64,000 bases of DNA from Prevotellaceae bacterium (GTDB lineage: Bacteria > Bacteroidota > Bacteroidia > Bacteroidales > UBA932), in NCBI GenBank assembly GCA_031289415.1, contig JAITPN010000023.1, positions 1-64,000 on the forward strand. Reading direction: 5' to 3'. The notes beneath the pieces were generated by a model. It worked only from the letters and a program-made list of their open reading frames with translations. It had not been told where the DNA came from and made no database searches. Numbering within the stretch: the stretch's first letter is position 1; each line of letters begins with the position of its first letter. A program made the position numbers and the translations under genes. Shown here one piece after another: positions 1 to 64,000 of this stretch.

Positions 1-506
1 CCATGCTTTGAACCAACCAGAAAAAAACGCGCTCTTTTTTGAGGAACTCCAAAATCAGTAGCGTTACATAGTCTATAACTTAAAGTATATCCTATATTAT
101 GAAAATCATTCAGAATCTGTTCTAAAAAAAATCCTCTTTCGGTATGTATAATTCCGCTCACATTTTCCAAAACAAACCAATCCGGTTGCCATAATTTTGT
201 TACACGAACGAATTCCTTAAACAGCCAATTTTTAGTATTTTCTTTGTTTCTTGTTCTTTGGTTAGAGTAGGAAAAACCTTGGCAAGGAGGTCCTCCGAAA
301 AGTATAGTTGTATCTTTGTTTTTTTTCAATGGTATAATATGCAAATTTTGAATGTCATCATTGAGCATAGTAATCCCTGTATGGTTGGCTAAAAATGTTT
401 CTGCTGTGTGTTTATCATTTTCTACAGCAAATTTTACATCAATGCCTGCCATCAATGCGCCTAACGACATTCCTCCTACACCTGAAAATATATCTATTCC
501 TATCAT
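1..506 (-). CDS. DNA (cytosine-5-)-methyltransferase, C-terminus cut by window edge
   Basis: This is the N-terminal 168 codons of a class I SAM-dependent m5C DNA methyltransferase. Read on the reverse strand from the ATG at 506-504, it shows motif I (DIFSGVGGMSLG, about residues 4-15), the catalytic motif IV GGPPCQGFS with its cysteine nucleophile, the ENV motif (WFVLENVSG), and motif VIII (QKRARFFLVGS) just before the edge. The target-recognition domain and motifs IX-X lie outside the window, so specificity cannot be inferred. It is the third gene of a reverse-strand set with an HTH regulator and a small candidate nuclease, and it has its own TATCTTTG promoter at 556-563. It therefore probably acts as the protective methylase of a type II restriction-modification system. 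Confidence 0.93.
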   Translation of the reverse strand, partial: MIGIDIFSGVGGMSLGALMAGIDVKFAVENDKHTAETFLANHTGITMLNDDIQNLHIIPLKKNKDTTILFGGPPCQGFSYSNQRTRNKENTKNWLFKEFVRVTKLWQPDWFVLENVSGIIHTERGFFLEQILNDFHNIGYTLSYRLCNATDFGVPQKRARFFLVGSKH

Positions 507-555
507 ATTTTATTGATAATAGAGTAATTATATCATTATTAGTACTAAATTTTTG

Positions 556-563
556 CAAAGATA
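556..563 (-). promoter_or_regulatory. Bacteroidetes -7 element for the m5C methyltransferase
   Basis: The reverse strand reads TATCTTTG, matching the TAnnTTTG -7 consensus, about 50 nt upstream of the methyltransferase ATG. It lies downstream of the preceding gene's stop region, so the methylase can be expressed independently of the upstream pair. Confidence 0.6.
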
Positions 564-584
564 CAATTTTTTTTCAAATAATCT

Positions 585-1091
585 TTAATATCCAATCAAA
601 ACAATTCCTTTCAGCGGCAATTGTAATCTGCCGTTAATATACAGCGTTTCAAAGAATTGAAAAATCTTTGAAAAGTCGTCATTTCCCCGATAATCATTCC
701 GAACAGCCAACATCAAATAATCCACACTCGGCATCATGCAAGCCTGAAATACATCTTTCAGAAACTGGTTATTAACATACGCTCGTCCGGCTTCTACTTC
801 CAGCACAATTTTTCCATCAGCGCTTACCGCATCAGCGTCAAAGGACTTATCAATCCGATTGTTTAGGCTGAAAAGCACAGGTACTTTTATTTTATCAACG
901 TTAGCTTTGCTTTCTTCAACGCTAAAACCAAGCGCTTTTAAAGCTCCGGAAATTATTTTCAGAACGCCATCGCTGTTCAAAGTGTTGTTAGGCGATTTGA
1001 TCGCTTCGTAATTTTTTTCAAAGCAATTGATAACTGCCTCAACTTCTGCATTAATGCCAAATGAACGTGGAAATAATTGATATTGTAACAT
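585..1091 (-). CDS. Candidate type II restriction endonuclease (168 aa)
   Basis: I do not recognise the exact family. The protein has a predicted alpha/beta core with the segment FDADAVSADGKIVLEVEAGRA (about residues 83-103), where an Asp and a strand carrying ExE resemble the metal site of PD-(D/E)xK nucleases. The expected Lys is not obvious, so the fold call is inference. It is flanked by an XRE-type regulator (10 nt upstream) and an m5C methyltransferase downstream on the same strand, which is the usual position of the cognate nuclease. There is no signal peptide or membrane segment, so it should be cytoplasmic. It could instead be a non-nuclease accessory protein of the module. Confidence 0.55.
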   Translation of the reverse strand: MLQYQLFPRSFGINAEVEAVINCFEKNYEAIKSPNNTLNSDGVLKIISGALKALGFSVEESKANVDKIKVPVLFSLNNRIDKSFDADAVSADGKIVLEVEAGRAYVNNQFLKDVFQACMMPSVDYLMLAVRNDYRGNDDFSKIFQFFETLYINGRLQLPLKGIVLIGY

Positions 1092-1100
1092 ATAACTCGT

Positions 1101-1277
1101 TTACTTAGTAGTGTTGAACAAATATCCGGTATCTATATTCAAGATTTTTGCTATTTGCACAAAAGTTTCAACGGATGATTGGGTTTCATTTGTACACCAT
1201 CTTGACATGGTCGCTTTATTTTCTCCTATCGTTTTTGCTAACCATTTCCTTGTTCTATTCTGTTCTATAATATTCAT
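1101..1277 (-). CDS. Small XRE-type HTH regulator (controller-like)
   Basis: A 58-residue protein starting at the ATG at 1277 (MNIIEQNRTRKW...). A longer open frame to 1328 would overlap the promoter at 1326-1333, so the shorter start is preferred. Residues about 10-55 form a helix-turn-helix: WLAKTIGENKATMSRWCTN is the HTH, followed by helices that end with ILNIDTGYLF. The size and position at the head of a restriction-modification set match C (controller) proteins, which delay nuclease expression until the methylase has acted. That role is inferred from context. Confidence 0.75.
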   Translation of the reverse strand: MNIIEQNRTRKWLAKTIGENKATMSRWCTNETQSSVETFVQIAKILNIDTGYLFNTTK

Positions 1278-1325
1278 TTTCAGTTGATTAATTTGTTTTA
1301 TGACAAAACAATATTGTATAAAGTA

Positions 1326-1333
1326 CAAAGATA
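1326..1333 (-). promoter_or_regulatory. -7 element for the controller/nuclease pair
   Basis: Reverse strand TATCTTTG, about 50 nt upstream of the HTH gene's ATG at 1277. The -33 element is poor. The 1334-1544 stretch upstream holds no gene that I can see. Confidence 0.5.
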
Positions 1334-1544
1334 TTGATTAAAATTGAATTCACCTCACTTTACCAAATATTTTTTTCATATTCCGCCGTCAACCCAATGA
1401 CTTTTCCGTGATAGACACCACAAACTGACTAATTCTTGACATACTGAAGAATATCGTCAGAATATCGCAAAATGACAAGAAATACATGTCAAATAAAATT
1501 TAAAAAAAAGCAGCCACCATTCCGCAACTGCCTCTTTCAAACGG

Positions 1545-1617
<73 letters not shown>

Positions 1618-1631
1618 ATAAAAATAGGCTG

Positions 1632-1639
1632 CAAAGGTA
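1632..1639 (-). promoter_or_regulatory. -7 element for tRNA-Phe
   Basis: Reverse strand TACCTTTG, ending 15 nt before the tRNA 5' end. It is back to back with the forward promoter at 1651-1658. Confidence 0.6.
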
Positions 1640-1650
1640 TAACTTTTTTT

Positions 1651-1658
1651 TAACTTTG
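1651..1658 (+). promoter_or_regulatory. -7 element for the M16 peptidase gene
   Basis: Forward TAACTTTG, 18 nt before the ATG at 1677. This spacing gives a very short 5' leader and argues against the in-frame upstream start at 1656. Confidence 0.6.
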
Positions 1659-1676
1659 CAAAAATTAAGCGTTGAA

Positions 1677-2897
1677 ATGAACACTTTTCGATTTACCCTT
1701 CCCAATGGACTGCAAGCAGTACAACGGCAGAGCCTCTCTGAGGTGGTATGCTGCGGATTAACCATTAATGCCGGTACGCGCGACGAAGCTGCTGCCGAAC
1801 ACGGCGTCGCACATTTTACGGAACACATGTTGTTCAAAGGCACTAAAAAACATTCGGCTTATTTCATCAATAACCGCCTCGAAAGCGTTGGCGGAGAATT
1901 GAATGCCTTTACAACCAAAGAAGAAACCGTAATACATGCCACCATTATGAAAAACGACGTCGGGAAAGCCCTTGAACTCCTTGCCGAAATGGCTTTTAAT
2001 CCTACATTTCCACTCAAGGAAATAGAAAAGGAAAAACTTATTGTCTTCGACGAAATCAATGCTTACAAAGACAATCCTTCGGAACAGATTTTCGACGATT
2101 TTGAAGAATTATTGTTTGGCAAAGCTCCCATCGGGCGGTCGATACTCGGCAGCGAACGGTCGCTCCGAACCCTTACGCAAAAACGGATTCAACAGTTTAC
2201 AGCAAGGTATTACCGTCCGCAAAATGCGGTGCTGTCTATGGTCGGAAAATTCAACCCAAAACAGTTTGAAAAACTTACAGAAAAATATTTCGGCGGGTTT
2301 CAAGCGCCGCCTTTCGTCCGCCAATACACCGCGCCCGCGCCCTACGTTCCGTTTCATGTTACGCAATCGCGCAACACGTATCAGGCGCACTGCATACTTG
2401 GCAACCGCACTTATTCCCTGCACCACCCGAAACATGTAGCGATGGCGCTTTTTGCCAATTATCTGGGCGGTCCGGCGTCAAATTCCATGCTCAACACTTT
2501 GCTGCGCGAAAAGCACGGACTTGCCTACACGGTGGAAGTCAACTACAACCCCTATGTCGATTGCGGCGCACTGACTATTTATTTCGGAACGGACAAAGAA
2601 AAAATCAAAAAATGCTGCGACCTGATTTTCGCTGCGCTCGAAAAATTACGAAAAGCCCCGATTGAAGGGCGGCTACTGCAACGCATCAAAAAACAATTCG
2701 TTGGGCAACTTACTATTGCCTCCGATAACACCGAAGCGCAAATGCTCAGTCAGGCTAAAAATATCATTACATTCAATAAAATAGAAACGCTTGAAGAAAT
2801 CAACGAAAAGATATACGCCGTAACACCTGCCGACATGTTTAACATTGCAGAAGAATCACTTAATCCCGATACATTATCCACATTAATTTACACCTAA
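1677..2897 (+). CDS. M16 family zinc peptidase (processing-peptidase-like)
   Basis: A 406-aa pitrilysin-type peptidase. The inverted zinc motif HFTEH is at residues 46-50 with the third ligand Glu126 in LIVFDEI, the usual 76-residue spacing. The N-terminal M16 domain (1-210) is followed by an inactive second M16 domain with LREKHGLAYTVEV (about 280-292). There is no signal peptide, so it is probably cytoplasmic and degrades peptides. The start at 1677 is chosen over 1656 because the promoter TAACTTTG overlaps the upstream codons. The O-methyltransferase gene follows after 6 nt, so the two are co-transcribed. Confidence 0.93.
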   Translation: MNTFRFTLPNGLQAVQRQSLSEVVCCGLTINAGTRDEAAAEHGVAHFTEHMLFKGTKKHSAYFINNRLESVGGELNAFTTKEETVIHATIMKNDVGKALELLAEMAFNPTFPLKEIEKEKLIVFDEINAYKDNPSEQIFDDFEELLFGKAPIGRSILGSERSLRTLTQKRIQQFTARYYRPQNAVLSMVGKFNPKQFEKLTEKYFGGFQAPPFVRQYTAPAPYVPFHVTQSRNTYQAHCILGNRTYSLHHPKHVAMALFANYLGGPASNSMLNTLLREKHGLAYTVEVNYNPYVDCGALTIYFGTDKEKIKKCCDLIFAALEKLRKAPIEGRLLQRIKKQFVGQLTIASDNTEAQMLSQAKNIITFNKIETLEEINEKIYAVTPADMFNIAEESLNPDTLSTLIYT

Positions 2898-2903
2898 ACA
2901 CGT

Positions 2904-3530
2904 ATGAACATCGACCAATACACCACGTTGCACACGTCGCCCGACGAGGCGCTGCTCAACGAACTTGTGCGCTACACACACCTGCATACCATGAGTCCGC
3001 GTATGTTGTCGGGACGCCTGCAAGGACGGTTACTTACCATGTTCAGCGCCATGCTGCAACCGCGACGTATTCTCGAAATTGGTACGTTTACCGGCTATGC
3101 TACGCTCTGCCTCGCCAAAGGACTTGCACATGGCGGTGAAATACACACCATTGAGCGTAACGACGAGCTGCAGGATTCCATCCTCTCGTTTTTCAAACGC
3201 AGTCCGCAGGCTGACAGCATCAAGCTCCACATCGGCGATGCGCTTGATATTATCCCCGAACTTCACGACACGTTTGATTTGGTATATATCGACGGCGACA
3301 AACGCGAATATACCCAATATTATCACGCTGTTTTCGATAAAGTCCGCCACGGCGGTTTCATTATTGCCGACAACGTACTGTGGGACGGCAAAGTACTCGA
3401 CAAGCCTGCGCCTAATGATGCTCAGACACAAAATATCATTCAATTTAATAATCTTGTACACGACGACCCGCGTGTGGAAAATTTATTGCTGCCTGTGCGC
3501 GACGGACTGCTCATAGCGCAGAAAAAATAG
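2904..3530 (+). CDS. Class I SAM-dependent O-methyltransferase (family 3)
   Basis: A 208-aa protein of the caffeoyl-CoA/catechol O-methyltransferase family. Motif I is ILEIGTFTGYATLCLA (56-71). The metal-binding acidic residues appear in DLVYIDGDK (Asp130) and IIADNVLW (Asp156, Asn157). The length is normal for the bacterial family (about 210 aa). It probably transfers a methyl group to a catechol-like small molecule or modified nucleoside, but the substrate cannot be told. It follows the M16 gene by 6 nt and converges on porV, with only 8 nt between the stops. Confidence 0.92.
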   Translation: MNIDQYTTLHTSPDEALLNELVRYTHLHTMSPRMLSGRLQGRLLTMFSAMLQPRRILEIGTFTGYATLCLAKGLAHGGEIHTIERNDELQDSILSFFKRSPQADSIKLHIGDALDIIPELHDTFDLVYIDGDKREYTQYYHAVFDKVRHGGFIIADNVLWDGKVLDKPAPNDAQTQNIIQFNNLVHDDPRVENLLLPVRDGLLIAQKK

Positions 3531-3538
3531 CACGGCAA

Positions 3539-4582
3539 CTAATCAATCACATATCCGAATGTAATGTAAAATGTATTGCTTAATACTTTAGTGGAAGCCA
3601 AAGGTATCCAATATGCCGCATCAATTCGCAGGCGTTGGTATTTGATGCCTGCGCCGCATGTAAGGCGGGATAAATTACCGGATTGATAGTTGTCATAGAA
3701 ATACCCTGTACGCAAAATAAGCATCTGTTTCCATGTATATTCCGCACCCAATCCGAAAGTGATTTGCGATACCGGATTGCCGAACGATTTCATCGCACCT
3801 GCAAACACGCCTGCGTCCGCGTCATTTTCAGGCACTAACGGTTTGTTGCCTTCCAATCCGACGCCTAACGTATGTTGCTCGAAAAAGGTCATATTATAAT
3901 GTACGCCCAAACGCATCGACATCGGCAGAAAAGCCGTTTCATTGTTTGCGAATTGAAATTTTGACCCTACATTATTCACTGCCAATCCGGCAGTCAAAAG
4001 GTTTTTACCAAACGGATAACGATAGTAGAATCCGACGTCGGCAGCAAAAGCCTTCGTGGATGCAATAGTAAGCATGCCGTGTTCGGCATACATTGCCGAC
4101 ACGTAGCGGAACGCCAATCCCATAGAAAAATAAGGCGACAATGAACGCGCATAACCCAAATCAACCGCCCAATCGGACACGCTTGGCTCTGAAATATATT
4201 TCCCCACGCCATATCCGCCATTGGTCATAATCACTTTGCCCGCATCAAAATACGACAACGAGCCGCTCAGATAATTCTCTTTTCCGATTTTTGCTGCGCC
4301 CGAAAGATACACCATGCTCATATCGTCGGCAAGCGTACGCAGCCACGGGGAATACGACACCGACACACTCCCTTTTTTCTCGTAAAACGCATATTTCGCC
4401 ACATTAAAATATTGGGAATTTGCATCGGGCGAAGTGGCTACGCCAAGGTTAGCCATTCCTGCAGCCCGCGCATCGTGAACCAACGACAACATCACAGGCA
4501 TTTGCGCATACGCTACAACCGCCGGCGTCCCAAGCAGAAGCAGGCAAACTATTTTTCTAATATGTAAACCCTGTCCTACCAT
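3539..4582 (-). CDS. porV: Type IX secretion system outer-membrane protein PorV (LptO)
   Basis: A 347-aa outer-membrane beta-barrel of the FadL-like PorV/PorQ family. After a signal peptide (IVCLLLLGTPAVVAYAQ) comes the PorV signature ARAAGMANLGVATSPDANSQ, followed by alternating amphipathic strands to a C-terminal FYITFGYVID. PorV shuttles CTD-bearing cargo from the T9SS translocon to the attachment complex. The ATG at 4582 overlaps the stop of the upstream M6 protease (ATGGTAG), so the pair is translationally coupled. A longer frame to 4624 lies inside that protease and is unlikely. That the upstream gene encodes a T9SS cargo supports the assignment. Confidence 0.87.
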   Translation of the reverse strand: MVGQGLHIRKIVCLLLLGTPAVVAYAQMPVMLSLVHDARAAGMANLGVATSPDANSQYFNVAKYAFYEKKGSVSVSYSPWLRTLADDMSMVYLSGAAKIGKENYLSGSLSYFDAGKVIMTNGGYGVGKYISEPSVSDWAVDLGYARSLSPYFSMGLAFRYVSAMYAEHGMLTIASTKAFAADVGFYYRYPFGKNLLTAGLAVNNVGSKFQFANNETAFLPMSMRLGVHYNMTFFEQHTLGVGLEGNKPLVPENDADAGVFAGAMKSFGNPVSQITFGLGAEYTWKQMLILRTGYFYDNYQSGNLSRLTCGAGIKYQRLRIDAAYWIPLASTKVLSNTFYITFGYVID

Positions 4583-6666
4583 AGTACTTTTAATGTAACA
4601 AATTGCGTTTTTGAAACATTCCATACCCGCAGGAAATACATTCCGCGAGGAAATCGGGTGAAATCATACGATATTACCGTTTCATTGGGATAATTTTTTT
4701 CATCCGATTTTCTGCCGTGTTGGTTAAATACTTCTATCTTCGAAATGCCGAACATGTTTTCTATGGTCAGCAATCCGTTCGCGCCGTATCCTGCCCAATA
4801 GGCTATTACAGGGTCGCTTTGTTTGTTATCTATGATTACGATTCGTTTCAGCGCGCTGACGTTGTCGTTGCCTTCCACGTATGCCCTTACCCATACGAAG
4901 CCCGATTTACTCCCTAATATCAACCCTTCGGAACGAATATCCACTTTGCCGGTAACTTCGTCGGCGTCCCACCTGATGTTGCCGTGCGCTGTCGGCGGAG
5001 ACATTTCGACCGCCAATTGATACACCTTTCCCAGCAGTATCGTATCGCCAATAATATCCAGCCGTTCAATTAAATTTATTGTAGAAAAAATCAAAGAATC
5101 TTTTGTGCTCGAAGTGATGAAAAAGATATTGACGGCATCTGTTTTGCCGTCGCTCAAAAAACATGAGGGGTCGGAGGTGTGGTTAAAATAGGTACGCTTT
5201 GCATCCGATGAAAAAAATGCAGCGTTGAGGTTGCCGTTATTCGTAAGCGTGCCTTTTGGGCGGAATACATACACTTCGTCGAAAATGGCATTGTCGGGGT
5301 CATAATCGCGGTTGCCTTGACCGTCGAATTTTGTATTGATACGGTAAATCACCAATCCCGAACCCGGAATTTTACTTTCAATAGTTCCGGCTTGGTGTAC
5401 TTTACGGTATTCCAACACATAATATTCATCGGGCGAAAGCGGCGACGGAAGTTTGTAGCACACTTTTTCCGGCGTAAGCGAATTGAGCGGGCGCAATGTA
5501 TCGTCGGGACCGAGAGCCGTAGGGATGCTGTCAAGCCAATTACCGTAACGGTACTTCATGTATGCGCTCATGTGTTGCGGCGGCGACGTATTATTTGCCA
5601 TTAAATCCCACGCGCCCACAGGGTGGTACATCGTATCCTTCGCATTATAATGATACAAGTCGGGCGCGCCCAGCGTGTGGAAAAACTCATGGCACAAATT
5701 CGTAGCGCCGCCTGCCTTCAGGTCGCTCTCCAATTGCACATTAAAAGCGTCTGTCGTTTTCCCATTAATCGTCGTGGTATAATTGCTGTAGAAACGCCAT
5801 GCGTGGGGCCAGAGAATATCGCTCCAACCCACAGGGCTTCCTTTGAGGACAAACACAATGTTGTCCACGCTTCCGTCGTCATCCATATCTACGTTTAAAT
5901 CTGCCGGAATCTGGTCTTTCACGGCGTCTACGGCATGTTGCAACAGCGTAAATTCCCGCTCCGTGCGTTGTGCATCATTCGTGTAGCCGTATTGGTCGTC
6001 TTCGCCCTGCTGACGCTGGTAGTAAGCCCGCGGCAAACTGTCCTGATACGAATAATAAGGATAAAGGCTGTCGTGATGCACCGGATAGATATGCGAATCG
6101 ACGGTGAGCAAATTGTACGACACTTCCTTGTAATATGATTTCAATGATATGTTGCTCGTGCTGTCGTCATTGAAAAGTCGTTTCATCTCGTCTTGATTTG
6201 CATAATCCGCATCGTCGGAAAAGCGAATCATGACCACAATATTGTTTCGCTGCCCGCGGTTGCGCACGCTATCTGCCGCCGCATATTGCTTGACGCCTGC
6301 GGGCGCAGCATTGAGCATTTGCCGCTGTTTGCGCACCGTTTCGGTAATTTTCCCCGGAGCGCCCAGCGTGTAGGGTCTCAGCCCGTGTTGTTGCGGATTG
6401 TCGCGCCCCGGAATCCATGCCGACGCCGCCAGCGTGTCGCCCGACGCGGCGGCATACACGTAATACGACGTCTGTTTATCGCGTATGATGACATAGCCGT
6501 CGGCGTCGTGCAAATAATTAAAATACTCGTCGCCGCTTGCGAAGCAGCGTAGCGTATCGCCGTTGGGCTGCACCAGCGTAACGGCGGCATGGCGCAACGG
6601 AGCGGCTTCTGCCGCCATTGCCGCGCCGAGCAGCAGGAACAACAAGATGAGCGCCCGCAGTTTCAT
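4576..6666 (-). CDS. M6-family secreted metalloprotease with T9SS sorting tail
   Basis: A 696-aa protein with signal peptide MKLRALILLFLLLGAAMAAEA, a pro-region to about residue 140, and a metzincin-like M6 (immune inhibitor A-type) catalytic domain. The zinc motif HEFFH is at 326-330, continuing TLGAPDLYHY. A beta-sandwich region (about 540-640) leads to a C-terminal Por secretion tail, IEVFNQHGRK...FPRGMYFLRVWN, the type A CTD that targets proteins through the type IX system. It is probably an extracellular or cell-surface endopeptidase. Its start overlaps the lspA stop by one base (TAATG) and its stop overlaps the porV start, so lspA, protease and porV form one operon. Confidence 0.92.
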   Translation of the reverse strand: MKLRALILLFLLLGAAMAAEAAPLRHAAVTLVQPNGDTLRCFASGDEYFNYLHDADGYVIIRDKQTSYYVYAAASGDTLAASAWIPGRDNPQQHGLRPYTLGAPGKITETVRKQRQMLNAAPAGVKQYAAADSVRNRGQRNNIVVMIRFSDDADYANQDEMKRLFNDDSTSNISLKSYYKEVSYNLLTVDSHIYPVHHDSLYPYYSYQDSLPRAYYQRQQGEDDQYGYTNDAQRTEREFTLLQHAVDAVKDQIPADLNVDMDDDGSVDNIVFVLKGSPVGWSDILWPHAWRFYSNYTTTINGKTTDAFNVQLESDLKAGGATNLCHEFFHTLGAPDLYHYNAKDTMYHPVGAWDLMANNTSPPQHMSAYMKYRYGNWLDSIPTALGPDDTLRPLNSLTPEKVCYKLPSPLSPDEYYVLEYRKVHQAGTIESKIPGSGLVIYRINTKFDGQGNRDYDPDNAIFDEVYVFRPKGTLTNNGNLNAAFFSSDAKRTYFNHTSDPSCFLSDGKTDAVNIFFITSSTKDSLIFSTINLIERLDIIGDTILLGKVYQLAVEMSPPTAHGNIRWDADEVTGKVDIRSEGLILGSKSGFVWVRAYVEGNDNVSALKRIVIIDNKQSDPVIAYWAGYGANGLLTIENMFGISKIEVFNQHGRKSDEKNYPNETVISYDFTRFPRGMYFLRVWNVSKTQFVTLKVLW

Positions 6667-7277
6667 TATTTCTTCAGAAAATATTTGGATTTAAACAATA
6701 TCAAATACAACACGCCGACGGTAATTGCCGAATCGGCGATGTTGAAAATCGGGCGGAAAAAGACAAATTCCTCCCCGCCGTACAAGGGAAACCATTGGGG
6801 AAACGTCGTTTCAATAATCGGGAAATACAACATATCGACTACCTTGCCTTGCAGAAAAGGCGCATAGCCGCCGCCGGACGAAAGCAGCGAGGCTACCTGT
6901 CCGGCAGAGTCGCTAAATATCAATCCGTAGAAAAGGCTGTCGATGATATTCCCCACCGCGCCCGTAAAAATCAACGCTATCCCGATTACGATGCCGGTGG
7001 ATACATTTTTTTTCAACAGTTTAAAAATATACACGCCGATGAACGCGACCAACACTATGCGGAAGACGCTCAGCACGACTTTCCCGATGGTGCCGCCGAA
7101 TTTCATGCCAAACGCCATGCCCGGATTTTCAGTAAAGAAAATATAAAACCAGTTGCCGAATACCGGTACGCTATCGCCAAGCGCCATGTGGGTTTTAATC
7201 CATATTTTTACCGCCTGGTCAATGAGCAGGATGACTACGACCACGCCTAAAACCAGCCACAGTTTGGATTTTTTCAT
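6666..7277 (-). CDS. lspA: Lipoprotein signal peptidase (signal peptidase II)
   Basis: A 203-aa inner-membrane aspartyl protease that removes signal peptides from prolipoproteins. It has four membrane segments (about 8-25, 65-85, 95-118, 180-200). Conserved blocks are ENPGMAFG (50-57), GAVGNIIDS with catalytic Asp113, and FNIADSAITVG with catalytic Asp182. An insertion of about 50 residues between the two Asp blocks is longer than in proteobacteria but is usual in Bacteroidetes. The gene follows dksA-like by 18 nt and precedes the M6 protease with a one-base overlap. The many lipoproteins in this window are its likely substrates. Confidence 0.96.
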   Translation of the reverse strand: MKKSKLWLVLGVVVVILLIDQAVKIWIKTHMALGDSVPVFGNWFYIFFTENPGMAFGMKFGGTIGKVVLSVFRIVLVAFIGVYIFKLLKKNVSTGIVIGIALIFTGAVGNIIDSLFYGLIFSDSAGQVASLLSSGGGYAPFLQGKVVDMLYFPIIETTFPQWFPLYGGEEFVFFRPIFNIADSAITVGVLYLILFKSKYFLKK

Positions 7278-7295
7278 GCCTTCAATGCTTTTCGG

Positions 7296-7706
7296 TTATT
7301 TGTTTTTCGCTTCGATGCTCAGCGTAGCATGAGGAACGGACAAAAGACGCGCTTTCGGAATCAGTTTACCCGTTACGCGGCACACGCCGTAGGTTTGATT
7401 CTCAATCCGCACCAGCGCCGCCTCGAGCGAGGTAATAAACTTTTGCTGACGAAGCGCCAACTGCCCCGATTCTTCTTTCGAGAGCGTCGAAGCGCCTTCT
7501 TCCAACACTTTAAAAGTGGGCGAAGTGTCTTCCGTATCGTTGCTGCCGCTGTGGGTTACAGTGGACATCAACAGCTCAAAATCTTTCTTTGCCTGCGCCA
7601 ATTTATCAAGAATCACAGCCTTGAATTCTTGCAATTCATCGTCGCTGTAACGTATTATGCCCGTAGGTTCTTCCTGCCCGTTAGTTTCTTGTTTACTCTT
7701 TACCAT
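7296..7706 (-). CDS. DksA/TraR-family protein with degenerate zinc finger
   Basis: A 136-aa coiled-coil protein. Residues about 20-100 form the helical hairpin that reaches the RNA polymerase secondary channel in DksA, and the C-terminus has the Bacteroidetes form YGVCRVTGKLIPKARLLSVPHATLS. Only one of the four zinc-ligand cysteines remains (GVCR); TGK and VPH replace the others. It probably modulates transcription initiation. It heads the operon with lspA. The only upstream promoter-like sequence is a poor reverse-strand TACATTCG near 7740. Confidence 0.88.
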   Translation of the reverse strand: MVKSKQETNGQEEPTGIIRYSDDELQEFKAVILDKLAQAKKDFELLMSTVTHSGSNDTEDTSPTFKVLEEGASTLSKEESGQLALRQQKFITSLEAALVRIENQTYGVCRVTGKLIPKARLLSVPHATLSIEAKNK

Positions 7707-7775
7707 AACTTATCTCTCCAAGTTTTTAATATAAACTGCGAATGTACGCATTTTTTTAAAGAAACACAAGAATGT

Positions 7776-7826
7776 GGGTACGTGATTACGTGACTAAGTG
7801 ACTAAGTGGCTAAGCGTGAATGTATC
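7776..7826. repeat. Imperfect octamer tandem (GTGACTAA-like)
   Basis: About five units of the type GTGATTAC / GTGACTAA / GTGACTAA / GTGGCTAA / GCGTGAAT. It resembles the dispersed heptamer family found elsewhere in the window but has an 8-nt period here. The stretch 7707-7935 holds no gene. Confidence 0.6.
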
Positions 7827-7883
7827 AAGGCGAAGCCCCCTTAATCGCTTAATCGCCTCCCCCGAAGGGGCGTTTAACGAAAA

Positions 7884-7901
7884 GAGGCGCTTACGCGCCT
7901 C
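7884..7901 (-). terminator. Rho-independent terminator of the repeat lipoprotein
   Basis: The hairpin GAGGCGC-TTAC-GCGCCTC is followed on the reverse strand by TTTTCGTT. The same seven-base stem ends the other lipoprotein of this type at 57111-57128. Confidence 0.8.
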
Positions 7902-7935
7902 CATTCAATTTTAAAAATCAATATAAGTGATTTTC

Positions 7936-8412
7936 TTATTCAGGACGTTCCACTACGTTTCCAGAGCGTTCTCTTGAACCGTCCGTGCGTTCCACTACGC
8001 TGCCGGAGCGTTCCCTTGAACCGTCCGTGCGTTCCACTACGTTTCCAGAGCCTTCTCTTGAACCGTCCGTGCGTTCCACTACGCTGCCAGAGCGTTCCCT
8101 TGAACCGTCCGTGCGTTCCACTACGTTTCCAGAGCCTTCTCTTGAACCGTCAGGACGTTCCACTACGTTTCCAGAGCCTTCTCTTGAACCGTCAGGACGT
8201 TCTACTACGTTTCCAGAGCCTTCTCTTGAACCGTCGGGACGTTCCACTGCGCTTTCAGGCGCTTCCCTGTCGTCGACGGCAGTAGCAGTAATGGCAGCAG
8301 GCGATGCGTTAAATATCGCCGACTCTGCCGGATCGTCGCTTTTACAAGCAACCGTTAGCGCCAAGCCTGCTATGAGACTCGTTGCGCTCATTAAAAATGT
8401 TTTTTTACTCAT
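7936..8412 (-). CDS. Lipoprotein with BACON-like N-terminus replaced by heptapeptide-pair repeats
   Basis: A 158-aa predicted lipoprotein. The lipobox is LTVAC (Cys23). The first 45 residues align with the start of the large lipoprotein at 54752 (SLxAGLAL..AC..DDP.E.....N.SPA.ITATA), that is, the start of a BACON domain. After residue about 50 the BACON sequence stops and the protein becomes a 14-residue repeat, VERPDGSREGSGNV with variants (P/T, G/R, N/S), about seven times to the C-terminus. The DNA just upstream (AACATTTTTAAAAACATTTT) also matches that before 54752. Because 42 is a multiple of 3, other frames are open too. This frame is preferred for its signal peptide, lipobox and terminator. 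Function unknown; probably surface-exposed. Confidence 0.75.
   Translation of the reverse strand: MSKKTFLMSATSLIAGLALTVACKSDDPAESAIFNASPAAITATAVDDREAPESAVERPDGSREGSGNVVERPDGSREGSGNVVERPDGSREGSGNVVERTDGSRERSGSVVERTDGSREGSGNVVERTDGSRERSGSVVERTDGSRERSGNVVERPE
7944..8265. repeat. 42-bp tandem repeat (2 x 21 bp) inside the lipoprotein gene
   Basis: Seven full copies plus partial ends. Each copy splits into two related 21-bp halves, both beginning GTTC (GTTCCACTACGTTTCCAGAG and GTTCTCTTGAACCGTCCGTG, one base omitted from each). Copies vary mainly in CCGTCCGTGC versus CCGTCAGGAC and TTTCC versus CTGCC. There are no unique spacers, so it is not CRISPR. Confidence 0.92.
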
Positions 8413-8451
8413 ATAAAAAATGTTTTTAAAAATGTTTCACTGTTGAATTAT

Positions 8452-8525
8452 TGTGAAGTGTGAAGCGTGAAGCGTGAAGTGAAGCCTTCGGGTAACGAAA
8501 CGCTTCACACTTAACCCTTCACTCA
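8452..8525. repeat. Dispersed heptamer element, two opposed arms
   Basis: Left arm of GTGAAGC-type heptamers (8452-8484), a centre with CTTCGGGTAACGAAACG, then a right arm CGCTTCACACTTAACCCTTCAC. The arms are complementary and can form a long imperfect hairpin between the 221-aa gene and the lipoprotein gene. It could act as a transcript boundary. Confidence 0.75.
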
Positions 8526-9191
8526 TTACGGCACTATCGCATTTACGATTTCGCTCCACGGACCTTTTTCGCCCGTCGTATTTTCCCAACAAAGGCAGAA
8601 ATACACGGTTTTTCCGCGCTCGTTTTCGTCAAACTCAAGCGTAAACGGCGTGCGCGTATCGAACGACGAATTGGTGAGTTCTTTCAAATGCGATACCGGT
8701 TCGTCGCGTATCGCCCACCGGATTTCTACGCCGTGCACGCCTTCGGGCTTCGCCTTCTTCGTTTCTTGGTCGAAGAAATGAATGATGAGGCGGCGGATTA
8801 CCGTACTGTCCACCGTAAAATACGGATACCTCGTAGGCGCAGGCACATGCGTGCGCGTCGTTTTGTGAATCGGCAGCTCCATTGCCGTCCGGTCTTCGTC
8901 CGTTACGAGCGGGTTGTTCGTTACGTACGCCCTCAGCAACGCGCGTATGCCCGTTTCCGCCGCATCGCGCGCTTCACGCTTCGCGGTAACGGCAACCGGC
9001 GTATGCGTTGCCTGATTATCAACTACATCTAACGCTACGGAAAAATTTGCCAGCAGCTGCTCGATGTGCTGCTGTTCGGCTTCAGGAATATTCCATACGC
9101 CGAACATGTTTTTTAAATAATTAACCACTAAGGTTAGCCATTCCAAGAATTGATGGTCTTTTGTAGGTACAAAATCACGTTTGTTTGCCAT
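8526..9191 (-). CDS. Conserved hypothetical protein, C-terminal Fn3-like segment (221 aa)
   Basis: Not recognised at family level with certainty. There is no signal peptide. Residues 1-110 look mainly helical (FLEWLTLVVNYLKNMFGVWNIPEAEQQHIEQLL). Residues about 120-221 look like a beta-sandwich of fibronectin-III type, ending in the conserved-looking TVYFCLCWENTTGEKGPWSEI. It is the gene immediately downstream of poly-C leader cassette A: the frame that reads through the 21-bp array ends at 9209, 17 nt before this ATG. Its expression may therefore depend on translation of that leader. It lies upstream of the repeat lipoprotein and may share a transcript with it. Confidence 0.7.
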   Translation of the reverse strand: MANKRDFVPTKDHQFLEWLTLVVNYLKNMFGVWNIPEAEQQHIEQLLANFSVALDVVDNQATHTPVAVTAKREARDAAETGIRALLRAYVTNNPLVTDEDRTAMELPIHKTTRTHVPAPTRYPYFTVDSTVIRRLIIHFFDQETKKAKPEGVHGVEIRWAIRDEPVSHLKELTNSSFDTRTPFTLEFDENERGKTVYFCLCWENTTGEKGPWSEIVNAIVP

Positions 9192-9261
9192 AACTTATAA
9201 ATTTTTAATTAGTAAATATGTAATAAATAAACTGTTCTGCTTTGAGCGTCCCCGAAAGTTC

Positions 9262-9470
9262 TCCCGACATACCGGACGTTGCTCCCGACATGTCGGATGG
9301 TTCTCCCGACATGTCGGATGATGCTCCCGACATGCCGGATGATGCTCCCGACATGCCGGATGACTCTCCCGACATGTCGGATGGTTCTCCCGACATGCCG
9401 GATGATGCTCCCGACATGTCGGATGACTCTCCCGACATGTCGGATGACGCGCTCGATATGTCGGGAAAGT
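9262..9470. repeat. 21-bp tandem array A, palindromic core CCGACATGTCGG
   Basis: Ten units with an exact 21-bp period, each starting TCCCGACATGTCGG (or GCCGG) then a 7-nt spacer of the ATGATGC/ATGGTTC/ATGACTC type. The 12-bp core is a perfect palindrome in about half of the units. All frames on the reverse strand are open, giving heptapeptides such as RHVGSII or SGMSGAS. The outermost units (9262 and 9451) are degenerate. No spacers. Confidence 0.95.
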
Positions 9471-9485
9471 TTTACGGAAAACATA

Positions 9486-9707
9486 CTATATATATATATA
9501 GGTATAGGAATATGCAAGGGCGTCCGCGAGGGCGCGGCGGTCATTCCTGAAAAGCGAAAACAGCGTAACTTGCTGATTTTCAGCGGGGGGGGGGGGGGGG
9601 TAAAAACTAAAATTTTTAAAAATCGAAAGCGGAGCGATGGAAATAGCGGGGCTGAAGGGGGTTTTGTGTCCTCCGGCGCGGGCGTCTATCCTATCTGTAC
9701 GTTTCAT
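9486..9707 (-). CDS. Leader ORF A carrying a 16-C tract (polyproline), candidate phase-variable
   Basis: A 73-codon ORF starting at ATG 9707, about 25 nt after the predicted start of the promoter at 9738-9768. The first 36 residues (MKRTDRIDARAGGHKTPFSP...) precede five prolines encoded by the C-run, then AENQQVTLFSLF and YTYIYI from the TA-repeat, then a stop at 9488-9486 just before array A. With 15 C instead of 16 the frame is open through all of array A to 9209 (about 166 aa in total). With 17 C it stops at once (CGC TGA). The segment after the C-run resembles that of leader B at 54.47 kb (NQxVT). It may be a regulatory leader rather than a functional protein. Confidence 0.5.
   Translation of the reverse strand: MKRTDRIDARAGGHKTPFSPAISIAPLSIFKNFSFYPPPPPAENQQVTLFSLFRNDRRALADALAYSYTYIYI
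9585..9600. repeat. Homopolymer G(16)/C(16) tract
   Basis: Sixteen consecutive G on the forward strand. Tracts of this length slip readily during replication. It sits inside leader ORF A, so each one-base change shifts the reading frame. The assembled length may itself be uncertain. Confidence 0.9.
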
Positions 9708-9737
9708 TTTTTATACTGAGTGTTACAATAATGGATG

Positions 9738-9768
9738 CAAAGTTACATATTAAATTTAATTTTACAAA
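9738..9768 (-). promoter_or_regulatory. Promoter of leader cassette A
   Basis: On the reverse strand, -33 TTTG (9768-9765), a 19-bp AT-rich spacer and -7 TAACTTTG (9745-9738). This is a full match to the Bacteroidetes sigma-A consensus. Transcription would start near 9732 and run through the leader ORF, the C-tract and array A into the gene at 9191. Confidence 0.8.
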
Positions 9769-9818
9769 TTATTATGCACTTTTTTTGTAAAAAATGGCGG
9801 GGCGGGGCTTTCGGCTGC

Positions 9819-9838
9819 GAAACGCTTCACGCTTCACC
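9819..9838. repeat. Short heptamer-family element
   Basis: ACGCTTCACGCTTCAC preceded by CGAA, i.e. two heptamers and the CGAAACG centre seen in larger copies. It lies between cassette A and the lpxB promoter. Confidence 0.6.
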
Positions 9839-9858
9839 ATTTTTCCAATTTATTTTCT

Positions 9859-9866
9859 TACCTTTG
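9859..9866 (+). promoter_or_regulatory. -7 element for lpxB
   Basis: TACCTTTG, 19 nt before the lpxB ATG. Confidence 0.55.
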
Positions 9867-9885
9867 TAATGATTAACTGATTTAG

Positions 9886-11007
9886 ATGAAATATTACATT
9901 ATAGCAGGCGAAGCATCGGGCGACCTGCATGGCAGCAACCTGATGCGTGGATTGAAGCAAGCCGACGCCGAGGCGCACTTCCGTTTTTGGGGCGGCGACC
10001 TGATGGCGGCGCAGGGCGGTACGCTGGTGAAGCATTACAGGCACACTGCCGTGATGGGCTTTTTTGAAGTAGTGATGAAGCTGCGCTCGGTGTGGCGGAA
10101 CATTCGTTTTTGCAAGAAAGACATACTGGCGCACCGTCCCGAGGTGTTGATTCTGATTGACTATCCGGGGTTCAATTTCCGGATGGCGAAATTTGCGAAC
10201 AAGCGCGGCATTAAAGTCTTCTACTACATTGCGCCGAAAGTGTGGGCTTGGAAAGAAAAGCGCGTACACCGCCTGAAGAAATATGTAGACCGCCTGTTTG
10301 TCATCTTCCCGTTCGAAACCGCTTACTTCAAGCGTTGGGGCATCGACGCCTGCTACGCCGGAAATCCGCTGGTCGACAGCGTTGCCGAACGGCTGGCGCA
10401 CAACGCCGACGCCTCCGCGTTTGCGGCGCAGCACGGGCTGTCCGAAAAACCAATCATCGCCGTGCTGGCGGGCAGCCGGATTATGGAAATTAACTATATC
10501 CTGCCAAGGATGCTTTGTTTGGCTGACAAATTCCCCGACCATCAATTTGTGGTAGCCGCTGCGCCGTCCATCGCGCCTGAGATGTATGAGCGGCATTTGG
10601 CAGGGACGCCGTTCCGCGTAGTGTTCGACCGGACGTACGAGCTGATGGCGCATGCCGAAGCGGCGGTCGTAGCGTCGGGTACGGCAACGCTCGAAGCGGC
10701 GTTGATTGGCGTGCCGCAAATCGTGTGCTACGGCGGCAGCGAGCTGTCGTACCGGATTGCCAAACGGCTGGTGAAAGTGAAGTACATTTCGCTGGTCAAC
10801 CTTATCATGAACGCACCGGTGGTTGCCGAATTAATACAGCATGACGTGAATCCCGACCGGCTGTGCGAAGCCTTGCGCGGCATACTGCCCGGCGGCGCGC
10901 AGCACGCCGCGCTGCTGGAAAACTACGCGCAGCTGCATGTTTTGCTGGGCGGGCGCGGCGCGGCGCAACGGATTGCCGGACTAATGGTGCAGACGCTAAA
11001 AGGATAA
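9886..11007 (+). CDS. lpxB: Lipid-A-disaccharide synthase
   Basis: A 373-aa GT19 glycosyltransferase that joins UDP-2,3-diacylglucosamine to lipid X to give the lipid A disaccharide, at the cytoplasmic face of the inner membrane. The N-terminus IIAGEASGDLHGSNLMRGLK is the family hallmark. FWGGDLM, MGFFEV, LIDYPGFN and YYIAPKVWAWKEKR follow in order, and the C-terminal half has LAGSRIMEI, VASGTATLEAAL and PQIVCY. Length is normal. It stands alone here; no other lpx gene is adjacent. Confidence 0.97.
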   Translation: MKYYIIAGEASGDLHGSNLMRGLKQADAEAHFRFWGGDLMAAQGGTLVKHYRHTAVMGFFEVVMKLRSVWRNIRFCKKDILAHRPEVLILIDYPGFNFRMAKFANKRGIKVFYYIAPKVWAWKEKRVHRLKKYVDRLFVIFPFETAYFKRWGIDACYAGNPLVDSVAERLAHNADASAFAAQHGLSEKPIIAVLAGSRIMEINYILPRMLCLADKFPDHQFVVAAAPSIAPEMYERHLAGTPFRVVFDRTYELMAHAEAAVVASGTATLEAALIGVPQIVCYGGSELSYRIAKRLVKVKYISLVNLIMNAPVVAELIQHDVNPDRLCEALRGILPGGAQHAALLENYAQLHVLLGGRGAAQRIAGLMVQTLKG

Positions 11008-11035
11008 ATAATGCCGCAGATTATAAATATTTCCT

Positions 11036-11043
11036 TAACTTTG
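11036..11043 (+). promoter_or_regulatory. -7 element for gldFG
   Basis: TAACTTTG, 33 nt before the GTG start at 11077. Confidence 0.55.
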
Positions 11044-11076
11044 TATCGTTTTATTAACTGTTAACTCTACAAAAAC

Positions 11077-13548
11077 GTGTATGCTATTTTCATAAAAGAA
11101 ATCCGTGCTTTCTTCTCGTCGCTGACGGGATATATCGCGGTGGTTATTTTCCTGCTGGCAAACGCTTGGTTTATGTGGCTTGCTCCCGGCGATTTTAATG
11201 TACTCGACAATGGGTATGCCGACCTGAACAGCCTGTTTACCATTGCGCCGTGGATATTCCTTTTCCTCCTGCCCGCCGTTACCATGCGCAGCTTTGCCGA
11301 AGAAAAAAAGACCGGTACGCTCGAACTGCTGCTCACGAAACCCATCACCCACACGCGGCTGATTGCGGGGAAATACCTTGCCGGCGTAGCGCTCGCCGTG
11401 TTTGCGCTGCTTCCCACGCTCTGCTATTTATACAGCGTGTACATGCTCGGCAACCCTGTCGGGAACGTGGATATGGGCGGCGCGTGGGGGTCGTACATCG
11501 GCTTGTTTTTTCTTGCCGCCGTGTATGCCGCCATCGGCATCTTCGCCTCGTCCATTACGGTAAACCAAATCGTAGCGTACATTGTAGCGGCGGTGCTGTG
11601 CTTCTTCTTCTACATCGGATTCGACGGACTGTCGCAGTTTAGCCTCTTCGCGCCTGTTGATAATTTCGTACTGCAATTAGGCGTCAACGAACACTACAAA
11701 TCCGTCAGCCGCGGCGTGGTTGACTCGCGCGACGTGCTCTATTTCGTAAGTATTATCGTATTCTTTTTAGCCTTGACCAAGCTGACATTTTCGGTTTCTA
11801 AAAAACGTGTATGGACACACCGCGGCATGTTCGCCGGATTTGTCGTGCTGCTGCTTATCCTGAATACCGCCGTGCGCCACGTGTTCTTCCGCATCGACCT
11901 GACGGGCGACAAGCGCTACACGTTAGCCGACGTCAGTAAACAAATCATGAAAAACACGACGGCGAACGTCCACGTAGAAATCTTTCTCGAAGGCAACATG
12001 CCGGTGCAGATGAAAAAACTGCGCACCACCATCCGCGAAACGCTCGACGAGCTGAACGTATATGCCGGCAACCGCGTCCGGTATACGTTCATCAACCTTG
12101 AAGACGAAGTAGCCGACGGCGACGAGCGCGCCACGCAACGCCTCTACACGCTGCTGCAGCAAGCCGGACTTTCGCCGTTTGTGGTGCAGGAACAGACCGG
12201 CGGCAGCAATACCGAACGGATACTCTTCCCCGGCGCATTGGTGAGCTGCACGAAATCTACGCCCGACGGCGATTCTGTACGCATCGAGAGCCGCGAGATA
12301 GCCGTCAACTTCATACAAAGCGACGCGCAAGCCAACCCCGAATCCAACATCCTGCTTGCGCAGGAAAACGTGGAATACGAACTGGTGAACGCCATAAACC
12401 TGCTATGCCGCGAACGGCAGCAACGGATTGCTTTCGTCGAAGGGCACGGCGAGCTTGACGAATACGAAGTGGGCGACATCTGCCGCGAGATAGCGCCGTT
12501 CAGCCGTATCGACCGCCTCGCGCTCGGCGGGCGCGTGGGCGCGCTCAACGCCTACGACTTGGTGATTGTAGCCCGACCGATGCAGCCGTGGAGCGACGCC
12601 GACAAATTCGTACTCGACCAGTACGTCATGCACGGCGGGCGCGTGGCGTGGTTCTTGGACGAGGTGCATGTACACCACGACAGCCTGTCGAGCGGGCGCC
12701 ATACGTTTGCGCTCAACAACGACCACAACCTCGACGACCTGCTCTTCAAATACGGCATACGCATCAACAAAAATGTGCTGCAAGACATGCAATGCTCGTT
12801 CCTGCCCGTAAACATTGCGATGGAAGGGCAATCGGCAAACTTCAAGCCCGCGCCGTGGACGTACTACCCGCTGCTCACCCCGCCCGACGGCAACGACATT
12901 ACCCGCGGATTGAACCTCATCAAATCGGAATATCCGAGCAGCATCGACACGGTAAACCACGCGCCCGGCGTCCGCCGGCAATTCCTGCTGCACACGTCGG
13001 CGCACAGCCGCGCGCAAACCATTCCGCTGCCCATCAGTCTGGCTGAAACCGCCGAGCAGCTGTTGCCCGAACACTTCAACCGGTCGTTCCTGCCGGTGGC
13101 GGCGCTCACGGAAGGCGTCTTCCGCTCGGCGTATGCCAACCGCCCGACGGCGCACTACAACAACGGACGTCCGTTTACGTTCGCCGCCCGCAGCGAGCCT
13201 GCGAAAATGATTGTGGTAGCCGACGGCGACATTATCCGCAACGACGTCATCCGCCGCGCAGACGGCACGCGCATCCTGCCGCTCGGCTTCGACCGCTATA
13301 CCGAAGTGCAGTTCGGCAATAAAAATTTAGTAAAAAACATGGCGCTCTATTTGCTTGACAACAACGACGTGATGCAAATCCGCCGCCGTCAATGGCAACT
13401 GCGCTTGCTCGACAAACACGAGATACAAGTCCGCCGCTCGTATTGGACGACGCTGAATACCTTCGTTCCCCCCGCCTTGGCGCTGCTGCTGGGCGGCGTA
13501 TTTATATACGCCCGCAGGCGAGGAGCGTTAAAAGTGAAGCGTGAATAG
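11077..13548 (+). CDS. GldF-GldG fusion: ABC-2 permease plus auxiliary substrate-binding-like protein
   Basis: An 823-aa protein starting with GTG (MYAIFIKEIRAFFSSLTGYI). Residues 1-240 are a six-helix ABC-2 type permease like gliding protein GldF (motif FAEEKKTGTLELLLTKP). Residues about 245-800 match GldG: a TM helix (about 250-268), RYTLADVSKQIMKN, a large periplasmic region, and a C-terminal TM helix (about 795-815). GldF and GldG are separate in Flavobacterium, where with ATPase GldA they are linked to gliding/T9SS. The ATPase is not next to this gene. The last codons (KVKRE) come from GTGAAGC-type heptamer sequence. Confidence 0.85.
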   Translation: MYAIFIKEIRAFFSSLTGYIAVVIFLLANAWFMWLAPGDFNVLDNGYADLNSLFTIAPWIFLFLLPAVTMRSFAEEKKTGTLELLLTKPITHTRLIAGKYLAGVALAVFALLPTLCYLYSVYMLGNPVGNVDMGGAWGSYIGLFFLAAVYAAIGIFASSITVNQIVAYIVAAVLCFFFYIGFDGLSQFSLFAPVDNFVLQLGVNEHYKSVSRGVVDSRDVLYFVSIIVFFLALTKLTFSVSKKRVWTHRGMFAGFVVLLLILNTAVRHVFFRIDLTGDKRYTLADVSKQIMKNTTANVHVEIFLEGNMPVQMKKLRTTIRETLDELNVYAGNRVRYTFINLEDEVADGDERATQRLYTLLQQAGLSPFVVQEQTGGSNTERILFPGALVSCTKSTPDGDSVRIESREIAVNFIQSDAQANPESNILLAQENVEYELVNAINLLCRERQQRIAFVEGHGELDEYEVGDICREIAPFSRIDRLALGGRVGALNAYDLVIVARPMQPWSDADKFVLDQYVMHGGRVAWFLDEVHVHHDSLSSGRHTFALNNDHNLDDLLFKYGIRINKNVLQDMQCSFLPVNIAMEGQSANFKPAPWTYYPLLTPPDGNDITRGLNLIKSEYPSSIDTVNHAPGVRRQFLLHTSAHSRAQTIPLPISLAETAEQLLPEHFNRSFLPVAALTEGVFRSAYANRPTAHYNNGRPFTFAARSEPAKMIVVADGDIIRNDVIRRADGTRILPLGFDRYTEVQFGNKNLVKNMALYLLDNNDVMQIRRRQWQLRLLDKHEIQVRRSYWTTLNTFVPPALALLLGGVFIYARRRGALKVKRE

Positions 13549-13633
13549 GTTAGGGGCGTAAATATTTGAATGAAAGACGTGGTATTTATTAAAAATACCT
13601 CCACATATAAGGTTCGCAGTGAAAAAAAATCAT

Positions 13634-13641
13634 TATCTTTG
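13634..13641 (+). promoter_or_regulatory. -7 element for the homocysteine methyltransferase gene
   Basis: TATCTTTG, 39 nt before the ATG at 13681. Confidence 0.55.
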
Positions 13642-13680
13642 CCCTGAATTAAAGTCATTGTTATATTTTTTAATAAAATT

Positions 13681-14571
13681 ATGGGAAAACAACGAATTAC
13701 AGACGTATTGAAAACCGGAAAGGTTATGGTTTCCGACGGGGCGTGGGGCACGATGCTCTATCAAAAAGGCTTGCAGCCGGGCGAATGTCCCGACGAATGG
13801 TCGCTGACGCACCCTGCGGAAGTCGAAGATATTGCCCGCGAATATATCGCGGCAGGCGCCGATATGGTCGAAACCAACAGTTTTGGGGCGAATGGTTATA
13901 AGTTGGCGCACTATGGCTTGCAAGATAAAGCGGCGGCTATCAACGAAGCGGCGGCTCGCGCCTCGCGCCTCGCGGCGGGCAACGACAGGTATGTGATTGC
14001 CTCGGCAGGTCCTACCGGAAAATTACTGCTGATGGGCGACGTTACGGACGACGACCTGTATGCCTGTTTCAAGGAGCAGGTTACGGCTTTGGAACGCGGC
14101 GGCGCCGACGCCGTTTGCATCGAAACCATGAGCGACGCCGGCGAGGCAATAGCAGCCATCCGTGCCGCCAAAGAAAATACACGGCTGGAGATTATCGCCA
14201 CGTTTACGTTTGAAAAAACGGCGCAGGGCGAGTTCCGCACCATGATGGGGCTGTCGCCGGTGGAGGCTGCCGGAAGGGCTTTGGCTGTCGGCGCGGACGT
14301 CGTAGGCGCTAATTGCGGTAACGGAATGGAGCGTATGGTGGAAATTACGAAAGAAATACGCGCGGCGTTTCCCGATGCGTACATTCTCATCCACGCCAAT
14401 GCAGGACTTCCGGCGCAGGTAGACGGAAAGGATGTGTTTCCGGAAACGCCCGGCATGATGGCAGCGCTCGTTCAGCCGTTGATAGCGGCAGGCGCGAATA
14501 TCATCGGCGGGTGCTGCGGCACTACGCCGGCTCACATTGAAGCCATAAAAAATGCAGTAAGGAATTTGTAA
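13681..14571 (+). CDS. Homocysteine S-methyltransferase-family protein (MetH N-terminal module type)
   Basis: A 296-aa stand-alone betaine/homocysteine methyltransferase-fold TIM barrel. GAWGTMLYQKGL opens the barrel and ETNSFGANGYKL follows. The zinc ligands are Cys in VGANCGNG and the Cys pair in IIGGCCGTTPAHI near the C-terminus. The length equals only the first module of cobalamin-dependent methionine synthase; there are no folate, B12 or reactivation modules. It may use a partner corrinoid protein or S-methylmethionine. The donor cannot be told from sequence. Confidence 0.85.
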   Translation: MGKQRITDVLKTGKVMVSDGAWGTMLYQKGLQPGECPDEWSLTHPAEVEDIAREYIAAGADMVETNSFGANGYKLAHYGLQDKAAAINEAAARASRLAAGNDRYVIASAGPTGKLLLMGDVTDDDLYACFKEQVTALERGGADAVCIETMSDAGEAIAAIRAAKENTRLEIIATFTFEKTAQGEFRTMMGLSPVEAAGRALAVGADVVGANCGNGMERMVEITKEIRAAFPDAYILIHANAGLPAQVDGKDVFPETPGMMAALVQPLIAAGANIIGGCCGTTPAHIEAIKNAVRNL

Positions 14572-14580
14572 AAAAGCGCG

Positions 14581-15840
14581 TTACTTTTCGATCGTCAGCC
14601 GCACCAGTTCTATTTTCGTGACTGACGTGCGCAGGATGCGGAAGCGGAACGTCCCGAACTGCAGTATTTCGTGCGGCTTCGGGATGCTTTCATTGCAGTA
14701 GGTGATATAGCCTGCGAGCGTTTCGTAATTGTCGTGTTCGGGAATATCGAGGTGGTAGGTTTTGTTGATATTCTTCACTTCCATCCGTCCTGAAAATATA
14801 AAATCGGTGGGCGAGAGTTGCTTTTCTATCAACGAATCGCTGTCGTGTTCGTCATTGATTTCGCCGAATATTTCTTCGTAGAGGTCTTCCATGGTAATCA
14901 ACCCCGATGTGCCGCCAAATTCATCGACCACCACCGCCAGCGCTTTTCTGTTTTTGATGAGCGACGCCAGCAGGTTCTGCGCGGGCATGGTTTCGGGTAC
15001 AAAGTCGATTGAACGTATCTTGTCGCGTACGCTGAGCATGCCGCTGAACAGGTCTTTGGAATGGACGTATCCGATGACTTTGTCGATGCTTCCGGCATAT
15101 ACCGGCACGCGCGAATAGCCGGTTTCGATAAAAAGCGCCCGCAGTTCTTCTACCGTTTGATGTTCTTCTATCGCGGCGATTTCCGTGCGGGGAATCATAC
15201 ATTCGCGCACCCTGACTTTTGAAAATTCCAGCGCGTTTTGGAATAGTTCGATGTTGTGCTCGTTTTCGTTTTCTTCATCTCCCGAGCGGCTTATTTCGTT
15301 CGACAGGTGCATCAAGTCGGCTTTGTTGAATATGGTTTCTTGCCCTTTCGCTTCTATTTTAAGCCCGAAGAGTCGGATAAAGAGGCGCGACAGGAGGGTT
15401 ACGAATCCTGCCAACGGGTATAGCAGCACGTAGAAAAACACTGCCAGCCACGCCAACCGGCGCAATACCCAGTTCGGATTCAGGCGCGACAGGGTTTTCG
15501 GCAACCACTCGCCGGTCGTGAGAATAAGGGTCGTCGAAAGGATGGTTTCTATCAGCAATACCACGCCGGGCGCGGTTACATAGCGTACGATGAAAGGGTC
15601 GCACAGTTGCGCCATGGCAATACCGTAAATGACCAGCACAATGTTGTTGCCCATCAGCAGCGTGGATATAAAACTACCGGGGCGGCGCAGAAATAGCGAT
15701 ACTATTTTTGTGTACCCCTTGCCTTGCTGTTTATCCAGTTCAATCCGCAGTTTATTCGACGATAGAAACGCAATTTCAACGCCCGAAAAGAACGCGGAAA
15801 ACAAAAGTGAAACTAATACTACGGGCAATGAAGAATTCAT
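14581..15840 (-). CDS. Hemolysin-family CBS/CNNM membrane protein (CorC/HlyC-like)
   Basis: A 419-aa protein. The N-terminal DUF21/CNNM domain has four membrane segments (about 5-25, 60-80, 90-115, 130-155) with FSGVEIAFLSSNKLRIE. Two CBS domains (about 205-325) contain MIPRTEIAAI, GYSRVPVYAG and FGGTSGLITMEDLYEEI, and a C-terminal CorC_HlyC domain (about 335-415) ends the protein. The family is tied to divalent cation efflux or tolerance. It is the last gene of the mfd-coaX-barrel-lptC operon (7 nt after lptC). In other Bacteroidetes a similar protein is GldE, so a gliding-related role is an alternative. Confidence 0.9.
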   Translation of the reverse strand: MNSSLPVVLVSLLFSAFFSGVEIAFLSSNKLRIELDKQQGKGYTKIVSLFLRRPGSFISTLLMGNNIVLVIYGIAMAQLCDPFIVRYVTAPGVVLLIETILSTTLILTTGEWLPKTLSRLNPNWVLRRLAWLAVFFYVLLYPLAGFVTLLSRLFIRLFGLKIEAKGQETIFNKADLMHLSNEISRSGDEENENEHNIELFQNALEFSKVRVRECMIPRTEIAAIEEHQTVEELRALFIETGYSRVPVYAGSIDKVIGYVHSKDLFSGMLSVRDKIRSIDFVPETMPAQNLLASLIKNRKALAVVVDEFGGTSGLITMEDLYEEIFGEINDEHDSDSLIEKQLSPTDFIFSGRMEVKNINKTYHLDIPEHDNYETLAGYITYCNESIPKPHEILQFGTFRFRILRTSVTKIELVRLTIEK

Positions 15841-15847
15841 ATTTAGG

Positions 15848-16447
15848 TTAAGGTTTTGTTAAAGTATCAGGCGTTTGCGGGGTGTCGTCGAAATAGAGAC
15901 GGCTGTCGCCGCCCATCTGCCGCATTTCAATGTCGGTAAATTTTTCGTCGGCAGTCATTCCGTTTCGTCCGAAGTGAATGTCGTCGCCTGCTTCTACACG
16001 TACCGGCGCATTGGTGTATATAGTATGCTCTTTCCTATTCCAGTACAGCGTGTCGGTAAACAATTTTTGTTGCTGTTCATAATTTATCACGACCACATGT
16101 CCGATGGTTTGCCATATTTCAACGTCTTCTTTATATTGTGCATAATCTGCCGTAATGCGGGTTTCAGGCGCTCCTCCGGGGGTGAGAAGTTCCACTACAA
16201 AACCTTTCGGGAATACGCTGTAAGGCTCTTTTGCCATCAGGTAACGGAGTAATGTGGGCGCGGTGAGTTTCATTTTTACTTTTCCGTATTCCGTATATTT
16301 TACGTCTACGTGTTGCACCTGCATCGTCGGCGTCGCGCCGACGTCTTCAATAGACTGCGCGCCGGTGTTGTCTTTGTCGCACGCCGCCATCGCCACTGCG
16401 CATAATAACGCCGTTGTCCGAAATCGTGAAATGAATTGTTTGCGCAT
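15848..16447 (-). CDS. lptC: LPS export periplasmic lipoprotein LptC
   Basis: A 199-aa protein with lipobox AMAAC (Cys23) and an LptC/OstA-like beta-jellyroll. Strand-like segments include KYTEYGKVKMKLTAP, ETRITADYAQYKEDVEIWQTIGHVVV and TDTLYWNRKEHTIYTNAPVRV, whose order and 'LxWN' block are typical of LptC. It bridges the LptBFG transporter to LptA during LPS transport. In this phylum it is lipid-anchored rather than held by a TM helix, as here. It lies 11 nt after the barrel gene and 7 nt before the hemolysin gene. Confidence 0.87.
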   Translation of the reverse strand: MRKQFISRFRTTALLCAVAMAACDKDNTGAQSIEDVGATPTMQVQHVDVKYTEYGKVKMKLTAPTLLRYLMAKEPYSVFPKGFVVELLTPGGAPETRITADYAQYKEDVEIWQTIGHVVVINYEQQQKLFTDTLYWNRKEHTIYTNAPVRVEAGDDIHFGRNGMTADEKFTDIEMRQMGGDSRLYFDDTPQTPDTLTKP

Positions 16448-16458
16448 CTACGGATGAT

Positions 16459-17784
16459 TTATTCGATTTTCGGTTTCACAAACCAAATATCGTAGATGCT
16501 GAAACTTACGGCAATTTTTACGTATATTTCCCTTATCAGCCCATCGTCGGTTGTGCCACGTTTGCCTACTTCGGCAGACAGGTTCAGGTTGTTGTTCCAG
16601 CGGTTAATCGGAATACTTATACCGGCAGTTGCACCGATATTTTTCAGTTGGTTGCCGTTAAACTGCATGTAAGTTTGCTCATAGTTCAAGCCGAATCTGT
16701 ATGTGCACCGGTTGAAGTAATGTCTGAAATCTGTTTTCGATGGAATCCACTCAAAGCCCGCCCTGACTAAATAACCGGGCGTTATTTCAAAATGCTGAAA
16801 CGCGGATGCGTTTTCATAGTCTGCCGTTTTGTTCCAACGTTGATATACATAATCAATGCCCGCCATCCAATGGTCGCGTTTGCGCAACGAAACACCTCCG
16901 CTGATGACCATCGGCACTGACAGCAGGTTGTTCGTCGTGGTAGTCCACTGTATGGTGTCGGCAAACGTACTTGTTTGCATATAGGCAAAATTAAGTTGAT
17001 TTTTGCCTATTTGGGTTGCGAATTGGTACGTAGCGCCGATAGTCAGCATAAGGTCTTTGTTCAGCGGCTGGGCGTATTGCGAACCCACCGTGAACCCGAA
17101 ATTCCCGACTTTGAGCGAAGTGCCTGAATACAAATTGGAATAAGTGCTGTTGCTTGCAAAAATAATGTTGCTGTAGCGGTCGATAGAGCCAAAGTAATAT
17201 TGCATCTGTCCGCCTATCGACAAGCGTTTGCCAAGACCCGCACCTACCAAAAGCGACACTTGGTTGATGCCGCCTTCGCCGCGGTAGTCGTAATAGACGT
17301 TTCCCATGTTCACTATATTTTCAGGTACATTGTCGGTTCTTCTGACTCTGTAGCCTACATTGCTGTATGGCAATAGTCCGACTCCTATCACCACGCGCCG
17401 GTGCACGGGAAAAGCAAGTGCAATATGGTGTATATTGAAATTGTTTGCGGCAGAATGATGTCCCTGTCCGTCGTTTGAATAATAGGACGAATAATAATTC
17501 TGTATTTCTGCACCAAAATCAAACATAAACGCCAAGCTGTCGTGTGCGCTTAACGCCGCTGGGTTCAAAAAATTAATCATTTGCGAAGACCGTACTCCTG
17601 TGCCGATACCGCCCATCGCGAAATTATGCGCCATGCCGGGCTTTGCCAAATCGCCTACACCATAAAAAGAATAAGGTGTAAACGTGTTAATAGCATTATC
17701 GCTTTGCGCAAAAGCGACATTTGTAAAACACATTAAGAATCCTACAACAACCGGTCTTTGAATTATTTTATAGATATTATACAT
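16459..17784 (-). CDS. Outer-membrane beta-barrel protein (FadL/OmpP1-like fold)
   Basis: A 441-aa predicted barrel. A signal peptide (VVVGFLMCFTNVAFAQ) is followed by a short plug region with TPYSFYGVGDLAKPG, then about 14 amphipathic strands ending KIAVSFSIYDIWFV. The start at 17784 overlaps the coaX stop (17777-17779); an upstream frame start at 17820 is inside coaX and less likely. It sits between coaX and lptC, a position held by an uncharacterised barrel in related genomes. The cargo is unknown. Confidence 0.8.
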   Translation of the reverse strand: MYNIYKIIQRPVVVGFLMCFTNVAFAQSDNAINTFTPYSFYGVGDLAKPGMAHNFAMGGIGTGVRSSQMINFLNPAALSAHDSLAFMFDFGAEIQNYYSSYYSNDGQGHHSAANNFNIHHIALAFPVHRRVVIGVGLLPYSNVGYRVRRTDNVPENIVNMGNVYYDYRGEGGINQVSLLVGAGLGKRLSIGGQMQYYFGSIDRYSNIIFASNSTYSNLYSGTSLKVGNFGFTVGSQYAQPLNKDLMLTIGATYQFATQIGKNQLNFAYMQTSTFADTIQWTTTTNNLLSVPMVISGGVSLRKRDHWMAGIDYVYQRWNKTADYENASAFQHFEITPGYLVRAGFEWIPSKTDFRHYFNRCTYRFGLNYEQTYMQFNGNQLKNIGATAGISIPINRWNNNLNLSAEVGKRGTTDDGLIREIYVKIAVSFSIYDIWFVKPKIE

Positions 17785-18502
17785 TATAATTAACAATCCT
17801 ATTAAGTCCAATGAGGACAAGGTTACAAACTACAAATATCGGACTTTTTATGTTTCTAACAAAAAAAAATGCATCTCCACCGGTAAAAATTGTACGATAC
17901 TGCGGATTTTTCCTCATATAACCTTCTATTTCATAGCACGTACCTTGCAATACACCTGCCGTAATTGCCATATCGGTATTTGTTCCTATGGTCGGCGGTA
18001 TGTCTGCCGTAACCTGTTTTAACGGCAATTTGCCGGTAAATGTATGCAGGGCATTGAATCGGGTTTGCAGCCCCGGCGATATGTTCCCGCCTAAAAATGC
18101 TCCGTCTCGGCTTAGAAAATCAATGGTAATGGCTGTTCCGCAGTCTATAATCATGCAATCCGTGTCGGGGAAAAGCGTGTGAGCGCCCACGGCGGCTGCC
18201 AGACGGTCGCAGCCCAAAGATTCGGGCGTACGGTACAAGTTTTTTACAGGAACAGCGGTCGTGTGCGTAAAATGAATAAGGGTAGCAACTTGATTGCCAA
18301 GCCACGTTATCCATTCTTCTTGACTGCCGGCGCGTACCGATGAATAAATAGCCGATGTAATGCGGTACTGTTCCAACAAAGGTTTCAGCGTTTCAGGCGT
18401 TATTTGTTCATGTTGTTCGACGGTCAAAAGCCGCCCTTCATGAGCCACCGCCACTTTTGCTTTGGTGTTCCCTACATCTATGATAAGATTCAAATCCGTC
18501 AT
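17777..18502 (-). CDS. coaX: Type III pantothenate kinase
   Basis: A 241-aa ASKHA-fold kinase for the first step of CoA synthesis. The phosphate loop is IIDVGNTKAKVAV (7-19). ESLGCDRLAAAVGAHTLF and IIDCGTAITIDFL supply the pantothenate and cation-binding Asp residues, and GGNISPGLQTRFNAL follows. The start overlaps the mfd stop (ATGA). panB at the right end of the window feeds the same pathway. Confidence 0.96.
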   Translation of the reverse strand: MTDLNLIIDVGNTKAKVAVAHEGRLLTVEQHEQITPETLKPLLEQYRITSAIYSSVRAGSQEEWITWLGNQVATLIHFTHTTAVPVKNLYRTPESLGCDRLAAAVGAHTLFPDTDCMIIDCGTAITIDFLSRDGAFLGGNISPGLQTRFNALHTFTGKLPLKQVTADIPPTIGTNTDMAITAGVLQGTCYEIEGYMRKNPQYRTIFTGGDAFFFVRNIKSPIFVVCNLVLIGLNRIVNYNV

Positions 18503-21500
18503 TTTTTAGTCATCTCCATTTGTTTTAACAATCCGGTAGCCTGCTCTACAGTGGTTACGTTGGCTATGGAAAGTATTAATTTTTCGTTGCGTTCTTTTAC
18601 CTTGAATTGGCGCGGGTGTGCCTGAATATAGTTCAACACGGCGGCAAAAACATGCGACCGGTAATATGTCGAATTTTTATTACTGATAAAATAAGCCGTC
18701 ATTATTTTATTTTTCAGTACAATTTTTTCAAAGCCAAGTTCGATGGCTTTCCAGCGCAGGCGTACGATGTTACACAGTTCATATACTTGTTGCGGCGGCT
18801 TACCGAACCGGTCGGTAAGCCCTGCGATGAAGGGTTGCAAAGCCGTTTCGTCCGTCAGGTTGTCCAATTCTTTGTATAGCCGCATTTTTTCGGCTACGTT
18901 GCCGATATAGTCATCGGGAATAAGGATTTCCATGTCGGTGTCGATGGTGCAATCGGTAATGAATTTTTCGTCTTCCGGTTGAGCTGCGTCTGCTTCGTGC
19001 GGCATGGCGTCATACGCGGTAGCCGGTGTTTCGGCGCGCAATTCCAGTAATGCTTCATTCAAAATACGCTGGTAGGTTTCAAAACCTATATCCGAAATAA
19101 AACCGCTTTGTTCGCTTCCCAACACGTTTCCTGCGCCGCGAATATCCAAGTCCTGCATCGCAATGTTGAACCCGCTTCCCAGTTCCGAAAAAGTTTCAAT
19201 GGCTTTCAATCTGCGCCGCGCCTCGTCGGTTATGGAAATAAACGGCGGCGCAAGCAGGTAGCAGAACGCCTTGCGGTTTGAGCGTCCTACCCGCCCGCGC
19301 AACTGATGCAGGTCGCTTAATCCGAAATTCTGCGCATGGTTGATGATGATGGTGTTGGCGTTGGGTATGTCGATGCCGTTTTCAATAATTGTGGTGCAAA
19401 TCAACACATCATAATCGCCGTGCATAAAATCAAGAATGACTTTTTCCAACGCTTCGGGCGGCATTTGCCCATGCCCCACGCAGGTTTTCACGTCGGGACA
19501 TATACGACGGATAATATCTTCTATTTCGCGAATATCCTGTACGCGGTTGTGCAGAAAGAACACCTGCCCGCCGCGGTTTGTTTCGTAGTTGATAGCATCG
19601 CGGATAATGTTTTCCTGAAACGTGTGCACTTCTGTAACTATAGGATGCCGGTTGAGCGGCGGCGTATTGATAATTGATAAATCGCGAGCGCCCATGAGTG
19701 AAAATTGCAGGGTGCGCGGTATGGGCGTGGCGCTCATGGTGAGCGTATCTACATTCAGTTTCATTGCCCGCAATTTTTCTTTTGCGCCTACGCCGAACTT
19801 TTGCTCTTCATCCACAATCAGCAATCCCAAATCCTTAAATTTTACGTCCTTGTTCAGCAACCGGTGCGTGCCGATGAGGATGTCTATTTTTCCCTCTTCT
19901 GTTTCTATCAACGTTTCTTTTATGTTTTTTGCCGTTTTCAAGCGGCTCACATAATCAATGCGCACAGGGAAATCACCGAGCCGTTCGCCGAATGTTTTGT
20001 GGTGTTGCAGCGCAAGAATGGTCGTAGGGACTAATACCGCCACCTGTTTGCCGTCGGATGCGGCTTTGAACGCCGCGCGGATAGCCACTTCCGTTTTTCC
20101 GAAACCCACATCGCCGCACACCAACCTGTCCATCGGATGCGGCAGTTCCATATCGACTTTCACGGCTTGCGTGGCTTTCAGTTGGTCGGGCGTATCTTCG
20201 TAAATAAACGAGGCTTCCAATTCATTCTGCAAATACGAATCGGGCGAAAAAGCAAAGCCCTCCGCTTCTTTTCGTTGTGCATACAGCGCCGTCAGTTCCC
20301 GCGCAATATCTTTGACTTTCGATTTTGTAGTTTGCTTCAACCGTTGCCATGCGCCTGTTCCCAGTTTATATATTTTCGGCGGCTCGCCGTCTTTCCCCTT
20401 GTATTTTGAAATCCGGTGCAATCCGTGGATGCTTACAAACAGCACGTCGTTGTCGCGATACACCAATTTCACGGCTTCCTGCGCCTTGCCGTTCACGTTA
20501 GTCCTCACCAATCCGCCGAACACCCCGATGCCGTGGTCAATGTGTACTACGTAATCGCCTATTTGCAGATTGCTCAGCTCATGCAACGTGAGGCGGTCGC
20601 TTTTCTCCACCTGCCGCCGCAATGCCACGCGGTGATAGCGTTCAAATAATTGGTGGTCGGTATAGCAGCATATTTGCAGCGAATGGTCAATAAAACCCTC
20701 GTGCAGCGTGAGCGGTAGAAATTCAAAACGGACATGGTCTTTGCCGATGGACGCCAAAATGGCACGCAAACGCTCTTTCTGCGCCGGATTTTCCGTAAGG
20801 ATATAAGTCGTATAACCTTGTTCCGTGTGGGCGGAAATGTCGGCGGACAGCAGGTCGAAATTTTTGTTAAACGAAGGTTGCGGGGCGGTGTTGAACGACA
20901 CTGTGCCGGATACCTTCACGCCTTCGGGCGGCGGGGTAAAACACACTGCGTCGTGCGTATTCAAAGCGTTCAGCACGTCGTCGGGAGCGATTAACGGCGC
21001 GTCGGGTTGCGTATCATTTGCATGCCGCAGCGAATCAGTCAAAAACTGTATATCTTCCGCCCAAACCATGAGCCGCCCGCCGGCAAAATCAAACAACGAA
21101 CGGTCTAATGCGACCTGCGACGTTTCCTGTAAATTGGCAATGATTTCAACGCTTTCCATGATTTGCTCCGAAAGTTGCGTATCGATATTAAACGTGCGGA
21201 TGCTCTCCACCTCGTCGCCAAAAAAATCAACGCGCACAGGACGATTGTCCGAAAACGAAAAGACGTCAATAATACTGCCGCGCACGGCAAACTGCCCCGG
21301 CTCAGCTACAAAATCGGCACGTTCAAAACCGTATTCCGACAGCGTTTCGCGTAAAAAAACAAGCGATATTTTCTCGCCGCGATGCAGGCGTATGGCGTTT
21401 TTCTCTACCGTTTCGCGCGAGGCTACTTTTTCAGCCACAGCATCGGGATACGTTACAATAAAAAGCGGCAACCGGCTATCGAGTATCGCATTCAGCGCGG

Positions 21501-21840
21501 CGGTGCGCTGCACGATGTTCGACATGTCGGGCTGTCCGTAGCGGATGTTCCGCTTGTAGGACGAAGGAAAAAAATAGACCTGTTCGGGCGGCAATAAATT
21601 GGTTAAATCGCCGTAGCAGTATGCCGCGTCGTCGCTGTCGTTGAGTATGACGATATGAATACGGTCGAGCGCGGCGGCGGCGGCTATAGCCAACTGCCGT
21701 GCCGAGCCTGCCAGTCCGCGCAGGAGCGTAACATTCCCGCTTCCGGACGTGATTTCCGAAAGAAGTTGCCGGCATCGTTCCTGTCCGGCAAAAGCGCTCA
21801 ACAATGACTGCCTTTCCAATATGGGAACAAAGGTAGTCAT
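18499..21840 (-). CDS. mfd: Transcription-repair coupling factor
   Basis: 1113 aa from the ATG at 21840. UvrB-like N-terminal domains (1-400) are followed by the RNA polymerase-interaction domain (IGDYVVHIDHGIGVFGGL), RecG-like helicase motors with Walker A GDVGFGKTEVAIRAAF and LLIVDEEQKFGV, motif VI QLRGRVGRSNRKAFCYLL, and a TRCF C-terminal domain. It removes stalled RNA polymerase and recruits UvrA. A longer frame upstream to 21999 runs through the glutathione peroxidase terminus and lacks support. A TACCTTTG hexamer (21835-21828) overlaps codons 2-4, which makes the exact start or promoter uncertain. Confidence 0.95.
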   Translation of the reverse strand: MTTFVPILERQSLLSAFAGQERCRQLLSEITSGSGNVTLLRGLAGSARQLAIAAAAALDRIHIVILNDSDDAAYCYGDLTNLLPPEQVYFFPSSYKRNIRYGQPDMSNIVQRTAALNAILDSRLPLFIVTYPDAVAEKVASRETVEKNAIRLHRGEKISLVFLRETLSEYGFERADFVAEPGQFAVRGSIIDVFSFSDNRPVRVDFFGDEVESIRTFNIDTQLSEQIMESVEIIANLQETSQVALDRSLFDFAGGRLMVWAEDIQFLTDSLRHANDTQPDAPLIAPDDVLNALNTHDAVCFTPPPEGVKVSGTVSFNTAPQPSFNKNFDLLSADISAHTEQGYTTYILTENPAQKERLRAILASIGKDHVRFEFLPLTLHEGFIDHSLQICCYTDHQLFERYHRVALRRQVEKSDRLTLHELSNLQIGDYVVHIDHGIGVFGGLVRTNVNGKAQEAVKLVYRDNDVLFVSIHGLHRISKYKGKDGEPPKIYKLGTGAWQRLKQTTKSKVKDIARELTALYAQRKEAEGFAFSPDSYLQNELEASFIYEDTPDQLKATQAVKVDMELPHPMDRLVCGDVGFGKTEVAIRAAFKAASDGKQVAVLVPTTILALQHHKTFGERLGDFPVRIDYVSRLKTAKNIKETLIETEEGKIDILIGTHRLLNKDVKFKDLGLLIVDEEQKFGVGAKEKLRAMKLNVDTLTMSATPIPRTLQFSLMGARDLSIINTPPLNRHPIVTEVHTFQENIIRDAINYETNRGGQVFFLHNRVQDIREIEDIIRRICPDVKTCVGHGQMPPEALEKVILDFMHGDYDVLICTTIIENGIDIPNANTIIINHAQNFGLSDLHQLRGRVGRSNRKAFCYLLAPPFISITDEARRRLKAIETFSELGSGFNIAMQDLDIRGAGNVLGSEQSGFISDIGFETYQRILNEALLELRAETPATAYDAMPHEADAAQPEDEKFITDCTIDTDMEILIPDDYIGNVAEKMRLYKELDNLTDETALQPFIAGLTDRFGKPPQQVYELCNIVRLRWKAIELGFEKIVLKNKIMTAYFISNKNSTYYRSHVFAAVLNYIQAHPRQFKVKERNEKLILSIANVTTVEQATGLLKQMEMTKK

Positions 21841-21902
21841 TTTTTTGTTAATGTACGGAAATACCTTTACGTAATTACGCTTCGGAAACAAGCATAGTGA
21901 GG

Positions 21903-22466
21903 TTATTCCGTGCCTGCCCGCCGTTCCGCCCGCCCTTCTATCCATGCCACAATGGCTTCGTCGGTCGGGAGCGTACGCGGGGCGATGGACTTTACCCAAC
22001 CGCCGTTTTCGTCAATCAGGAATTTTTGGAAGTTCCATTGTACTTCGGCGTCTTCTACCCCATTTCCGGCTTTTGAAGTCAGCCATTTGTAGAGCGGGGC
22101 AATGCCGTCGCCTTTCACCGGAATTTTTGCCATCATCGGGAACGTAACGCCGTAGTTCAGCGTGCAAAATGCCTTGATTGTGTCGTCCGCAGCAGGCTCT
22201 TGTGCGCCGAAATCATTGGATGGAAAACCGATAATTACAAAATTCCGGTCTTTGTACTGTGCATACAAGGCTTGCAGCTGTTCGTATTGCGGCGTCAGCC
22301 CGCATTGCGAAGCGACGTTCACCACCAACACTTTTTTTCCTTTCAGTTGCGACAGCGCAAAATCAGCGCCGTCAATTGTTTTCACCGTGTAGCTGTAGAA
22401 GCCGTCGGTCGGGGCGCAGCCCGCCAGCGCGGCAGCCATAAAAGCGAGAAGAGCAATTTTTTTCAT
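21903..22466 (-). CDS. Glutathione peroxidase-family lipoprotein
   Basis: A 187-aa thioredoxin-fold peroxidase with lipobox ALAGC (Cys17), so it is probably membrane-anchored and faces the periplasm or surface. Catalytic Cys55 is in NVASQCGLTPQ, Gln89 in FPSNDFGAQEP and Trp144 in VQWNFQKFLID. It has cysteine, not selenocysteine. Such bacterial enzymes normally use thioredoxin-like reductants to reduce hydroperoxides. It is monocistronic, ending 62 nt before the mfd start. Confidence 0.93.
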   Translation of the reverse strand: MKKIALLAFMAAALAGCAPTDGFYSYTVKTIDGADFALSQLKGKKVLVVNVASQCGLTPQYEQLQALYAQYKDRNFVIIGFPSNDFGAQEPAADDTIKAFCTLNYGVTFPMMAKIPVKGDGIAPLYKWLTSKAGNGVEDAEVQWNFQKFLIDENGGWVKSIAPRTLPTDEAIVAWIEGRAERRAGTE

Positions 22467-22530
22467 GATATGTATTATTTAATTGCTGCAAGTTAGCGAA
22501 AAAAAACCAATCGCAACTATATGTTGGGGG

Positions 22531-22580
22531 AAAAGTGAAGCGTGAGGTGTAAAGAGTGATGTGTGATGTGTGATGCGTTT
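22531..22580. repeat. Dispersed heptamer element (single arm)
   Basis: Seven heptamers in register, AAGCGTG, AGGTGTA, AAGAGTG, ATGTGTG, ATGTGTG, then ATGCGTTTCG. Same family as the elements at 8452, 23569 and 43733. Confidence 0.75.
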
Positions 22581-22632
22581 CGTTGTAGAATTGTTAAACA
22601 GTATGGCTGCACCACACCGCCCCCGCTCCCGC

Positions 22633-22714
22633 CGTCATTCCGTGCTTGACACGGAATCTCCCGAAACAACGCACTTCAATTGTCAGGGGATGGCGGGTCA
22701 AGCCCGCCATGACG
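22633..22714. repeat. Inverted pair of CGTCAT-n-GCTTGAC-n'-AT hairpin elements
   Basis: Copy 1 (22633-22660, forward) reads CGTCATTCCGTGCTTGACACGG then AATCTC. Copy 2 (22714-22687, reverse) reads CGTCATGGCGGGCTTGACCCGC then CATCCC. Both keep CGTCAT, GCTTGAC and AT but have different, self-complementary stems (TCCGT/ACGGA and GGCGG/CCGCC). It lies in the 351-bp gene-free stretch 22467-22817. Confidence 0.8.
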
Positions 22715-22740
22715 TGGGGCTTTTTGGGGCTTCCGGCATG

Positions 22741-22780
22741 AAAAAAGAGGCTGCCCCAAACACACGGACAGCCTCTTTTA
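22741..22780 (-). terminator. Terminator of the BspA-like gene (may act both ways)
   Basis: Stem AAAAGAGGCTG / CAGCCTCTTTT around a CCCCAAACACACGGA loop, with A and T runs on both flanks, directly downstream of the BspA-like stop at 22818. Confidence 0.85.
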
Positions 22781-22817
22781 CATTTGAAATATTTCTACTG
22801 CGCCTTGCGGCGAAGTG

Positions 22818-23492
22818 TTATTCTCCGATTATACCGCCTGTGCTAAAATACCACTGCCATTGCTTACTGGCTTCATAAGCGGCTAATGTTGCGCTGGGCA
22901 CATACAGTTTGGTGTACACCCAATCACCATCATCGACCGAAAAAGCGTAAGGAAAAACAAAACTTCCCAGCTTCACTGTATCCGGATTGCTCCAGCTCAC
23001 ATGTACGTCAGAAAGATGACAATCGTAAAAAGCAGAATTTCCAATACTTGTAACAGAGTTGGGAATGGTGATAGTGGTTAAATTACGACAATAGGAAAAA
23101 GCGCTAAACTCAATCTTTGTAACGGAATTGGGAATAGTAACAGTCGCTAAGCTCTGACAATAGTAAAAAGCCCGGTATCCAATATTTGTAACGGACTTGG
23201 GAATAGTGACGGAAGTTAATAGCCCGCAACCATTAAAAGCGCAATCTCCAATATTTGTAATGCCATCGTTAATAACAACTGTTCTAATACCGTATTGGTC
23301 ATCTAACCATGGAGGGAAAAAGCCGCTCGTCGCCTCATAATCCGGCATGGGACACTGCCCGCTAAAGGTGAGCGTGCTGTCCACAAGTTTCCATGTAAAC
23401 TCTGCGGGCGCTTCTTCTTTGCTGCACGAGGTAGCCATTAATAGCAGCGCTGCGGCTGCCGTCAGTAATTTGTTTGTGTAAGTTGCACTCAT
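22818..23492 (-). CDS. BspA-type leucine-rich-repeat lipoprotein
   Basis: A 224-aa protein with lipobox LMATSC (Cys23). Residues about 65-165 hold four to five LRR_5 (BspA/Treponema pallidum type) repeats of about 23 aa with the pattern VTIPNSVTxIGxxAFxxCxxL. An N-terminal 35-residue region and a C-terminal cap (TKLYVPSATLAAYEASKQW) are typical of surface BspA-like proteins that bind host or matrix proteins. This one is short and may be a minimal family member. It has its own promoter and terminator. Confidence 0.9.
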   Translation of the reverse strand: MSATYTNKLLTAAAALLLMATSCSKEEAPAEFTWKLVDSTLTFSGQCPMPDYEATSGFFPPWLDDQYGIRTVVINDGITNIGDCAFNGCGLLTSVTIPKSVTNIGYRAFYYCQSLATVTIPNSVTKIEFSAFSYCRNLTTITIPNSVTSIGNSAFYDCHLSDVHVSWSNPDTVKLGSFVFPYAFSVDDGDWVYTKLYVPSATLAAYEASKQWQWYFSTGGIIGE

Positions 23493-23532
23493 TTCTTTAA
23501 TAGTTTTTAAAAATTAATTTGATTTAATAATG

Positions 23533-23540
23533 CAAAGGTA
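23533..23540 (-). promoter_or_regulatory. -7 element for the BspA-like gene
   Basis: Reverse strand TACCTTTG, 40 nt upstream of the ATG at 23492. Confidence 0.6.
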
Positions 23541-23568
23541 AGAATAATAATTAGAATATATATTAAAA

Positions 23569-23663
23569 GTGATACGTGAAGTGTGATGCGTAAAATACGA
23601 CGACGAAACGCTTTACGCTTTACGCTTCACACTTTACTCTTTACGCTTCACGCTTTACTTCAC
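23569..23663. repeat. Dispersed heptamer element, two arms, overlapping a gene end
   Basis: Left arm GTGATACGTGAAGTGTGATG, centre CGACGACGAAACG, right arm of TTTACGC/TTCACGC/TTCACAC heptamers running into the stop codon of the gene at 23655 (its last residues VK and the stop are repeat sequence). Confidence 0.8.
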
Positions 23664-24224
23664 CGCCACTTCCATCATTTTTCTATCGCCGAAAAATGTT
23701 TCTATCAGGTTGCCGCATTGTATGGGGAAAGGGGCGGACGCGGGGATGAAGATATAATCGCCGATTTTCAATGTCATAAACGCCGATATGCGCGCGATGA
23801 TTTGCGGCAGGCGTTGCGTGCCTTGCATGTCGAGGGCAATGGGCTGCGGCGGCGTGCCGCAGACGTGCGCGGCGAGGTTGCCGTCCCATGCGGCGATGGG
23901 TAGAAATTCGCGGCTCACGGCGGTGGAATAGTCGAAGGCTACGGCGTTGCCCCACGGTTTTCCCTGCGCCGTGTGGCGCGCCAGCAGGTCTGCAGCCGTG
24001 AACGTCATGCCTGCGCCTACAGCGTCGTAGTAGCGCGCGGCAAAGCGTTCGCCGATGCTGCGCCCAAGCCGGCACACGCGGAAAATGACACACACGCGCG
24101 CCGTAATGTGCTCCGTAAATTCAGGGTAGTAGAATGAATCGTTATTGCGCAGCAAAGCCGTGTCGGGGCGGAGGTAGAAGGTTACGTCCGCGTCGTCGGC
24201 TTCGTGTACGCAAATCAGTTTCAA
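23655..24224 (-). CDS. Fumarylacetoacetate hydrolase-family protein
   Basis: A 189-aa single-domain FAH-fold protein. FRVCRLGRSIGERFAARYYDAVGAGMTFTAADLL corresponds to the metal- and substrate-binding core of the family; VAFDYSTAVS and GTQRLPQIIARISAFMTLKIGDYIFIPAS follow. Family members cleave C-C bonds of fumarylpyruvate-like compounds or tautomerise and decarboxylate oxaloacetate; the substrate here is unknown. It lies 6 nt after the exonuclease gene. Its C-terminal codons lie in a heptamer repeat, so the natural end may have been altered. Confidence 0.85.
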   Translation of the reverse strand: MKLICVHEADDADVTFYLRPDTALLRNNDSFYYPEFTEHITARVCVIFRVCRLGRSIGERFAARYYDAVGAGMTFTAADLLARHTAQGKPWGNAVAFDYSTAVSREFLPIAAWDGNLAAHVCGTPPQPIALDMQGTQRLPQIIARISAFMTLKIGDYIFIPASAPFPIQCGNLIETFFGDRKMMEVAVK

Positions 24225-24230
24225 GAGGGG

Positions 24231-24995
24231 CTATGTTTTTGACTGCAGACGCAATTCGGTAAACACACGTTTGGTGTCTAACGTGAAATTACTTGTCATA
24301 ATCCACGAATAGTAGCCGGGGTCGATTGCCAATACTTCCCTTGCGGGACGTCCTTTGTATTTGCCGAAATTAATTACCGGCACGTCTTTTTCGTCAAGAA
24401 TAATGCGCCCTGCATAGTCGAGGTTGCGCGTGTGTATCGAGAACACCGACAGCTGCCCTACGTCGTTCGGCAAGTCGGGATAGCGGTCGAGCTGCGCTTT
24501 CAATATTTCGTAAGTGGCATATACGTCGGCAGCGGCGCTGTGGGCGTTTATCATGTCTTTTTCGCAGTAAAATTTGTAGGCAGCCGACAGGGTGCGCTGT
24601 TCCATTTTATGGAATATGTTTTGCACGTCAACCAATTTACATTTGTGAAAATCGAACGAGATGCCCGCGCGCAGAAATTCTTCCGCCAATATCGGGACGT
24701 CAAATTTTATGGAATTGTATCCCACAATATCGCAGCCGGTGAGGTAGGTTGCCAAATTTTTCGCAATATCGCCGAACACGGGACTGTTGGCTACGTCGGC
24801 ATTGGTGATGCCGTGTATTTTCGTAACGTGTTCGGGAATGGGAATGGTGGGGTTTACCCTGTACGTTTTTTGTTCTTCTTGCCCGTCAAGAAATAATTTC
24901 AAGATGGAAATTTCGACAATCCGGTCGGTGGCAATGTCCAATCCTGTGGTTTCCACATCGAAAAATACCAACGGATTTTTTATGTTTAATTGCAT
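24231..24995 (-). CDS. DnaQ-like DEDDh 3'-5' exonuclease
   Basis: A 254-aa protein with Exo I FFDVETTGLD (Asp13, Glu15), Exo II VGYNSIKFDVPIL and Exo III HSAAADVYATYEI (His and Asp), the DEDDh set of DNA polymerase III epsilon. A C-terminal extension with INFGKYKGRPAREVLAIDPGYYSWIM resembles the exodeoxyribonuclease X-type C-terminal region. It lies 14 nt after dnaN, a pairing seen in related genomes that fits proofreading or repair with the clamp. Confidence 0.93.
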   Translation of the reverse strand: MQLNIKNPLVFFDVETTGLDIATDRIVEISILKLFLDGQEEQKTYRVNPTIPIPEHVTKIHGITNADVANSPVFGDIAKNLATYLTGCDIVGYNSIKFDVPILAEEFLRAGISFDFHKCKLVDVQNIFHKMEQRTLSAAYKFYCEKDMINAHSAAADVYATYEILKAQLDRYPDLPNDVGQLSVFSIHTRNLDYAGRIILDEKDVPVINFGKYKGRPAREVLAIDPGYYSWIMTSNFTLDTKRVFTELRLQSKT

Positions 24996-25009
24996 CAGTT
25001 CTGTTGTTT

Positions 25010-26143
25010 TTACACGCCTATCATCATCGGCATGAGCAGCGCCAGCGTTTCTTTGTTTTCGTCGTCTGTTTCGAGCGGAAGTATCAACCCTGCGCGAGTC
25101 GGGTCGGAGAGTTTCAGGCTTACGTTCGTCGACGGCAGGTTTGCCAATATCTCGGTCAGGAAACTTGATTTGAATCCGATTTCAATTTCTTCGCCCTCGT
25201 AGTTGCAATTTACCCGCTCGTGTGCCGACACCGAGAAATCGAGGTCTTGCGCCGAAATGGTAATGCCGTTATTTTCAATTTTCAGTTTAATCAGGTTGCT
25301 TGCCTGATTGGAGCATACCGACACGCGGCGCACGGAATTCATAAATTCTATACGGTCAACCGTTACTTTCTTTTCGTTGTTCGTCGGAATCACCGAGCGG
25401 TAAGCCGGAAAATTGCCTTCTACCAAACGGCACGTGAGCGTGTAGCCCGACAGCGTAAACACTGCGTTTTTATCGTCGAAAGCCACTTCTACCGCTTCGG
25501 TTATTTTCGGGAGAATACTTTTGAGCAATGCCGCCGGTTTCTGGGGTAGAATAAACGACGATTCCTTGTCGGATGCAATATCCTTACGCTGGTAATACAT
25601 CAGTTTATGCGAATCGGATGCCACTAGTGTAGCGCCGCCGTCCGGTTTCAAATCGAAGAAAATACCGTTCATCACCGGACGCAACTCGTCGTTGGCAGTA
25701 GCAAACAAGGTGAGGTTTAAACCTTCAAGCAGCACGTCGGCAGGCAGGGCAATGCGGTTGGCGTCCTCGTTCAGTCCCTGCTTCGACGGATAGTCGTCAG
25801 CCAGAGAGCCGGGCGTAATCATCTGACCGTTTCCGTTGTTCCAACTGATTTCCACACGTTGCGAAGCATCTACGCTCACCGTCAACGGTTGTTCGGGAAA
25901 CTCTTTCAGCGTATCAACCAGCCATTTTGCCGGAATCGCTACTGCGCCTTCTTTTTCTACCTGCTCAATGTTGAGTAGGGTTTCCATCGTGGTTTCAGTA
26001 TCTGAAGCCGTAATGGTTAAGGTATTTTCTTTCAGACGAAACAAAAAATTATCGAGAATCGCCATCGTGTTTCTGCTGCTAATCACACGTGATATGGATT
26101 GCAGACGTCCTAATAATTCGGTACTTGATACAATAAATTTCAT
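25010..26143 (-). CDS. dnaN: DNA polymerase III sliding clamp, beta subunit
   Basis: A 377-aa protein with three clamp domains of about 125 residues each. Markers are MKFIVSSTELLGRLQSISRVI, LFATANDELRPVMNGIFFDL, SDSHKLMYY and the C-terminal LALLMPMMIGV, near the usual M-P-M-R-x ending. It encircles DNA and tethers polymerase and repair proteins. The first gene of the dnaN-exonuclease-FAH run. Confidence 0.97.
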   Translation of the reverse strand: MKFIVSSTELLGRLQSISRVISSRNTMAILDNFLFRLKENTLTITASDTETTMETLLNIEQVEKEGAVAIPAKWLVDTLKEFPEQPLTVSVDASQRVEISWNNGNGQMITPGSLADDYPSKQGLNEDANRIALPADVLLEGLNLTLFATANDELRPVMNGIFFDLKPDGGATLVASDSHKLMYYQRKDIASDKESSFILPQKPAALLKSILPKITEAVEVAFDDKNAVFTLSGYTLTCRLVEGNFPAYRSVIPTNNEKKVTVDRIEFMNSVRRVSVCSNQASNLIKLKIENNGITISAQDLDFSVSAHERVNCNYEGEEIEIGFKSSFLTEILANLPSTNVSLKLSDPTRAGLILPLETDDENKETLALLMPMMIGV

Positions 26144-26210
26144 ACTTTATTTCAATTTTTAAGATACAATATTACGGTTTTTTTCGGAAAGGACGAGCCA
26201 ATGCTGCGTT

Positions 26211-27131
26211 TTATTTATTAACAAAGTCGCTATAATTTCTCAACAACAAATCGAAAGAGACCCACGAAGCCAAAGCCCACTCTTCAGTTTCGCCTATGAA
26301 GAGCAGGCATTTGTCGGAGTCGTAGCCCCCTCCGTCCAGTGGTATTCCGAAAAGGTCTATCGTCCGGTTTTCTTTTGCGCCTTTAATATTTATTGCGTGT
26401 TGCCGTTGATAATGGGAAAAATCTTGCGCGGCTACCTGCGTACCTATTATGGAATCGGCGTCCAAACGGCGGAAATACGTAACATAGCGGCGTATTAGTT
26501 CGTTATTCTGATTTTCTGCCTGCGTTCCATGCGTGTCGGTTACTCGCCATTCGTTATTTTCATGTATCAACATGAATGACGCTTCGGGGCGTAACGCATG
26601 TAGGATTTTTATAGTGTCGATGTCCGACGGAGAATAGGCGCACACCGCTACATTATTCCAAAAGCCGGACGCAACACAGCAGACTTCCGTTATTGTTTTG
26701 ATGGAATAGGGCAGCGCGGCAGACCATAGATTGCCATTGTGCAGCACTATAGCGCCGGTGTGCGTATCGTCGTAAATGTAAAAGTGCAACAAAGGTTTAT
26801 AGGCGCTACCTTTATAAAGGTGTACGCCTACGCCGTTGCGTTTGATGTTGGCTGTCAATATTCGCGTAGTGGTTGTGTCGGTGTCCAATGGGCGCAACCG
26901 CCAATTCTGTACGGTGTACCACCAATCGGCTATCCGGTTTTCCGCAGCCTCGCGGCGGTCGTTCACTATCCATCCCGACGGTGTTTCAGTGAGTGTAACC
27001 GTGTCGTTCGCTTGTGTAAACACCATGCGGGAAATGTTGCCGGCATAATGCCTCAACGCCTGCGGCAAATCGTCATGCCCGCAGGAACAGAGCAGGCATA
27101 CGCTAATATAGAGCATCTTTTTCATCGCCAT
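26211..27131 (-). CDS. Uncharacterised lipoprotein (306 aa), DUF4340-like architecture tentative
   Basis: N-terminus MAMKKMLYISVCLLCSCGHDD has a lipobox LCSC (Cys17). The rest is soluble and beta-rich with repeated W/Y positions: VTLTETPSGWIVNDRREAAENRIADWWYTVQNWRLRPLDTDTT, then a related half near ASFMLIHENNEWRVT. This 'write-out of a residue then asparagine/threonine turn' pattern recalls DUF4340 proteins, but I cannot confirm it. It sits between dnaN and rny on the same strand with small gaps. Function unknown. Confidence 0.7.
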   Translation of the reverse strand: MAMKKMLYISVCLLCSCGHDDLPQALRHYAGNISRMVFTQANDTVTLTETPSGWIVNDRREAAENRIADWWYTVQNWRLRPLDTDTTTTRILTANIKRNGVGVHLYKGSAYKPLLHFYIYDDTHTGAIVLHNGNLWSAALPYSIKTITEVCCVASGFWNNVAVCAYSPSDIDTIKILHALRPEASFMLIHENNEWRVTDTHGTQAENQNNELIRRYVTYFRRLDADSIIGTQVAAQDFSHYQRQHAINIKGAKENRTIDLFGIPLDGGGYDSDKCLLFIGETEEWALASWVSFDLLLRNYSDFVNK

Positions 27132-27188
27132 GAGTAACTATCGGCAGCATACACAAAAAGCCATGCCGCCAATGTCGTGTTATCGGTT

Positions 27189-28724
27189 TTATTTGGCAAA
27201 ACTAACCGCGCGGGTTTCACGGATTACCGTTATTTTCACCTGCCCCGGATACGTCATTTCGTCCTGTATTCTCCGTGCAATATCCTGTGATAAACTTTCG
27301 GCTTGGGCGTCGGTTACTTTCTCGCTGCCCACAATCACTCTCAATTCGCGCCCTGCCTGAATGGCATAGGTTTTGATGACGCCCGGATGCGCCAGCGCAA
27401 GGTCTTCCATTCCTTTCAGCCGTTTGATGTACGACCCTACCACTTCGCGGCGTGCGCCGGGGCGTGCGCCCGATATGGAATCGCCTACAAGTACTATCGG
27501 AGAAATCAACGAAGTCATTTCTACTTCCTCGTGGTGAGCGCCTATGGCATTGCATATTTCCGGTTTTTCCTTATATCTTTCGGCAAGTTGCATGCCTAAA
27601 ATGGCGTGCGGCAATTCGGGGTCGTCTGTCGAAACCTTTCCGATGTCGTGCAACAAACCGGCGCGTTTCGCTGTTTTCGGATTCAATCCGAGTTCCGACG
27701 CCATAGTGGCGCAGAAATTCGCTACTTCGCGCGAGTGCTGTAGCAAATTTTGTCCGTATGACGAACGATATTTCATTGTACCCACCAACTTTATTAATTC
27801 GGGGTGCAAACCGTTAATGCCCAAATCAATTGTCGTGCGTTTACCTACTTCCACTACTTCTTCTTCCACCTGTTTTTGCAACCGCGACACCACTTCTTCA
27901 ATACGCGCAGGATGAATACGTCCGTCGGTAATGAGTTGGTGCAACGCCAGCCGCGCCACTTCGCGGCGTACCGGGTCGAAGCCCGAAATGATAATAGCTT
28001 CCGGCGTATCGTCCACTACAATTTCAACGCCTGTGGCTGCTTCCAGCGCACGGATATTGCGCCCTTCGCGCCCGATGATGCGCCCTTTCACTTCGTCGTT
28101 TTCAATGTGGAACACGGTTACTGCATTTTCTATTGCCGCTTCTTGCGCCACGCGCTGTAACGACAGGATAATAATGCGCTTCGCTTCTTTCGAAGCATTC
28201 AGCCGTGCTTCGTCCATCACTTCATTGACGTACGACATGGCTTCCGTTTTTGCATCCGCTTTCAACGACTCCACAAGGTTTTGCTTGGCTTCGGCAGCCG
28301 AAAGTCCGGCAATGGTTTCCAACTTTTCAACCTGTTGACGGTGCAAACGCTCGTATTCTTCAATACGTTTTTCGATTACGCCCATTTGATGCGTAAGATT
28401 TTCTTTTGCTGTGTCGTTTTCTCTTTGCTTACGTTGCAAATCAGATAGTTGTTGTCCGAGTACCGCTTCTTTTTGTTTCAGTTTATTCTCGTTTTGCGCA
28501 AGTTTGTTGTTTCTTTCATGAATCGTTGTTTCATGTTCCGCTTTCAGTTGCAGAAAACGTTCCTTCGCTTGCAACATCTTTTCTTTCTTGATGTTTTCCG
28601 CTTCCGTTTCTGCTTCTCTAATGATTTTCTTCCGTTTTTTCGACATCAGGAAACCGGTTATAAAGAACGATAACCCTCCGCCGACAACTATTGCCGCTAT
28701 GGCTGCTATGAGTATTATTTCCAT
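27189..28724 (-). CDS. rny: Ribonuclease Y
   Basis: A 511-aa membrane-anchored endoribonuclease that starts mRNA decay. An N-terminal TM helix (3-27) is followed by a long charged coiled coil (30-190), a KH domain ([28 protein letters not shown], about 212-240) and an HD domain with the metal site LLHDIGKV and AIGAHHEE. It ends [22 protein letters not shown] as usual. The 6S RNA candidate and zapA lie directly upstream. Confidence 0.97.
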
Positions 28725-28788
28725 ATTATGTATTTTTAAAATTATTAGTTACCTAAATTATTCATATTCAATATATTCTCCAAAATAA

Positions 28789-28990
28789 AAAGTCTGCACT
28801 GTTACGTTTGTTTGACAAAAAACCCTAAAAAATCAAGGCGGAGCTTCCGGATATTAACCTCAAACGTCCAACGTCCCGCAAGCGGAATCTCCCGAAGGAT
28901 AAAATAGGCCTGTTTTCAGCAGCCGAGATAAACTCCTTTTAAACAAAACATGTTGAGTTTCGCAAAGAAACACATAACAATGCAGACATA
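28789..28990 (-). ncRNA. ssrS: 6S RNA candidate
   Basis: A 288-bp gap between zapA and rny contains a region of about 200 nt closed by a 13-bp terminal stem: GTCTGCATTGTTA (28987-28975, reverse strand) pairs with TAACAGTGCAGAC (28804-28792), one G-U apart from perfect. Between them are long weakly paired arms around a central open region, the shape by which 6S RNA mimics an open promoter for RNA polymerase. The reverse strand continues into TTTTTATTTT after the stem, as a terminator would. Linkage to zapA is shared with E. coli ssrS. No protein fits here. The strand is inferred from the T-run and neighbours. Confidence 0.68.
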
Positions 28991-29012
28991 CTATAATAGG
29001 AACGAACTTCTT

Positions 29013-29315
29013 TTACTTTTCTTCAACCGCACATAAATACTCTTCCAACTGCCTATCAAGCGCTTCGAACTTTTCCACCACACGACCCAGATCCTCCTGT
29101 TTCTCAAGCTCGATAAGTTTTATAATAAACTGCAATGCAGCCATCGAAAGCGCATCTTGCACATCACGGTCGGTATAAAGTTGGCGGTACTTAGCCACTT
29201 GTTCATTTATACGCCGTGCAGCTGCTCTGATGCTTTCTTCGTTGTTAGCCGTTATTCTAAACGGATAAGAACGATCGGCAACATTGACCTTTATGGAAAT
29301 CTTTTCTTCTTCCAT
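29013..29315 (-). CDS. zapA: Cell division protein ZapA
   Basis: A 100-aa protein. IKVNVADRSYPFRITANNEESIRAAARRINEQVAKYRQ is the ZapA N-terminal domain, followed by a helix (DVQDALSMAALQFIIKLIELEKQ) and a coiled coil to the end. ZapA bundles FtsZ filaments. It lies 7 nt after a small coiled-coil gene and upstream of the 6S RNA candidate and rny. Confidence 0.9.
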   Translation of the reverse strand: MEEEKISIKVNVADRSYPFRITANNEESIRAAARRINEQVAKYRQLYTDRDVQDALSMAALQFIIKLIELEKQEDLGRVVEKFEALDRQLEEYLCAVEEK

Positions 29316-29322
29316 GTCAGCC

Positions 29323-29616
29323 TCATCGGTTTAGTAAAGCAACACACTTGTCAATCTCTTTCACGATTCTTCCTATTTTCTGTTTTGCATCATTAGTGTC
29401 GGCACTTGATACTTTAAATGCTTCCGCTAACTGCAACTTCTTATTTCTCTCTTCCAATTTTTCAATCACAGCGCGCTGACGGTCTATTTCATCCTCAAAC
29501 GCCTGCTTCTCATTCCTACACACCTCATTCTCACTCTTTATTTTTTCATAGAGCGCTATAAGCCTCAAGTGCTTATTCGTTAAACGTGCTATTACATCAT
29601 CAAAAAAATCTTCCAT
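29323..29616 (-). CDS. Small coiled-coil protein (ZapB-like position)
   Basis: A 97-aa acidic/basic coiled coil (KIKSENEVCRNEKQAFEDEIDRQRAVIEKLEERNKKLQ, about 26-63) with a C-terminal segment IGRIVKEIDKCVALLNR. There is no signal or membrane segment. It precedes zapA with 7 nt between, and a ZapB-like partner role is inferred only from this pairing and shape. Confidence 0.8.
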   Translation of the reverse strand: MEDFFDDVIARLTNKHLRLIALYEKIKSENEVCRNEKQAFEDEIDRQRAVIEKLEERNKKLQLAEAFKVSSADTNDAKQKIGRIVKEIDKCVALLNR

Positions 29617-29699
29617 AAGAAAAATATAATAGTGAGACTACAAAGATACAACAGAAAAATATCATTTGCAAAAAAATATATATTTTAGTTGAAATATCG

Positions 29700-29707
29700 T
29701 ACCTTTG
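29700..29707 (+). promoter_or_regulatory. -7 element almost touching the serine acetyltransferase start
   Basis: TACCTTTG ends only 4 nt before the ATG at 29712, with TAGTTG about 20 bp upstream as -33. The transcript would begin at or next to the start codon. Confidence 0.6.
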
Positions 29708-29711
29708 CAGC

Positions 29712-30593
29712 ATGGATACTATCAAAGATACAGCAAATTTATTACTTCAGGGTAACTTTACTGAATATCAGTGGATTCCTTCTCCTGAGCGACCGTTACC
29801 CAATGTAAACAGGATCAAAGAAATTATGAACCTGTTGAAATCCATACTTTTCCCCAACTTCTTCGGTGATGTTGAAATTGGCGAATATGCACCGGACGCC
29901 AAAGTGGAAGCAAATATGACGCGACTTTACGCTCTGCTTAACGAGCAAATATACAAAGGATTGTGTTGCTTCAACGAGCGGGCTGCAGCGCACGATAGAA
30001 CAGCCCCCGAATTGACTACGGCTTTTATTAACAAACTTCCGGAAATAAAACGCCTGCTTGCTACCGACGTAAAAGCAGTGTGCGACAGCGACCCTGCCGC
30101 CACCGGCTACGGCGAAGTAATATTCTGTTATCCGGCGATTCAGGCAATGATTCATTACCGGATAGCGCATGAGTTGTTGAAGATGCAAGTTCCTGTGTTG
30201 CCACGTATTATGACCGAGCTGGCACATTCCGCCACAGGAATCGACATTCATCCGGGCGCTTCCATTGGCGAATATTTCAGCATTGACCACGGCACAGGCG
30301 TGGTTATCGGCGAAACCTGTATCATTGGGCATCACGTACAACTTTACCAAGGGGTTACGTTGGGCGCAAAAGGTTTTACGCTTGACGCCGCAGGGTTGCC
30401 TGTGAATGTACCACGGCATCCTGTCATTGAAGACAATGTGATTATTTATGCCAATGCCACGATACTTGGACGTATTACCATTGGACACAACTCCATCATC
30501 GGCGGAAATATTTGGCAGGTACACAGTGTCCCCCCCTATTCGCGCATCGTGCAAAAAAAAGCGACTGACTTTAATGACGGATTAGGCATTTAA
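29712..30593 (+). CDS. cysE: Serine O-acetyltransferase (EpsC/CysE type)
   Basis: A 293-aa protein. The helical N-terminal domain (1-170) has the SATase block EVIFCYPAIQAMIHYRIAHELL. The left-handed beta-helix (185-280) has HPGASIGEYFSIDHGTGVVIGETCIIGHHVQLYQGVTLGAKG with the catalytic His and Asp. It makes O-acetylserine for cysteine synthesis; no cysK is adjacent. It has its own promoter, placed so close that the mRNA may be leaderless. No good in-frame start lies further in before residue 38. Confidence 0.93.
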   Translation: MDTIKDTANLLLQGNFTEYQWIPSPERPLPNVNRIKEIMNLLKSILFPNFFGDVEIGEYAPDAKVEANMTRLYALLNEQIYKGLCCFNERAAAHDRTAPELTTAFINKLPEIKRLLATDVKAVCDSDPAATGYGEVIFCYPAIQAMIHYRIAHELLKMQVPVLPRIMTELAHSATGIDIHPGASIGEYFSIDHGTGVVIGETCIIGHHVQLYQGVTLGAKGFTLDAAGLPVNVPRHPVIEDNVIIYANATILGRITIGHNSIIGGNIWQVHSVPPYSRIVQKKATDFNDGLGI

Positions 30594-30619
30594 TGTCTGA
30601 AAGCGGTTTTTGAAATAAA

Positions 30620-30650
30620 GTTGCAAATCAAAAAAATATATGTACCTTTG
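30620..30650 (+). promoter_or_regulatory. Promoter of the arginine operon
   Basis: -33 GTTG (30620-30623), 19-bp spacer, -7 TACCTTTG (30643-30650). Transcription would start about 30655, leaving a structured leader of about 180 nt before the first large gene. Confidence 0.75.
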
Positions 30651-30659
30651 CGCCCGCTT

Positions 30660-30725
30660 ATGGATAAAAAAAGTCATATCTATATCCTGAATACAGGAAG
30701 CAGGCACGTCCGACAATGTGCCTAA
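30660..30725 (+). CDS. Candidate leader peptide of the arginine operon (21 aa)
   Basis: ATG 30660 to TAA 30723, a few nt after the predicted transcription start. The peptide begins MDKKSHIYILNTG and ends SRHVRQCA. Its two Arg codons are AGG and CGA, which look uncommon in the neighbouring genes. They lie inside a hairpin (AGGCAC 30702-30707 / GTGCCT 30718-30723), so a ribosome stalled there would melt it. Further hairpins follow: CCTG/CAGG (30686-30697), and a nested one with ATTGTT-TCCG-AACAAT (30754-30769) inside CAGATA/TATCTG (30739-30774). ACAGA..ACCG could instead pair with CGGTGTCTGT near 30781. No clear poly-T terminator is visible. Attenuation is inference. Confidence 0.5.
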   Translation: MDKKSHIYILNTGSRHVRQCA

Positions 30726-30837
30726 GGAGGCTTTTATACAGATAGACCGCAGGATTGTTTCCGAACAATATCTGAAAAACGGTGTCTGTGCATCATAATT
30801 TATTAAATAAGCAAATCAAAAAATATTTTTTCATTAG

Positions 30838-31485
30838 ATGAATAATCATGTTATCATCTGCAAGGCGAGCAGCCAACATATAGAATATGCAGAAAAAATC
30901 TGTGAACTGGTATATATTTCAGCACAGGAACGGGGAACAGGAATAGCAAAACGAAACCCCGAATACATAAAAAAGAAAATGACGGACGGCAAAGCCATCA
31001 TTGCGCTCGACGGTAAACATCTGGCGGGCTTCTCATATATTGAAACGTGGGGGCATCAAGAGTTTGTTGCCAATTCAGGACTCATTGTAGCGCACGAATA
31101 CCGCAACAGCGGGCTTGCACGGCAAATCAAGTGCAAAGTTTTTGAATTGTCGCGAGAACGTTTCCCGAAAGCCAAAATTTTCAGCATTACTACCGGTACA
31201 GCGGTGATGAAAATCAATTATGAATTGGGTTTCAGACCTGTGCCGTTTACGGAATTAACCGAAGACAAAGATTTCTGGGACGGCTGCAAAGGTTGCCGCA
31301 ACTACGATATTCTCGAACGCAACAACCATAAAATGTGCCTTTGCACGGCATTGCTCTACGACCCTTTTTACAAACGTCCGGAAATAGAAGTTCCGCCGCC
31401 GAGCAGGATAGCGGAAAGTATGCGCCCCCGAATCGAAGGGTGGCGCTCTATGGTAGCCGGATTACGCTTGATAGTAACCGGATGA
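30838..31485 (+). CDS. GNAT acetyltransferase, probable N-acetylglutamate synthase-type
   Basis: A 215-aa Gcn5-related N-acetyltransferase. Motif A is LIVAHEYRNSGLARQIKCKVFELS, with the acetyl-CoA pyrophosphate loop RNSGLA, and motif B is ITTGTAVMKINYELGFRPVPF. A cysteine-containing loop (WDGCKGCRNYDILE) follows. It is the first large gene of an operon with argG and argC, so the likely reaction is acetylation of glutamate, the entry step of arginine synthesis. This role is inferred from context. Confidence 0.82.
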   Translation: MNNHVIICKASSQHIEYAEKICELVYISAQERGTGIAKRNPEYIKKKMTDGKAIIALDGKHLAGFSYIETWGHQEFVANSGLIVAHEYRNSGLARQIKCKVFELSRERFPKAKIFSITTGTAVMKINYELGFRPVPFTELTEDKDFWDGCKGCRNYDILERNNHKMCLCTALLYDPFYKRPEIEVPPPSRIAESMRPRIEGWRSMVAGLRLIVTG

Positions 31486-31515
31486 ATTTAATGTGTAACA
31501 ATATAAAAATGTAAT

Positions 31516-32703
31516 ATGGAAAAAGTTGTTTTAGCATTCAGCGGAGGATTAGATACTTCGTTTTGCGTACCGTATCTGAAAAATGAACGCGGCTTGGAAG
31601 TGCACACAGTGTTTGTGAACACCGGCGGATTTTCGACAGCCGAAGAAGAAAAGATTAAAGAACGAGCCGTGTTGCTGGGCGCAGCATCGCACACCACGAT
31701 TAACGCAGAAAACGAATATTATACTAAAGGTATAAAATATTTAATTTTCGGCAATATTCTTAAAAACGCGACCTATCCGCTATCGGTAAGTTCCGAGCGT
31801 ATTTTTCAGGCATTGGAAGTGCTGAAACATGCACAAAAAATAAATGCCGCATACGTCGCTCACGGAAGTACCGGCGCAGGGAACGACCAAGTGCGTTTCG
31901 ATTTGGCATTTGAAGTCATGTCGCCCGAAATTACAGTGATTGCGCCCATCCGCGAATTGGCGTTGAGCCGCCAGCAGGAGATTGATTATCTGGCGAAAAA
32001 CGGCTGCAACCTTTCGTGGAACAAAGCAAAATATTCCATTAACCAAGGACTGTGGGGCACGAGTGTCGGCGGGGCAGAAACGCTGCAATCGCACACGTAC
32101 CTGCCCGACGAGGCTTATCCGTCGCAAGTGAAAAAAACGACGCCCGAAAAAATCAGCATCGAATTTTACAAAGGCGAACCGGCGGCATTGAATGGCGAAA
32201 AAATGCCCCCTACAACGCTAATCCGGCAACTGAACGCCATCGCGTCGCAATTTGCAATCGGGCGCGACACGCACGTCGGCGACACGATTATAGGCATCAA
32301 AGGTCGCGTGGCGTTTGAAGCCGCTGCGCCGATGATTATCATCAAAAGCCACCATTTGCTCGAAAAACATACGCTCACCAAAGGGCAGCTTTATTGGAAA
32401 GACCAGCTTGCAGGCTGGTATGGACAATTGATGCACGAAGCGCAATACCTCGACCCATTGGCGCGAAATATAGAAACGTTTTTAGAGGATACGCAAAAAT
32501 TTGTAAGCGGCACTGTCGAAATAGCCTTGCGCCCCTATCATTTTTCGGTGTTGGGCTGCGCGTCGCCCTACGATTTGATGAATACAAAATTCGGCGCATA
32601 CGGCGAAGAGAACAAATCGTTCACAGGCGCGGATGTGATTGGGTTTACGAAAGTGCTGGCAAATCCGTTGAAAATTTATTATTCAGTGCATGAAAACGAT
32701 TAA
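31516..32703 (+). CDS. argG: Argininosuccinate synthase
   Basis: A 395-aa N-type ATP pyrophosphatase joining citrulline and aspartate. The PP-loop is LAFSGGLDTSFCVPYL (5-20), followed by YVAHGSTGAGNDQVRFD, LAKNGCNLSWNKAKYSINQGLWGTSVGG and KFGAYGEENKSFTGADVIGF. Its 3' end overlaps the argC start by 14 nt. Confidence 0.96.
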   Translation: MEKVVLAFSGGLDTSFCVPYLKNERGLEVHTVFVNTGGFSTAEEEKIKERAVLLGAASHTTINAENEYYTKGIKYLIFGNILKNATYPLSVSSERIFQALEVLKHAQKINAAYVAHGSTGAGNDQVRFDLAFEVMSPEITVIAPIRELALSRQQEIDYLAKNGCNLSWNKAKYSINQGLWGTSVGGAETLQSHTYLPDEAYPSQVKKTTPEKISIEFYKGEPAALNGEKMPPTTLIRQLNAIASQFAIGRDTHVGDTIIGIKGRVAFEAAAPMIIIKSHHLLEKHTLTKGQLYWKDQLAGWYGQLMHEAQYLDPLARNIETFLEDTQKFVSGTVEIALRPYHFSVLGCASPYDLMNTKFGAYGEENKSFTGADVIGFTKVLANPLKIYYSVHEND

Positions 32704-33685
32704 AGCAACCATAGCAGGAGCTACCGGATACACGGGCGGCGAATTGATTCGCATTTTATTGAATCATCCGCAGGTAGAAATTGAATCGTTGCTCTCCACA
32801 AGCATGGCAGGAGAAGCCGTGTCGTCGGTACACAAAGATTTGTATGGCGATTGTCATTTACATTTTACCGATAAACCCGGAAATCCCGATGTGATTTTTT
32901 TATGTTTGGGACACGGACTTTCGCGCGATTTTCTCCACACAAACCACGTTCCCGCCTGCAAAATAATTGACTTAAGCCATGATTTCAGAATAAAAAACAC
33001 GTTCGAAGAAAAGACTTTCGTATATGGACTTTCCGAACTTTTCCGCAATGAAATTGCACATGCCGAATATGTGGCAAATCCGGGTTGTTTTGCTACAGCC
33101 ATAATTTTGGCGCTAAGCCCTTTGGCTTCTTTGGGAATGTTTGCCGACGATGTGCATATTCACGCGCTCACAGGCGCTACCGGCGCAGGGAAACAGCCGG
33201 ACGAGACTTCACATTTCAGCTACCGCACGTCAAATATTTCTATCTACAAACCTTTTACACATCAACATGTAGCGGAAATACAGCAAACATTATCGGTGAT
33301 AAACGGCAATGCTGCAACCCACCGGGAACTTGCAACCAAAATAAATTTCATTCCCATGCGCGGCGATTTTTCGCGTGGAATTTTTGCTGCCGTCCTCACC
33401 AAACTGCCGGAAGGCGCAGAGGAAGAAAACGTAAGGAATGTATATAAAACCTATTATTCCGCTTCGCCTTTCGTGCATTTTTCCGATACGGCGGTAAGTT
33501 TAAAAGAAGTGGTAAATACCAATAAAGCCTTGCTGAATATTAATTTCCACGATGGATATATTCACATTACGTCGGTGATTGACAATTTGCTGAAAGGCGC
33601 GTCGGGACAAGCCGTGCAAAATATGAACCTTATGTTCGGTTTGCCCGAAGATTGCGGATTGCGGCTGAAAAGTGCGGCATTTTAA
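32690..33685 (+). CDS. argC: N-acetyl-gamma-glutamyl-phosphate reductase
   Basis: A 331-aa dehydrogenase with the NADP-binding start ATIAGATGYTGGELIRIL (7-24) and the catalytic Cys in EYVANPGCFATAIILAL. The substrate-binding ALTGATGAGKQPDETSHFSYR and a late His-bearing EIQQTL region follow. It is the third arginine step. argB, argD and argF are not next to it. The operon ends at a strong terminator about 60 nt downstream. Confidence 0.96.
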   Translation: MKTIKATIAGATGYTGGELIRILLNHPQVEIESLLSTSMAGEAVSSVHKDLYGDCHLHFTDKPGNPDVIFLCLGHGLSRDFLHTNHVPACKIIDLSHDFRIKNTFEEKTFVYGLSELFRNEIAHAEYVANPGCFATAIILALSPLASLGMFADDVHIHALTGATGAGKQPDETSHFSYRTSNISIYKPFTHQHVAEIQQTLSVINGNAATHRELATKINFIPMRGDFSRGIFAAVLTKLPEGAEEENVRNVYKTYYSASPFVHFSDTAVSLKEVVNTNKALLNINFHDGYIHITSVIDNLLKGASGQAVQNMNLMFGLPEDCGLRLKSAAF

Positions 33686-33745
33686 GCATGTTGTCCGTTA
33701 GGATATTGATACGCCTTTCTTTGTCTTGACATTCATATAAAAAAA

Positions 33746-33777
33746 CAACCCCTTTTCCTGTACAAGAAAAGGGGTTG
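33746..33777. terminator. Bidirectional terminator between argC and the M64 lipoprotein
   Basis: A perfect 12-bp stem CAACCCCTTTTC / GAAAAGGGGTTG with loop CTGTACAA, preceded by a run of A and followed by TTG-rich sequence. It serves two convergent genes. Confidence 0.88.
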
Positions 33778-33808
33778 TTGATGTTTGATTTACTAACCTA
33801 CCCGGCGT

Positions 33809-35953
33809 TTAGAAACCGTAAGCGGGGTCGGTGGTGTTGTCGGAGCGTTCGGGATACAGGTCGTTATCTTTCCAATATTTATCGGTAAATACTTCCGGCA
33901 GGTTGATTACTGTTTTGCAATAATTACTATTTCCGTCGAAATTGTTGTTGTAACCCTTATCTTTCTCCCATTGAACGAAGTTTGCAAATGCCCTTGCACC
34001 GTCATTGTTGTCGTCTCCATCGAAATAATTGGGATCGGGTTCACCTGCGCGGGAGAGTACCCTGTTCCATATCCATAGGCGCGTACCTACTGTGAAACAC
34101 GTGAACGGATTCGCCCGCATGGCATCCTCCGACTGGGGCGAACAAAGACCACATAACTCATCCTGACCGAAGTTAATGTCATATTTATTTTTGATCGTAT
34201 TCTGGGTTTCATCGGTGTACGCCGGTCCTACGTCGCTGTACCCCGGTTTTCCTACAAAATAGCTCCATACCGTTTCTCCGGGAATGTCCGTAAAGTCGCC
34301 GCTCCAGCGGTATCCTTTTTTCCATTCATTTTTAAGATTATTGTAAGCCGCTTCGGTAGATTGTCCGTTGGTGTAGTACTTCGCATAATATTTGTTGAGC
34401 TCCGGGTCGTAAGCTATGGCTTCGGGGTCGGTTTTCATACGAGCGAAGTCAGGATTTTTACAACCGCCCGTTACATAAAAGTCAGGAAGGTTCGACAAGG
34501 TATGCCCTACATATTCGTGCATCATCCAATAAGGAAAGTTACCTTCGCCCGAAGGAGTAGATAAAGTGGTATAGTCGCCGTAATTCCATCCGCCTATAGC
34601 CCCGTTAGTCGAAGCCATCCATGCAAAGCCCGTATAGTGAGCATGCCCTCTGTCTTTCAGCATTTTTGTAATATTGCTGCGTACTTTATCGAAGTTTCCT
34701 CCTACATACGGTTCTGTGCCGTAGGCATTGAATCCGTATTTTCCGCGAGAATTCGATTCCGAACAGAGGGCATAAATATCGAAGTATTCGATTAAATCTT
34801 TGACTACGGGTGTTTGCTTAAAGAGGTCTGCCACGCCTTTTGCCCATGTTTCCCACAATCCGTCGTCTTTTTTCAAGTCGCTCAAATCCCATCCGTCGCC
34901 CGCAATAACTATTGGTACGGCTTTGCTGTCGTCCACCGAATGCGTGTGCAATACAATCACATCGCCGTCTTTATAGTAGTTGGCTTCGTTAACCTGATTT
35001 ACAGGGATAACGCGGGTTACTGTCTCTGTTGTAATTCCGTCGTTTGTTTTTTTCTCATACTCAATAGACATGATAATGTCGCCGGTACGTTCGCCGCCGG
35101 GTTGTACTGTGGCAGTAATCGCAGTATGCACGGCAGAGCCGCCGCCTTCAGTCGGGCTTACCGTAACCCAGTCGGGCTTGCCGGTAATTTTCCACGGGTA
35201 GTTACACGTCATGTAGAATTTCTTGTCCTGACCCACCATAGGGGCAGTGAGCCTTTTTGCGGTAAGGCTTATTTTAAGTGGTTCCACCGCTTGCCTTACC
35301 GTAAGTTTTGCCGTTATGGTACCGGCAGAGAAAATGATGTCTCCTGAGCGCTCTGCATTTGATTCCGATATGTCAACTACAATGTTATGTCCACCTGCTT
35401 TTCCGGCAGTTTTGTCCAACACAATCCAGTCTTCTTTCGCTGCTAATTCCCACGGCACATTACAGGTTACTCTAAACGTTTTTTTACCGCCGGCTAACGT
35501 AGCATCAACGTAACGTTTAGGGTCTAAAAAGTAGGTAATGGGTGTGGTAACCTTAAGCGGTTGCCGCACTTCCAATGTTGCGGTATTTTCGCCGGATTTG
35601 ACAACAATCGTGCCTCTACGGTTTGCTACCCCATCACTAACCACAAGCGGCTTGGCAGAAATTTCTACTTCAGTATTTCCGGCATTGCCACTTTCGACGC
35701 TTACTTCAAGCCAATCGGGAAGATCTTCATATTCCCAAGCTCCTTTACTTTCTACAGTAAAAACCGCATGGTCGTTTTCTCCACCGTCGCCCCATTCTAA
35801 TACCAAGGTGTCTTTATCACCTATGTCGATACTCACAGAACCTTCGTTATTAACCGGGTTCTTTTCATCCGGTTCACATGCTGTGAACAAGGCTGTTCCG
35901 GCACAAATCAGCGCCAAAGCAGACCATAAAATTTTTCTTGTTTTCATATACAC
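33809..35953 (-). CDS. BACON-repeat lipoprotein with M64 (IgA peptidase-like) metallopeptidase domain
   Basis: A 714-aa protein with lipobox LFTAC (Cys26). Three BACON domains (about 38-132, 140-222, 228-320) carry the typical 'W.. W..V.P..G' pattern (e.g. DWVTVSPTEGGG). Residues about 325-700 form an M64-like domain beginning VIVLHTHSVDDSKAVPIVIAGDGW. The zinc motif HEYVGHTLSNLPDFY (479-493) fits HExxGH..L.D.Y, with later histidine and tryptophan blocks. It is probably a cell-surface protease acting on glycoproteins, with BACON domains as carbohydrate or mucin binders. A paralogue with the same design lies at 46687-48711. Confidence 0.88.
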   Translation of the reverse strand: MYMKTRKILWSALALICAGTALFTACEPDEKNPVNNEGSVSIDIGDKDTLVLEWGDGGENDHAVFTVESKGAWEYEDLPDWLEVSVESGNAGNTEVEISAKPLVVSDGVANRRGTIVVKSGENTATLEVRQPLKVTTPITYFLDPKRYVDATLAGGKKTFRVTCNVPWELAAKEDWIVLDKTAGKAGGHNIVVDISESNAERSGDIIFSAGTITAKLTVRQAVEPLKISLTAKRLTAPMVGQDKKFYMTCNYPWKITGKPDWVTVSPTEGGGSAVHTAITATVQPGGERTGDIIMSIEYEKKTNDGITTETVTRVIPVNQVNEANYYKDGDVIVLHTHSVDDSKAVPIVIAGDGWDLSDLKKDDGLWETWAKGVADLFKQTPVVKDLIEYFDIYALCSESNSRGKYGFNAYGTEPYVGGNFDKVRSNITKMLKDRGHAHYTGFAWMASTNGAIGGWNYGDYTTLSTPSGEGNFPYWMMHEYVGHTLSNLPDFYVTGGCKNPDFARMKTDPEAIAYDPELNKYYAKYYTNGQSTEAAYNNLKNEWKKGYRWSGDFTDIPGETVWSYFVGKPGYSDVGPAYTDETQNTIKNKYDINFGQDELCGLCSPQSEDAMRANPFTCFTVGTRLWIWNRVLSRAGEPDPNYFDGDDNNDGARAFANFVQWEKDKGYNNNFDGNSNYCKTVINLPEVFTDKYWKDNDLYPERSDNTTDPAYGF

Positions 35954-35985
35954 TTTATTTTAAAAATTAAACAAATTACTATTTC

Positions 35986-37419
35986 TTATTTTTTCCATAA
36001 TTTTGTCATGTCTTCCAACGTTTTTCCTTTGGTTTCGGGAACGAATTTCCAAACGAACAAAGCTGCCAGTACACACATAGTTCCGTACAAACCGTATGCC
36101 ACCATCGGGCTAAATTTATAAAGCGGTGGGAAAGTGGACGATACAATGTAATTAAAAATCCATTGTGCGGCAACAGCTATTGCCACAGCTTTTCCACGAA
36201 TGGTATTCGGGAAAATTTCGGATATCAGCACCCAACATATCGGTCCCCACGACATCATGAAGAATGCGGCATACATAATTACCGAAAGCACCGGAACAAT
36301 GCCTTTTATGGCAAAACTGTCGCAGAGCGCTACGGCAAAAGCGCCGATAGCCATACCAACCGACCCGATGATAAGCAGCGGCTTACGCCCGAATTTATCT
36401 ACCGATACAATCGCTATTACCGTAAAAGCAATATTTACGATACCCATAATCACTGTTTGCATCATGCCGCCGCCTTCTGCGCCTGCGCTTTCAAAAATAC
36501 GCGGAGCGTAGTACAGCACAGCATTGATGCCTATTGCCTGTTGGAACACCGACAAAAGAATACCGATAACGACCACTAAAACGCCGTAAGAAAAAAGTTT
36601 TTCGGTTTTTTCTTTCGATGCGGTTCGTATATCCGTCATAATTTCTTTGGCTTTCGCCGCGCCGTTTACTTTAGTAAGTACCAACAGCGCTTTTTCTTCC
36701 TGTCCGATAAGCGCCAAATAACGAGGCGTTTTAGGCACAAAGAATAATAAAAATCCAAATATAGCCGCCACGTAGGCTTCCGATACAAACATATAACGCC
36801 AACCTGTTGACACAGTCCATTGGTCGGGGATGGCGAGCGTTTGTGTAAGCTCATCCGTATAGGGATTCTGGTGGTCGCCCAAAATCAGATAATTCACGAA
36901 ATAAACTACCAACATACCGAAGATTATGGCAAACTGGTTGCACGACACGAGCGTGCCGCGGATGTTTGCCGGTGCAATTTCGGCAATATACATCGGCACA
37001 ATAGCCGAAGCCAGTCCTACACCGATACCGCCCAACACCCGGTAAAGATTGAACGCAATGAGCAAATCCGAAGTAGGAAGCGCATTTTGGTCAAAAAATA
37101 AAAATTCAGGGCAGTACGAACCCAACGCGGAGAGAAAGAACAGTATCGAGGCAAAACGTAAGGAGTTGCGTCGTCCGAACCGCGAGGCGAAAAGTCCTGA
37201 AATAGCCCCTCCGATGACACACCCGATAAGCGCGCTTGCCGAAGTGATGCCGTGCAATATTTTGGTATATTGGAAATCCTGCGCCTGCGAAAAGAATCCT
37301 TCCAATCCTTTTTCTGCGCCTGAAATCACGGCAGTGTCGTATCCAAACAACAACCCGCCAAGTGTGGCTACCAGCGTAATGCCGAAAACGTATGAAACAT
37401 TGTAGTCTTTTTTACTCAT
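35986..37419 (-). CDS. xylE: Sugar:proton symporter of the MFS sugar-porter family (probable xylose)
   Basis: A 477-aa protein with 12 membrane segments. Sugar-porter signatures are GGLLFGYDTAVISGAEKGLE (TM1), RFGRRNSLRFASI (loop 2-3), RVLGGIGVGLASAIVPMYIAEIAPANIRG, PKTPRYL (loop 6-7), QQAIGINAVLYYAPRIF (TM7), DKFGRKPLLIIGS and VPETKGKTLEDM. With GH31 and xylA on the same strand, xylose is the likely substrate. It is the last gene of that set. Confidence 0.9.
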   Translation of the reverse strand: MSKKDYNVSYVFGITLVATLGGLLFGYDTAVISGAEKGLEGFFSQAQDFQYTKILHGITSASALIGCVIGGAISGLFASRFGRRNSLRFASILFFLSALGSYCPEFLFFDQNALPTSDLLIAFNLYRVLGGIGVGLASAIVPMYIAEIAPANIRGTLVSCNQFAIIFGMLVVYFVNYLILGDHQNPYTDELTQTLAIPDQWTVSTGWRYMFVSEAYVAAIFGFLLFFVPKTPRYLALIGQEEKALLVLTKVNGAAKAKEIMTDIRTASKEKTEKLFSYGVLVVVIGILLSVFQQAIGINAVLYYAPRIFESAGAEGGGMMQTVIMGIVNIAFTVIAIVSVDKFGRKPLLIIGSVGMAIGAFAVALCDSFAIKGIVPVLSVIMYAAFFMMSWGPICWVLISEIFPNTIRGKAVAIAVAAQWIFNYIVSSTFPPLYKFSPMVAYGLYGTMCVLAALFVWKFVPETKGKTLEDMTKLWKK

Positions 37420-37438
37420 AATTTTTTATTTGTTTTAC

Positions 37439-40081
37439 TTATTTTAGTTCTATAGTAAGTTGTTTGCCGGAGTAAGCTACGGTTTGCTGAGGCGTTGCTT
37501 CTTCCACTCCGCCTGTTTGCGGCGCTATTTTTACGATATTCAGCGTACGCGCATCGGTCATGCCGTCAAACTCCCCTCGCCTATCGCCGATGGTGAGCGT
37601 TTGTGCAGCGTCGTTCCACGTCAGTTCGTAGGCGCTGTACCGACCTTGCTCGTAATTGTAATTGTCGCCTTCATCTTCGTAAATTGTGAACGAGGCGTCA
37701 GCGCCCGGATACACGCGAATTTCCCATGCTTCATCACGTCTTTGTGCCGAATATTCCGATTTCGGCGCTAAAGGAAGTATAGAGCCTGCTTTCACAAACA
37801 CCGGAATTTTGCTCCAATCCACGTCAGCAACAATAGTTTGCCCGCCTTTAAAATGAGTTCCGTTCCAGAAATCAATCCATCCGGCACGGTGGGCGGGGAG
37901 ATATACGCTCCATTGTGTTACGTCGGGTTCTACTATCGGCGCTATCAACAGTGCAGGTCCAAACATAAATTCATAGTTTTGTTCCAACGCCTGTTTGTCG
38001 GTCGGGAAGTCCATTACCAGCGGGCGCATGAGTGTAGCGCCGTGAAATGAAATCGCTGCCGCCTGCGAATAAATATAAGGCAACATACGGTAACGTAAAT
38101 CAAGATATTTGCGTGAAATTTGTTCCACAGTTTCGCCGAAACGCCAAAATTCGGTTTCGGACTTATTCCCATGAACACGTTGTATCGGCACGAATGTAGC
38201 CACTTGAAACCATCGCAAAAAACGTTCGTGATAAGTGGTATCGGTATATTGATTTTCGGGACGGAAAAATCCGCCGGCATCGTAAGTCCACCAAGGAAGT
38301 CCTGCTGCCATTTGTCCTAATCCGCCGACGATTTGTTTACGGAACGTAGCCCAATCGTTGTTCACGTCGCCCGACCATGTAGATACGGCATAACGCTGCA
38401 TGCCGGAAAATCCGCTGCGGGTAAGGCTCATCACGCGCTTGCCCGGAATGTCGCGCCGGTAGCCCTCATACACTGTTTTGTTGACAAACAGCGGATAGAT
38501 ATTGCGGTACACTTCGCCCGGTATCGTGCCGTTATTTACCTTGATGTTGCGGAGCGGTTCGCTTTCCGGCTCGGTGGCGTCCAGCCACCACGCATCAATG
38601 CCGTAAGGCAACGCCATGTTATCTCTTAAATTCTGCCAGTAAAAAGCGGCGGCTTCGGGGTTAAAAAAATCAACCCAATCTGTGCCGGGCAGTACATATC
38701 CTTTTTTCATCAACTGTTTTCCAAAATCGCTGTCTTCGGCTTTTGACCACACGGACACCATCAGACGGATGTTCATGTCGTGCAATTCTTTAACCATTGC
38801 TTTGGGGTTGGGATACAGGGTTTCGTCAAATTTCATGGCGTTCCATCCGTATTTGCCCCAATACTGCCAATCCTGCACAAACATATCAACCGGAAGTTTG
38901 CGTTTACGAAATTCGCGGGCGTTTTCCAGCAATTCGGCTTGGGTGTGGAAACGTTCGCGGCAATGCACATAACCTAATGCCCAAAGCGGCATCAGCGGTA
39001 CATTTCCCGAAAGTTGGCGGAAACTGCCAATCACTTCGTCACCTGTACCGGCAAACACGGCATAGTCCAATGCCTGCGCTACAGGCGAGCGGAATACCGT
39101 TTCATCGGTCATCGGTTTGACAAAGAGGCGCGGCGATTTTACCCCCCTTTCGGAAATAATTTCGATGTGGTGCTGACCGGCTGCGAGCGACGTAATAATC
39201 GGCGTTCGCGGCGGAATCCATGGGCTGTTATTGTCTATCAACGCATGTCCGTCCACATTGAGGTAACATTTATGCCCCGAATAAATAAGGTCGAGCACAA
39301 ACGCATATTCTCCCGATTCGGGAATGTCAACCGTTGCCGTAAAGCCATGCAACGGAAGGACATAGTCCGACACTGTTTTTGTTACTTGTGTTTTCAGCGT
39401 TTCTTCCGCATCTTTCACTTTCTGTTCGTCCATCGGTTGCAGCGGTATTTGCTCGTCGGCGGGGTTGAAATCGACCAAGCCGTAGTTGTGCCAAAGCAAA
39501 CCGTACGATTTGTTCGACAGAATAAACGGAATAGAAATCTGTGTATTCACCTGCCTGAGTTGGCGCGGCAGTCCGCGAATGTTCAAATAGTTATCCTGAA
39601 ACTGCCCTGTACCGTAAAGGTATTCATCCTCAGGCGACACAAAGCGTTGTTCTACAATAAACGTAGAGTCGCCTTGTACGGTGGACGGCGTCATTTTCCG
39701 TCCGCCTACTTGTTCCTGCAAGATGATGTTGCCTTGTGCATCTTTAAAAGTAATCGCACCGCTTTTCCTGTTCACCACAGCTGAAATTTTATCTGTTTTC
39801 ACGATAATATTCCGGCGTGTAACTTCTGTTTTATATTCCGGCGCTGCTGTTTTTTCGATAAAAATAAGTTCTTCCGTCGGGCGCGAGCCGGGTTGGGTAA
39901 ACTGTACCCGAATAACATTCCGGCTTTGCGGAATGAGCGTCAGCGTACCGTCGGTTAGCGTAATTTCCACCGCATGGTCTTTTTCCTGCCATGAAGTTAC
40001 CACACCGGCAGAGTCGGAACATCCCGACATTGCCATTATCCCGAAAACGGTTAGAAAAAGTATTTTATATCTCATGCACAT
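37439..40081 (-). CDS. GH31 alpha-xylosidase-like lipoprotein with inserted PA14 domain
   Basis: An 880-aa enzyme with lipobox MSGC (Cys21), so it is outside the inner membrane. An N-terminal GH31 beta-domain (30-200) is interrupted by a PA14-type insert (about 235-320: GFTATVDIPESGEYAFVLDLIYSGHKCYLNVDG). The TIM barrel has DMFVQDWQYWGKYGWNAMKFDE and the nucleophile Asp501 in WWLDATEPE. The acid/base is expected in STWSGDVNNDWATF. The C-terminal beta-domains follow. The WxxWxD-type active site and the xylA/xylE neighbours favour alpha-xylosidase (xyloglucan side chains). Alpha-glucosidase remains possible. Confidence 0.9.
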   Translation of the reverse strand: MCMRYKILFLTVFGIMAMSGCSDSAGVVTSWQEKDHAVEITLTDGTLTLIPQSRNVIRVQFTQPGSRPTEELIFIEKTAAPEYKTEVTRRNIIVKTDKISAVVNRKSGAITFKDAQGNIILQEQVGGRKMTPSTVQGDSTFIVEQRFVSPEDEYLYGTGQFQDNYLNIRGLPRQLRQVNTQISIPFILSNKSYGLLWHNYGLVDFNPADEQIPLQPMDEQKVKDAEETLKTQVTKTVSDYVLPLHGFTATVDIPESGEYAFVLDLIYSGHKCYLNVDGHALIDNNSPWIPPRTPIITSLAAGQHHIEIISERGVKSPRLFVKPMTDETVFRSPVAQALDYAVFAGTGDEVIGSFRQLSGNVPLMPLWALGYVHCRERFHTQAELLENAREFRKRKLPVDMFVQDWQYWGKYGWNAMKFDETLYPNPKAMVKELHDMNIRLMVSVWSKAEDSDFGKQLMKKGYVLPGTDWVDFFNPEAAAFYWQNLRDNMALPYGIDAWWLDATEPESEPLRNIKVNNGTIPGEVYRNIYPLFVNKTVYEGYRRDIPGKRVMSLTRSGFSGMQRYAVSTWSGDVNNDWATFRKQIVGGLGQMAAGLPWWTYDAGGFFRPENQYTDTTYHERFLRWFQVATFVPIQRVHGNKSETEFWRFGETVEQISRKYLDLRYRMLPYIYSQAAAISFHGATLMRPLVMDFPTDKQALEQNYEFMFGPALLIAPIVEPDVTQWSVYLPAHRAGWIDFWNGTHFKGGQTIVADVDWSKIPVFVKAGSILPLAPKSEYSAQRRDEAWEIRVYPGADASFTIYEDEGDNYNYEQGRYSAYELTWNDAAQTLTIGDRRGEFDGMTDARTLNIVKIAPQTGGVEEATPQQTVAYSGKQLTIELK

Positions 40082-40102
40082 ATTTTTATAATGTATATGT
40101 TT

Positions 40103-41419
40103 TTAAATATACATATTTACAATAGCTTCATATAACTCTTGTTTTCCACTGATTTGTGCAGGCTCGCCTTTTGCTTTGGCATAAGCCACCAAGTCGTCGA
40201 GCGACAATTTGCCTTCGTCAAATTCCTTACCTTTGCCTGAATCGAAAGACGCATAGCGGTCGGTAAGCATTTTTTTGTACGGCGATTTTTCCAAAATAGC
40301 GGCTGCACATTCCAATGCGCGGGCAAAAGCGTCCATACCGGCTATGTGGGCAATGAAAATATCATCCAAATCGGTGGAACTGCGGCGCGTTTTGGCGTCG
40401 AAATTCGTACCGCCGCCTTGCAAACCGCCGCTTGTCAGAATCACTAACATGGCTTGCGTCAATTCATTTACGTCAATCGGAAACTGGTCGGTATCCCAAC
40501 CGTTCTGAGAGTCGCCGCGGTTGGCGTCAATCGAGCCTAACAAACCGGCGTCGGCAGCACACTGCAATTCATGTTCAAACGTATGACCCGCCAACGTGGC
40601 GTGATTCACTTCAATATTCAATTTAAAATCTTTATCCAACCCATGAGCGCGCAGGAATCCGATAACCGTTTCGGCGTCCACATCGTATTGATGTTTCGTC
40701 GGCTCCATCGGTTTAGGCTCAATCAGGAAATTGCCTTTAAAGCCTTTGGCGCGGGCATAATCGCGGGCTGCGGTCAAAAGCTTGGCTAAGTGTGCTTTTT
40801 CGCGTTTCATGTCGGTGTTCAACAACGAATAATATCCTTCGCGACCACCCCAAAACACATAATTTTCACCACCCAATTCAATGGTAGCGTCCAACGCGTT
40901 TTTGATTTGAACGGCTGCGCGGGCTACTACGTTAAAATCGGGATTTGTGCCTGCGCCGTTTGTATAGCGTTTGTGTCCGAACACATTAGCTGTTCCCCAC
41001 AAAAGTTTGATGCCTGTTTCCGCCTGTTTTTGTTTGGCATAAGCGACAATAGCTTTGAGGTTGGCTTCGTATTCGTCAATCGAACTTCCTTCCGAAACCA
41101 AGTCAATATCATGGAAACAATAGTATTCGATACCTATTTTTTGCATAAACTCGAAACCTGCATCCAAACGTTGTTTAGCCACTTCCAAAGCAGAAGAACC
41201 TTGCGCCCAAAGGAACGATTTTGTGCCGGGACCAAAGGGGTCGCTTCCGTCTGCGCAAAGCGTATGCCACCATGCCATAGAGAACTTAAACCAGTCTTTT
41301 AATTTCTTCCCATACACTATTTTTTCGGCGTCGTAGAAACGAAATGCCAAAGGATTTTTACTTTCTTTTCCTTCAAATTTGATTTTTCCTATTTCCGGAA
41401 AATACTCTTTTATTGCCAT
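40103..41419 (-). CDS. xylA: Xylose isomerase
   Basis: A 438-aa enzyme of the long (class II) type converting D-xylose to D-xylulose. Markers are [23 protein letters not shown], the catalytic His in [62 protein letters not shown] and [19 protein letters not shown] with metal ligands. It is the first gene of the locus, with its own promoter. Xylulokinase (xylB) is not present nearby. Confidence 0.97.
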
Positions 41420-41507
41420 AATAATTTAATTTTTAGAATCTTATAATTTATAAATATTTATCTATATTTTTCGTAATACTATTTTAACTATTAGCTTAAA
41501 TATCACG

Positions 41508-41515
41508 CAAAGTTA
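41508..41515 (-). promoter_or_regulatory. -7 element for xylA
   Basis: Reverse strand TAACTTTG with GTTG 20 bp further upstream, about 90 nt before the xylA ATG. The long leader (41420-41507) is AT-rich; I see no clear operator. Confidence 0.6.
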
Positions 41516-41630
41516 AACTTTTTTACATACATTTCCAACTTTGTCTAAAAAATACGCTAAGGTATTTACGCGGGTGGAACTAAAAAGAAGTAGCGTATTG
41601 GTTATGAGGGAAAGTGTAAACACAAAATAC

Positions 41631-41658
41631 AAAAAGGCGATTTTTAGTTCGCCCTTTT
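41631..41658 (-). terminator. Terminator of the GH97 gene
   Basis: Stem AAAAAGGCGA / TCGCCCTTTT with a one-base bulge and an 8-nt loop, just after the GH97 stop at 41679. Confidence 0.75.
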
Positions 41659-41678
41659 GTATAGTATAATCCACTTAT

Positions 41679-43664
41679 TTATTCGGCTTTCAACCATATA
41701 GCCGCGCCGCCGCCGGAAGCCAACGTTAAGTCTATAACGGAATCGGCATTTATTTCCTTTTCTTCAATGATTACAGGATACGGATTGGTTTCCCAATTGG
41801 CGTCGGGCGCATCTTTGAAAATTTTTGCCGTATATTTTTTATTCGGGTCAAGGAATGAAAAATCAACCTGTATGTCGCGCCCTATTTCATTGGTGATAGC
41901 GCCTACAAACCAATCGGTAGAATGGCGGTCTTTGCGGGCGGTAACCACATAGTCGCCTATTTTTCCGTCTTTTATAATGGTCGTATCCCAATCTACAGGC
42001 ACTATGCGGATAAATTCAAATTCAGGTTTGCCTTCATAATTTTCAGGCATATCCGACACCATTTGCAGCGGACTGTACAAGACTACGTACAACGCCAGTT
42101 GCTTGGCAAGCGTACTGTTCACGCGGGTTTTTTCAGGTCCCATATTCGTCAGTTTAAACGTGCCGAACGTGAAATCGGCAGGTCCGGCAAGGATGCGCGT
42201 AAACGGCAATACCGTAGTATGTTCCGGCGGATTGCTCGAATTGTATGCGTCCCATTCCTGTCCACGAATACCTTCCTGTGTCATCAAGTTCGGATAGGTG
42301 CGTTGCAATCCGGTAGGCATCACCGGCTCGTGGTTGTCAATCATAATTTGATAGCGGGCGGCGGTTTCAATAGCCTTGCGGTAGTGGCGTACGCCGTATT
42401 GGCTGCCGTGCCGTTCTTTTTTGTCTAACAAACGGCTCACGTAGCCGGTTTTCACCGCATCAATGCCAAGTTTTTTATAGTAATCGTACGAGGCTTCCAT
42501 TTGCTGTTCGTAGCCTATGGTGTTTGCGCCGGTTTCGTGGTGTCCAATAATTTCTACGCCTTTTTGGGCGGCATAAGCGGCAACTTTAGGCATGTCGAAA
42601 TCGGGATAAGGCGTGGTGAATTTATACAATTCGCCGTTGTTTTGCCATACGCCGTCCCAACCTTCGTTCCATCCTTCAACCAGTACGCCCGGAATATTGT
42701 TGGCGGCAGCGAAATCAATATACCGCATTACGTTTTTAGTCGTTGCGCCGTGTTTAACGCCCTGTCCCCACGTGTATTCGAGAATGTGCATACCCCACCA
42801 TACGCCGATAAATTTCATGGGCTTTATCCACGACGCATCTTCAATTTTGCAAGGCTCGTTGAGGTTAAGCATAATACGCGACGTAGCCAACTGGTTCAAG
42901 TCGTCGGCAATGATAAGGGTGCGCCACGGCGTAGCAAACGGCGTTTCGGCATACACTTTTACGCCGGTCGACCATGGCGTTAAATCGCTTTTCAGCGTAG
43001 TTGTGCCTGCCACAGGATAGACGTTCATTTTGGCGTAATCCGTGAGGTTGGCTTCGTGAATAGCGAGATACCCGCCGTCAGTTTCAATCGTAACAGGGGT
43101 GCTCACCGTATCAAGTTTACTTATAGGCGCTTTGGCATAGATGCCTTCGAAATACTTTACCTTGTACGCCGAAATGCTCCATGCCTCGTAGTCGTCGGGG
43201 AAAGCAAATTCGGTAAGCTCTTCCGTGATTTCAAAATCTTGCAGATTAGGCTGTTCGGGAAACACATAACGGAATCCTATGCCGTCGTTAAACACGCGAA
43301 ATACAATGTTCAGCAAGCGTTGTGCGCCGTTTGTTTCTTGCAGTTCCACCGTGAGTTCGTTATAATGGTTGCGGGCATACCGTTCTTCACCCCACGTTTG
43401 TTCCCACGTTTCGTCGAACGAAGCGCGTTGTACTTTTTTAATTGTAAAATCACCGTTAAACGGCGTTTTGTCATTCAGCAGAAAACCCAGCTGCGAGGGA
43501 TTCACAACAGGCTTGCCGTTTTTCACGACACTATAATACGGTGCGCCGTTTTCAAGCGTAACCTTCACGGTAGTATTGCAGTCGGGCGACGCTACTCTCG
43601 CGCTTTTGCCGCACGAAGTAAATACCACGCCGGCAAGCAACATATAAAAAAATGTTTTTTTCAT
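41679..43664 (-). CDS. GH97 family lipoprotein, inverting alpha-glucosidase (SusB-like) type
   Basis: 661 aa from the ATG at 43664 (MKKTFFYMLLAGVVFTSC, lipobox at Cys18). A frame running up to 43781 crosses the promoter and is rejected. The N-terminal beta-super-sandwich (25-280) is followed by a TIM barrel with WNEGWDG, GHHETG, AVKTGYVSRL and the general-base region IDNHEPVMPTGLQRTYPN. The GYV and HEP blocks match the inverting SusB subgroup rather than retaining alpha-galactosidases, which have an Asp nucleophile in a KVDF-type block. It follows the xyloside locus on the same strand but has its own promoter and terminator. Confidence 0.92.
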   Translation of the reverse strand: MKKTFFYMLLAGVVFTSCGKSARVASPDCNTTVKVTLENGAPYYSVVKNGKPVVNPSQLGFLLNDKTPFNGDFTIKKVQRASFDETWEQTWGEERYARNHYNELTVELQETNGAQRLLNIVFRVFNDGIGFRYVFPEQPNLQDFEITEELTEFAFPDDYEAWSISAYKVKYFEGIYAKAPISKLDTVSTPVTIETDGGYLAIHEANLTDYAKMNVYPVAGTTTLKSDLTPWSTGVKVYAETPFATPWRTLIIADDLNQLATSRIMLNLNEPCKIEDASWIKPMKFIGVWWGMHILEYTWGQGVKHGATTKNVMRYIDFAAANNIPGVLVEGWNEGWDGVWQNNGELYKFTTPYPDFDMPKVAAYAAQKGVEIIGHHETGANTIGYEQQMEASYDYYKKLGIDAVKTGYVSRLLDKKERHGSQYGVRHYRKAIETAARYQIMIDNHEPVMPTGLQRTYPNLMTQEGIRGQEWDAYNSSNPPEHTTVLPFTRILAGPADFTFGTFKLTNMGPEKTRVNSTLAKQLALYVVLYSPLQMVSDMPENYEGKPEFEFIRIVPVDWDTTIIKDGKIGDYVVTARKDRHSTDWFVGAITNEIGRDIQVDFSFLDPNKKYTAKIFKDAPDANWETNPYPVIIEEKEINADSVIDLTLASGGGAAIWLKAE

Positions 43665-43700
43665 AAATGAATTATTTGTATATATTTTTATTAGAAAGTG

Positions 43701-43708
43701 CAAATATA
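43701..43708 (-). promoter_or_regulatory. -7 element for the GH97 gene
   Basis: Reverse strand TATATTTG, 36 nt upstream of the ATG at 43664. Confidence 0.5.
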
Positions 43709-43732
43709 CATATTTTTTTTGAAACAACGGAG

Positions 43733-43810
43733 GTGTGAAATGTAAAGAGTGAAACGTTTTGTCATCCGCAGGTCGCTTCACGCTTTACTCTTCACGCTTT
43801 ACACTTCACA
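43733..43810. repeat. Dispersed heptamer element, two opposed arms
   Basis: Left arm GTGTGAA-ATGTAAA-GAGTGAA-ACG, centre TTTTGTCATCCGCAGGT, right arm CGCTTCA-CGCTTTA-CTCTTCA-CGCTTTA-CACTTCA. The arms are complementary over about 24 nt. It sits between the GH97 promoter and the end of the paralogous lipoprotein gene. Confidence 0.85.
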
Positions 43811-43820
43811 TAAAAAAGCC

Positions 43821-44909
43821 TTAGTCTTGTACGCAACGAACAGGATAAGCATTTGCTTTATTGAGGTTTTCAAGCCAACGTCCTGCTGGATATTCGGTAG
43901 TCGTCGGTCCAATTTCATAGTTGAAGCCAAACCATGCACCACCGCCGTGGGCAAACATACGAACAGCCATCATTTCATTTGCTTTATTAATGTCGCCGTC
44001 GTAATAACCTTGTCCATCTTCAGGTATTTCACCTGACCATTGCGAAGCTGTCCAATAGCGGGTAGCGTTACCTTTTTCATCAGAACGTTCCTTCGGTACA
44101 TAATTACCTTTCGTGTCGCCATAAGAGCTAGCCCATTGTTGCACGTGCGGAAAATACACCAAGAAAGTGGAGTTTTTATCGCCTGCATAAAGATCTTCTT
44201 GAGTAGCTCCTAACAATTTCCCAAGTTCTCCTTCCACGCCGCCGGCAACTTTTAAACTGATAGTAAATTCCCATTCGGTAGGAACGTGCCAGCCTATGGG
44301 GCAGGGATCGTTGTCTTTTGACCAATTGCCGGGACCAGGAAAAGAATCATCCCAGTCAGCAGGAGCAGCTTCGTTATCATCTTGCACGTTTGTCGGAGGA
44401 TCGTAGTACGTTTTCGAGTTGAATTTGTACACTTTACCGGTGGCATCAATATCTTCCGCAAATTTACCCGGTTCGTCCACGTTGCGGGTTGCCCATTTTA
44501 CTATGGGTGGACACATATCACAAGGAGGTGTGTATACGGCAATTTGGTTTACGGTAATTGTTTTGGTTACCGTACCGGCTGTCACTATAAATTCAGTCGT
44601 GCGGTCGTCAACATTTTCGGATAATGGTTCTACCGCAACGTTTACGGTAGCCGTTCCCGTACCCGACATGGGGTCAAGCGTTACCCATACAGCATTATTG
44701 ATACCGGTAATCACCCAGTTGGTATTACTGTTGACCGTAACAGTACCCGAACCACCGGAAAGCTCAAACGATACTATTCCGTTCGGCGGGGTCAACGAAA
44801 GCGTCGGCTCAACTCCATCATTTTCATCAACCACACAGGCTACAAATGCAAAGCCTGCTACTACACTTGCCATAGCAAGTAATAAAATTCTGGTTGTTTT
44901 CATATTCAT
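43821..44909 (-). CDS. BACON plus 'major paralogous domain' (FISUMP) lipoprotein, copy 1
   Basis: A 362-aa protein with lipobox AFVAC (Cys25). One BACON domain (38-125: VNSNTNWVITGINNAVWVTLDPMSGTGTATVNV) is followed by a Fibrobacter succinogenes major paralogous domain (about 138-362) with WATRNVDEPGKFA, YKFNSKTYYDPP, NDPCPIGWHVPTEWEF, YWTASQWSGE and a final AYPVRCVQD. Probably surface-exposed, function unknown. The protein at 45562 is a close paralogue. In this copy a CDMCPP insertion replaces the GHLVGG stretch before WATRNV. Confidence 0.88.
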   Translation of the reverse strand: MNMKTTRILLLAMASVVAGFAFVACVVDENDGVEPTLSLTPPNGIVSFELSGGSGTVTVNSNTNWVITGINNAVWVTLDPMSGTGTATVNVAVEPLSENVDDRTTEFIVTAGTVTKTITVNQIAVYTPPCDMCPPIVKWATRNVDEPGKFAEDIDATGKVYKFNSKTYYDPPTNVQDDNEAAPADWDDSFPGPGNWSKDNDPCPIGWHVPTEWEFTISLKVAGGVEGELGKLLGATQEDLYAGDKNSTFLVYFPHVQQWASSYGDTKGNYVPKERSDEKGNATRYWTASQWSGEIPEDGQGYYDGDINKANEMMAVRMFAHGGGAWFGFNYEIGPTTTEYPAGRWLENLNKANAYPVRCVQD

Positions 44910-44932
44910 TGAAATTTAATTGTTAGGTAATG

Positions 44933-44940
44933 CAAATATA
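44933..44940 (-). promoter_or_regulatory. -7 element for lipoprotein copy 1
   Basis: Reverse strand TATATTTG, 23 nt upstream of the ATG at 44909. Confidence 0.5.
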
Positions 44941-45030
44941 CATATTATTTTCTAACAATGGAGGCTTAATGGACAAAATGATGATGAAAACAGTCAAATT
45001 TTTATTTAATAGTCAAAAACGATGCTATTA

Positions 45031-45070
45031 TACTTAAATTAGTCGCCATACATGGCAACTAATTTAAGTA
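45031..45070. repeat. 40-bp inverted repeat
   Basis: Arms TACTTAAATTAGT and ACTAATTTAAGTA are a perfect 13-bp match, and an inner GCCAT/ATGGC pair extends the stem around an AC loop with one mismatch. There is no T-run on either side, so it is not a typical terminator. It lies in the 652-bp gap 44910-45561, downstream of the pseudogene. Confidence 0.85.
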
Positions 45071-45125
45071 CGTGTATAAACCTGTAATTGTCTGTTAATA
45101 CATTTTTTCGTAAAACATCCGTCGC

Positions 45126-45478
45126 TTATTCAGGCTGATTGAAAATCGTTACGCCGCTTTTTTTGATTTCATTAATGAAAGGGTCTCCTGAGTAAAAATA
45201 TTCGGTAGGATATGTTTTTACATCAATGCGTGCGTAGATATGGCTTTTTTATGCCGACGTATGGAAACATGTCATAGTCGGAAGGCTGTCCTGTAAATTC
45301 ATCGGCTACCAAAGCCACGTCAATATCCGACCATTCGTGCTGTGTACCTTTGGCAAACGAGCCGAACAGTACGACGGTACGCAGGTGAACGCCTTGCGCT
45401 TCTACTTCCCGTGCGTAATTTACGACTATTTCGATTTCAGCGTAAAACGTTTTGCCATCCGGTAATCGCTTTCTCTCT
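45126..45478 (-). pseudogene. Broken MNT-type nucleotidyltransferase
   Basis: The reverse strand encodes a polymerase-beta-like nucleotidyltransferase fragment: IVVNYAREVEAQGVHLRTVVLFGSFAKGTQ..WSDIDVALVADEFTG, with the GS and DxD active-site motifs. The frame then shifts in a run of six A (after PYVGIK) and continues as YARIDVKTYPTEYFYSGDPF..EIKKSGV to the stop at 45126. No in-frame ATG exists; the 5' end runs into GTGAAGC-type heptamer sequence (45470-45505). Removing one A restores the frame. Such proteins are usually antitoxins of HEPN/MNT pairs, but no HEPN partner is visible. The A-run shift could also be a sequencing error. Confidence 0.8.
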
Positions 45479-45503
45479 TTGCTCTTTACGCTTCACACTT
45501 TAC
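45470..45503. repeat. Dispersed heptamer element (single arm)
   Basis: TTTCTCTCTTTGCTC then TTTACGC-TTCACAC-TTTACAT. It occupies the place where the nucleotidyltransferase start codon should be. Confidence 0.7.
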
Positions 45504-45504
45504 A

Positions 45505-45540
45505 TAAAAAAAGCCCCGCCATTTACGGCAGAGCTTTTTA
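45505..45540 (-). terminator. Terminator of lipoprotein copy 2
   Basis: Stem AAAAAGC..GCC / GGC..GCTTTTT with a short loop, just downstream of the stop at 45562. Confidence 0.75.
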
Positions 45541-45561
45541 AATAATTATTTTTAAAAATCC

Positions 45562-46635
45562 TTAGTTTTGTACGCAACGAACAGGATAAGCATTTGCTTT
45601 GTTGAGGTTTTCCAACCAACGTCCTGCTGGAGATTCGTCACTTGACGGACCAACTTCAAAGTTGAAGCCAAACCATGCACCACCACCGTGAGCAAACATA
45701 CGAACACCCATCAGTTCATTTGCTTTACTAATGTCGCCTGTGTAATAACCTTGTCCATCGTCGGGTATTTCGCCTGACCATTGAGAACCCGTCCAGTAGC
45801 GGGTAGCAGCACCTTTTTCGTCAGTACGTTCTTGTGCTTTGTAATTCCCTTGCGCGTCACCATAAGAGCTAGCCCATTGTTGAACATGAGGAAAATACAC
45901 CAAGAAATCGGAAGTTTTGTCGCCTGCTGAGAGGTCTTCTTGAGCAGCTCCTAACAATTTTCCGAGTTCGCCTTCTACACCGCCGGCAACTTTCAAACTG
46001 GTAGTAAATTCCGCTTCAGTAGGAACATGCCATCCTACGGGGCAAGGGTCGTTTTCTTTTGACCAATCGCCAGGACCGGGGTATGCATCAACCCAATCAG
46101 AAGGAGAAGCTTCGCTATCGTTGTTCACGTCTTGCGGAGGATCGTAGTACTTTTTCGTGTTGAATTGGTACACTTTACCGGTAGCATCAGCGTCTGCCGC
46201 AAATTTACCCGGTTCGCCCACGTTGCGGGTTGCCCAAGTAACACCACCTACCAAGTGACCTACTTCTTTTACAGCAGTCTGGTTTACGGTAAACGTTTTG
46301 GTTGCCGTACCGGCTGTAACGGTAAATTCAGCCGAGCGATCGTCAGCGCCTTCAGCTAATGCCGGCACCGTAACATTTACGCTAACCGTTCCACTACCCG
46401 ACGTAGGTTCAAGCGTTACCCATGAAGCATCACCAGAAATAGCCCAGTTGGTGTTGCTGCTAATCGTAACGGTACCTGCACCGCCGGCAACTTCGAACGA
46501 CAATGTTGCCGGTTTCAACGAAAGTTTCGGAATAGGAGGAGCGACTTCGTCCCCGCCGCCACAGGCTACAAATGCAGAGCCTGCTACTACACTTGCCATA
46601 GCAAGTAATAAAATTTTGTTTGTTTTCATACTCAT
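45562..46635 (-). CDS. BACON plus 'major paralogous domain' (FISUMP) lipoprotein, copy 2
   Basis: A 357-aa close paralogue of the protein at 43821 over its whole length. Lipobox AFVAC (Cys25), BACON 36-122 (ISSNTNWAISGDASWVTLEPTSGSGTVSVNV), FISUMP domain 128-357 with WATRNVGEPGKFA, NDPCPVGWHVPTEAEF, YWTGSQWSGE and AYPVRCVQN. Divergence is mostly in the BACON domain and linker. The two genes are in tandem on the same strand around the pseudogene, so a local duplication is likely. Confidence 0.88.
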   Translation of the reverse strand: MSMKTNKILLLAMASVVAGSAFVACGGGDEVAPPIPKLSLKPATLSFEVAGGAGTVTISSNTNWAISGDASWVTLEPTSGSGTVSVNVTVPALAEGADDRSAEFTVTAGTATKTFTVNQTAVKEVGHLVGGVTWATRNVGEPGKFAADADATGKVYQFNTKKYYDPPQDVNNDSEASPSDWVDAYPGPGDWSKENDPCPVGWHVPTEAEFTTSLKVAGGVEGELGKLLGAAQEDLSAGDKTSDFLVYFPHVQQWASSYGDAQGNYKAQERTDEKGAATRYWTGSQWSGEIPDDGQGYYTGDISKANELMGVRMFAHGGGAWFGFNFEVGPSSDESPAGRWLENLNKANAYPVRCVQN

Positions 46636-46686
46636 TTAAATTTAAATTGTTTATAGTTTGTTTTAAAAAATTTATTTATCATTATT

Positions 46687-48711
46687 TTATTTATCAGATG
46701 AGGCGTTGGCGACGGGCCAGAGCGCTCGCCAAAAACGGTCATAGTTTCCTTTTCTTGTTATTTTTCCTGAAGCATCATATTTAGTCCATAAATAAGGTGT
46801 TCCTTCGTCGTTGCCTTTCAGTGCGCCGGTATATTTTCCCCAACGGCAGTCGCAGCGTGTGCGGTTTTTGTCGTAGGCTTTGAACGCGGCGAGGCTTGCG
46901 GTAAGGTCAAAGTCCGGGTATGCAGGTCTTGCGCCGTATTCTCCGGCAAGCCGTTTAATGGTATTCCACATATGGAAGCGCGTACCTACATCGAAACAGA
47001 GATACCACTCGCGCATGGAGGTTTTGCGGCTTGGTCCATACAGTTCGTTGTGCCAAGTATTTGCTTGATAACCTGTTCCATATACCCCGATGTTGTCCGA
47101 TTCGTTGAAGTAAGGCGCTCCGGTAGGCATACCGGTGTAGCCGTCGGCGCCTATAAAGTCTTTCCACACCACCGTGGCGGGGTCTGATTCGTAATCGACA
47201 AACCATTCCAGCCCTGCGGCGTGCGAATTGTCCAAGTCTTGTTTTTTCTGTTCGGTGAGCGTGTTGCCGTCGCCGCTACCGTAGTAGAGGTCGGGCACGT
47301 TGGTTAAGATGTGTCCGGCAAATTCATGCACCGCCCAGTAGTCATAGCTCTGTTCGTCGACGCCCATGCGCGAAAGCGGGTCGGAAGCGTTGCCTGCGTA
47401 GGCGCTGTTTGCCATAAACATCACGCTGATGTTATCCCAACTTGCAGTCTGTGCGTTGTTGGCTTCGGTGCGGTTGCGGTTTACCGCTTCAATGGCGGCA
47501 TTGATAGCGCCAGACCAATCTTCGCTGGAACTGGCGTTATATTTCGTTTTTGTCTTTGTATATGGGGCATAGTTTATACCGCGTTCCTGCGATTCGCTCA
47601 TTAAAATATAAATATCTAAATAGTTTTGCAAATCGCGGATAAGTTCTACTTCAAGGAAGTGTTTTTCGGCAAGCCTTGTAGCCCACATTTCCCACCAGCC
47701 GCCTTTTTTCAGGTCTTGCCGGTCGAATCCATCGCCTACAATCACTACCGGCACACCGTTGCCTACCGTATGTTTGCGTACTATTTTCACGTCGTTGTCG
47801 TTCCAATAATCGCCTGTTTTACCTTGCGTAACGTGGAGACTTTTTGTTTCGCCGTTTGCCGTAAAGGTAATGTTTGCTGCGCGTTCGGCGTTGCTTGTGT
47901 TTTCGGTAGCCGACACTTTCAGCAGTTCCGAGCCTGCGCTGCCGCTTGTTTTTTCAATAGTAAGCCAGTCTGCGTCCAAAGTAGCCGTCCACTCCGTCCC
48001 CGACGATATACGAATGTAGCGGTAAGAGCCTTTATCGGAAAGTTCGAGCGTATCGGTACTTATAATAAAGCGGTCTGTTTTCTTTTGCACCACAGTAATC
48101 AGTTCGTCGCGAAGGTCTGTTTTTATACGGATTGATCCCGTGCGTTCGCCTGAGTCGGTATTTTCTTTAGCTGTAACGGTGGCGCTTGTTTTGCCCACCG
48201 AGCCGTTGCGGGGCGTTATTGACAGCCAGTCTGCCGAACTTTCCGTTGTCCATTTCACCGTGCCGGTAATGATTACTGTTTTTGAAATGCCGCCGATGTT
48301 GTCGGCAAGTGTAAAACTACCCGGACTTACCTTTATTATACTCGGCGTTTGTACAACCGTAACGGTGTCGGTGCGTGCGCCTGACGAAACGAGGACGTAG
48401 CCTATCCGCACGTCGGTTTCATCGGTGTTGGCTGTTAACGACATATTTATTTTGGTTTCGCCTGTACCGGATGTAGGGTCAATGCTAATCCATTCGCAGG
48501 TTTCGCAGACGGCAATGCTCCAAGCCCCCGTTCCCGAAACCGTAAACGAGGTGTCTTGTGCATTATCATACAAATCGAAGAACGAAACGCTTACGTTGGA
48601 ATCACCGGAAGTCGTTTGCTGTTTTTCTTCGTTTTCGCACGACACGCACATGCTTAAAAAGCAAATTACCATGCTCGTACAACCTATATGAAAGTATGCC
48701 TTCATCAACAA
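46687..48711 (-). CDS. BACON-repeat lipoprotein with M64 metallopeptidase domain, second copy
   Basis: A 674-aa protein with lipobox MCVSC (Cys25). Three BACON domains (about 40-122, 125-210, 215-298) precede an M64-like domain starting VRKHTVGNGVPVVIVGDGFDRQDL. The zinc motif is HEFAGHILTNVPDLY (462-476). Domain order equals that of 33809-35953, but sequence identity looks modest outside the zinc region, so this is an old paralogue. Probably a surface protease. It has a TATCTTTG promoter. Confidence 0.88.
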   Translation of the reverse strand: MLMKAYFHIGCTSMVICFLSMCVSCENEEKQQTTSGDSNVSVSFFDLYDNAQDTSFTVSGTGAWSIAVCETCEWISIDPTSGTGETKINMSLTANTDETDVRIGYVLVSSGARTDTVTVVQTPSIIKVSPGSFTLADNIGGISKTVIITGTVKWTTESSADWLSITPRNGSVGKTSATVTAKENTDSGERTGSIRIKTDLRDELITVVQKKTDRFIISTDTLELSDKGSYRYIRISSGTEWTATLDADWLTIEKTSGSAGSELLKVSATENTSNAERAANITFTANGETKSLHVTQGKTGDYWNDNDVKIVRKHTVGNGVPVVIVGDGFDRQDLKKGGWWEMWATRLAEKHFLEVELIRDLQNYLDIYILMSESQERGINYAPYTKTKTKYNASSSEDWSGAINAAIEAVNRNRTEANNAQTASWDNISVMFMANSAYAGNASDPLSRMGVDEQSYDYWAVHEFAGHILTNVPDLYYGSGDGNTLTEQKKQDLDNSHAAGLEWFVDYESDPATVVWKDFIGADGYTGMPTGAPYFNESDNIGVYGTGYQANTWHNELYGPSRKTSMREWYLCFDVGTRFHMWNTIKRLAGEYGARPAYPDFDLTASLAAFKAYDKNRTRCDCRWGKYTGALKGNDEGTPYLWTKYDASGKITRKGNYDRFWRALWPVANASSDK

Positions 48712-48755
48712 AATTAATAAATCCTTAATATAATTTAACTTAAAATTCAGGATAC

Positions 48756-48763
48756 AAAGATAA
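48756..48763 (-). promoter_or_regulatory. -7 element for the second M64 lipoprotein
   Basis: Reverse strand TATCTTTG, 44 nt before the ATG at 48711. Confidence 0.55.
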
Positions 48764-49011
48764 TTATTTTTTTAATACCAAACATCTTTTTTGCGCATTT
48801 TTTTTGCATTTTTTCTCTATTAACGTATTTATTTATGTGAAACTAATTACATAAAACATTAATTATACGTATATTATTATAATACTTAACGTATATTTAT
48901 GTGAAAATAAAAAACGACATATTTTTTCATATTTTTTTTATCCGACCCTATTTTTTGTGCTTTTTTAATACTAATTTTCCATTACATTAATCGTGGTGAA
49001 AAAAAAGTTTT
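48764..49011. other. AT-rich gene-free stretch with short direct and inverted repeats
   Basis: No ORF with features. TTAACGTAT..TTTATGTGAAA occurs twice (near 48823 and 48888), and TTTATGT/ACATAAA form an inverted pair (near 48832-48856). It lies between divergent promoters and may contain operator sites, but nothing specific is recognised. Confidence 0.4.
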
Positions 49012-49043
49012 TACTCTTCACGCCTAACACTTCACGCTTCACT
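49012..49043. repeat. Dispersed heptamer element (single arm)
   Basis: TACTCTTCACGCCTAACACT then TCACGCTTCACTT; the same heptamer family, just upstream of the tmk promoter. Confidence 0.7.
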
Positions 49044-49078
49044 TAAAAAAGAATGTTTGACGATTAAGAGAAAAAGCG

Positions 49079-49086
49079 TATCTTTG
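49079..49086 (+). promoter_or_regulatory. -7 element for tmk
   Basis: TATCTTTG, 23 nt before the ATG at 49110. Confidence 0.6.
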
Positions 49087-49109
49087 CATATATATTATTC
49101 ATTTTTGTC

Positions 49110-49781
49110 ATGTTTATTGTATTGGAAGGATTAGACGGCGCAGGGAAATCAACACAGTTGCAATTGTTGTGCAAGTTTTTTACTGACGCAGGCAAGCGCA
49201 CGAAAATTTTGCATTTTCCGCGTTTTGATGCGCCGGTGTTTGGCGAATTGATTGCCAAATTCCTGCGGGGCGATTTGGGTGAACTTCATACGGTGAATCC
49301 TTACGTAACGGCTTTGCTCTATGCCGGCGACCGCCGCGACGCCGCCGTGCAATTACGCGAGTGGCTGTCGGCAGGCTATGTGGCGCTGATTGACCGCTAT
49401 GTGTATTCAAACATCGGCTACCAATGCGCCAAACTGCACAATCCCGAAGAAAAACAAGCGTTGCGCGAATGGATCCTGCAAATGGAATATGGACACTTCG
49501 GTATTCCGAAACCCGATTTGACGCTGTTTCTTGACGTGCCGCTCGGTCATGTGGAGCAAAAATTAGAGGCACAGCGCGACGGCAACGACCGCGCTTACCT
49601 GCAAGGAAAGAAAGACATCCACGAAGCAAGCCTCAGCTTGCAGGAACAGGTGCGTCGCGTGTATCTCGAACAACCGGCGCTCGACCACACGTTCCGCGTG
49701 ATTGACTGCGGAAGTCAAGGAAACATGCTGCCGCCCGAAATAATTTTTGAAAAAATTAAATCGCAAATACACATTATATAA
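49110..49781 (+). CDS. tmk: Thymidylate kinase
   Basis: A 223-aa P-loop kinase converting dTMP to dTDP. P-loop EGLDGAGKSTQLQLL (6-20), phosphate/dTMP-binding FPRFDAP, LYAGDRRDAA, and the DR(Y/H) motif LIDRYVYSNIGYQ. The late region around LEAQRDGNDRAYLQGKKDIHE is the lid. Length is slightly longer than typical (about 210 aa). Confidence 0.95.
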   Translation: MFIVLEGLDGAGKSTQLQLLCKFFTDAGKRTKILHFPRFDAPVFGELIAKFLRGDLGELHTVNPYVTALLYAGDRRDAAVQLREWLSAGYVALIDRYVYSNIGYQCAKLHNPEEKQALREWILQMEYGHFGIPKPDLTLFLDVPLGHVEQKLEAQRDGNDRAYLQGKKDIHEASLSLQEQVRRVYLEQPALDHTFRVIDCGSQGNMLPPEIIFEKIKSQIHII

Positions 49782-49838
49782 TATGGTCAGCACACCGATA
49801 ATTTTGATTTTTGAAAATATATTAATTTTTAACTACGT

Positions 49839-51095
49839 ATGAAAACTTTACGTCTTATAAGCCGCATATTGATTGGGTTGGTATTTATTTTTTCCGGCTA
49901 TGTGAAAGCCATTGACCCTACAGGTTCACAACTTATTTTTACGGAATATTTCAAAGCCTTTCATCTGGGTTTTATGATTCCTGCCGCCATGCCGATAGGC
50001 ATTTTATTATCGACTGCCGAACTGACGCTCGGACTGTGTCTGCTGTTGGGTTTGCGCATGAAGCTAACGGCGTGGGCAACGGCGCTGTTCATGGGCTTTT
50101 TTACCATATTGACGTTCATCCTTGCCGTATTTAGTCCGGTAAGCGATTGCGGCTGTTTTGGCGAAGCCATAAAACTCACTAATTGGCAAACTTTTTTCAA
50201 GAACATCATTATTGATGCGTTTGTAGTGGTTGTTTTCATGCAGCGCAATGCGTACACGCGCCTCTCAACCTGCCGGAATGAATTTATAACCGCCGGCGTC
50301 TTTACGGCGTTGTCCCTGACGCTGTCCATATATTGTTACCGTCATTTGCCGCTCATTGATTTTCTGCCTTATAAAGTAGGCGTAAACATTACGCAAGCGA
50401 TGGAAATTCCTGAAGACGCCAAGAGGAGTGTATATGAAACATTGCTGGTGTACGAAAAGCAAGGCGAGGGACGGAAAACTTTTACGCTTGCCGATTATCC
50501 GCAAAACGACACGGCATGGAAATTCGTGGAATCGAAGTCGATACTGAAAGAGAAAGGCTACGAGCCGTCCATCACCGATTTTACCGTGAGCAACGCTTCA
50601 GGCGATTATATCACCGACTCGGTGTTGAACCTGCGCGGATACTTATTTATACTGACGCTGCCGCATGCCGAAGAAGCGTCATTGGCGCATGCCGCGAACA
50701 TAAACAGCCTTGCCGAGTATGCCGCTCTACACCGCCACATCCATTTCATCGCCTTGTCGGGTTCGGCGGACGACAGGGTTGCCGAATTTACGGAAAAAAC
50801 AGGCAGCCGGTATCCCATTTACTTTACCGATGAAAAACCGTTGAAAGGCATGGTACGCGCCAATCCCGGACTATTGCTGCTCTACAACGGCACGATTGTC
50901 GAAAAATGGAGTCATTACGACATCCCCAACGCCGACGAAATGGCACAAACCGTGCTGAGCGAAAATCCCGATATACTGATTGCCCGCCATCTTACTTGCA
51001 TAAAAATGGCTATCGAAATAAAAGTAGTATTGCTGTTTGTGCTGCTGATCATGCTGACGTATTGTTTTCGCAAATACGGAAAGCAAAACAAGTAA
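49839..51095 (+). CDS. DoxX/MauE-like membrane protein with C-terminal periplasmic domain (BT_3928-type)
   Basis: A 418-aa protein. Four N-terminal TM helices (about 7-25, 48-70, 75-100, 115-135) form a DoxX/MauE-like module with VFSPVSDCGCFGEAIKLTNWQTF, a Cys pair typical of redox-associated members. A soluble region (about 165-365) contains LNLRGYLFILTLPHAEEAS and a thioredoxin-like SRYPIYFTDEKPLKGMVRANPGLLLLYNG. A last TM helix (about 390-410) ends the protein. It resembles a Bacteroidales-specific conserved family. The role is unknown; a membrane redox function is inferred. Confidence 0.78.
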   Translation: MKTLRLISRILIGLVFIFSGYVKAIDPTGSQLIFTEYFKAFHLGFMIPAAMPIGILLSTAELTLGLCLLLGLRMKLTAWATALFMGFFTILTFILAVFSPVSDCGCFGEAIKLTNWQTFFKNIIIDAFVVVVFMQRNAYTRLSTCRNEFITAGVFTALSLTLSIYCYRHLPLIDFLPYKVGVNITQAMEIPEDAKRSVYETLLVYEKQGEGRKTFTLADYPQNDTAWKFVESKSILKEKGYEPSITDFTVSNASGDYITDSVLNLRGYLFILTLPHAEEASLAHAANINSLAEYAALHRHIHFIALSGSADDRVAEFTEKTGSRYPIYFTDEKPLKGMVRANPGLLLLYNGTIVEKWSHYDIPNADEMAQTVLSENPDILIARHLTCIKMAIEIKVVLLFVLLIMLTYCFRKYGKQNK

Positions 51096-51120
51096 GTAAT
51101 GAACTTCAACCGCCATTGAC

Positions 51121-52137
51121 ATGCAGATACACCGTGATTATCCGCTGAAAGCGCACCACACGTTCGGCTTCGACGTCAAAGCGCGCTACTATGCCGCACC
51201 CGACACGCCCGAAGCGTTGCATGCGCTGCTCGCCGACCCGCTGTACCGCAAGTTGCCGAAACTTATCATCGGCGGAGGAAGCAACCTGTTGTTCCGCGCC
51301 GACTACGAAGGGTTGGTCATTCAACCGCGCTTCCATGCCATTGACATAGTTGACGAAGATGACGACTCGGTTACACTGTGCGCCGACGCCGGCGTAGTAT
51401 GGGACGAATTTGTGGATTATTGCGTGCAGCACGGTTGGGGCGGTGTTGAAAACCTTTCGGGGATTCCCGGCACGGCAGGAGCTGCTCCCGTGCAGAATAT
51501 CGGCGCATACGGCGTAGAAGTAAAAGACGTAATCTACGGCGTAGAAGCATTGCGGATAGACAGTCTGCAACCGGTTTTCTTTACGCGCGAAGCCTGTATG
51601 TTCGGCTACCGCGACAGTATTTTTAAACATACGGCGTGGAAAAACAATATCGTGATTACCCGCGCAACGTTCAAATTATGGAAAAATTCGCAGCCGGTTA
51701 CGCACTATGGCGCACTTTCCGCCGCGTTGCACGACTGCCCTACCCCAACCCTTGCGCAGGTGAGGCAGGCGGTGCTTGCCGTCCGCCGGCAAAAACTTCC
51801 CGACCCGGCAGTTGCAGGCAATGCAGGCAGTTTCTTTAAAAACCCTGCCGTGCCGTGCGCGAAAGCCCATGCCCTTGCGGCTGCCTACCCCGCCCTCACC
51901 CTTTATCCGGCGAACGGCGAAGAGGTGAAGGTGCCTGCCGCATGGCTCATCGAACAGTGCGGATGGAAAGGCAAGCGCGTGGGGCAAGTAGGCGTACACG
52001 CCCCGCAGCCTTTGGTGTTGGTCAATTACGGCGGCGGCACAGGCAACGACGTCATGCAACTTGCCGCCGATATTCAACAATCGGTAGCTGCCAAATTCGG
52101 TATTGCACTGGAAATGGAAGCGAACGTCGTCAATTAA
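51121..52137 (+). CDS. murB: UDP-N-acetylenolpyruvoylglucosamine reductase
   Basis: A 338-aa FAD enzyme of peptidoglycan precursor synthesis, type I. HHTFGFDVKARYYAAP, the FAD motif IIGGGSNLLFRADYEGLVI, GVENLSGIPGTAGAAPVQNIGAYGVEV, GYRDSIFK and the catalytic Ser in NAGSFFKNP appear in order. The gene starts 25 nt after the preceding stop and converges on the oxidoreductase gene. Confidence 0.97.
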   Translation: MQIHRDYPLKAHHTFGFDVKARYYAAPDTPEALHALLADPLYRKLPKLIIGGGSNLLFRADYEGLVIQPRFHAIDIVDEDDDSVTLCADAGVVWDEFVDYCVQHGWGGVENLSGIPGTAGAAPVQNIGAYGVEVKDVIYGVEALRIDSLQPVFFTREACMFGYRDSIFKHTAWKNNIVITRATFKLWKNSQPVTHYGALSAALHDCPTPTLAQVRQAVLAVRRQKLPDPAVAGNAGSFFKNPAVPCAKAHALAAAYPALTLYPANGEEVKVPAAWLIEQCGWKGKRVGQVGVHAPQPLVLVNYGGGTGNDVMQLAADIQQSVAAKFGIALEMEANVVN

Positions 52138-52153
52138 ACAAAACCCTGCGCGT

Positions 52154-53461
52154 TTATCCTTGCGGAAACGTCCACGGCGCGCGGTAAACCGGCGTAATAA
52201 ACTTGTCGGCAGCCGAAATGTTGAACTTCTTGGCATGGTCGTCGTACACCAAAGCCGCGCCGCCCAGCCTTGCCCCGATATTTCCTATGTGGGCGTATTT
52301 TGCACACAGTGCGCCGTTTTCTATCGTACATGCCGTATTCGGGTTATGGGTTTTGACACATTCCAGAAAATTGGCTACATGGTTTTTGTGCGCCTTTTCG
52401 TTGGCGGTTACTTTGATTACCGATATTCTTTCGCCTTCGGGAAACACTTCCCAGTCGGCACGGTCGGCGACCAAAGTACCGTTCGTGCCGCGGAAAAGGA
52501 CGCCGTAATTTTTCCCGAACAACGTGCCTGCCGGATTATTTTCCCAAGTCATGATAAAATCCTTAAACCGGTAAGTTACCGCCATCGTGTCGAACGTTTC
52601 GTGCGCACCGTTCGGATAGGCATAATTGCTGCCGGTAGCCTGCACTTGCAGCGGCATTCCGGTTACGTTCATAGCCCACAAACCCATATCCATCAAATGT
52701 ACGCCCCAGTCGGTAATCAGCCCGCCGCCGTAGTTCCAGTGCATCCGCCAAAGCCAGTGGTAGCATTGTGGATTGAACGCCCGCTTCGGCGCAGGACCAA
52801 GCCAGCTGTCGAAATCGACGCCGTCGGGCACGGCGGCGTCGGGAACAGGAGGAGGCAGCACCGCATAATCGAAGTTTGCCCACACATGGACGCGGCTCAC
52901 CGTACCCAACTTTCCGGAACGGACGTACTCCACCATATCTTGCCAATGGTTGCCGCTGCGCTGGTGCTGCCCTACCTGTACGATGCGGTTGTACCGCTTG
53001 GCGGCAGCTACCATGGCGTCGCACTCGGCGATACTGTTGGCGGCGGGTTTTTCTACATACACGTCTTTGCCGGCGCGGCACGCATCCGCCATTTGCAGGC
53101 AATGCCAATGGTCGGGCGTACCGATAATCACGACGTCAACGTCTTTCCGGTCGAGCACGCTCCGGTAATCGCCGTACGTGTCGGCTTTCATATCGTACTT
53201 CTCCTCAAGCTCTGCGGCGCGGGAGCGGAGCACGTTGCTGTCTACGTCGCATAGGGCAAGGCAGCGCACGTCTTTGTGCAGCAAAAAATCGCGAAGATTG
53301 CTCCACCCCATGCTGTTGCAGCCTATCAACGCTACGCCTACCGTATCGTTGGCGGCGGCGCGGCTACCGCCGGCGGTGCGCGGGGCTGCAAACGAGGCAG
53401 GCACTGCCATACCGGCGGCAAGCAGGGACGAAGTCTTGATAAAAGTTCTTCTATCAATCAT
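52154..53461 (-). CDS. Gfo/Idh/MocA-family oxidoreductase with Tat-like signal
   Basis: A 435-aa protein. The N-terminus MIDRRTFIKTSSLLAAGMAVPASFAAP has an RRTF twin-arginine motif, so it is probably exported folded with its cofactor. The Rossmann start is VGVALIGCNSMGW, followed by the EKP motif (YVEKPAANSIAECDAM) and GGGLITDWGVHLMDMGLW with the catalytic Asp/His pair. The DUF1080 gene is directly upstream (14 nt). Such pairs are linked to C3-oxidation and cleavage of keto-glycosides, with this enzyme as the 3-dehydrogenase. The glycoside substrate is unknown. Confidence 0.9.
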   Translation of the reverse strand: MIDRRTFIKTSSLLAAGMAVPASFAAPRTAGGSRAAANDTVGVALIGCNSMGWSNLRDFLLHKDVRCLALCDVDSNVLRSRAAELEEKYDMKADTYGDYRSVLDRKDVDVVIIGTPDHWHCLQMADACRAGKDVYVEKPAANSIAECDAMVAAAKRYNRIVQVGQHQRSGNHWQDMVEYVRSGKLGTVSRVHVWANFDYAVLPPPVPDAAVPDGVDFDSWLGPAPKRAFNPQCYHWLWRMHWNYGGGLITDWGVHLMDMGLWAMNVTGMPLQVQATGSNYAYPNGAHETFDTMAVTYRFKDFIMTWENNPAGTLFGKNYGVLFRGTNGTLVADRADWEVFPEGERISVIKVTANEKAHKNHVANFLECVKTHNPNTACTIENGALCAKYAHIGNIGARLGGAALVYDDHAKKFNISAADKFITPVYRAPWTFPQG

Positions 53462-53475
53462 AACGGTATGTATTT

Positions 53476-54207
53476 TTACAGATTTCTAATCCAGATGTTG
53501 CGGAAAACAACCGCCGTGCCGTGGTCTTGCAGCATCAGCGGCATGCGTCCGTGCGCTTTGTAGTCGGGCAACCCGATGTATTCCGTACCGCCTTGCAAGA
53601 CGTAATTGTTTTGCACCACAACGCCGTTGAGCACTACCGTAATCATAGCCGGTTCTTCGAGCTTGCCGCCTGTGCCGAACTTGGGGGCTTTCCAATACAC
53701 GTCGTACACCTGCCACGCGCCGTTTCGGGTGTAGGCGTTAGCCAGCGGTGCGCTTTGTTTGTAGATGCTGCCCACCATGCCGTTGACGTACGTCGGGTTA
53801 TCGTCGGCATCCAACACTTGCAGCTCGTAGATGCTTTGCAGGAACACGCCGCTGTTGCCGCGCATCTGCCCGCTGTATTCGCCGGGCTTCGGCGATTTAA
53901 ACTCGATGTGCAGTTGGCAATCGCCGAAATACTCTTTTGTCCTGATTTCGCCTGTGCCGGGCACCACCGTCATTTCGCCTTTCTCCACCGTCCATTTCGG
54001 CTCTTCGCCTTTGAGGGTTTCCCATTTCGACAAATCTTTGCCGTCAAAGAGAACGACCGCATCCGAAGGCGGCTGTCCGGGCGCAGCGGCAGGCTTCACC
54101 ACCGGCGGAACAGGAGCGTACCACTCCGTATTTTTCGGCGTCCATTGCGCCGATAAACTGTTGATTGCAAATAAACCAATCACTGATAAAAAAATTTGTT
54201 TGTGCAT
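53476..54207 (-). CDS. DUF1080 (3-keto-disaccharide hydrolase/lyase-like) secreted protein
   Basis: A 243-aa protein with signal peptide MHKQIFLSVIGLFAINSLSAQ. A concanavalin-like jelly roll spans about 48-243: VVLFDGKDLSKWETL, WTVEKGEMTVVPGTGEIRTKEYFGDCQLHIEFKSP, RGNSGVFLQSIYELQVLD, WQVYDVYWKAPKF, and a final VVFRNIWIRNL. The family (PF06439) acts on 3-keto-glycosides made by Gfo/Idh/MocA partners, one of which follows in the operon. It is probably periplasmic. Confidence 0.9.
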   Translation of the reverse strand: MHKQIFLSVIGLFAINSLSAQWTPKNTEWYAPVPPVVKPAAAPGQPPSDAVVLFDGKDLSKWETLKGEEPKWTVEKGEMTVVPGTGEIRTKEYFGDCQLHIEFKSPKPGEYSGQMRGNSGVFLQSIYELQVLDADDNPTYVNGMVGSIYKQSAPLANAYTRNGAWQVYDVYWKAPKFGTGGKLEEPAMITVVLNGVVVQNNYVLQGGTEYIGLPDYKAHGRMPLMLQDHGTAVVFRNIWIRNL

Positions 54208-54248
54208 GTTTATATCGTTTAAAATGTTTAAAAAAAGTTATTCATTGG

Positions 54249-54256
54249 CAAAGGTA
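54249..54256 (-). promoter_or_regulatory. -7 element for the DUF1080 / oxidoreductase pair
   Basis: Reverse strand TACCTTTG, 42 nt before the ATG at 54207. It is divergent from the cassette B promoter, about 25 bp away. Confidence 0.6.
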
Positions 54257-54278
54257 CGAAAAAAATGGAGAAAAAAAA

Positions 54279-54309
54279 GTTGCGCGGAACAAAAAAATCA
54301 CTACCTTTG
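54279..54309 (+). promoter_or_regulatory. Promoter of leader cassette B
   Basis: -33 GTTG (54279-54282), 19-bp spacer, -7 TACCTTTG (54302-54309). Same spacing as cassette A. Transcription would start about 54314 and run through leader ORF B, the C-tract and the 21-bp array into the lipoprotein gene. Confidence 0.78.
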
Positions 54310-54347
54310 TGCCAATAACCGTTATTTAATAATATTTATTTAACAAA

Positions 54348-54476
54348 ATGAACATTGTAGCCGTATATCCTTTGCAACCCGTGAGCAAGCCCTCAGCAGC
54401 CCGCGCCCGCCGCGCCGTTTCCGCTCGCGCCCTGCCGTTCCCAATGGATAATAAGGTTACCCCCCCCCAACTGTAA
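54348..54476 (+). CDS. Leader ORF B carrying a 9-C tract, candidate phase-variable
   Basis: A 42-codon ORF from ATG 54348: MNIVAVYPLQPVSKPSAARA..., rich in Ala, Arg and Pro, then ACC CCC CCC CAA CTG and stop at 54474-54476. With 10 C the frame continues as PTVNQTVTKIRLL..ARTAHIYIKVS and stops at 54613, before the array. With 8 C (or 11) it stays open through the TA-run and the 21-bp array to a TGA at 54748-54750, one base before the ATG at 54752. The segment after the C-run resembles that of leader A (NQxVT; AAATCAG..AGTTACG). Likely a regulatory ORF. Confidence 0.5.
   Translation: MNIVAVYPLQPVSKPSAARARRAVSARALPFPMDNKVTPPQL
54460..54468. repeat. Homopolymer C(9) tract
   Basis: Nine consecutive C inside leader ORF B, with TATATATATA at about 54543-54554 downstream. 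Both can slip during replication. Confidence 0.9.
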
Positions 54477-54646
54477 ATCAGACAGTTACGAAAATTCGCC
54501 TTCTTGGTGCGCTTCAGTGTCCCTGCTTCGCCCGCACGGCGCATATATATATAAAGGTATCATCTCCTCCCGCGGATGTGAACTCCGCCGGAACGAAAAC
54601 GGAGGGAGCATGACGGCTTTTAGAATATCCATAAGATTTACTGAAC

Positions 54647-54709
54647 CGTTCCCTTGCGCTACGGAATCATTCCCTTGCGCTAAAGAGCCGTTCCGAGCGC
54701 AACAAAACA
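54647..54709. repeat. 21-bp tandem array B (three units)
   Basis: Units begin CGTTCCCTTGCGCTACGGAA, CATTCCCTTGCGCTAAAGAG and CGTTCCGAGCGCAACAAAAC, each 21 bp long. TTCC/GGAA and TTGCGCT/AGCGCAA give inverted symmetry within or between units. In the read-through frame they encode the heptads EPFPCAT, ESFPCAK, EPFRAQQ. Confidence 0.75.
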
Positions 54710-54751
54710 GTTCAACACCTCAACGATTAAACATTTTTAAAACATTTTGAT

Positions 54752-57079
54752 ATGAAACTAAGACATTTTATGATTTGCGCAGCGAGCCTCACAGCAGGCT
54801 TGGCGCTGGTTTCCGCCTGCGGCGGAGATGATCCGGTAGAACCGGCGAAACTTAACGTATCGCCCGCTACCATTACAGCTACCGCCGATGGCGGGGCTTC
54901 AACGATTACGGTGGACGCTAATAGAACGTGGACAGCCGTAAGCGACGATACCGAAATTGCGGAAGTAACGGGCAAAACGGACAATTCGTTCGTGATTGAC
55001 GTAGCGCAGAACACAAGCGAGACTGAGCGTACGACGACCGTAACCGTGTCGGGCGGCGATTTGTCGAAAACCGTAACCGTAACGCAAGCGGGAAAAGGGG
55101 TGAACGAAGTACTGCTGAAAGTAACGCCCGCTTCGGCTGACGTAGCGGCGGCAGGCGGCACGTCGTCGTTTACCATAGAGTCCAACGGCGCATGGGCGGT
55201 TACGAGCAATCAGACGTGGGCTACAGTATCGCCCGCAAGCGGTTCGGACAACGGCACGATTACCGTAACGTCCGAAGTTAATGAAGGTGCAGCCCGCACG
55301 GCAACCATTGCCGTAAAGGCAGGCGACAAGACGGTAAACGTAACCGTGAAACAAGCAAGCGGCGCAGGATGTCCTACTATTAGTGATTTGACATGGGTAG
55401 AAGTTACGACTTTCCCGCTTGTTAACACCGGCAAGTACATTGACAAGGCACAAGTTCTTCCGTGCGAATCGGCATTGACTCTATTCGGACGTACCGATGC
55501 TATTCCTTATAAATTTACGCTTACGGAAGCCGGTACGCTTTCTATTGAGGAAAGGAACACCAAATGCGGCGTGTATATATATGCCGACCTTGCCAAAGTA
55601 GGTAATATGTCGAATACGCCGGATCACGGCTTGGTAAATCATGGCGACAATGGCGCATGGAATCCTCCGATTAGCGCATGCACGGTAACGCCCGGTACTT
55701 ATTATGTGCTGGTTTTCTACCGCCGCGACAGTGATGGCGACGGCGATGCCTACCAACTTGACCTTGAAGTAACGTTTACGCCGGACAACACCGATCCGAC
55801 AGAGCCAACGGAAGTAACCATTAACGGCGTTACGTGGTCAACCCGCAACGTAGGCGAACCCGGTCAATTTGTGGCTACCATGAATGATTTGGGCAAATTG
55901 TATAAGTTTAACAGCAAAGTGCCATGGGATATTCCTACAAGTGCAAGCGCATCAGCTCCTGCAGGTTGGGATAATACGCAATCGGCAGGTACGAACAACT
56001 GGCTAAGAGCCAACGACCCCTGCCCCGCAGGATGGCATGTACCCGATATGGCGGATTATGAAACCAGTTTCAGCGGCAACGGCTTTGGCGGCGCAGTATG
56101 GCTTGACGGCACCGCAAAGGACGCTACCGTACCGGGCGGATTAGTCGGCAAAACCAACGGCAACGGTTGTATTTGGTGCGACTTGACTACCGAAGCATCG
56201 AGCGCAACGTCTATTTATGCCAACAATGTAGTATTCTTCCCCTATGTACCGCAATGGGCAGTAAATGGTACGGTAAAAGACTATTACGAAAAAAATACTC
56301 GTTACTGGACAGCGACGGCGGCAGGAGGTTATGATAATCTGTCGGCGTACCGGTGGTTTATATTTGATAATATGATTGATCATGGTAACGATGCCAATGA
56401 TAGCGAACAGGTGAAAAACAAAGGCAATGCTTACCCTGTACGTTGCGTGAAAGGCGAAGGTACGCCCGACCCTGCAGACCCGACTTTGCAAGACTTCGTT
56501 GTGCCGGGCGATGCCGCAGTAGGACAAACATGGGATTTGAAAGACACACGCGACGAACAGATTTATCCTGTGGTAAAAATGGCTGACGGTAAAGTTTGGC
56601 TGGCGAAAAACTTAAATTTCACCCAAGGACTCACGGAAACCAGCGATTATCTTTGTCAAGATGGTCATTGCGACCGTTGGGGCGTGCATTACGGATGGAG
56701 CGCGGCACAAACTGTCTGCCCCACAGGATGGCATGTACCTACAAGACCGGAAGCGGATGCTCTTAGTGGCGCTCTTAGTGCAAAATACGGTGACGGATCA
56801 AATGTAATAGCGGCTTTGGCTTTACCCAATGACCCCGAAGCGGGATTTGATTATTGGAGTACAGGCGATGGAGGGATTGCAACTTACAACAACGATACCA
56901 AATTCAATGGTATCGGCAGTGGCAGTATGTACGGTCCCAACGCGCCCGACCACTTTCCGAGATTATCGCGTAGTTGGGTAAATCAAGGAAAATTCGAATT
57001 CGGTTTTGGCGGCGGACATTGGGCTGTAGAAGGTTTTAGCCCAGACGAATATTTTACTGTCCGTTGTATTAAAGACTAA
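54752..57079 (+). CDS. Large lipoprotein: two BACON, PPC-like and two 'major paralogous' (FISUMP) domains
   Basis: A 775-aa protein with lipobox VSAC (Cys23). BACON 1 (about 32-112: LNVSPATITATADGGASTITVDANRTWTAV), BACON 2 (about 120-205: WAVTSNQTWATVSPASGSDNGTITVTS), then a pre-peptidase C-like beta domain (about 210-350). FISUMP 1 (about 355-572) has WSTRNVGEPGQF, NDPCPAGWHVPDMADY and AYPVRCVKG. FISUMP 2 (about 590-775) has WLAKNLNF, CPTGWHVPTRPEAD and FTVRCIKD. The domains fit a surface protein. It is downstream of poly-C leader cassette B, and its ATG lies one base after the read-through frame's stop, which allows coupling. Its N-terminus matches the repeat lipoprotein at 7936. Confidence 0.9.
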   Translation: MKLRHFMICAASLTAGLALVSACGGDDPVEPAKLNVSPATITATADGGASTITVDANRTWTAVSDDTEIAEVTGKTDNSFVIDVAQNTSETERTTTVTVSGGDLSKTVTVTQAGKGVNEVLLKVTPASADVAAAGGTSSFTIESNGAWAVTSNQTWATVSPASGSDNGTITVTSEVNEGAARTATIAVKAGDKTVNVTVKQASGAGCPTISDLTWVEVTTFPLVNTGKYIDKAQVLPCESALTLFGRTDAIPYKFTLTEAGTLSIEERNTKCGVYIYADLAKVGNMSNTPDHGLVNHGDNGAWNPPISACTVTPGTYYVLVFYRRDSDGDGDAYQLDLEVTFTPDNTDPTEPTEVTINGVTWSTRNVGEPGQFVATMNDLGKLYKFNSKVPWDIPTSASASAPAGWDNTQSAGTNNWLRANDPCPAGWHVPDMADYETSFSGNGFGGAVWLDGTAKDATVPGGLVGKTNGNGCIWCDLTTEASSATSIYANNVVFFPYVPQWAVNGTVKDYYEKNTRYWTATAAGGYDNLSAYRWFIFDNMIDHGNDANDSEQVKNKGNAYPVRCVKGEGTPDPADPTLQDFVVPGDAAVGQTWDLKDTRDEQIYPVVKMADGKVWLAKNLNFTQGLTETSDYLCQDGHCDRWGVHYGWSAAQTVCPTGWHVPTRPEADALSGALSAKYGDGSNVIAALALPNDPEAGFDYWSTGDGGIATYNNDTKFNGIGSGSMYGPNAPDHFPRLSRSWVNQGKFEFGFGGGHWAVEGFSPDEYFTVRCIKD

Positions 57080-57110
57080 ACATCATACACTTTTTACTTA
57101 AATATGGAAG

Positions 57111-57136
57111 GAGGCGCGCAAGCGCCTCTTTTTTTT
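57111..57136 (+). terminator. Terminator of the large lipoprotein
   Basis: Hairpin GAGGCGC-GCAA-GCGCCTC followed by eight T. The stem is identical to that of the terminator at 7884-7901. Confidence 0.9.
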
Positions 57137-57140
57137 AAAT

Positions 57141-57191
57141 ACGAAAAGTGTTTTATCGTCGTATTTCGCGCTTTACACATCACGCATCACT
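57141..57191. repeat. Dispersed heptamer element
   Basis: GAAAAGTG, a centre with ATCGTCGTATTTCG, then CGCTTTACACATCACGCATC. The GTCGT/CGAAA centre matches the copies at 23569 and 8452. Confidence 0.65.
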
Positions 57192-57210
57192 ATATTTCCC
57201 ATTTTTTCCC

Positions 57211-57218
57211 TACCTTTG
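57211..57218 (+). promoter_or_regulatory. -7 element for the tricorn-like protease
   Basis: TACCTTTG, 23 nt before the ATG at 57242. Confidence 0.6.
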
Positions 57219-57241
57219 TCCCCTTATAAAGATAAATTCTC

Positions 57242-60200
57242 ATGAAAAAGCACCTATTATTTTTCTTACTAACCTTAACAGGTTTTTCGGCTTCGGCACA
57301 GCACGAAGCGCGTTTGCTGCGTTTCCCTGCCATCCATGGCGATAGGCTGGTGTTCACGTATGCCGGCGATTTGTATGCCGCTTCGGCGCAAGGCGGGATT
57401 GCCCGTAAAATCACCAACGGCGACGGATATGAAATGTTCGCCCGCTTTTCGCCCGACGGAAGCCGCCTCGCTTTCACCGGACAGTACGACGGCAACACCG
57501 AAGTGTACGTAATGCCCGCCGACGGCGGCGAACCCACACGCCTGACCTACACCGCAACGCTCGGTCGCGACGACATCTCAGACCGTATGGGACCAAACAA
57601 TATTACGCTGGCATGGAAAGACGACGAGCACATCGTATTCCGCTCGCGGATGCACTCGTTCAACGACTTTAAAGGAAAATTGTATCTGGCGGCAGTCGGC
57701 GGCGGCGTTCCCGAAGAACTTCCGTTTCCGGCAGGAGGCTTCTGCGCCTATTCGCCCGACAAATCGAAGTTAGCCTACAACCGTGTGTTCCGCGAATTTC
57801 GCACATGGAAATACTACAAAGGCGGAATGGCTGACGACGTATGGGTGTACGATTTTGAAAAAATGACAACGATTAACATCACCGACAATCCGCATCAGGA
57901 CATTTTCCCCATGTGGGCTGGCAACGAAATTTACTTCCTGTCGGATCGCGACCGCACGATGAACCTTTTTTGCTATAACATCCTCACGAAACAAACACAA
58001 AAAGTAACCCACTTCACGGACTACGACGTAAAATTCCCAAGCCTCGGCGACCAATCCATTGTCTTTGAAAACGGCGGGTACATCTATAATTTCGACCTTA
58101 TAAGTAAAACGGCAAACAAAATCACCATCTACCTGCACGAAGACTTTGTCGGTGGACGAACGCAACTGATTGATGCCTCGAAACGGATTAGCGACGTGCA
58201 TCTGTCGCCCGACGGCAAACGCATCACCGCAAGCGCACGAGGCGATATTTATTCCGTACCTGTAAAATCAGGCATCACGCGCAACCTGACCGCCTCGTCG
58301 GGCACGCACGAGCGCAACCCGCAATGGTCGCCCGACAGCCGTTGGATTGCCTACATCTCCGACGCTACCGGCGAAGACGAAATCTACGTCCGCAGCCAAG
58401 ACGGATTGGAAAAACCCACGCAGATTACCTCGAACAGCGATACGTATAAATACGGCTTCGAATGGTCGCCCGACAGCCGCAAAATCCTTTGGAGCGACAA
58501 AATGCAACGCCTGCGCTACGTTGACATCGACACCAAAAAAATAACCGACGTGGAACAAACGCTGAACGGCGAGCTGACGAATTTCACATGGTCGCCCGAC
58601 AGCCGCTGGATTGCCTATACCTTGCCGCGATTCAATACCACATCCGTGATTGTGGCGTACAACCTCGAAAGCAAGGAAAAGAAAACCGTAACCGACGAAT
58701 GGTTCGACGCCTACAACCCGTCGTTCAGCGCCGACGGACAATATCTGGTGTTCACCTCATTCCGCAATTTCAAACCCACGTATGGGCACACCGAGTGGAA
58801 TCATATATACACCGACGTGGGCAGGCTGTATATCGTGCCGCTGAAAAAATCGACGCCCTCGCCATACGCTTACGAAAACGACGAAGTATCCATCGAAAAG
58901 GAAACGGTGGAAAAGATAACGGTGGAAAAGAAAACCGAACCGGCAAAGAATCCGGTGGTGGATTTTGATTTCGACAACATCCAAAGCCGTTCGCTCGAAA
59001 TCGCTTCTGCCGGCGGATACAACGCCCGCTGCATCGACGATGCGGTATACTACAACCGGGCGGGCAACACGTGGGCATACGATTTGAAAAAGAAAAAAGA
59101 AACCGACCTTGGGATTTTCACCATGCTCGCCCTCACGCCCGACGCCAAGAAAATGCTGGTACGCACAAAAAGCGGATATGCCGTCGTTGATTTTCCTAAA
59201 AATAAAATAACGCCCGACGACATTGACGTGTCGGACGTGAAAACCATCGTCGACCTGCACGCCGAATGGCAGCAGATTTACCACGAATGTTGGCGGCAAA
59301 TGCGCGACTTCTTCTACGACCCGCAAATGCACGGCGCAGACTGGAAGGCAATCTACGAAAAATACCGTCCGTTGGTGGCGCACGTCAACAACCGCAACGA
59401 TTTGAACTACGTCATCGGCGAAATGATTGGCGAATTGAACTGCGGACATGCCTACGTCAGCGGCGGCGACAAGCAGGACGCCCCCCGCATATACACCGGC
59501 TTGCTGGGCGCAAGGCTGAGCCGCGACAAATCGGGATACTACAAAATCGATAAAATATTTGCAGGCAGAAACTGGTCGGACAAGCTCCGCTCGCCGCTGA
59601 CCGAAGCAGGCGTCGATGCGTCGGAAGGCGATTTCGTTACCCATATCAACGGCATACCGACTACGGAAATCAACGACATTTACGCCGCACTGTACGACAA
59701 AGCCGGCAAGCAGGTAGAACTGACGTTCCACAGCAAACCGTCTGCCGCAGGCGGGCGCAAAGCCCTCGTGAAACCCATTGCCGACGAGTCGGCGTTGTAT
59801 TATTTCGACTGGGTGCAGCGCAACATCGCCATCGTCGACGAAGCCACCGGCGGAAAAGTCGGATATATCCACATCCCCGACATGGGCGCTGAAGGGCTTA
59901 CGGAATTTGTGAAATACTACTATCCGCAGCTGCACAAAAAAGCCCTTATCATCGACGACCGCGGCAACGGCGGCGGCAACGTATCGCCGATGATTATCGA
60001 ACGCCTGCGCCGCGAGCTTTCGCTCATGGCAATTCCCCGCAACGGACAGCCCACGCCCAACCCCGGCGGCATCATGACCGGTCCTAAAATTCTGTTGATG
60101 GACAACTATTCCGCGTCCGACGGCGACTTGTTTCCCTATCAATTTAAATTTCATAAAATAGGAAAAACCGTGGGGCTGCGCACGTGGGGCGGCGTAGTCG

Positions 60201-60454
60201 GCATTCGCGGCACGCTGCCTTTGATTGACGGCGGCTCGCTCTACCGTCCCGAATATGCCCACTACGACGCCGAAGGCAAGCGCTTTATCATCGAAGGGCA
60301 CGGCGTAGACCCCGATTATGTGGTAGACAACGACCCCGCCACAGAATACGAAGGCGTCGACCAGCAATTAAACAAAGCCATCGCATTGATTTTGGAAGAA
60401 CTGAAAACCAACCCCGGCGACTATCCCCCCGCGCCGGCTTATCCGAAAAAGTAA
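57242..60454 (+). CDS. Tricorn-like S41 protease with beta-propeller
   Basis: A 1070-aa secreted protein with signal peptide MKKHLLFFLLTLTGFSASAQ. WD40-like/PD40 propeller blades fill about 25-560 (repeated 'SPDGSRLAFTG', 'WSPDSRWIAYIS', 'WSPDSRKILWSD'). A charged linker (EKETVEKITVEKKTEPAKN, about 548-566) follows, then the tricorn C1 domain, a PDZ domain (about 760-845: GVDASEGDFVTHINGIPTTEI) and the S41 core. ALIIDDRGNGGGNVSPMI precedes the catalytic Ser in MDNYSASDGDLFPYQF, and GHAYVSGGD supplies His. It probably degrades peptides in the periplasm. A palindromic array begins directly after its stop. Confidence 0.94.
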   Translation: MKKHLLFFLLTLTGFSASAQHEARLLRFPAIHGDRLVFTYAGDLYAASAQGGIARKITNGDGYEMFARFSPDGSRLAFTGQYDGNTEVYVMPADGGEPTRLTYTATLGRDDISDRMGPNNITLAWKDDEHIVFRSRMHSFNDFKGKLYLAAVGGGVPEELPFPAGGFCAYSPDKSKLAYNRVFREFRTWKYYKGGMADDVWVYDFEKMTTINITDNPHQDIFPMWAGNEIYFLSDRDRTMNLFCYNILTKQTQKVTHFTDYDVKFPSLGDQSIVFENGGYIYNFDLISKTANKITIYLHEDFVGGRTQLIDASKRISDVHLSPDGKRITASARGDIYSVPVKSGITRNLTASSGTHERNPQWSPDSRWIAYISDATGEDEIYVRSQDGLEKPTQITSNSDTYKYGFEWSPDSRKILWSDKMQRLRYVDIDTKKITDVEQTLNGELTNFTWSPDSRWIAYTLPRFNTTSVIVAYNLESKEKKTVTDEWFDAYNPSFSADGQYLVFTSFRNFKPTYGHTEWNHIYTDVGRLYIVPLKKSTPSPYAYENDEVSIEKETVEKITVEKKTEPAKNPVVDFDFDNIQSRSLEIASAGGYNARCIDDAVYYNRAGNTWAYDLKKKKETDLGIFTMLALTPDAKKMLVRTKSGYAVVDFPKNKITPDDIDVSDVKTIVDLHAEWQQIYHECWRQMRDFFYDPQMHGADWKAIYEKYRPLVAHVNNRNDLNYVIGEMIGELNCGHAYVSGGDKQDAPRIYTGLLGARLSRDKSGYYKIDKIFAGRNWSDKLRSPLTEAGVDASEGDFVTHINGIPTTEINDIYAALYDKAGKQVELTFHSKPSAAGGRKALVKPIADESALYYFDWVQRNIAIVDEATGGKVGYIHIPDMGAEGLTEFVKYYYPQLHKKALIIDDRGNGGGNVSPMIIERLRRELSLMAIPRNGQPTPNPGGIMTGPKILLMDNYSASDGDLFPYQFKFHKIGKTVGLRTWGGVVGIRGTLPLIDGGSLYRPEYAHYDAEGKRFIIEGHGVDPDYVVDNDPATEYEGVDQQLNKAIALILEELKTNPGDYPPAPAYPKK

Positions 60455-60484
60455 CGCAAGATTTTGATAATCAATCAGCATAAT

Positions 60485-60768
60485 AAGTAGCTACCGATGC
60501 CCAATCGGTAGCTACTTATTTGAAAAAAAGTAGCTACATAGCCGAAATATGTAGCTACATAAATGAAATATGTAGCTACCTAAATGAAATATGTAGCTAC
60601 ATAATTGGAATATGTAGCTACATAAATGGAATATGTAGCTACATAATTGGAATATGTAGCTACATAATTGGAATATGTAGCTACATAAATGAAATATGTA
60701 GCTACATAATTGGAATATGTAGCTACCTAAATGAAATATGTAGCTACCTAATTGGCATTGGTAGGCAC
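60485..60768. repeat. 21-bp tandem palindromic array D (core TATGTAGCTACATA)
   Basis: GTAGCTAC recurs at 60487, 60508, 60530, 60551, 60572, 60593, 60614, 60635, 60656, 60677, 60698, 60719 and 60740, and as GTAGGCAC at 60761. Spacing is 21 bp except for one 22-bp step. Typical units are the 14-bp palindrome TATGTAGCTACATA plus AATGGAA or ATTGGAA. The first two copies form a 14-bp hairpin (AAGTAGCTACCGAT / ATCGGTAGCTACTT) that may end the protease transcript. A 106-codon frame runs through it from a TTG, but it has no ATG and no domain. It fills most of the 478-bp gap 60455-60932. Confidence 0.96.
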
Positions 60769-60899
60769 TTTTTTCGATTCGTCCAACTGTTTTTAAGAAT
60801 AGGGAGGGAGATGATAGAAAACGCCATGCTTTCTATTTGAATTAGAGATAAGTACTTTAGATGTAGAACAAATTTCTTGTAAAATCATCAAAAAAGATG

Positions 60900-60907
60900 T
60901 ACCTTTG
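60900..60907 (+). promoter_or_regulatory. -7 element for pyrBI
   Basis: TACCTTTG with CTTG 20 bp upstream, 25 nt before the pyrB ATG. I see no leader peptide or pyrimidine attenuator in the short leader. Confidence 0.6.
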
Positions 60908-60932
60908 TACCATTGTATCATAATTTAATATC

Positions 60933-61850
60933 ATGTCCATGCCAAAGAGTTTAGTATCCATTCATGATTTTTCGAAAGAAGAATTGCTCTACATCGTAGA
61001 TTTGGCGGCTTCTTTTGAGAAAGAATACAAACCTGTGCTTCAGGGAAAAGTGGTGGCTACCATATTTTTTGAGCCGTCCACACGCACACGCCTGAGTTTT
61101 GAAACCGCAGCCAATCGGCTTGGTGCGCGCGTCGTAGGCTTTTCAGACGCCGACAACACCAGCGTATCGAAAGGCGAAACGCTGAAAGACACGATTATGA
61201 TGGTGTCTAATTATGTTGACCTCATTGTAATGCGGCATCCGAAAGAAGGCAGTGCGCGCTACGCTTCCGAAATTTCGCGCGTGCCGGTAATCAATGCCGG
61301 CGACGGCGCAAACCAGCATCCTACGCAAACGCTGCTCGATATGTATTCTATAAAAAAAACGCAGGGCAGGCTCGACAACCTTACGGTTACCATGGTCGGC
61401 GACTTGAAATACGGACGCACGGTACATTCGTTGCTGCAAGCCTTGTCGCAGTTCAACACACGGTTTAAATTTATCGCGCCGCCCGAATTGCGTATGCCCA
61501 ATGAATATAAACAATATCTTACCGAACAGGGGCTGTCGTTTACCGAACATACCGACCTTGCCGAAAATATTGACGATGCCGATATTCTATACATGACGCG
61601 CGTACAACGCGAACGTTTTTCAGACCTTATGGAATATGAAAGGGTGAAAAATGTGTATGTGTTAAAAAACAGTTTGCTGAAAAATACCAAGCCGAATATG
61701 CGGATACTGCACCCGTTGCCGCGCGTGAACGAAATCAGCGCCGATGTGGACAGCAACCCCAAAGCCTATTATTTTGAACAGGCGCGAAACGGTATGTTTA
61801 CACGCATGGCAATTATTCATTATTTATTACACGGAAAAGCAACCCTCTAA
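60933..61850 (+). CDS. pyrB: Aspartate carbamoyltransferase catalytic chain
   Basis: A 305-aa enzyme for the committed step of pyrimidine synthesis. The carbamoyl phosphate site is [20 protein letters not shown], with [35 protein letters not shown] (the HPTQ motif) and [18 protein letters not shown]. The aspartate-binding [11 protein letters not shown] lies near the end. Either ATG 60933 or 60939 (MPKSLVS) could start it. pyrI follows at once, so the holoenzyme is the regulated E. coli-like type. Confidence 0.97.
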
Positions 61851-62336
61851 ATGATATGCACGATGGAAAGTGAAAAACAACTCAAAGTAAGCGCTATTAA
61901 AGACGGCACGGTGATTGACCGTATCCCCTCATCGCAACTTTTCAAAGTTATTGAAATTTTAGGATTGGAATACTGTGAAAAGCAAATTACATTTGGCATG
62001 AATCTCGAAAGTAAACACTTGGGTAGTAAAGCCATTATTAAAATTTCCGGACGTTTTTTTGAAGACGACGACATTAACCGCATCGCATTAATTGCGCCCG
62101 AAGCAAAATTTAATGTGATTAAAGATTATAAAGTGATTGAAAAGCGGCAGGTAGCCGTACCCGAAACCATCGTGGGTATCGCAAAATGTTTTAACCCGAA
62201 TTGCGTAACCAATCATCAACCGATAGTTACACGGTTTCACACCCTGCGCACCGGTGAAAATTTAGCGCTCGTCTGTCATTACTGCGAAAAAATAACCGAC
62301 GCGCAACACCTGCAAATTATTACTAAAAACAACTGA
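61851..62336 (+). CDS. pyrI: Aspartate carbamoyltransferase regulatory chain
   Basis: A 161-aa protein (149 aa if the more typical start at 61863, MESEKQLKVSAIKDG, is used; that start matches the family better). The nucleotide-binding domain (about 10-100: KVSAIKDGTVIDRIPSSQLFKVIEIL) is followed by the zinc domain with Cys113, Cys118, Cys142 and Cys145. It binds CTP/ATP and gives allosteric control of PyrB. The pyrB stop directly abuts the first ATG (TAAATG). Confidence 0.96.
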   Translation: MICTMESEKQLKVSAIKDGTVIDRIPSSQLFKVIEILGLEYCEKQITFGMNLESKHLGSKAIIKISGRFFEDDDINRIALIAPEAKFNVIKDYKVIEKRQVAVPETIVGIAKCFNPNCVTNHQPIVTRFHTLRTGENLALVCHYCEKITDAQHLQIITKNN

Positions 62337-62337
62337 T

Positions 62338-63057
62338 TTACCGTTCGCTTGTTCTACGGCGAAATTCTGCACAGGCAATAGCTGTGCTGACGGCAACGTT
62401 GAGGCTTTCGCTGCCTGCACTCTGCGGCGGATAAGACGGGATATGCAGCCGCGTTGTAAGCGCCGCCGCCGCGTCGGGCGAAATGCCGCGCCCTTCGCTA
62501 CCCATTACCAACACGGCTTCCTGCTGTAACGATTGTGTATAAATATTTTCGCCGTCGAGCGTCGTGCCGTAAACAGGAACATGCCGGGCGGCTTCGCGCA
62601 GGAATGTGGGTAAATCCGTATAGTGCAGCCGAACCCTGAAAATAGCGCCCATGGTGGCTTGCACCACTTTCGGGTTATAGCAGTCTGCCGTGTGGGGCGA
62701 GCAAACGATATGCCGTATGCCAAACCAATCGGCGATACGGATAATAGTGCCGAGATTACCCGGGTCTTGTATTTCATCCAACGCCAATACCAACTCGCCG
62801 GTGAGCGCCGGCAGTTCCATCGTGTATTGTGGTTGTTCTACGAGCGCCACAACGGCGGCAGGTGTTTTGAAAAGGCTGATTTTTTTTATTTCCGACGGCG
62901 TCAGTTCAGCGTCCGAAAAAACGTTGCGTACTACAAACGATGAGGCTTGCGCTTCGTGTACCATTTTCCAGCCTTCTACTACAAAAAGACGGTGGGCGTC
63001 GCGGTATTTTTTATGCTGCAGCGAAGTAATCAGCGATATGTCGGATTTTGAAATCAA
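62338..63057 (-). CDS. TrmH/SpoU-family RNA 2'-O-ribose methyltransferase
   Basis: A 239-aa SPOUT enzyme. An N-terminal substrate-binding domain (1-95: SLQHKKYRDAHRLFVVEGWKMVHEA) precedes the knotted catalytic domain with motif 1 LDEIQDPGNLGTIIRIADWFGI, motif 2 VMGSEGRGIS and motif 3 SAGSESLNVAVSTAI. It probably methylates a 2'-OH in 23S rRNA; the position is unknown. It ends 2 nt from the convergent pyrI stop. Confidence 0.93.
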   Translation of the reverse strand: MISKSDISLITSLQHKKYRDAHRLFVVEGWKMVHEAQASSFVVRNVFSDAELTPSEIKKISLFKTPAAVVALVEQPQYTMELPALTGELVLALDEIQDPGNLGTIIRIADWFGIRHIVCSPHTADCYNPKVVQATMGAIFRVRLHYTDLPTFLREAARHVPVYGTTLDGENIYTQSLQQEAVLVMGSEGRGISPDAAAALTTRLHIPSYPPQSAGSESLNVAVSTAIACAEFRRRTSER

Positions 63058-63069
63058 GCGATGAATTGA

Positions 63070-63783
63070 TTAAGTGGTGGAATTAGCCGTTATTTGTGCG
63101 TCAAACCATTGCCATAACGGGTCGTGAGGTACGGGAGCGGTGAGGGTGATTTTATCCTTTTTTACAGGATGGACAAAAGAGGCAGAGCGGGCGTGCAACG
63201 AGATACTACCGTCGGGATTCGACCGCGGTGCGCCGTATTTTAAATCACCTTTAATGGGACTTCCGACAGCTGCCAGTTGGCAACGGATTTGGTGATGCCG
63301 TCCTGTGAACAGCAACACTTCCAACAGGTGATAATTTTCGCCGCTGCACAACCATGTGTATTGCAATCGCGCTTCCTTTGCGCCTTCATGGTTTTTGTCG
63401 GTTACGTAGCTTTTGTTCTGCTTTTCATTGCGGCGTAAATAATGTGTGAGCGTTGCCACATCGGGCGTGGGGCGTTGTTTCACCACTGCCCAGTATGTTT
63501 TATACACTTCGCCTTTGCGAAACATTTCGTTCAGCCGTTCCAATGCTTTGCCTGTTTTGGCAAACAACGCCACGCCGCTTACCGGACGGTCAAGGCGGTG
63601 CGGTACGCCAAGAAACACGTTGCCGGGTTTTCCGTCGCGCGCTTTGATAAATGCTTTTAGCGTTTCGCTCAGCGGTTCGTCGCCGGTTTTGTCGCCTTGC
63701 ACAATTTGCCCTGTCTGCTTATTGAACACAAGTAAATGATTATCCTCGTATAAAATACGTTCTTGTATTTCATGGTTTGTCAT
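63070..63783 (-). CDS. RluA-family RNA pseudouridine synthase
   Basis: A 237-aa enzyme without an S4 domain. Motif I is ILYEDNHLLVFNKQTGQIVQG, and the catalytic Asp is in GVPHRLDRPVSGVALFAKT. HHQIRCQLAAVGSPIKGDLKYG and a final LHARSASFVHPVKK complete the family pattern. It modifies U in rRNA or tRNA; the site is unknown. It lies 12 nt after panB and 12 nt before the TrmH gene, a run of three reverse-strand genes. Confidence 0.95.
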   Translation of the reverse strand: MTNHEIQERILYEDNHLLVFNKQTGQIVQGDKTGDEPLSETLKAFIKARDGKPGNVFLGVPHRLDRPVSGVALFAKTGKALERLNEMFRKGEVYKTYWAVVKQRPTPDVATLTHYLRRNEKQNKSYVTDKNHEGAKEARLQYTWLCSGENYHLLEVLLFTGRHHQIRCQLAAVGSPIKGDLKYGAPRSNPDGSISLHARSASFVHPVKKDKITLTAPVPHDPLWQWFDAQITANSTT

Positions 63784-63795
63784 TCGCCTTGTGGT

Positions 63796-64000
63796 TTAAT
63801 ACTGTTCTTTTTCATTCGGGAAATCGCCTGATTTCACGTCTTTGACATAATGACGGAACGCTTTTTGCATTTCGTCAAACAAGTTGTGATAACGGCGCAG
63901 GAAACGTGGCGAAAATTCTTGATTAAGCCCCAGCATATCATGCGAAACCAACACTTGTCCGTCCACATCTTTACCTGCCCCGATGCCAATAATCGGAATT
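63796..64000 (-). CDS. panB: Ketopantoate hydroxymethyltransferase, C-terminal part (cut by window edge)
   Basis: The last 67 codons of PanB, read from the right edge to a TAA at 63798-63796: [25 protein letters not shown] is the family's conserved late block, followed by [36 protein letters not shown]. PanB makes ketopantoate for pantothenate and CoA synthesis, the pathway of the coaX gene in this window. The start is beyond the window. Confidence 0.92.

Follow-up and report, generated by a model that had tools for sequence, protein, structure and literature searches.

Poly-C leader cassettes with a one-frame read-through rule in a Bacteroidales genome, a likely phase-variable switch of upstream ORFs

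About 17 poly-C leader cassettes or cassette-like settings were identified in a Bacteroidales genome (2.06 Mb, 106 contigs), in which the number of C residues within a short upstream ORF determines whether that ORF stops early or reads on to about the start of the next gene. We consider it likely, with a probability of about 0.7, that these cassettes represent slipped-strand phase variation of an upstream ORF, with the gene gated through translational coupling, relief of Rho polarity or both. The anatomy of the cassettes and their membership in a family of copies are shown, whereas slippage is inferred; data on expression, ribosome profiling or individual reads were lacking.

The window, i.e., the whole stretch of 64,000 nucleotides analysed (positions 1-64000 of one contig), contains cassette B and, on the opposite strand, its sister cassette A. 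The assignment to Bacteroidales rests on promoters, proteins and named matches. The features of cassette B are as follows.

54279-54752, + strand: cassette B, a poly-C leader cassette ahead of a lipoprotein gene
54279..54309, + strand: Bacteroidetes-type promoter GTTG-N19-TACCTTTG, read from the sequence
54348..54468, + strand: leader ORF from the ATG at 54348 to the end of the C-tract (MNIVAVYPLQPVSKPSAARARRAVSARALPFPMDNKVTPP), by frame recomputation
54460..54468, + strand: poly-C tract of nine residues (C9), predicted slippage site, read from the sequence
54469..54492, + strand: post-tract motif AACTGTAAATCAGACAGTTACGAA (wider consensus AACTTTCTGATAATCAGTTAGTTACAGCG), containing the TAA that stops the C9 frame
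54543..54553, + strand: TA-run, possible second slippage site; most cassettes of this genome have such a run behind the tract
54610..54750, + strand: ORF2 (MTAFRISIRF...), lying in the read-through frame of C8 and opened by an ATG that overlaps the TGA ending the C10 frame (ATGA, 54610-54613)
54643..54694, + strand: 21-bp array of 2.5 copies, in frame, 7 codons per unit (TRF)
54748..54750, + strand: TGA terminating the C8 read-through frame, one base ahead of the lipoprotein ATG at 54752
54752..57079, + strand: putative controlled gene, a BACON/Fib_succ_major lipoprotein of 775 aa with signal MKLRHFMICAASLTAGLALVSAC (Pfam PF19190, PF13004, PF09603)

Rechecking of the coordinates placed GTTG at 54279-54282 and TACCTTTG at 54302-54309, separated by a 19-nt spacer, and CTGTAAATCAG at 54471-54481. 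When the frames were recomputed by changing the C count, C9 gave 42 aa ending in CAA CTG TAA, C10 gave 88 aa with the stop ahead of the array, and C8 gave 133 aa crossing the array to the TGA one base 5′ of the ATG at 54752. It is possible, as inferred from the sequence, that C10 is not fully OFF in cassette B, because its TGA overlaps the ATG opening ORF2 in the read-through frame; the same ATGA junction was also present in three other copies of this genome (C105, C69 and C65). An earlier note, prepared by inspection of the letters, had given the coordinates of cassette B, all of which held, and the same three frame outcomes, which held on recomputation; its count of three 21-bp units was slightly generous, as TRF gave 2.5. 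An Rfam scan of the window revealed a tRNA-Phe only. It was also noticed that a small lipoprotein at window 7936-8412 (- strand) contained 42-bp repeats in frame (VERPDGSREGSGNV) and had a signal region resembling that of the cassette B lipoprotein, and that a conserved lipoprotein start module occurred at many loci.

The features of cassette A are as follows.

9237..9760, - strand: cassette A, with leader ATG at 9707, C16 at about 9585-9600 and CTGAAAATCAG at 9573-9583
9261-9464, - strand: array of 21/42-bp repeats, by repeat search
8526-9191, - strand: gene behind cassette A, 221 aa, without a Pfam match

With C16 in the assembly, cassette A had a single read-through class, C15, stopping 17 nt before the gene; the length of its TA-run shifted the frame relative to copies C31 and C93. 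The gene behind it belongs to a family of approximately 220 aa (M..DFLPRKDxxFLxWV.NFL) that recurred directly behind cassettes in both genera examined (L099, L113, L126, L169, L173 and window 8526-9191, the window copy being the one noted above as lacking a Pfam match).

The frame rule is shown by comparing 50 cassettes, drawn from this genome and from relatives and each with a promoter and no fewer than 150 nt beyond the tract, with 300 sets of dinucleotide shuffles made from their own sequences. In 27 of the 50 cassettes, two frames closed within 30 nt and the third remained open for more than 120 nt, as compared to 2.8±1.6 in the shuffles (maximum 10), and at least one early-stop frame together with one frame exceeding 120 nt was found in 47/50 (shuffles 14±3, maximum 22). 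The first stop after the tract was commonest at +10 to +13 and the second at +21 and +22; these early off-frame stops, which are likewise shown, were supplied by the post-tract motif itself (TGA, then TAG or TAA). In every C-tract cassette of this genome that was traced as far as its gene, one C-count class read to about the gene start. Among the 27 clear cassettes, 5 were in the ON frame in the assembly, 15 were one C short and 7 were one C over. Several reservations apply to these counts: 1) the 50 cassettes are related by descent and hence not independent, 2) the leader ATG was selected for being open, with the longest frame taken as ON, 3) homopolymer counts in MAGs are uncertain, and 4) the filter is leaky, with two long frames in four cassettes (L119, L123, L155 and L180) and, in the type III cassettes (B, C105 and C69), a second frame that also reaches the array through the ATGA junction. 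The order of elements and the single read-through frame, which the earlier note had described as common to cassettes A and B and as hard to explain by chance, held, and the rule recurred in abundant further copies. The search for such copies, which it had proposed together with a test of the open frame across them, found copies in this genome and in relatives, and the test gave a pattern above that of the shuffles, both of which go beyond chance. As for variation of the C-tract, lengths of C8-C19 were seen between copies only, there being no reads and one genome per species.

Twenty-six C-tracts of 8 or more residues were present in the genome, about 17 of them in the cassettes or cassette-like settings. 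Similarity searches with cassette B matched C105, C69 and C65 (81%, 78% and 73% DNA identity, respectively), and those with cassette A matched C31 and C93 (85%), C13, C38, C57, C66, C64, C35 and C10; more divergent cassettes were C22, C36, C66b, C90, C91 and C92. The anatomy shared by the copies comprised a Bacteroidetes promoter, with a -7 box TAnnTTTG ahead of most cassettes, a leader ORF some 30 codons long, T(T/C)TA-C(8-19), the motif AACTTTCTGATAATCAGTTAGTTACAGCG, in-frame arrays with units of 21 or 42 bp and, lastly, a gene. Several leader families recurred with different downstream parts, the MYNRLY leader preceding three kinds of post-tract sequence, and several copies were located at contig ends. 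The copies were located through searches and single stretches only, and strict patterns undercount them: CTGNAAATCAGNNAGTTACG was exact in cassettes A and B only, most others diverging at that site. Two loci without a tract (C66 and C57) were permanently open or fused.

Some further loci were observed beside these. L068 (C64) and L070 (C35) were cassettes without a C-tract, locked in an early-stop frame, and the gene behind C64 looked truncated, which suggests decay following loss of the switch. At a contig end, L140 (C37:1-28) carried a C23 tract with, on the opposite strand, a G-tract after a MYNRLY-like leader, i.e., a rearranged or misassembled cassette. Possible simpler phase-variable sites were a C8 a few bases 5′ of the ATG of an OmpA-like gene (L189, C72) and a C11 just past the ATG of a long ORF (L133, C14).

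In relatives, TA-C8 tracts were detected in 12 of 13 genomes (same genus plus one other genus of the family), with 1 to 10 in each; not all of them are cassettes, but the majority combined a promoter, an ATG leader, T(T/C)TA-C8-19 and the motif, in many cases with a tandem array as well. Three Alistipes/Rikenellaceae MAGs and one termite Bacteroidales MAG also had single C-tracts accompanied by a closely related motif; at the termite locus, C10 would read to 29 nt before the next gene and the assembly has C9. The strict motif was rare across the order (2/393 genomes in each of two scans, the matches in G308 and G309 being weak) and absent from IMG/VR viral contigs. In one relative, a second post-tract copy (CTGCCGGCTTTCAACCACCGCTTCC...) and a 21-bp array lay just upstream of a cassette (L164, G424:C18), which suggests tandem duplication.

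The read-through ORF ended mostly between -17 and +55 nt of the ATG of the next gene, at -1 in B, C105 and C38, and overlapped the gene in C31, L113, L126 and L169; in C36 and C92, one open class fused the leader in frame to the lipoprotein. The closeness of stop to ATG partly follows from the AT-rich stretch behind the array. Between tract and gene, TAnnTTTG was found in 1 of 42 cassettes versus 20% of matched segments, so the absence of an internal promoter is shown as far as this consensus test goes. Since the -7 box is rare there, the gene seems to rely on transcription from the leader promoter. Terminator-like hairpins followed by a U-run were found between tract and gene in 2/54 cassettes, below background. 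Judged by N-terminal sequence, the other downstream genes encode lipoproteins, carboxypeptidase-regulatory/TonB-type proteins and secreted proteins; many begin with lipoprotein or secretion signals and some do not.

The leaders are shown to be neutral at the amino-acid level, with a pN/pS of 1.01 over 36 non-independent leader pairs of the wider set. Across the leader stretch the leader frame was open, and the other two frames were open in 0 and 2 of the 50 cassettes. The earlier note had given NQxVT as the translation common to the two post-tract stretches; this failed, since it lies outside the read-through frame of both cassettes (in the C10 frame of cassette B and the C16 frame of cassette A). 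The idea of a conserved NQxVT peptide was rejected because, in the ON state, cassettes differ in the frame in which the nucleotide motif is translated, all three being used (23/12/7). With a pN/pS near 1 and a motif translated in any of the frames, there seems to be no selection for the leader peptide or for NQxVT as a product, and it is likely, as inferred from sequence alone, that being translated matters and the peptide does not. Codon-position bias after the tract was near flat, without a clear coding signature. Array periods were 21, 42 or 41 in 32 of the 33 arrays found after tracts by TRF, and the array sequences differed widely; because units of 7 or 14 codons are multiples of 3, a change in copy number keeps the frame. 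Inverted repeats within array units had a mean stem of 4.9 bp versus 3.7 bp in shuffled units, and leader RNAs had more stable folds than their shuffled counterparts (mean z -1.6 over 54), some forming giant hairpins. In L180, L182 and L184 (G002), the leaders consisted of AATGAACAATTAACAATG-type repeats, with a giant hairpin around the start codon and z down to -5.8. Another 21-bp array, GTAGCTACATAAATGGAATAT, of 10.8 copies and with a GTAGCTAC palindrome, was observed between two genes at window 60520-60770; it had neither C-tract nor leader, and its period equals that of the cassette arrays.

The predicted mechanism is that transcription would start at the leader promoter and a ribosome would initiate at the leader ATG, with slipped-strand mispairing altering the C count and thereby setting the frame on leaving the tract. 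In the OFF state, typically two of the three classes would stop within about 5-30 nt, leaving the array untranslated and the gene poorly expressed; in the ON state, the third class would cross the 21-bp array and stop at, just before or just after the gene start, or occasionally carry the ribosome into the downstream gene in frame. Such passage would permit re-initiation and protect the mRNA, so that the signal would be the act of translation and not the peptide. ON/OFF expression is an inference, and whether the OFF state would result from lack of re-initiation or from Rho-dependent termination on untranslated array RNA cannot be separated by sequence. Bacteroidetes initiate translation without Shine-Dalgarno pairing and in a manner sensitive to mRNA structure (PMC6847099), in keeping with a gate that consists of ribosome passage.

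Three alternatives were considered. The first takes the read-through ORF as the gene of a functional repeat protein that is itself phase-variable, with the downstream gene a mere operon neighbour. In its favour, the ON ORF spans 80-190 aa with 7-aa repeats, some arrays share a pattern (SGDSPRP, SGDTLRR, IGNSLRP; C35 array, by eye) and QLxxxQLVTA recurs in many open frames. However, the leader pN/pS is about 1.0, the repeats vary between cassettes, the post-tract motif is read in three frames and a plain protein switch would not need immediate off-frame stops, so we regard it as unlikely. The second, also improbable, is that the C-tract and motif are the target of a regulatory RNA or protein, with length-dependent control at the RNA or DNA level and the frame incidental. 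Conservation of the motif at the nucleotide level, its occurrence with a C-tract near single genes in the Alistipes/Rikenellaceae MAGs and the stable folding of leader RNAs (mean z -1.6 over 54) speak for it, but it predicts neither the frame filter nor open frames running through long arrays to end near the gene. The third, pil1-type attenuation, in which the untranslated array or flank would form an intrinsic terminator prevented by translating ribosomes, shares the logic of Streptococcus gallolyticus pil1 (PMC3894217) and could draw on the inverted repeats in array units (stem 4.9 vs 3.7 bp), but is very unlikely with terminator-like sites at only 2/54, below background.

Upstream-ORF phase variation, the reading we prefer, has its closest precedent in the leader-peptide phase variation of S. 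gallolyticus pil1/pil3, where GCAGA repeats alter leader peptide length and ribosomes open a terminator (PMC3894217). In both systems a simple-sequence repeat lies in a short upstream ORF, its frame sets how far ribosomes reach towards surface genes (here by prediction), and out-of-frame leaders stop early. They differ in that the repeat is poly-C here and GCAGA there, with many copies per genome here and two loci there, and that the intrinsic terminator acting as the gate there was not found here; neither a two-frame stop motif nor 21-bp in-frame arrays appear in the relevant sections of PMC3894217. Among the criteria of a pil1-type system, a frame-deciding repeat in an upstream ORF is met and an intrinsic terminator is not, both as inferred from sequence alone, and the lack of a separate promoter after the leader is met by the consensus test only. 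The principle is likely that of pil1/pil3, the differences residing in poly-C, the two-frame stop motif, the 21-bp arrays and multi-copy modular use.

The cassettes also resemble the homopolymer contingency loci of Neisseria, Campylobacter and Helicobacter in having poly-C/G of at least 8 residues within an ORF, where one unit changes the frame, and surface-exposed or secreted products; these criteria are met, with ON/OFF expression and within-species variation inferred. In contingency loci the tract is normally part of the switched gene or of that gene's promoter, whereas here it lies in a separate, modular upstream ORF. The leader G-repeat of H. pylori acted on by RepG (tlpB-hp0102) is likewise a variable homopolymer in an mRNA leader, but acts by sRNA pairing with graded length effects and not by reading frame (PMC8295292). 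As in translational coupling of adjacent genes (PMC3711429), the upstream stop lies at or near the downstream start; unlike in coupled genes, the upstream ORF here appears to be without a conserved product and is frame-switchable.

What the copies have in common extends from the promoter as far as the array, and members of one leader family can be followed by different downstream modules. A bolder reading, which we offer tentatively and would not yet favour, is that promoter, leader ORF, poly-C, two-frame stop filter and 21-bp array together form a phase-variation cartridge, portable and complete in itself, which is duplicated and recombined ahead of unrelated surface genes. The array would then have no function as a product and would tighten the OFF state by exposing untranslated RNA, and the conserved motif would serve duplication, slippage or recombination. 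If this cartridge reading is true, the cassettes would be a dedicated class of contingency element, switching genes without repeats inside those genes.

Phase variation described in Bacteroidales is mostly DNA inversion, and nothing direct on a poly-C leader system for this order was found in the literature searched. Annotation is likely to miss the cassettes, given that their leaders are short and in most cases not in frame; counting the C residues in metagenomic reads could directly give the predicted state, ON or OFF, of every locus. The system also bears on translation restart in bacteria without Shine-Dalgarno pairing. If our preferred reading is true, these bacteria would possess a slippage-based upstream-ORF switch that can be placed before any gene and is present in many copies, controlling lipoproteins, TonB-type receptors and other secreted proteins, so that cells could randomly show or hide a surface protein.
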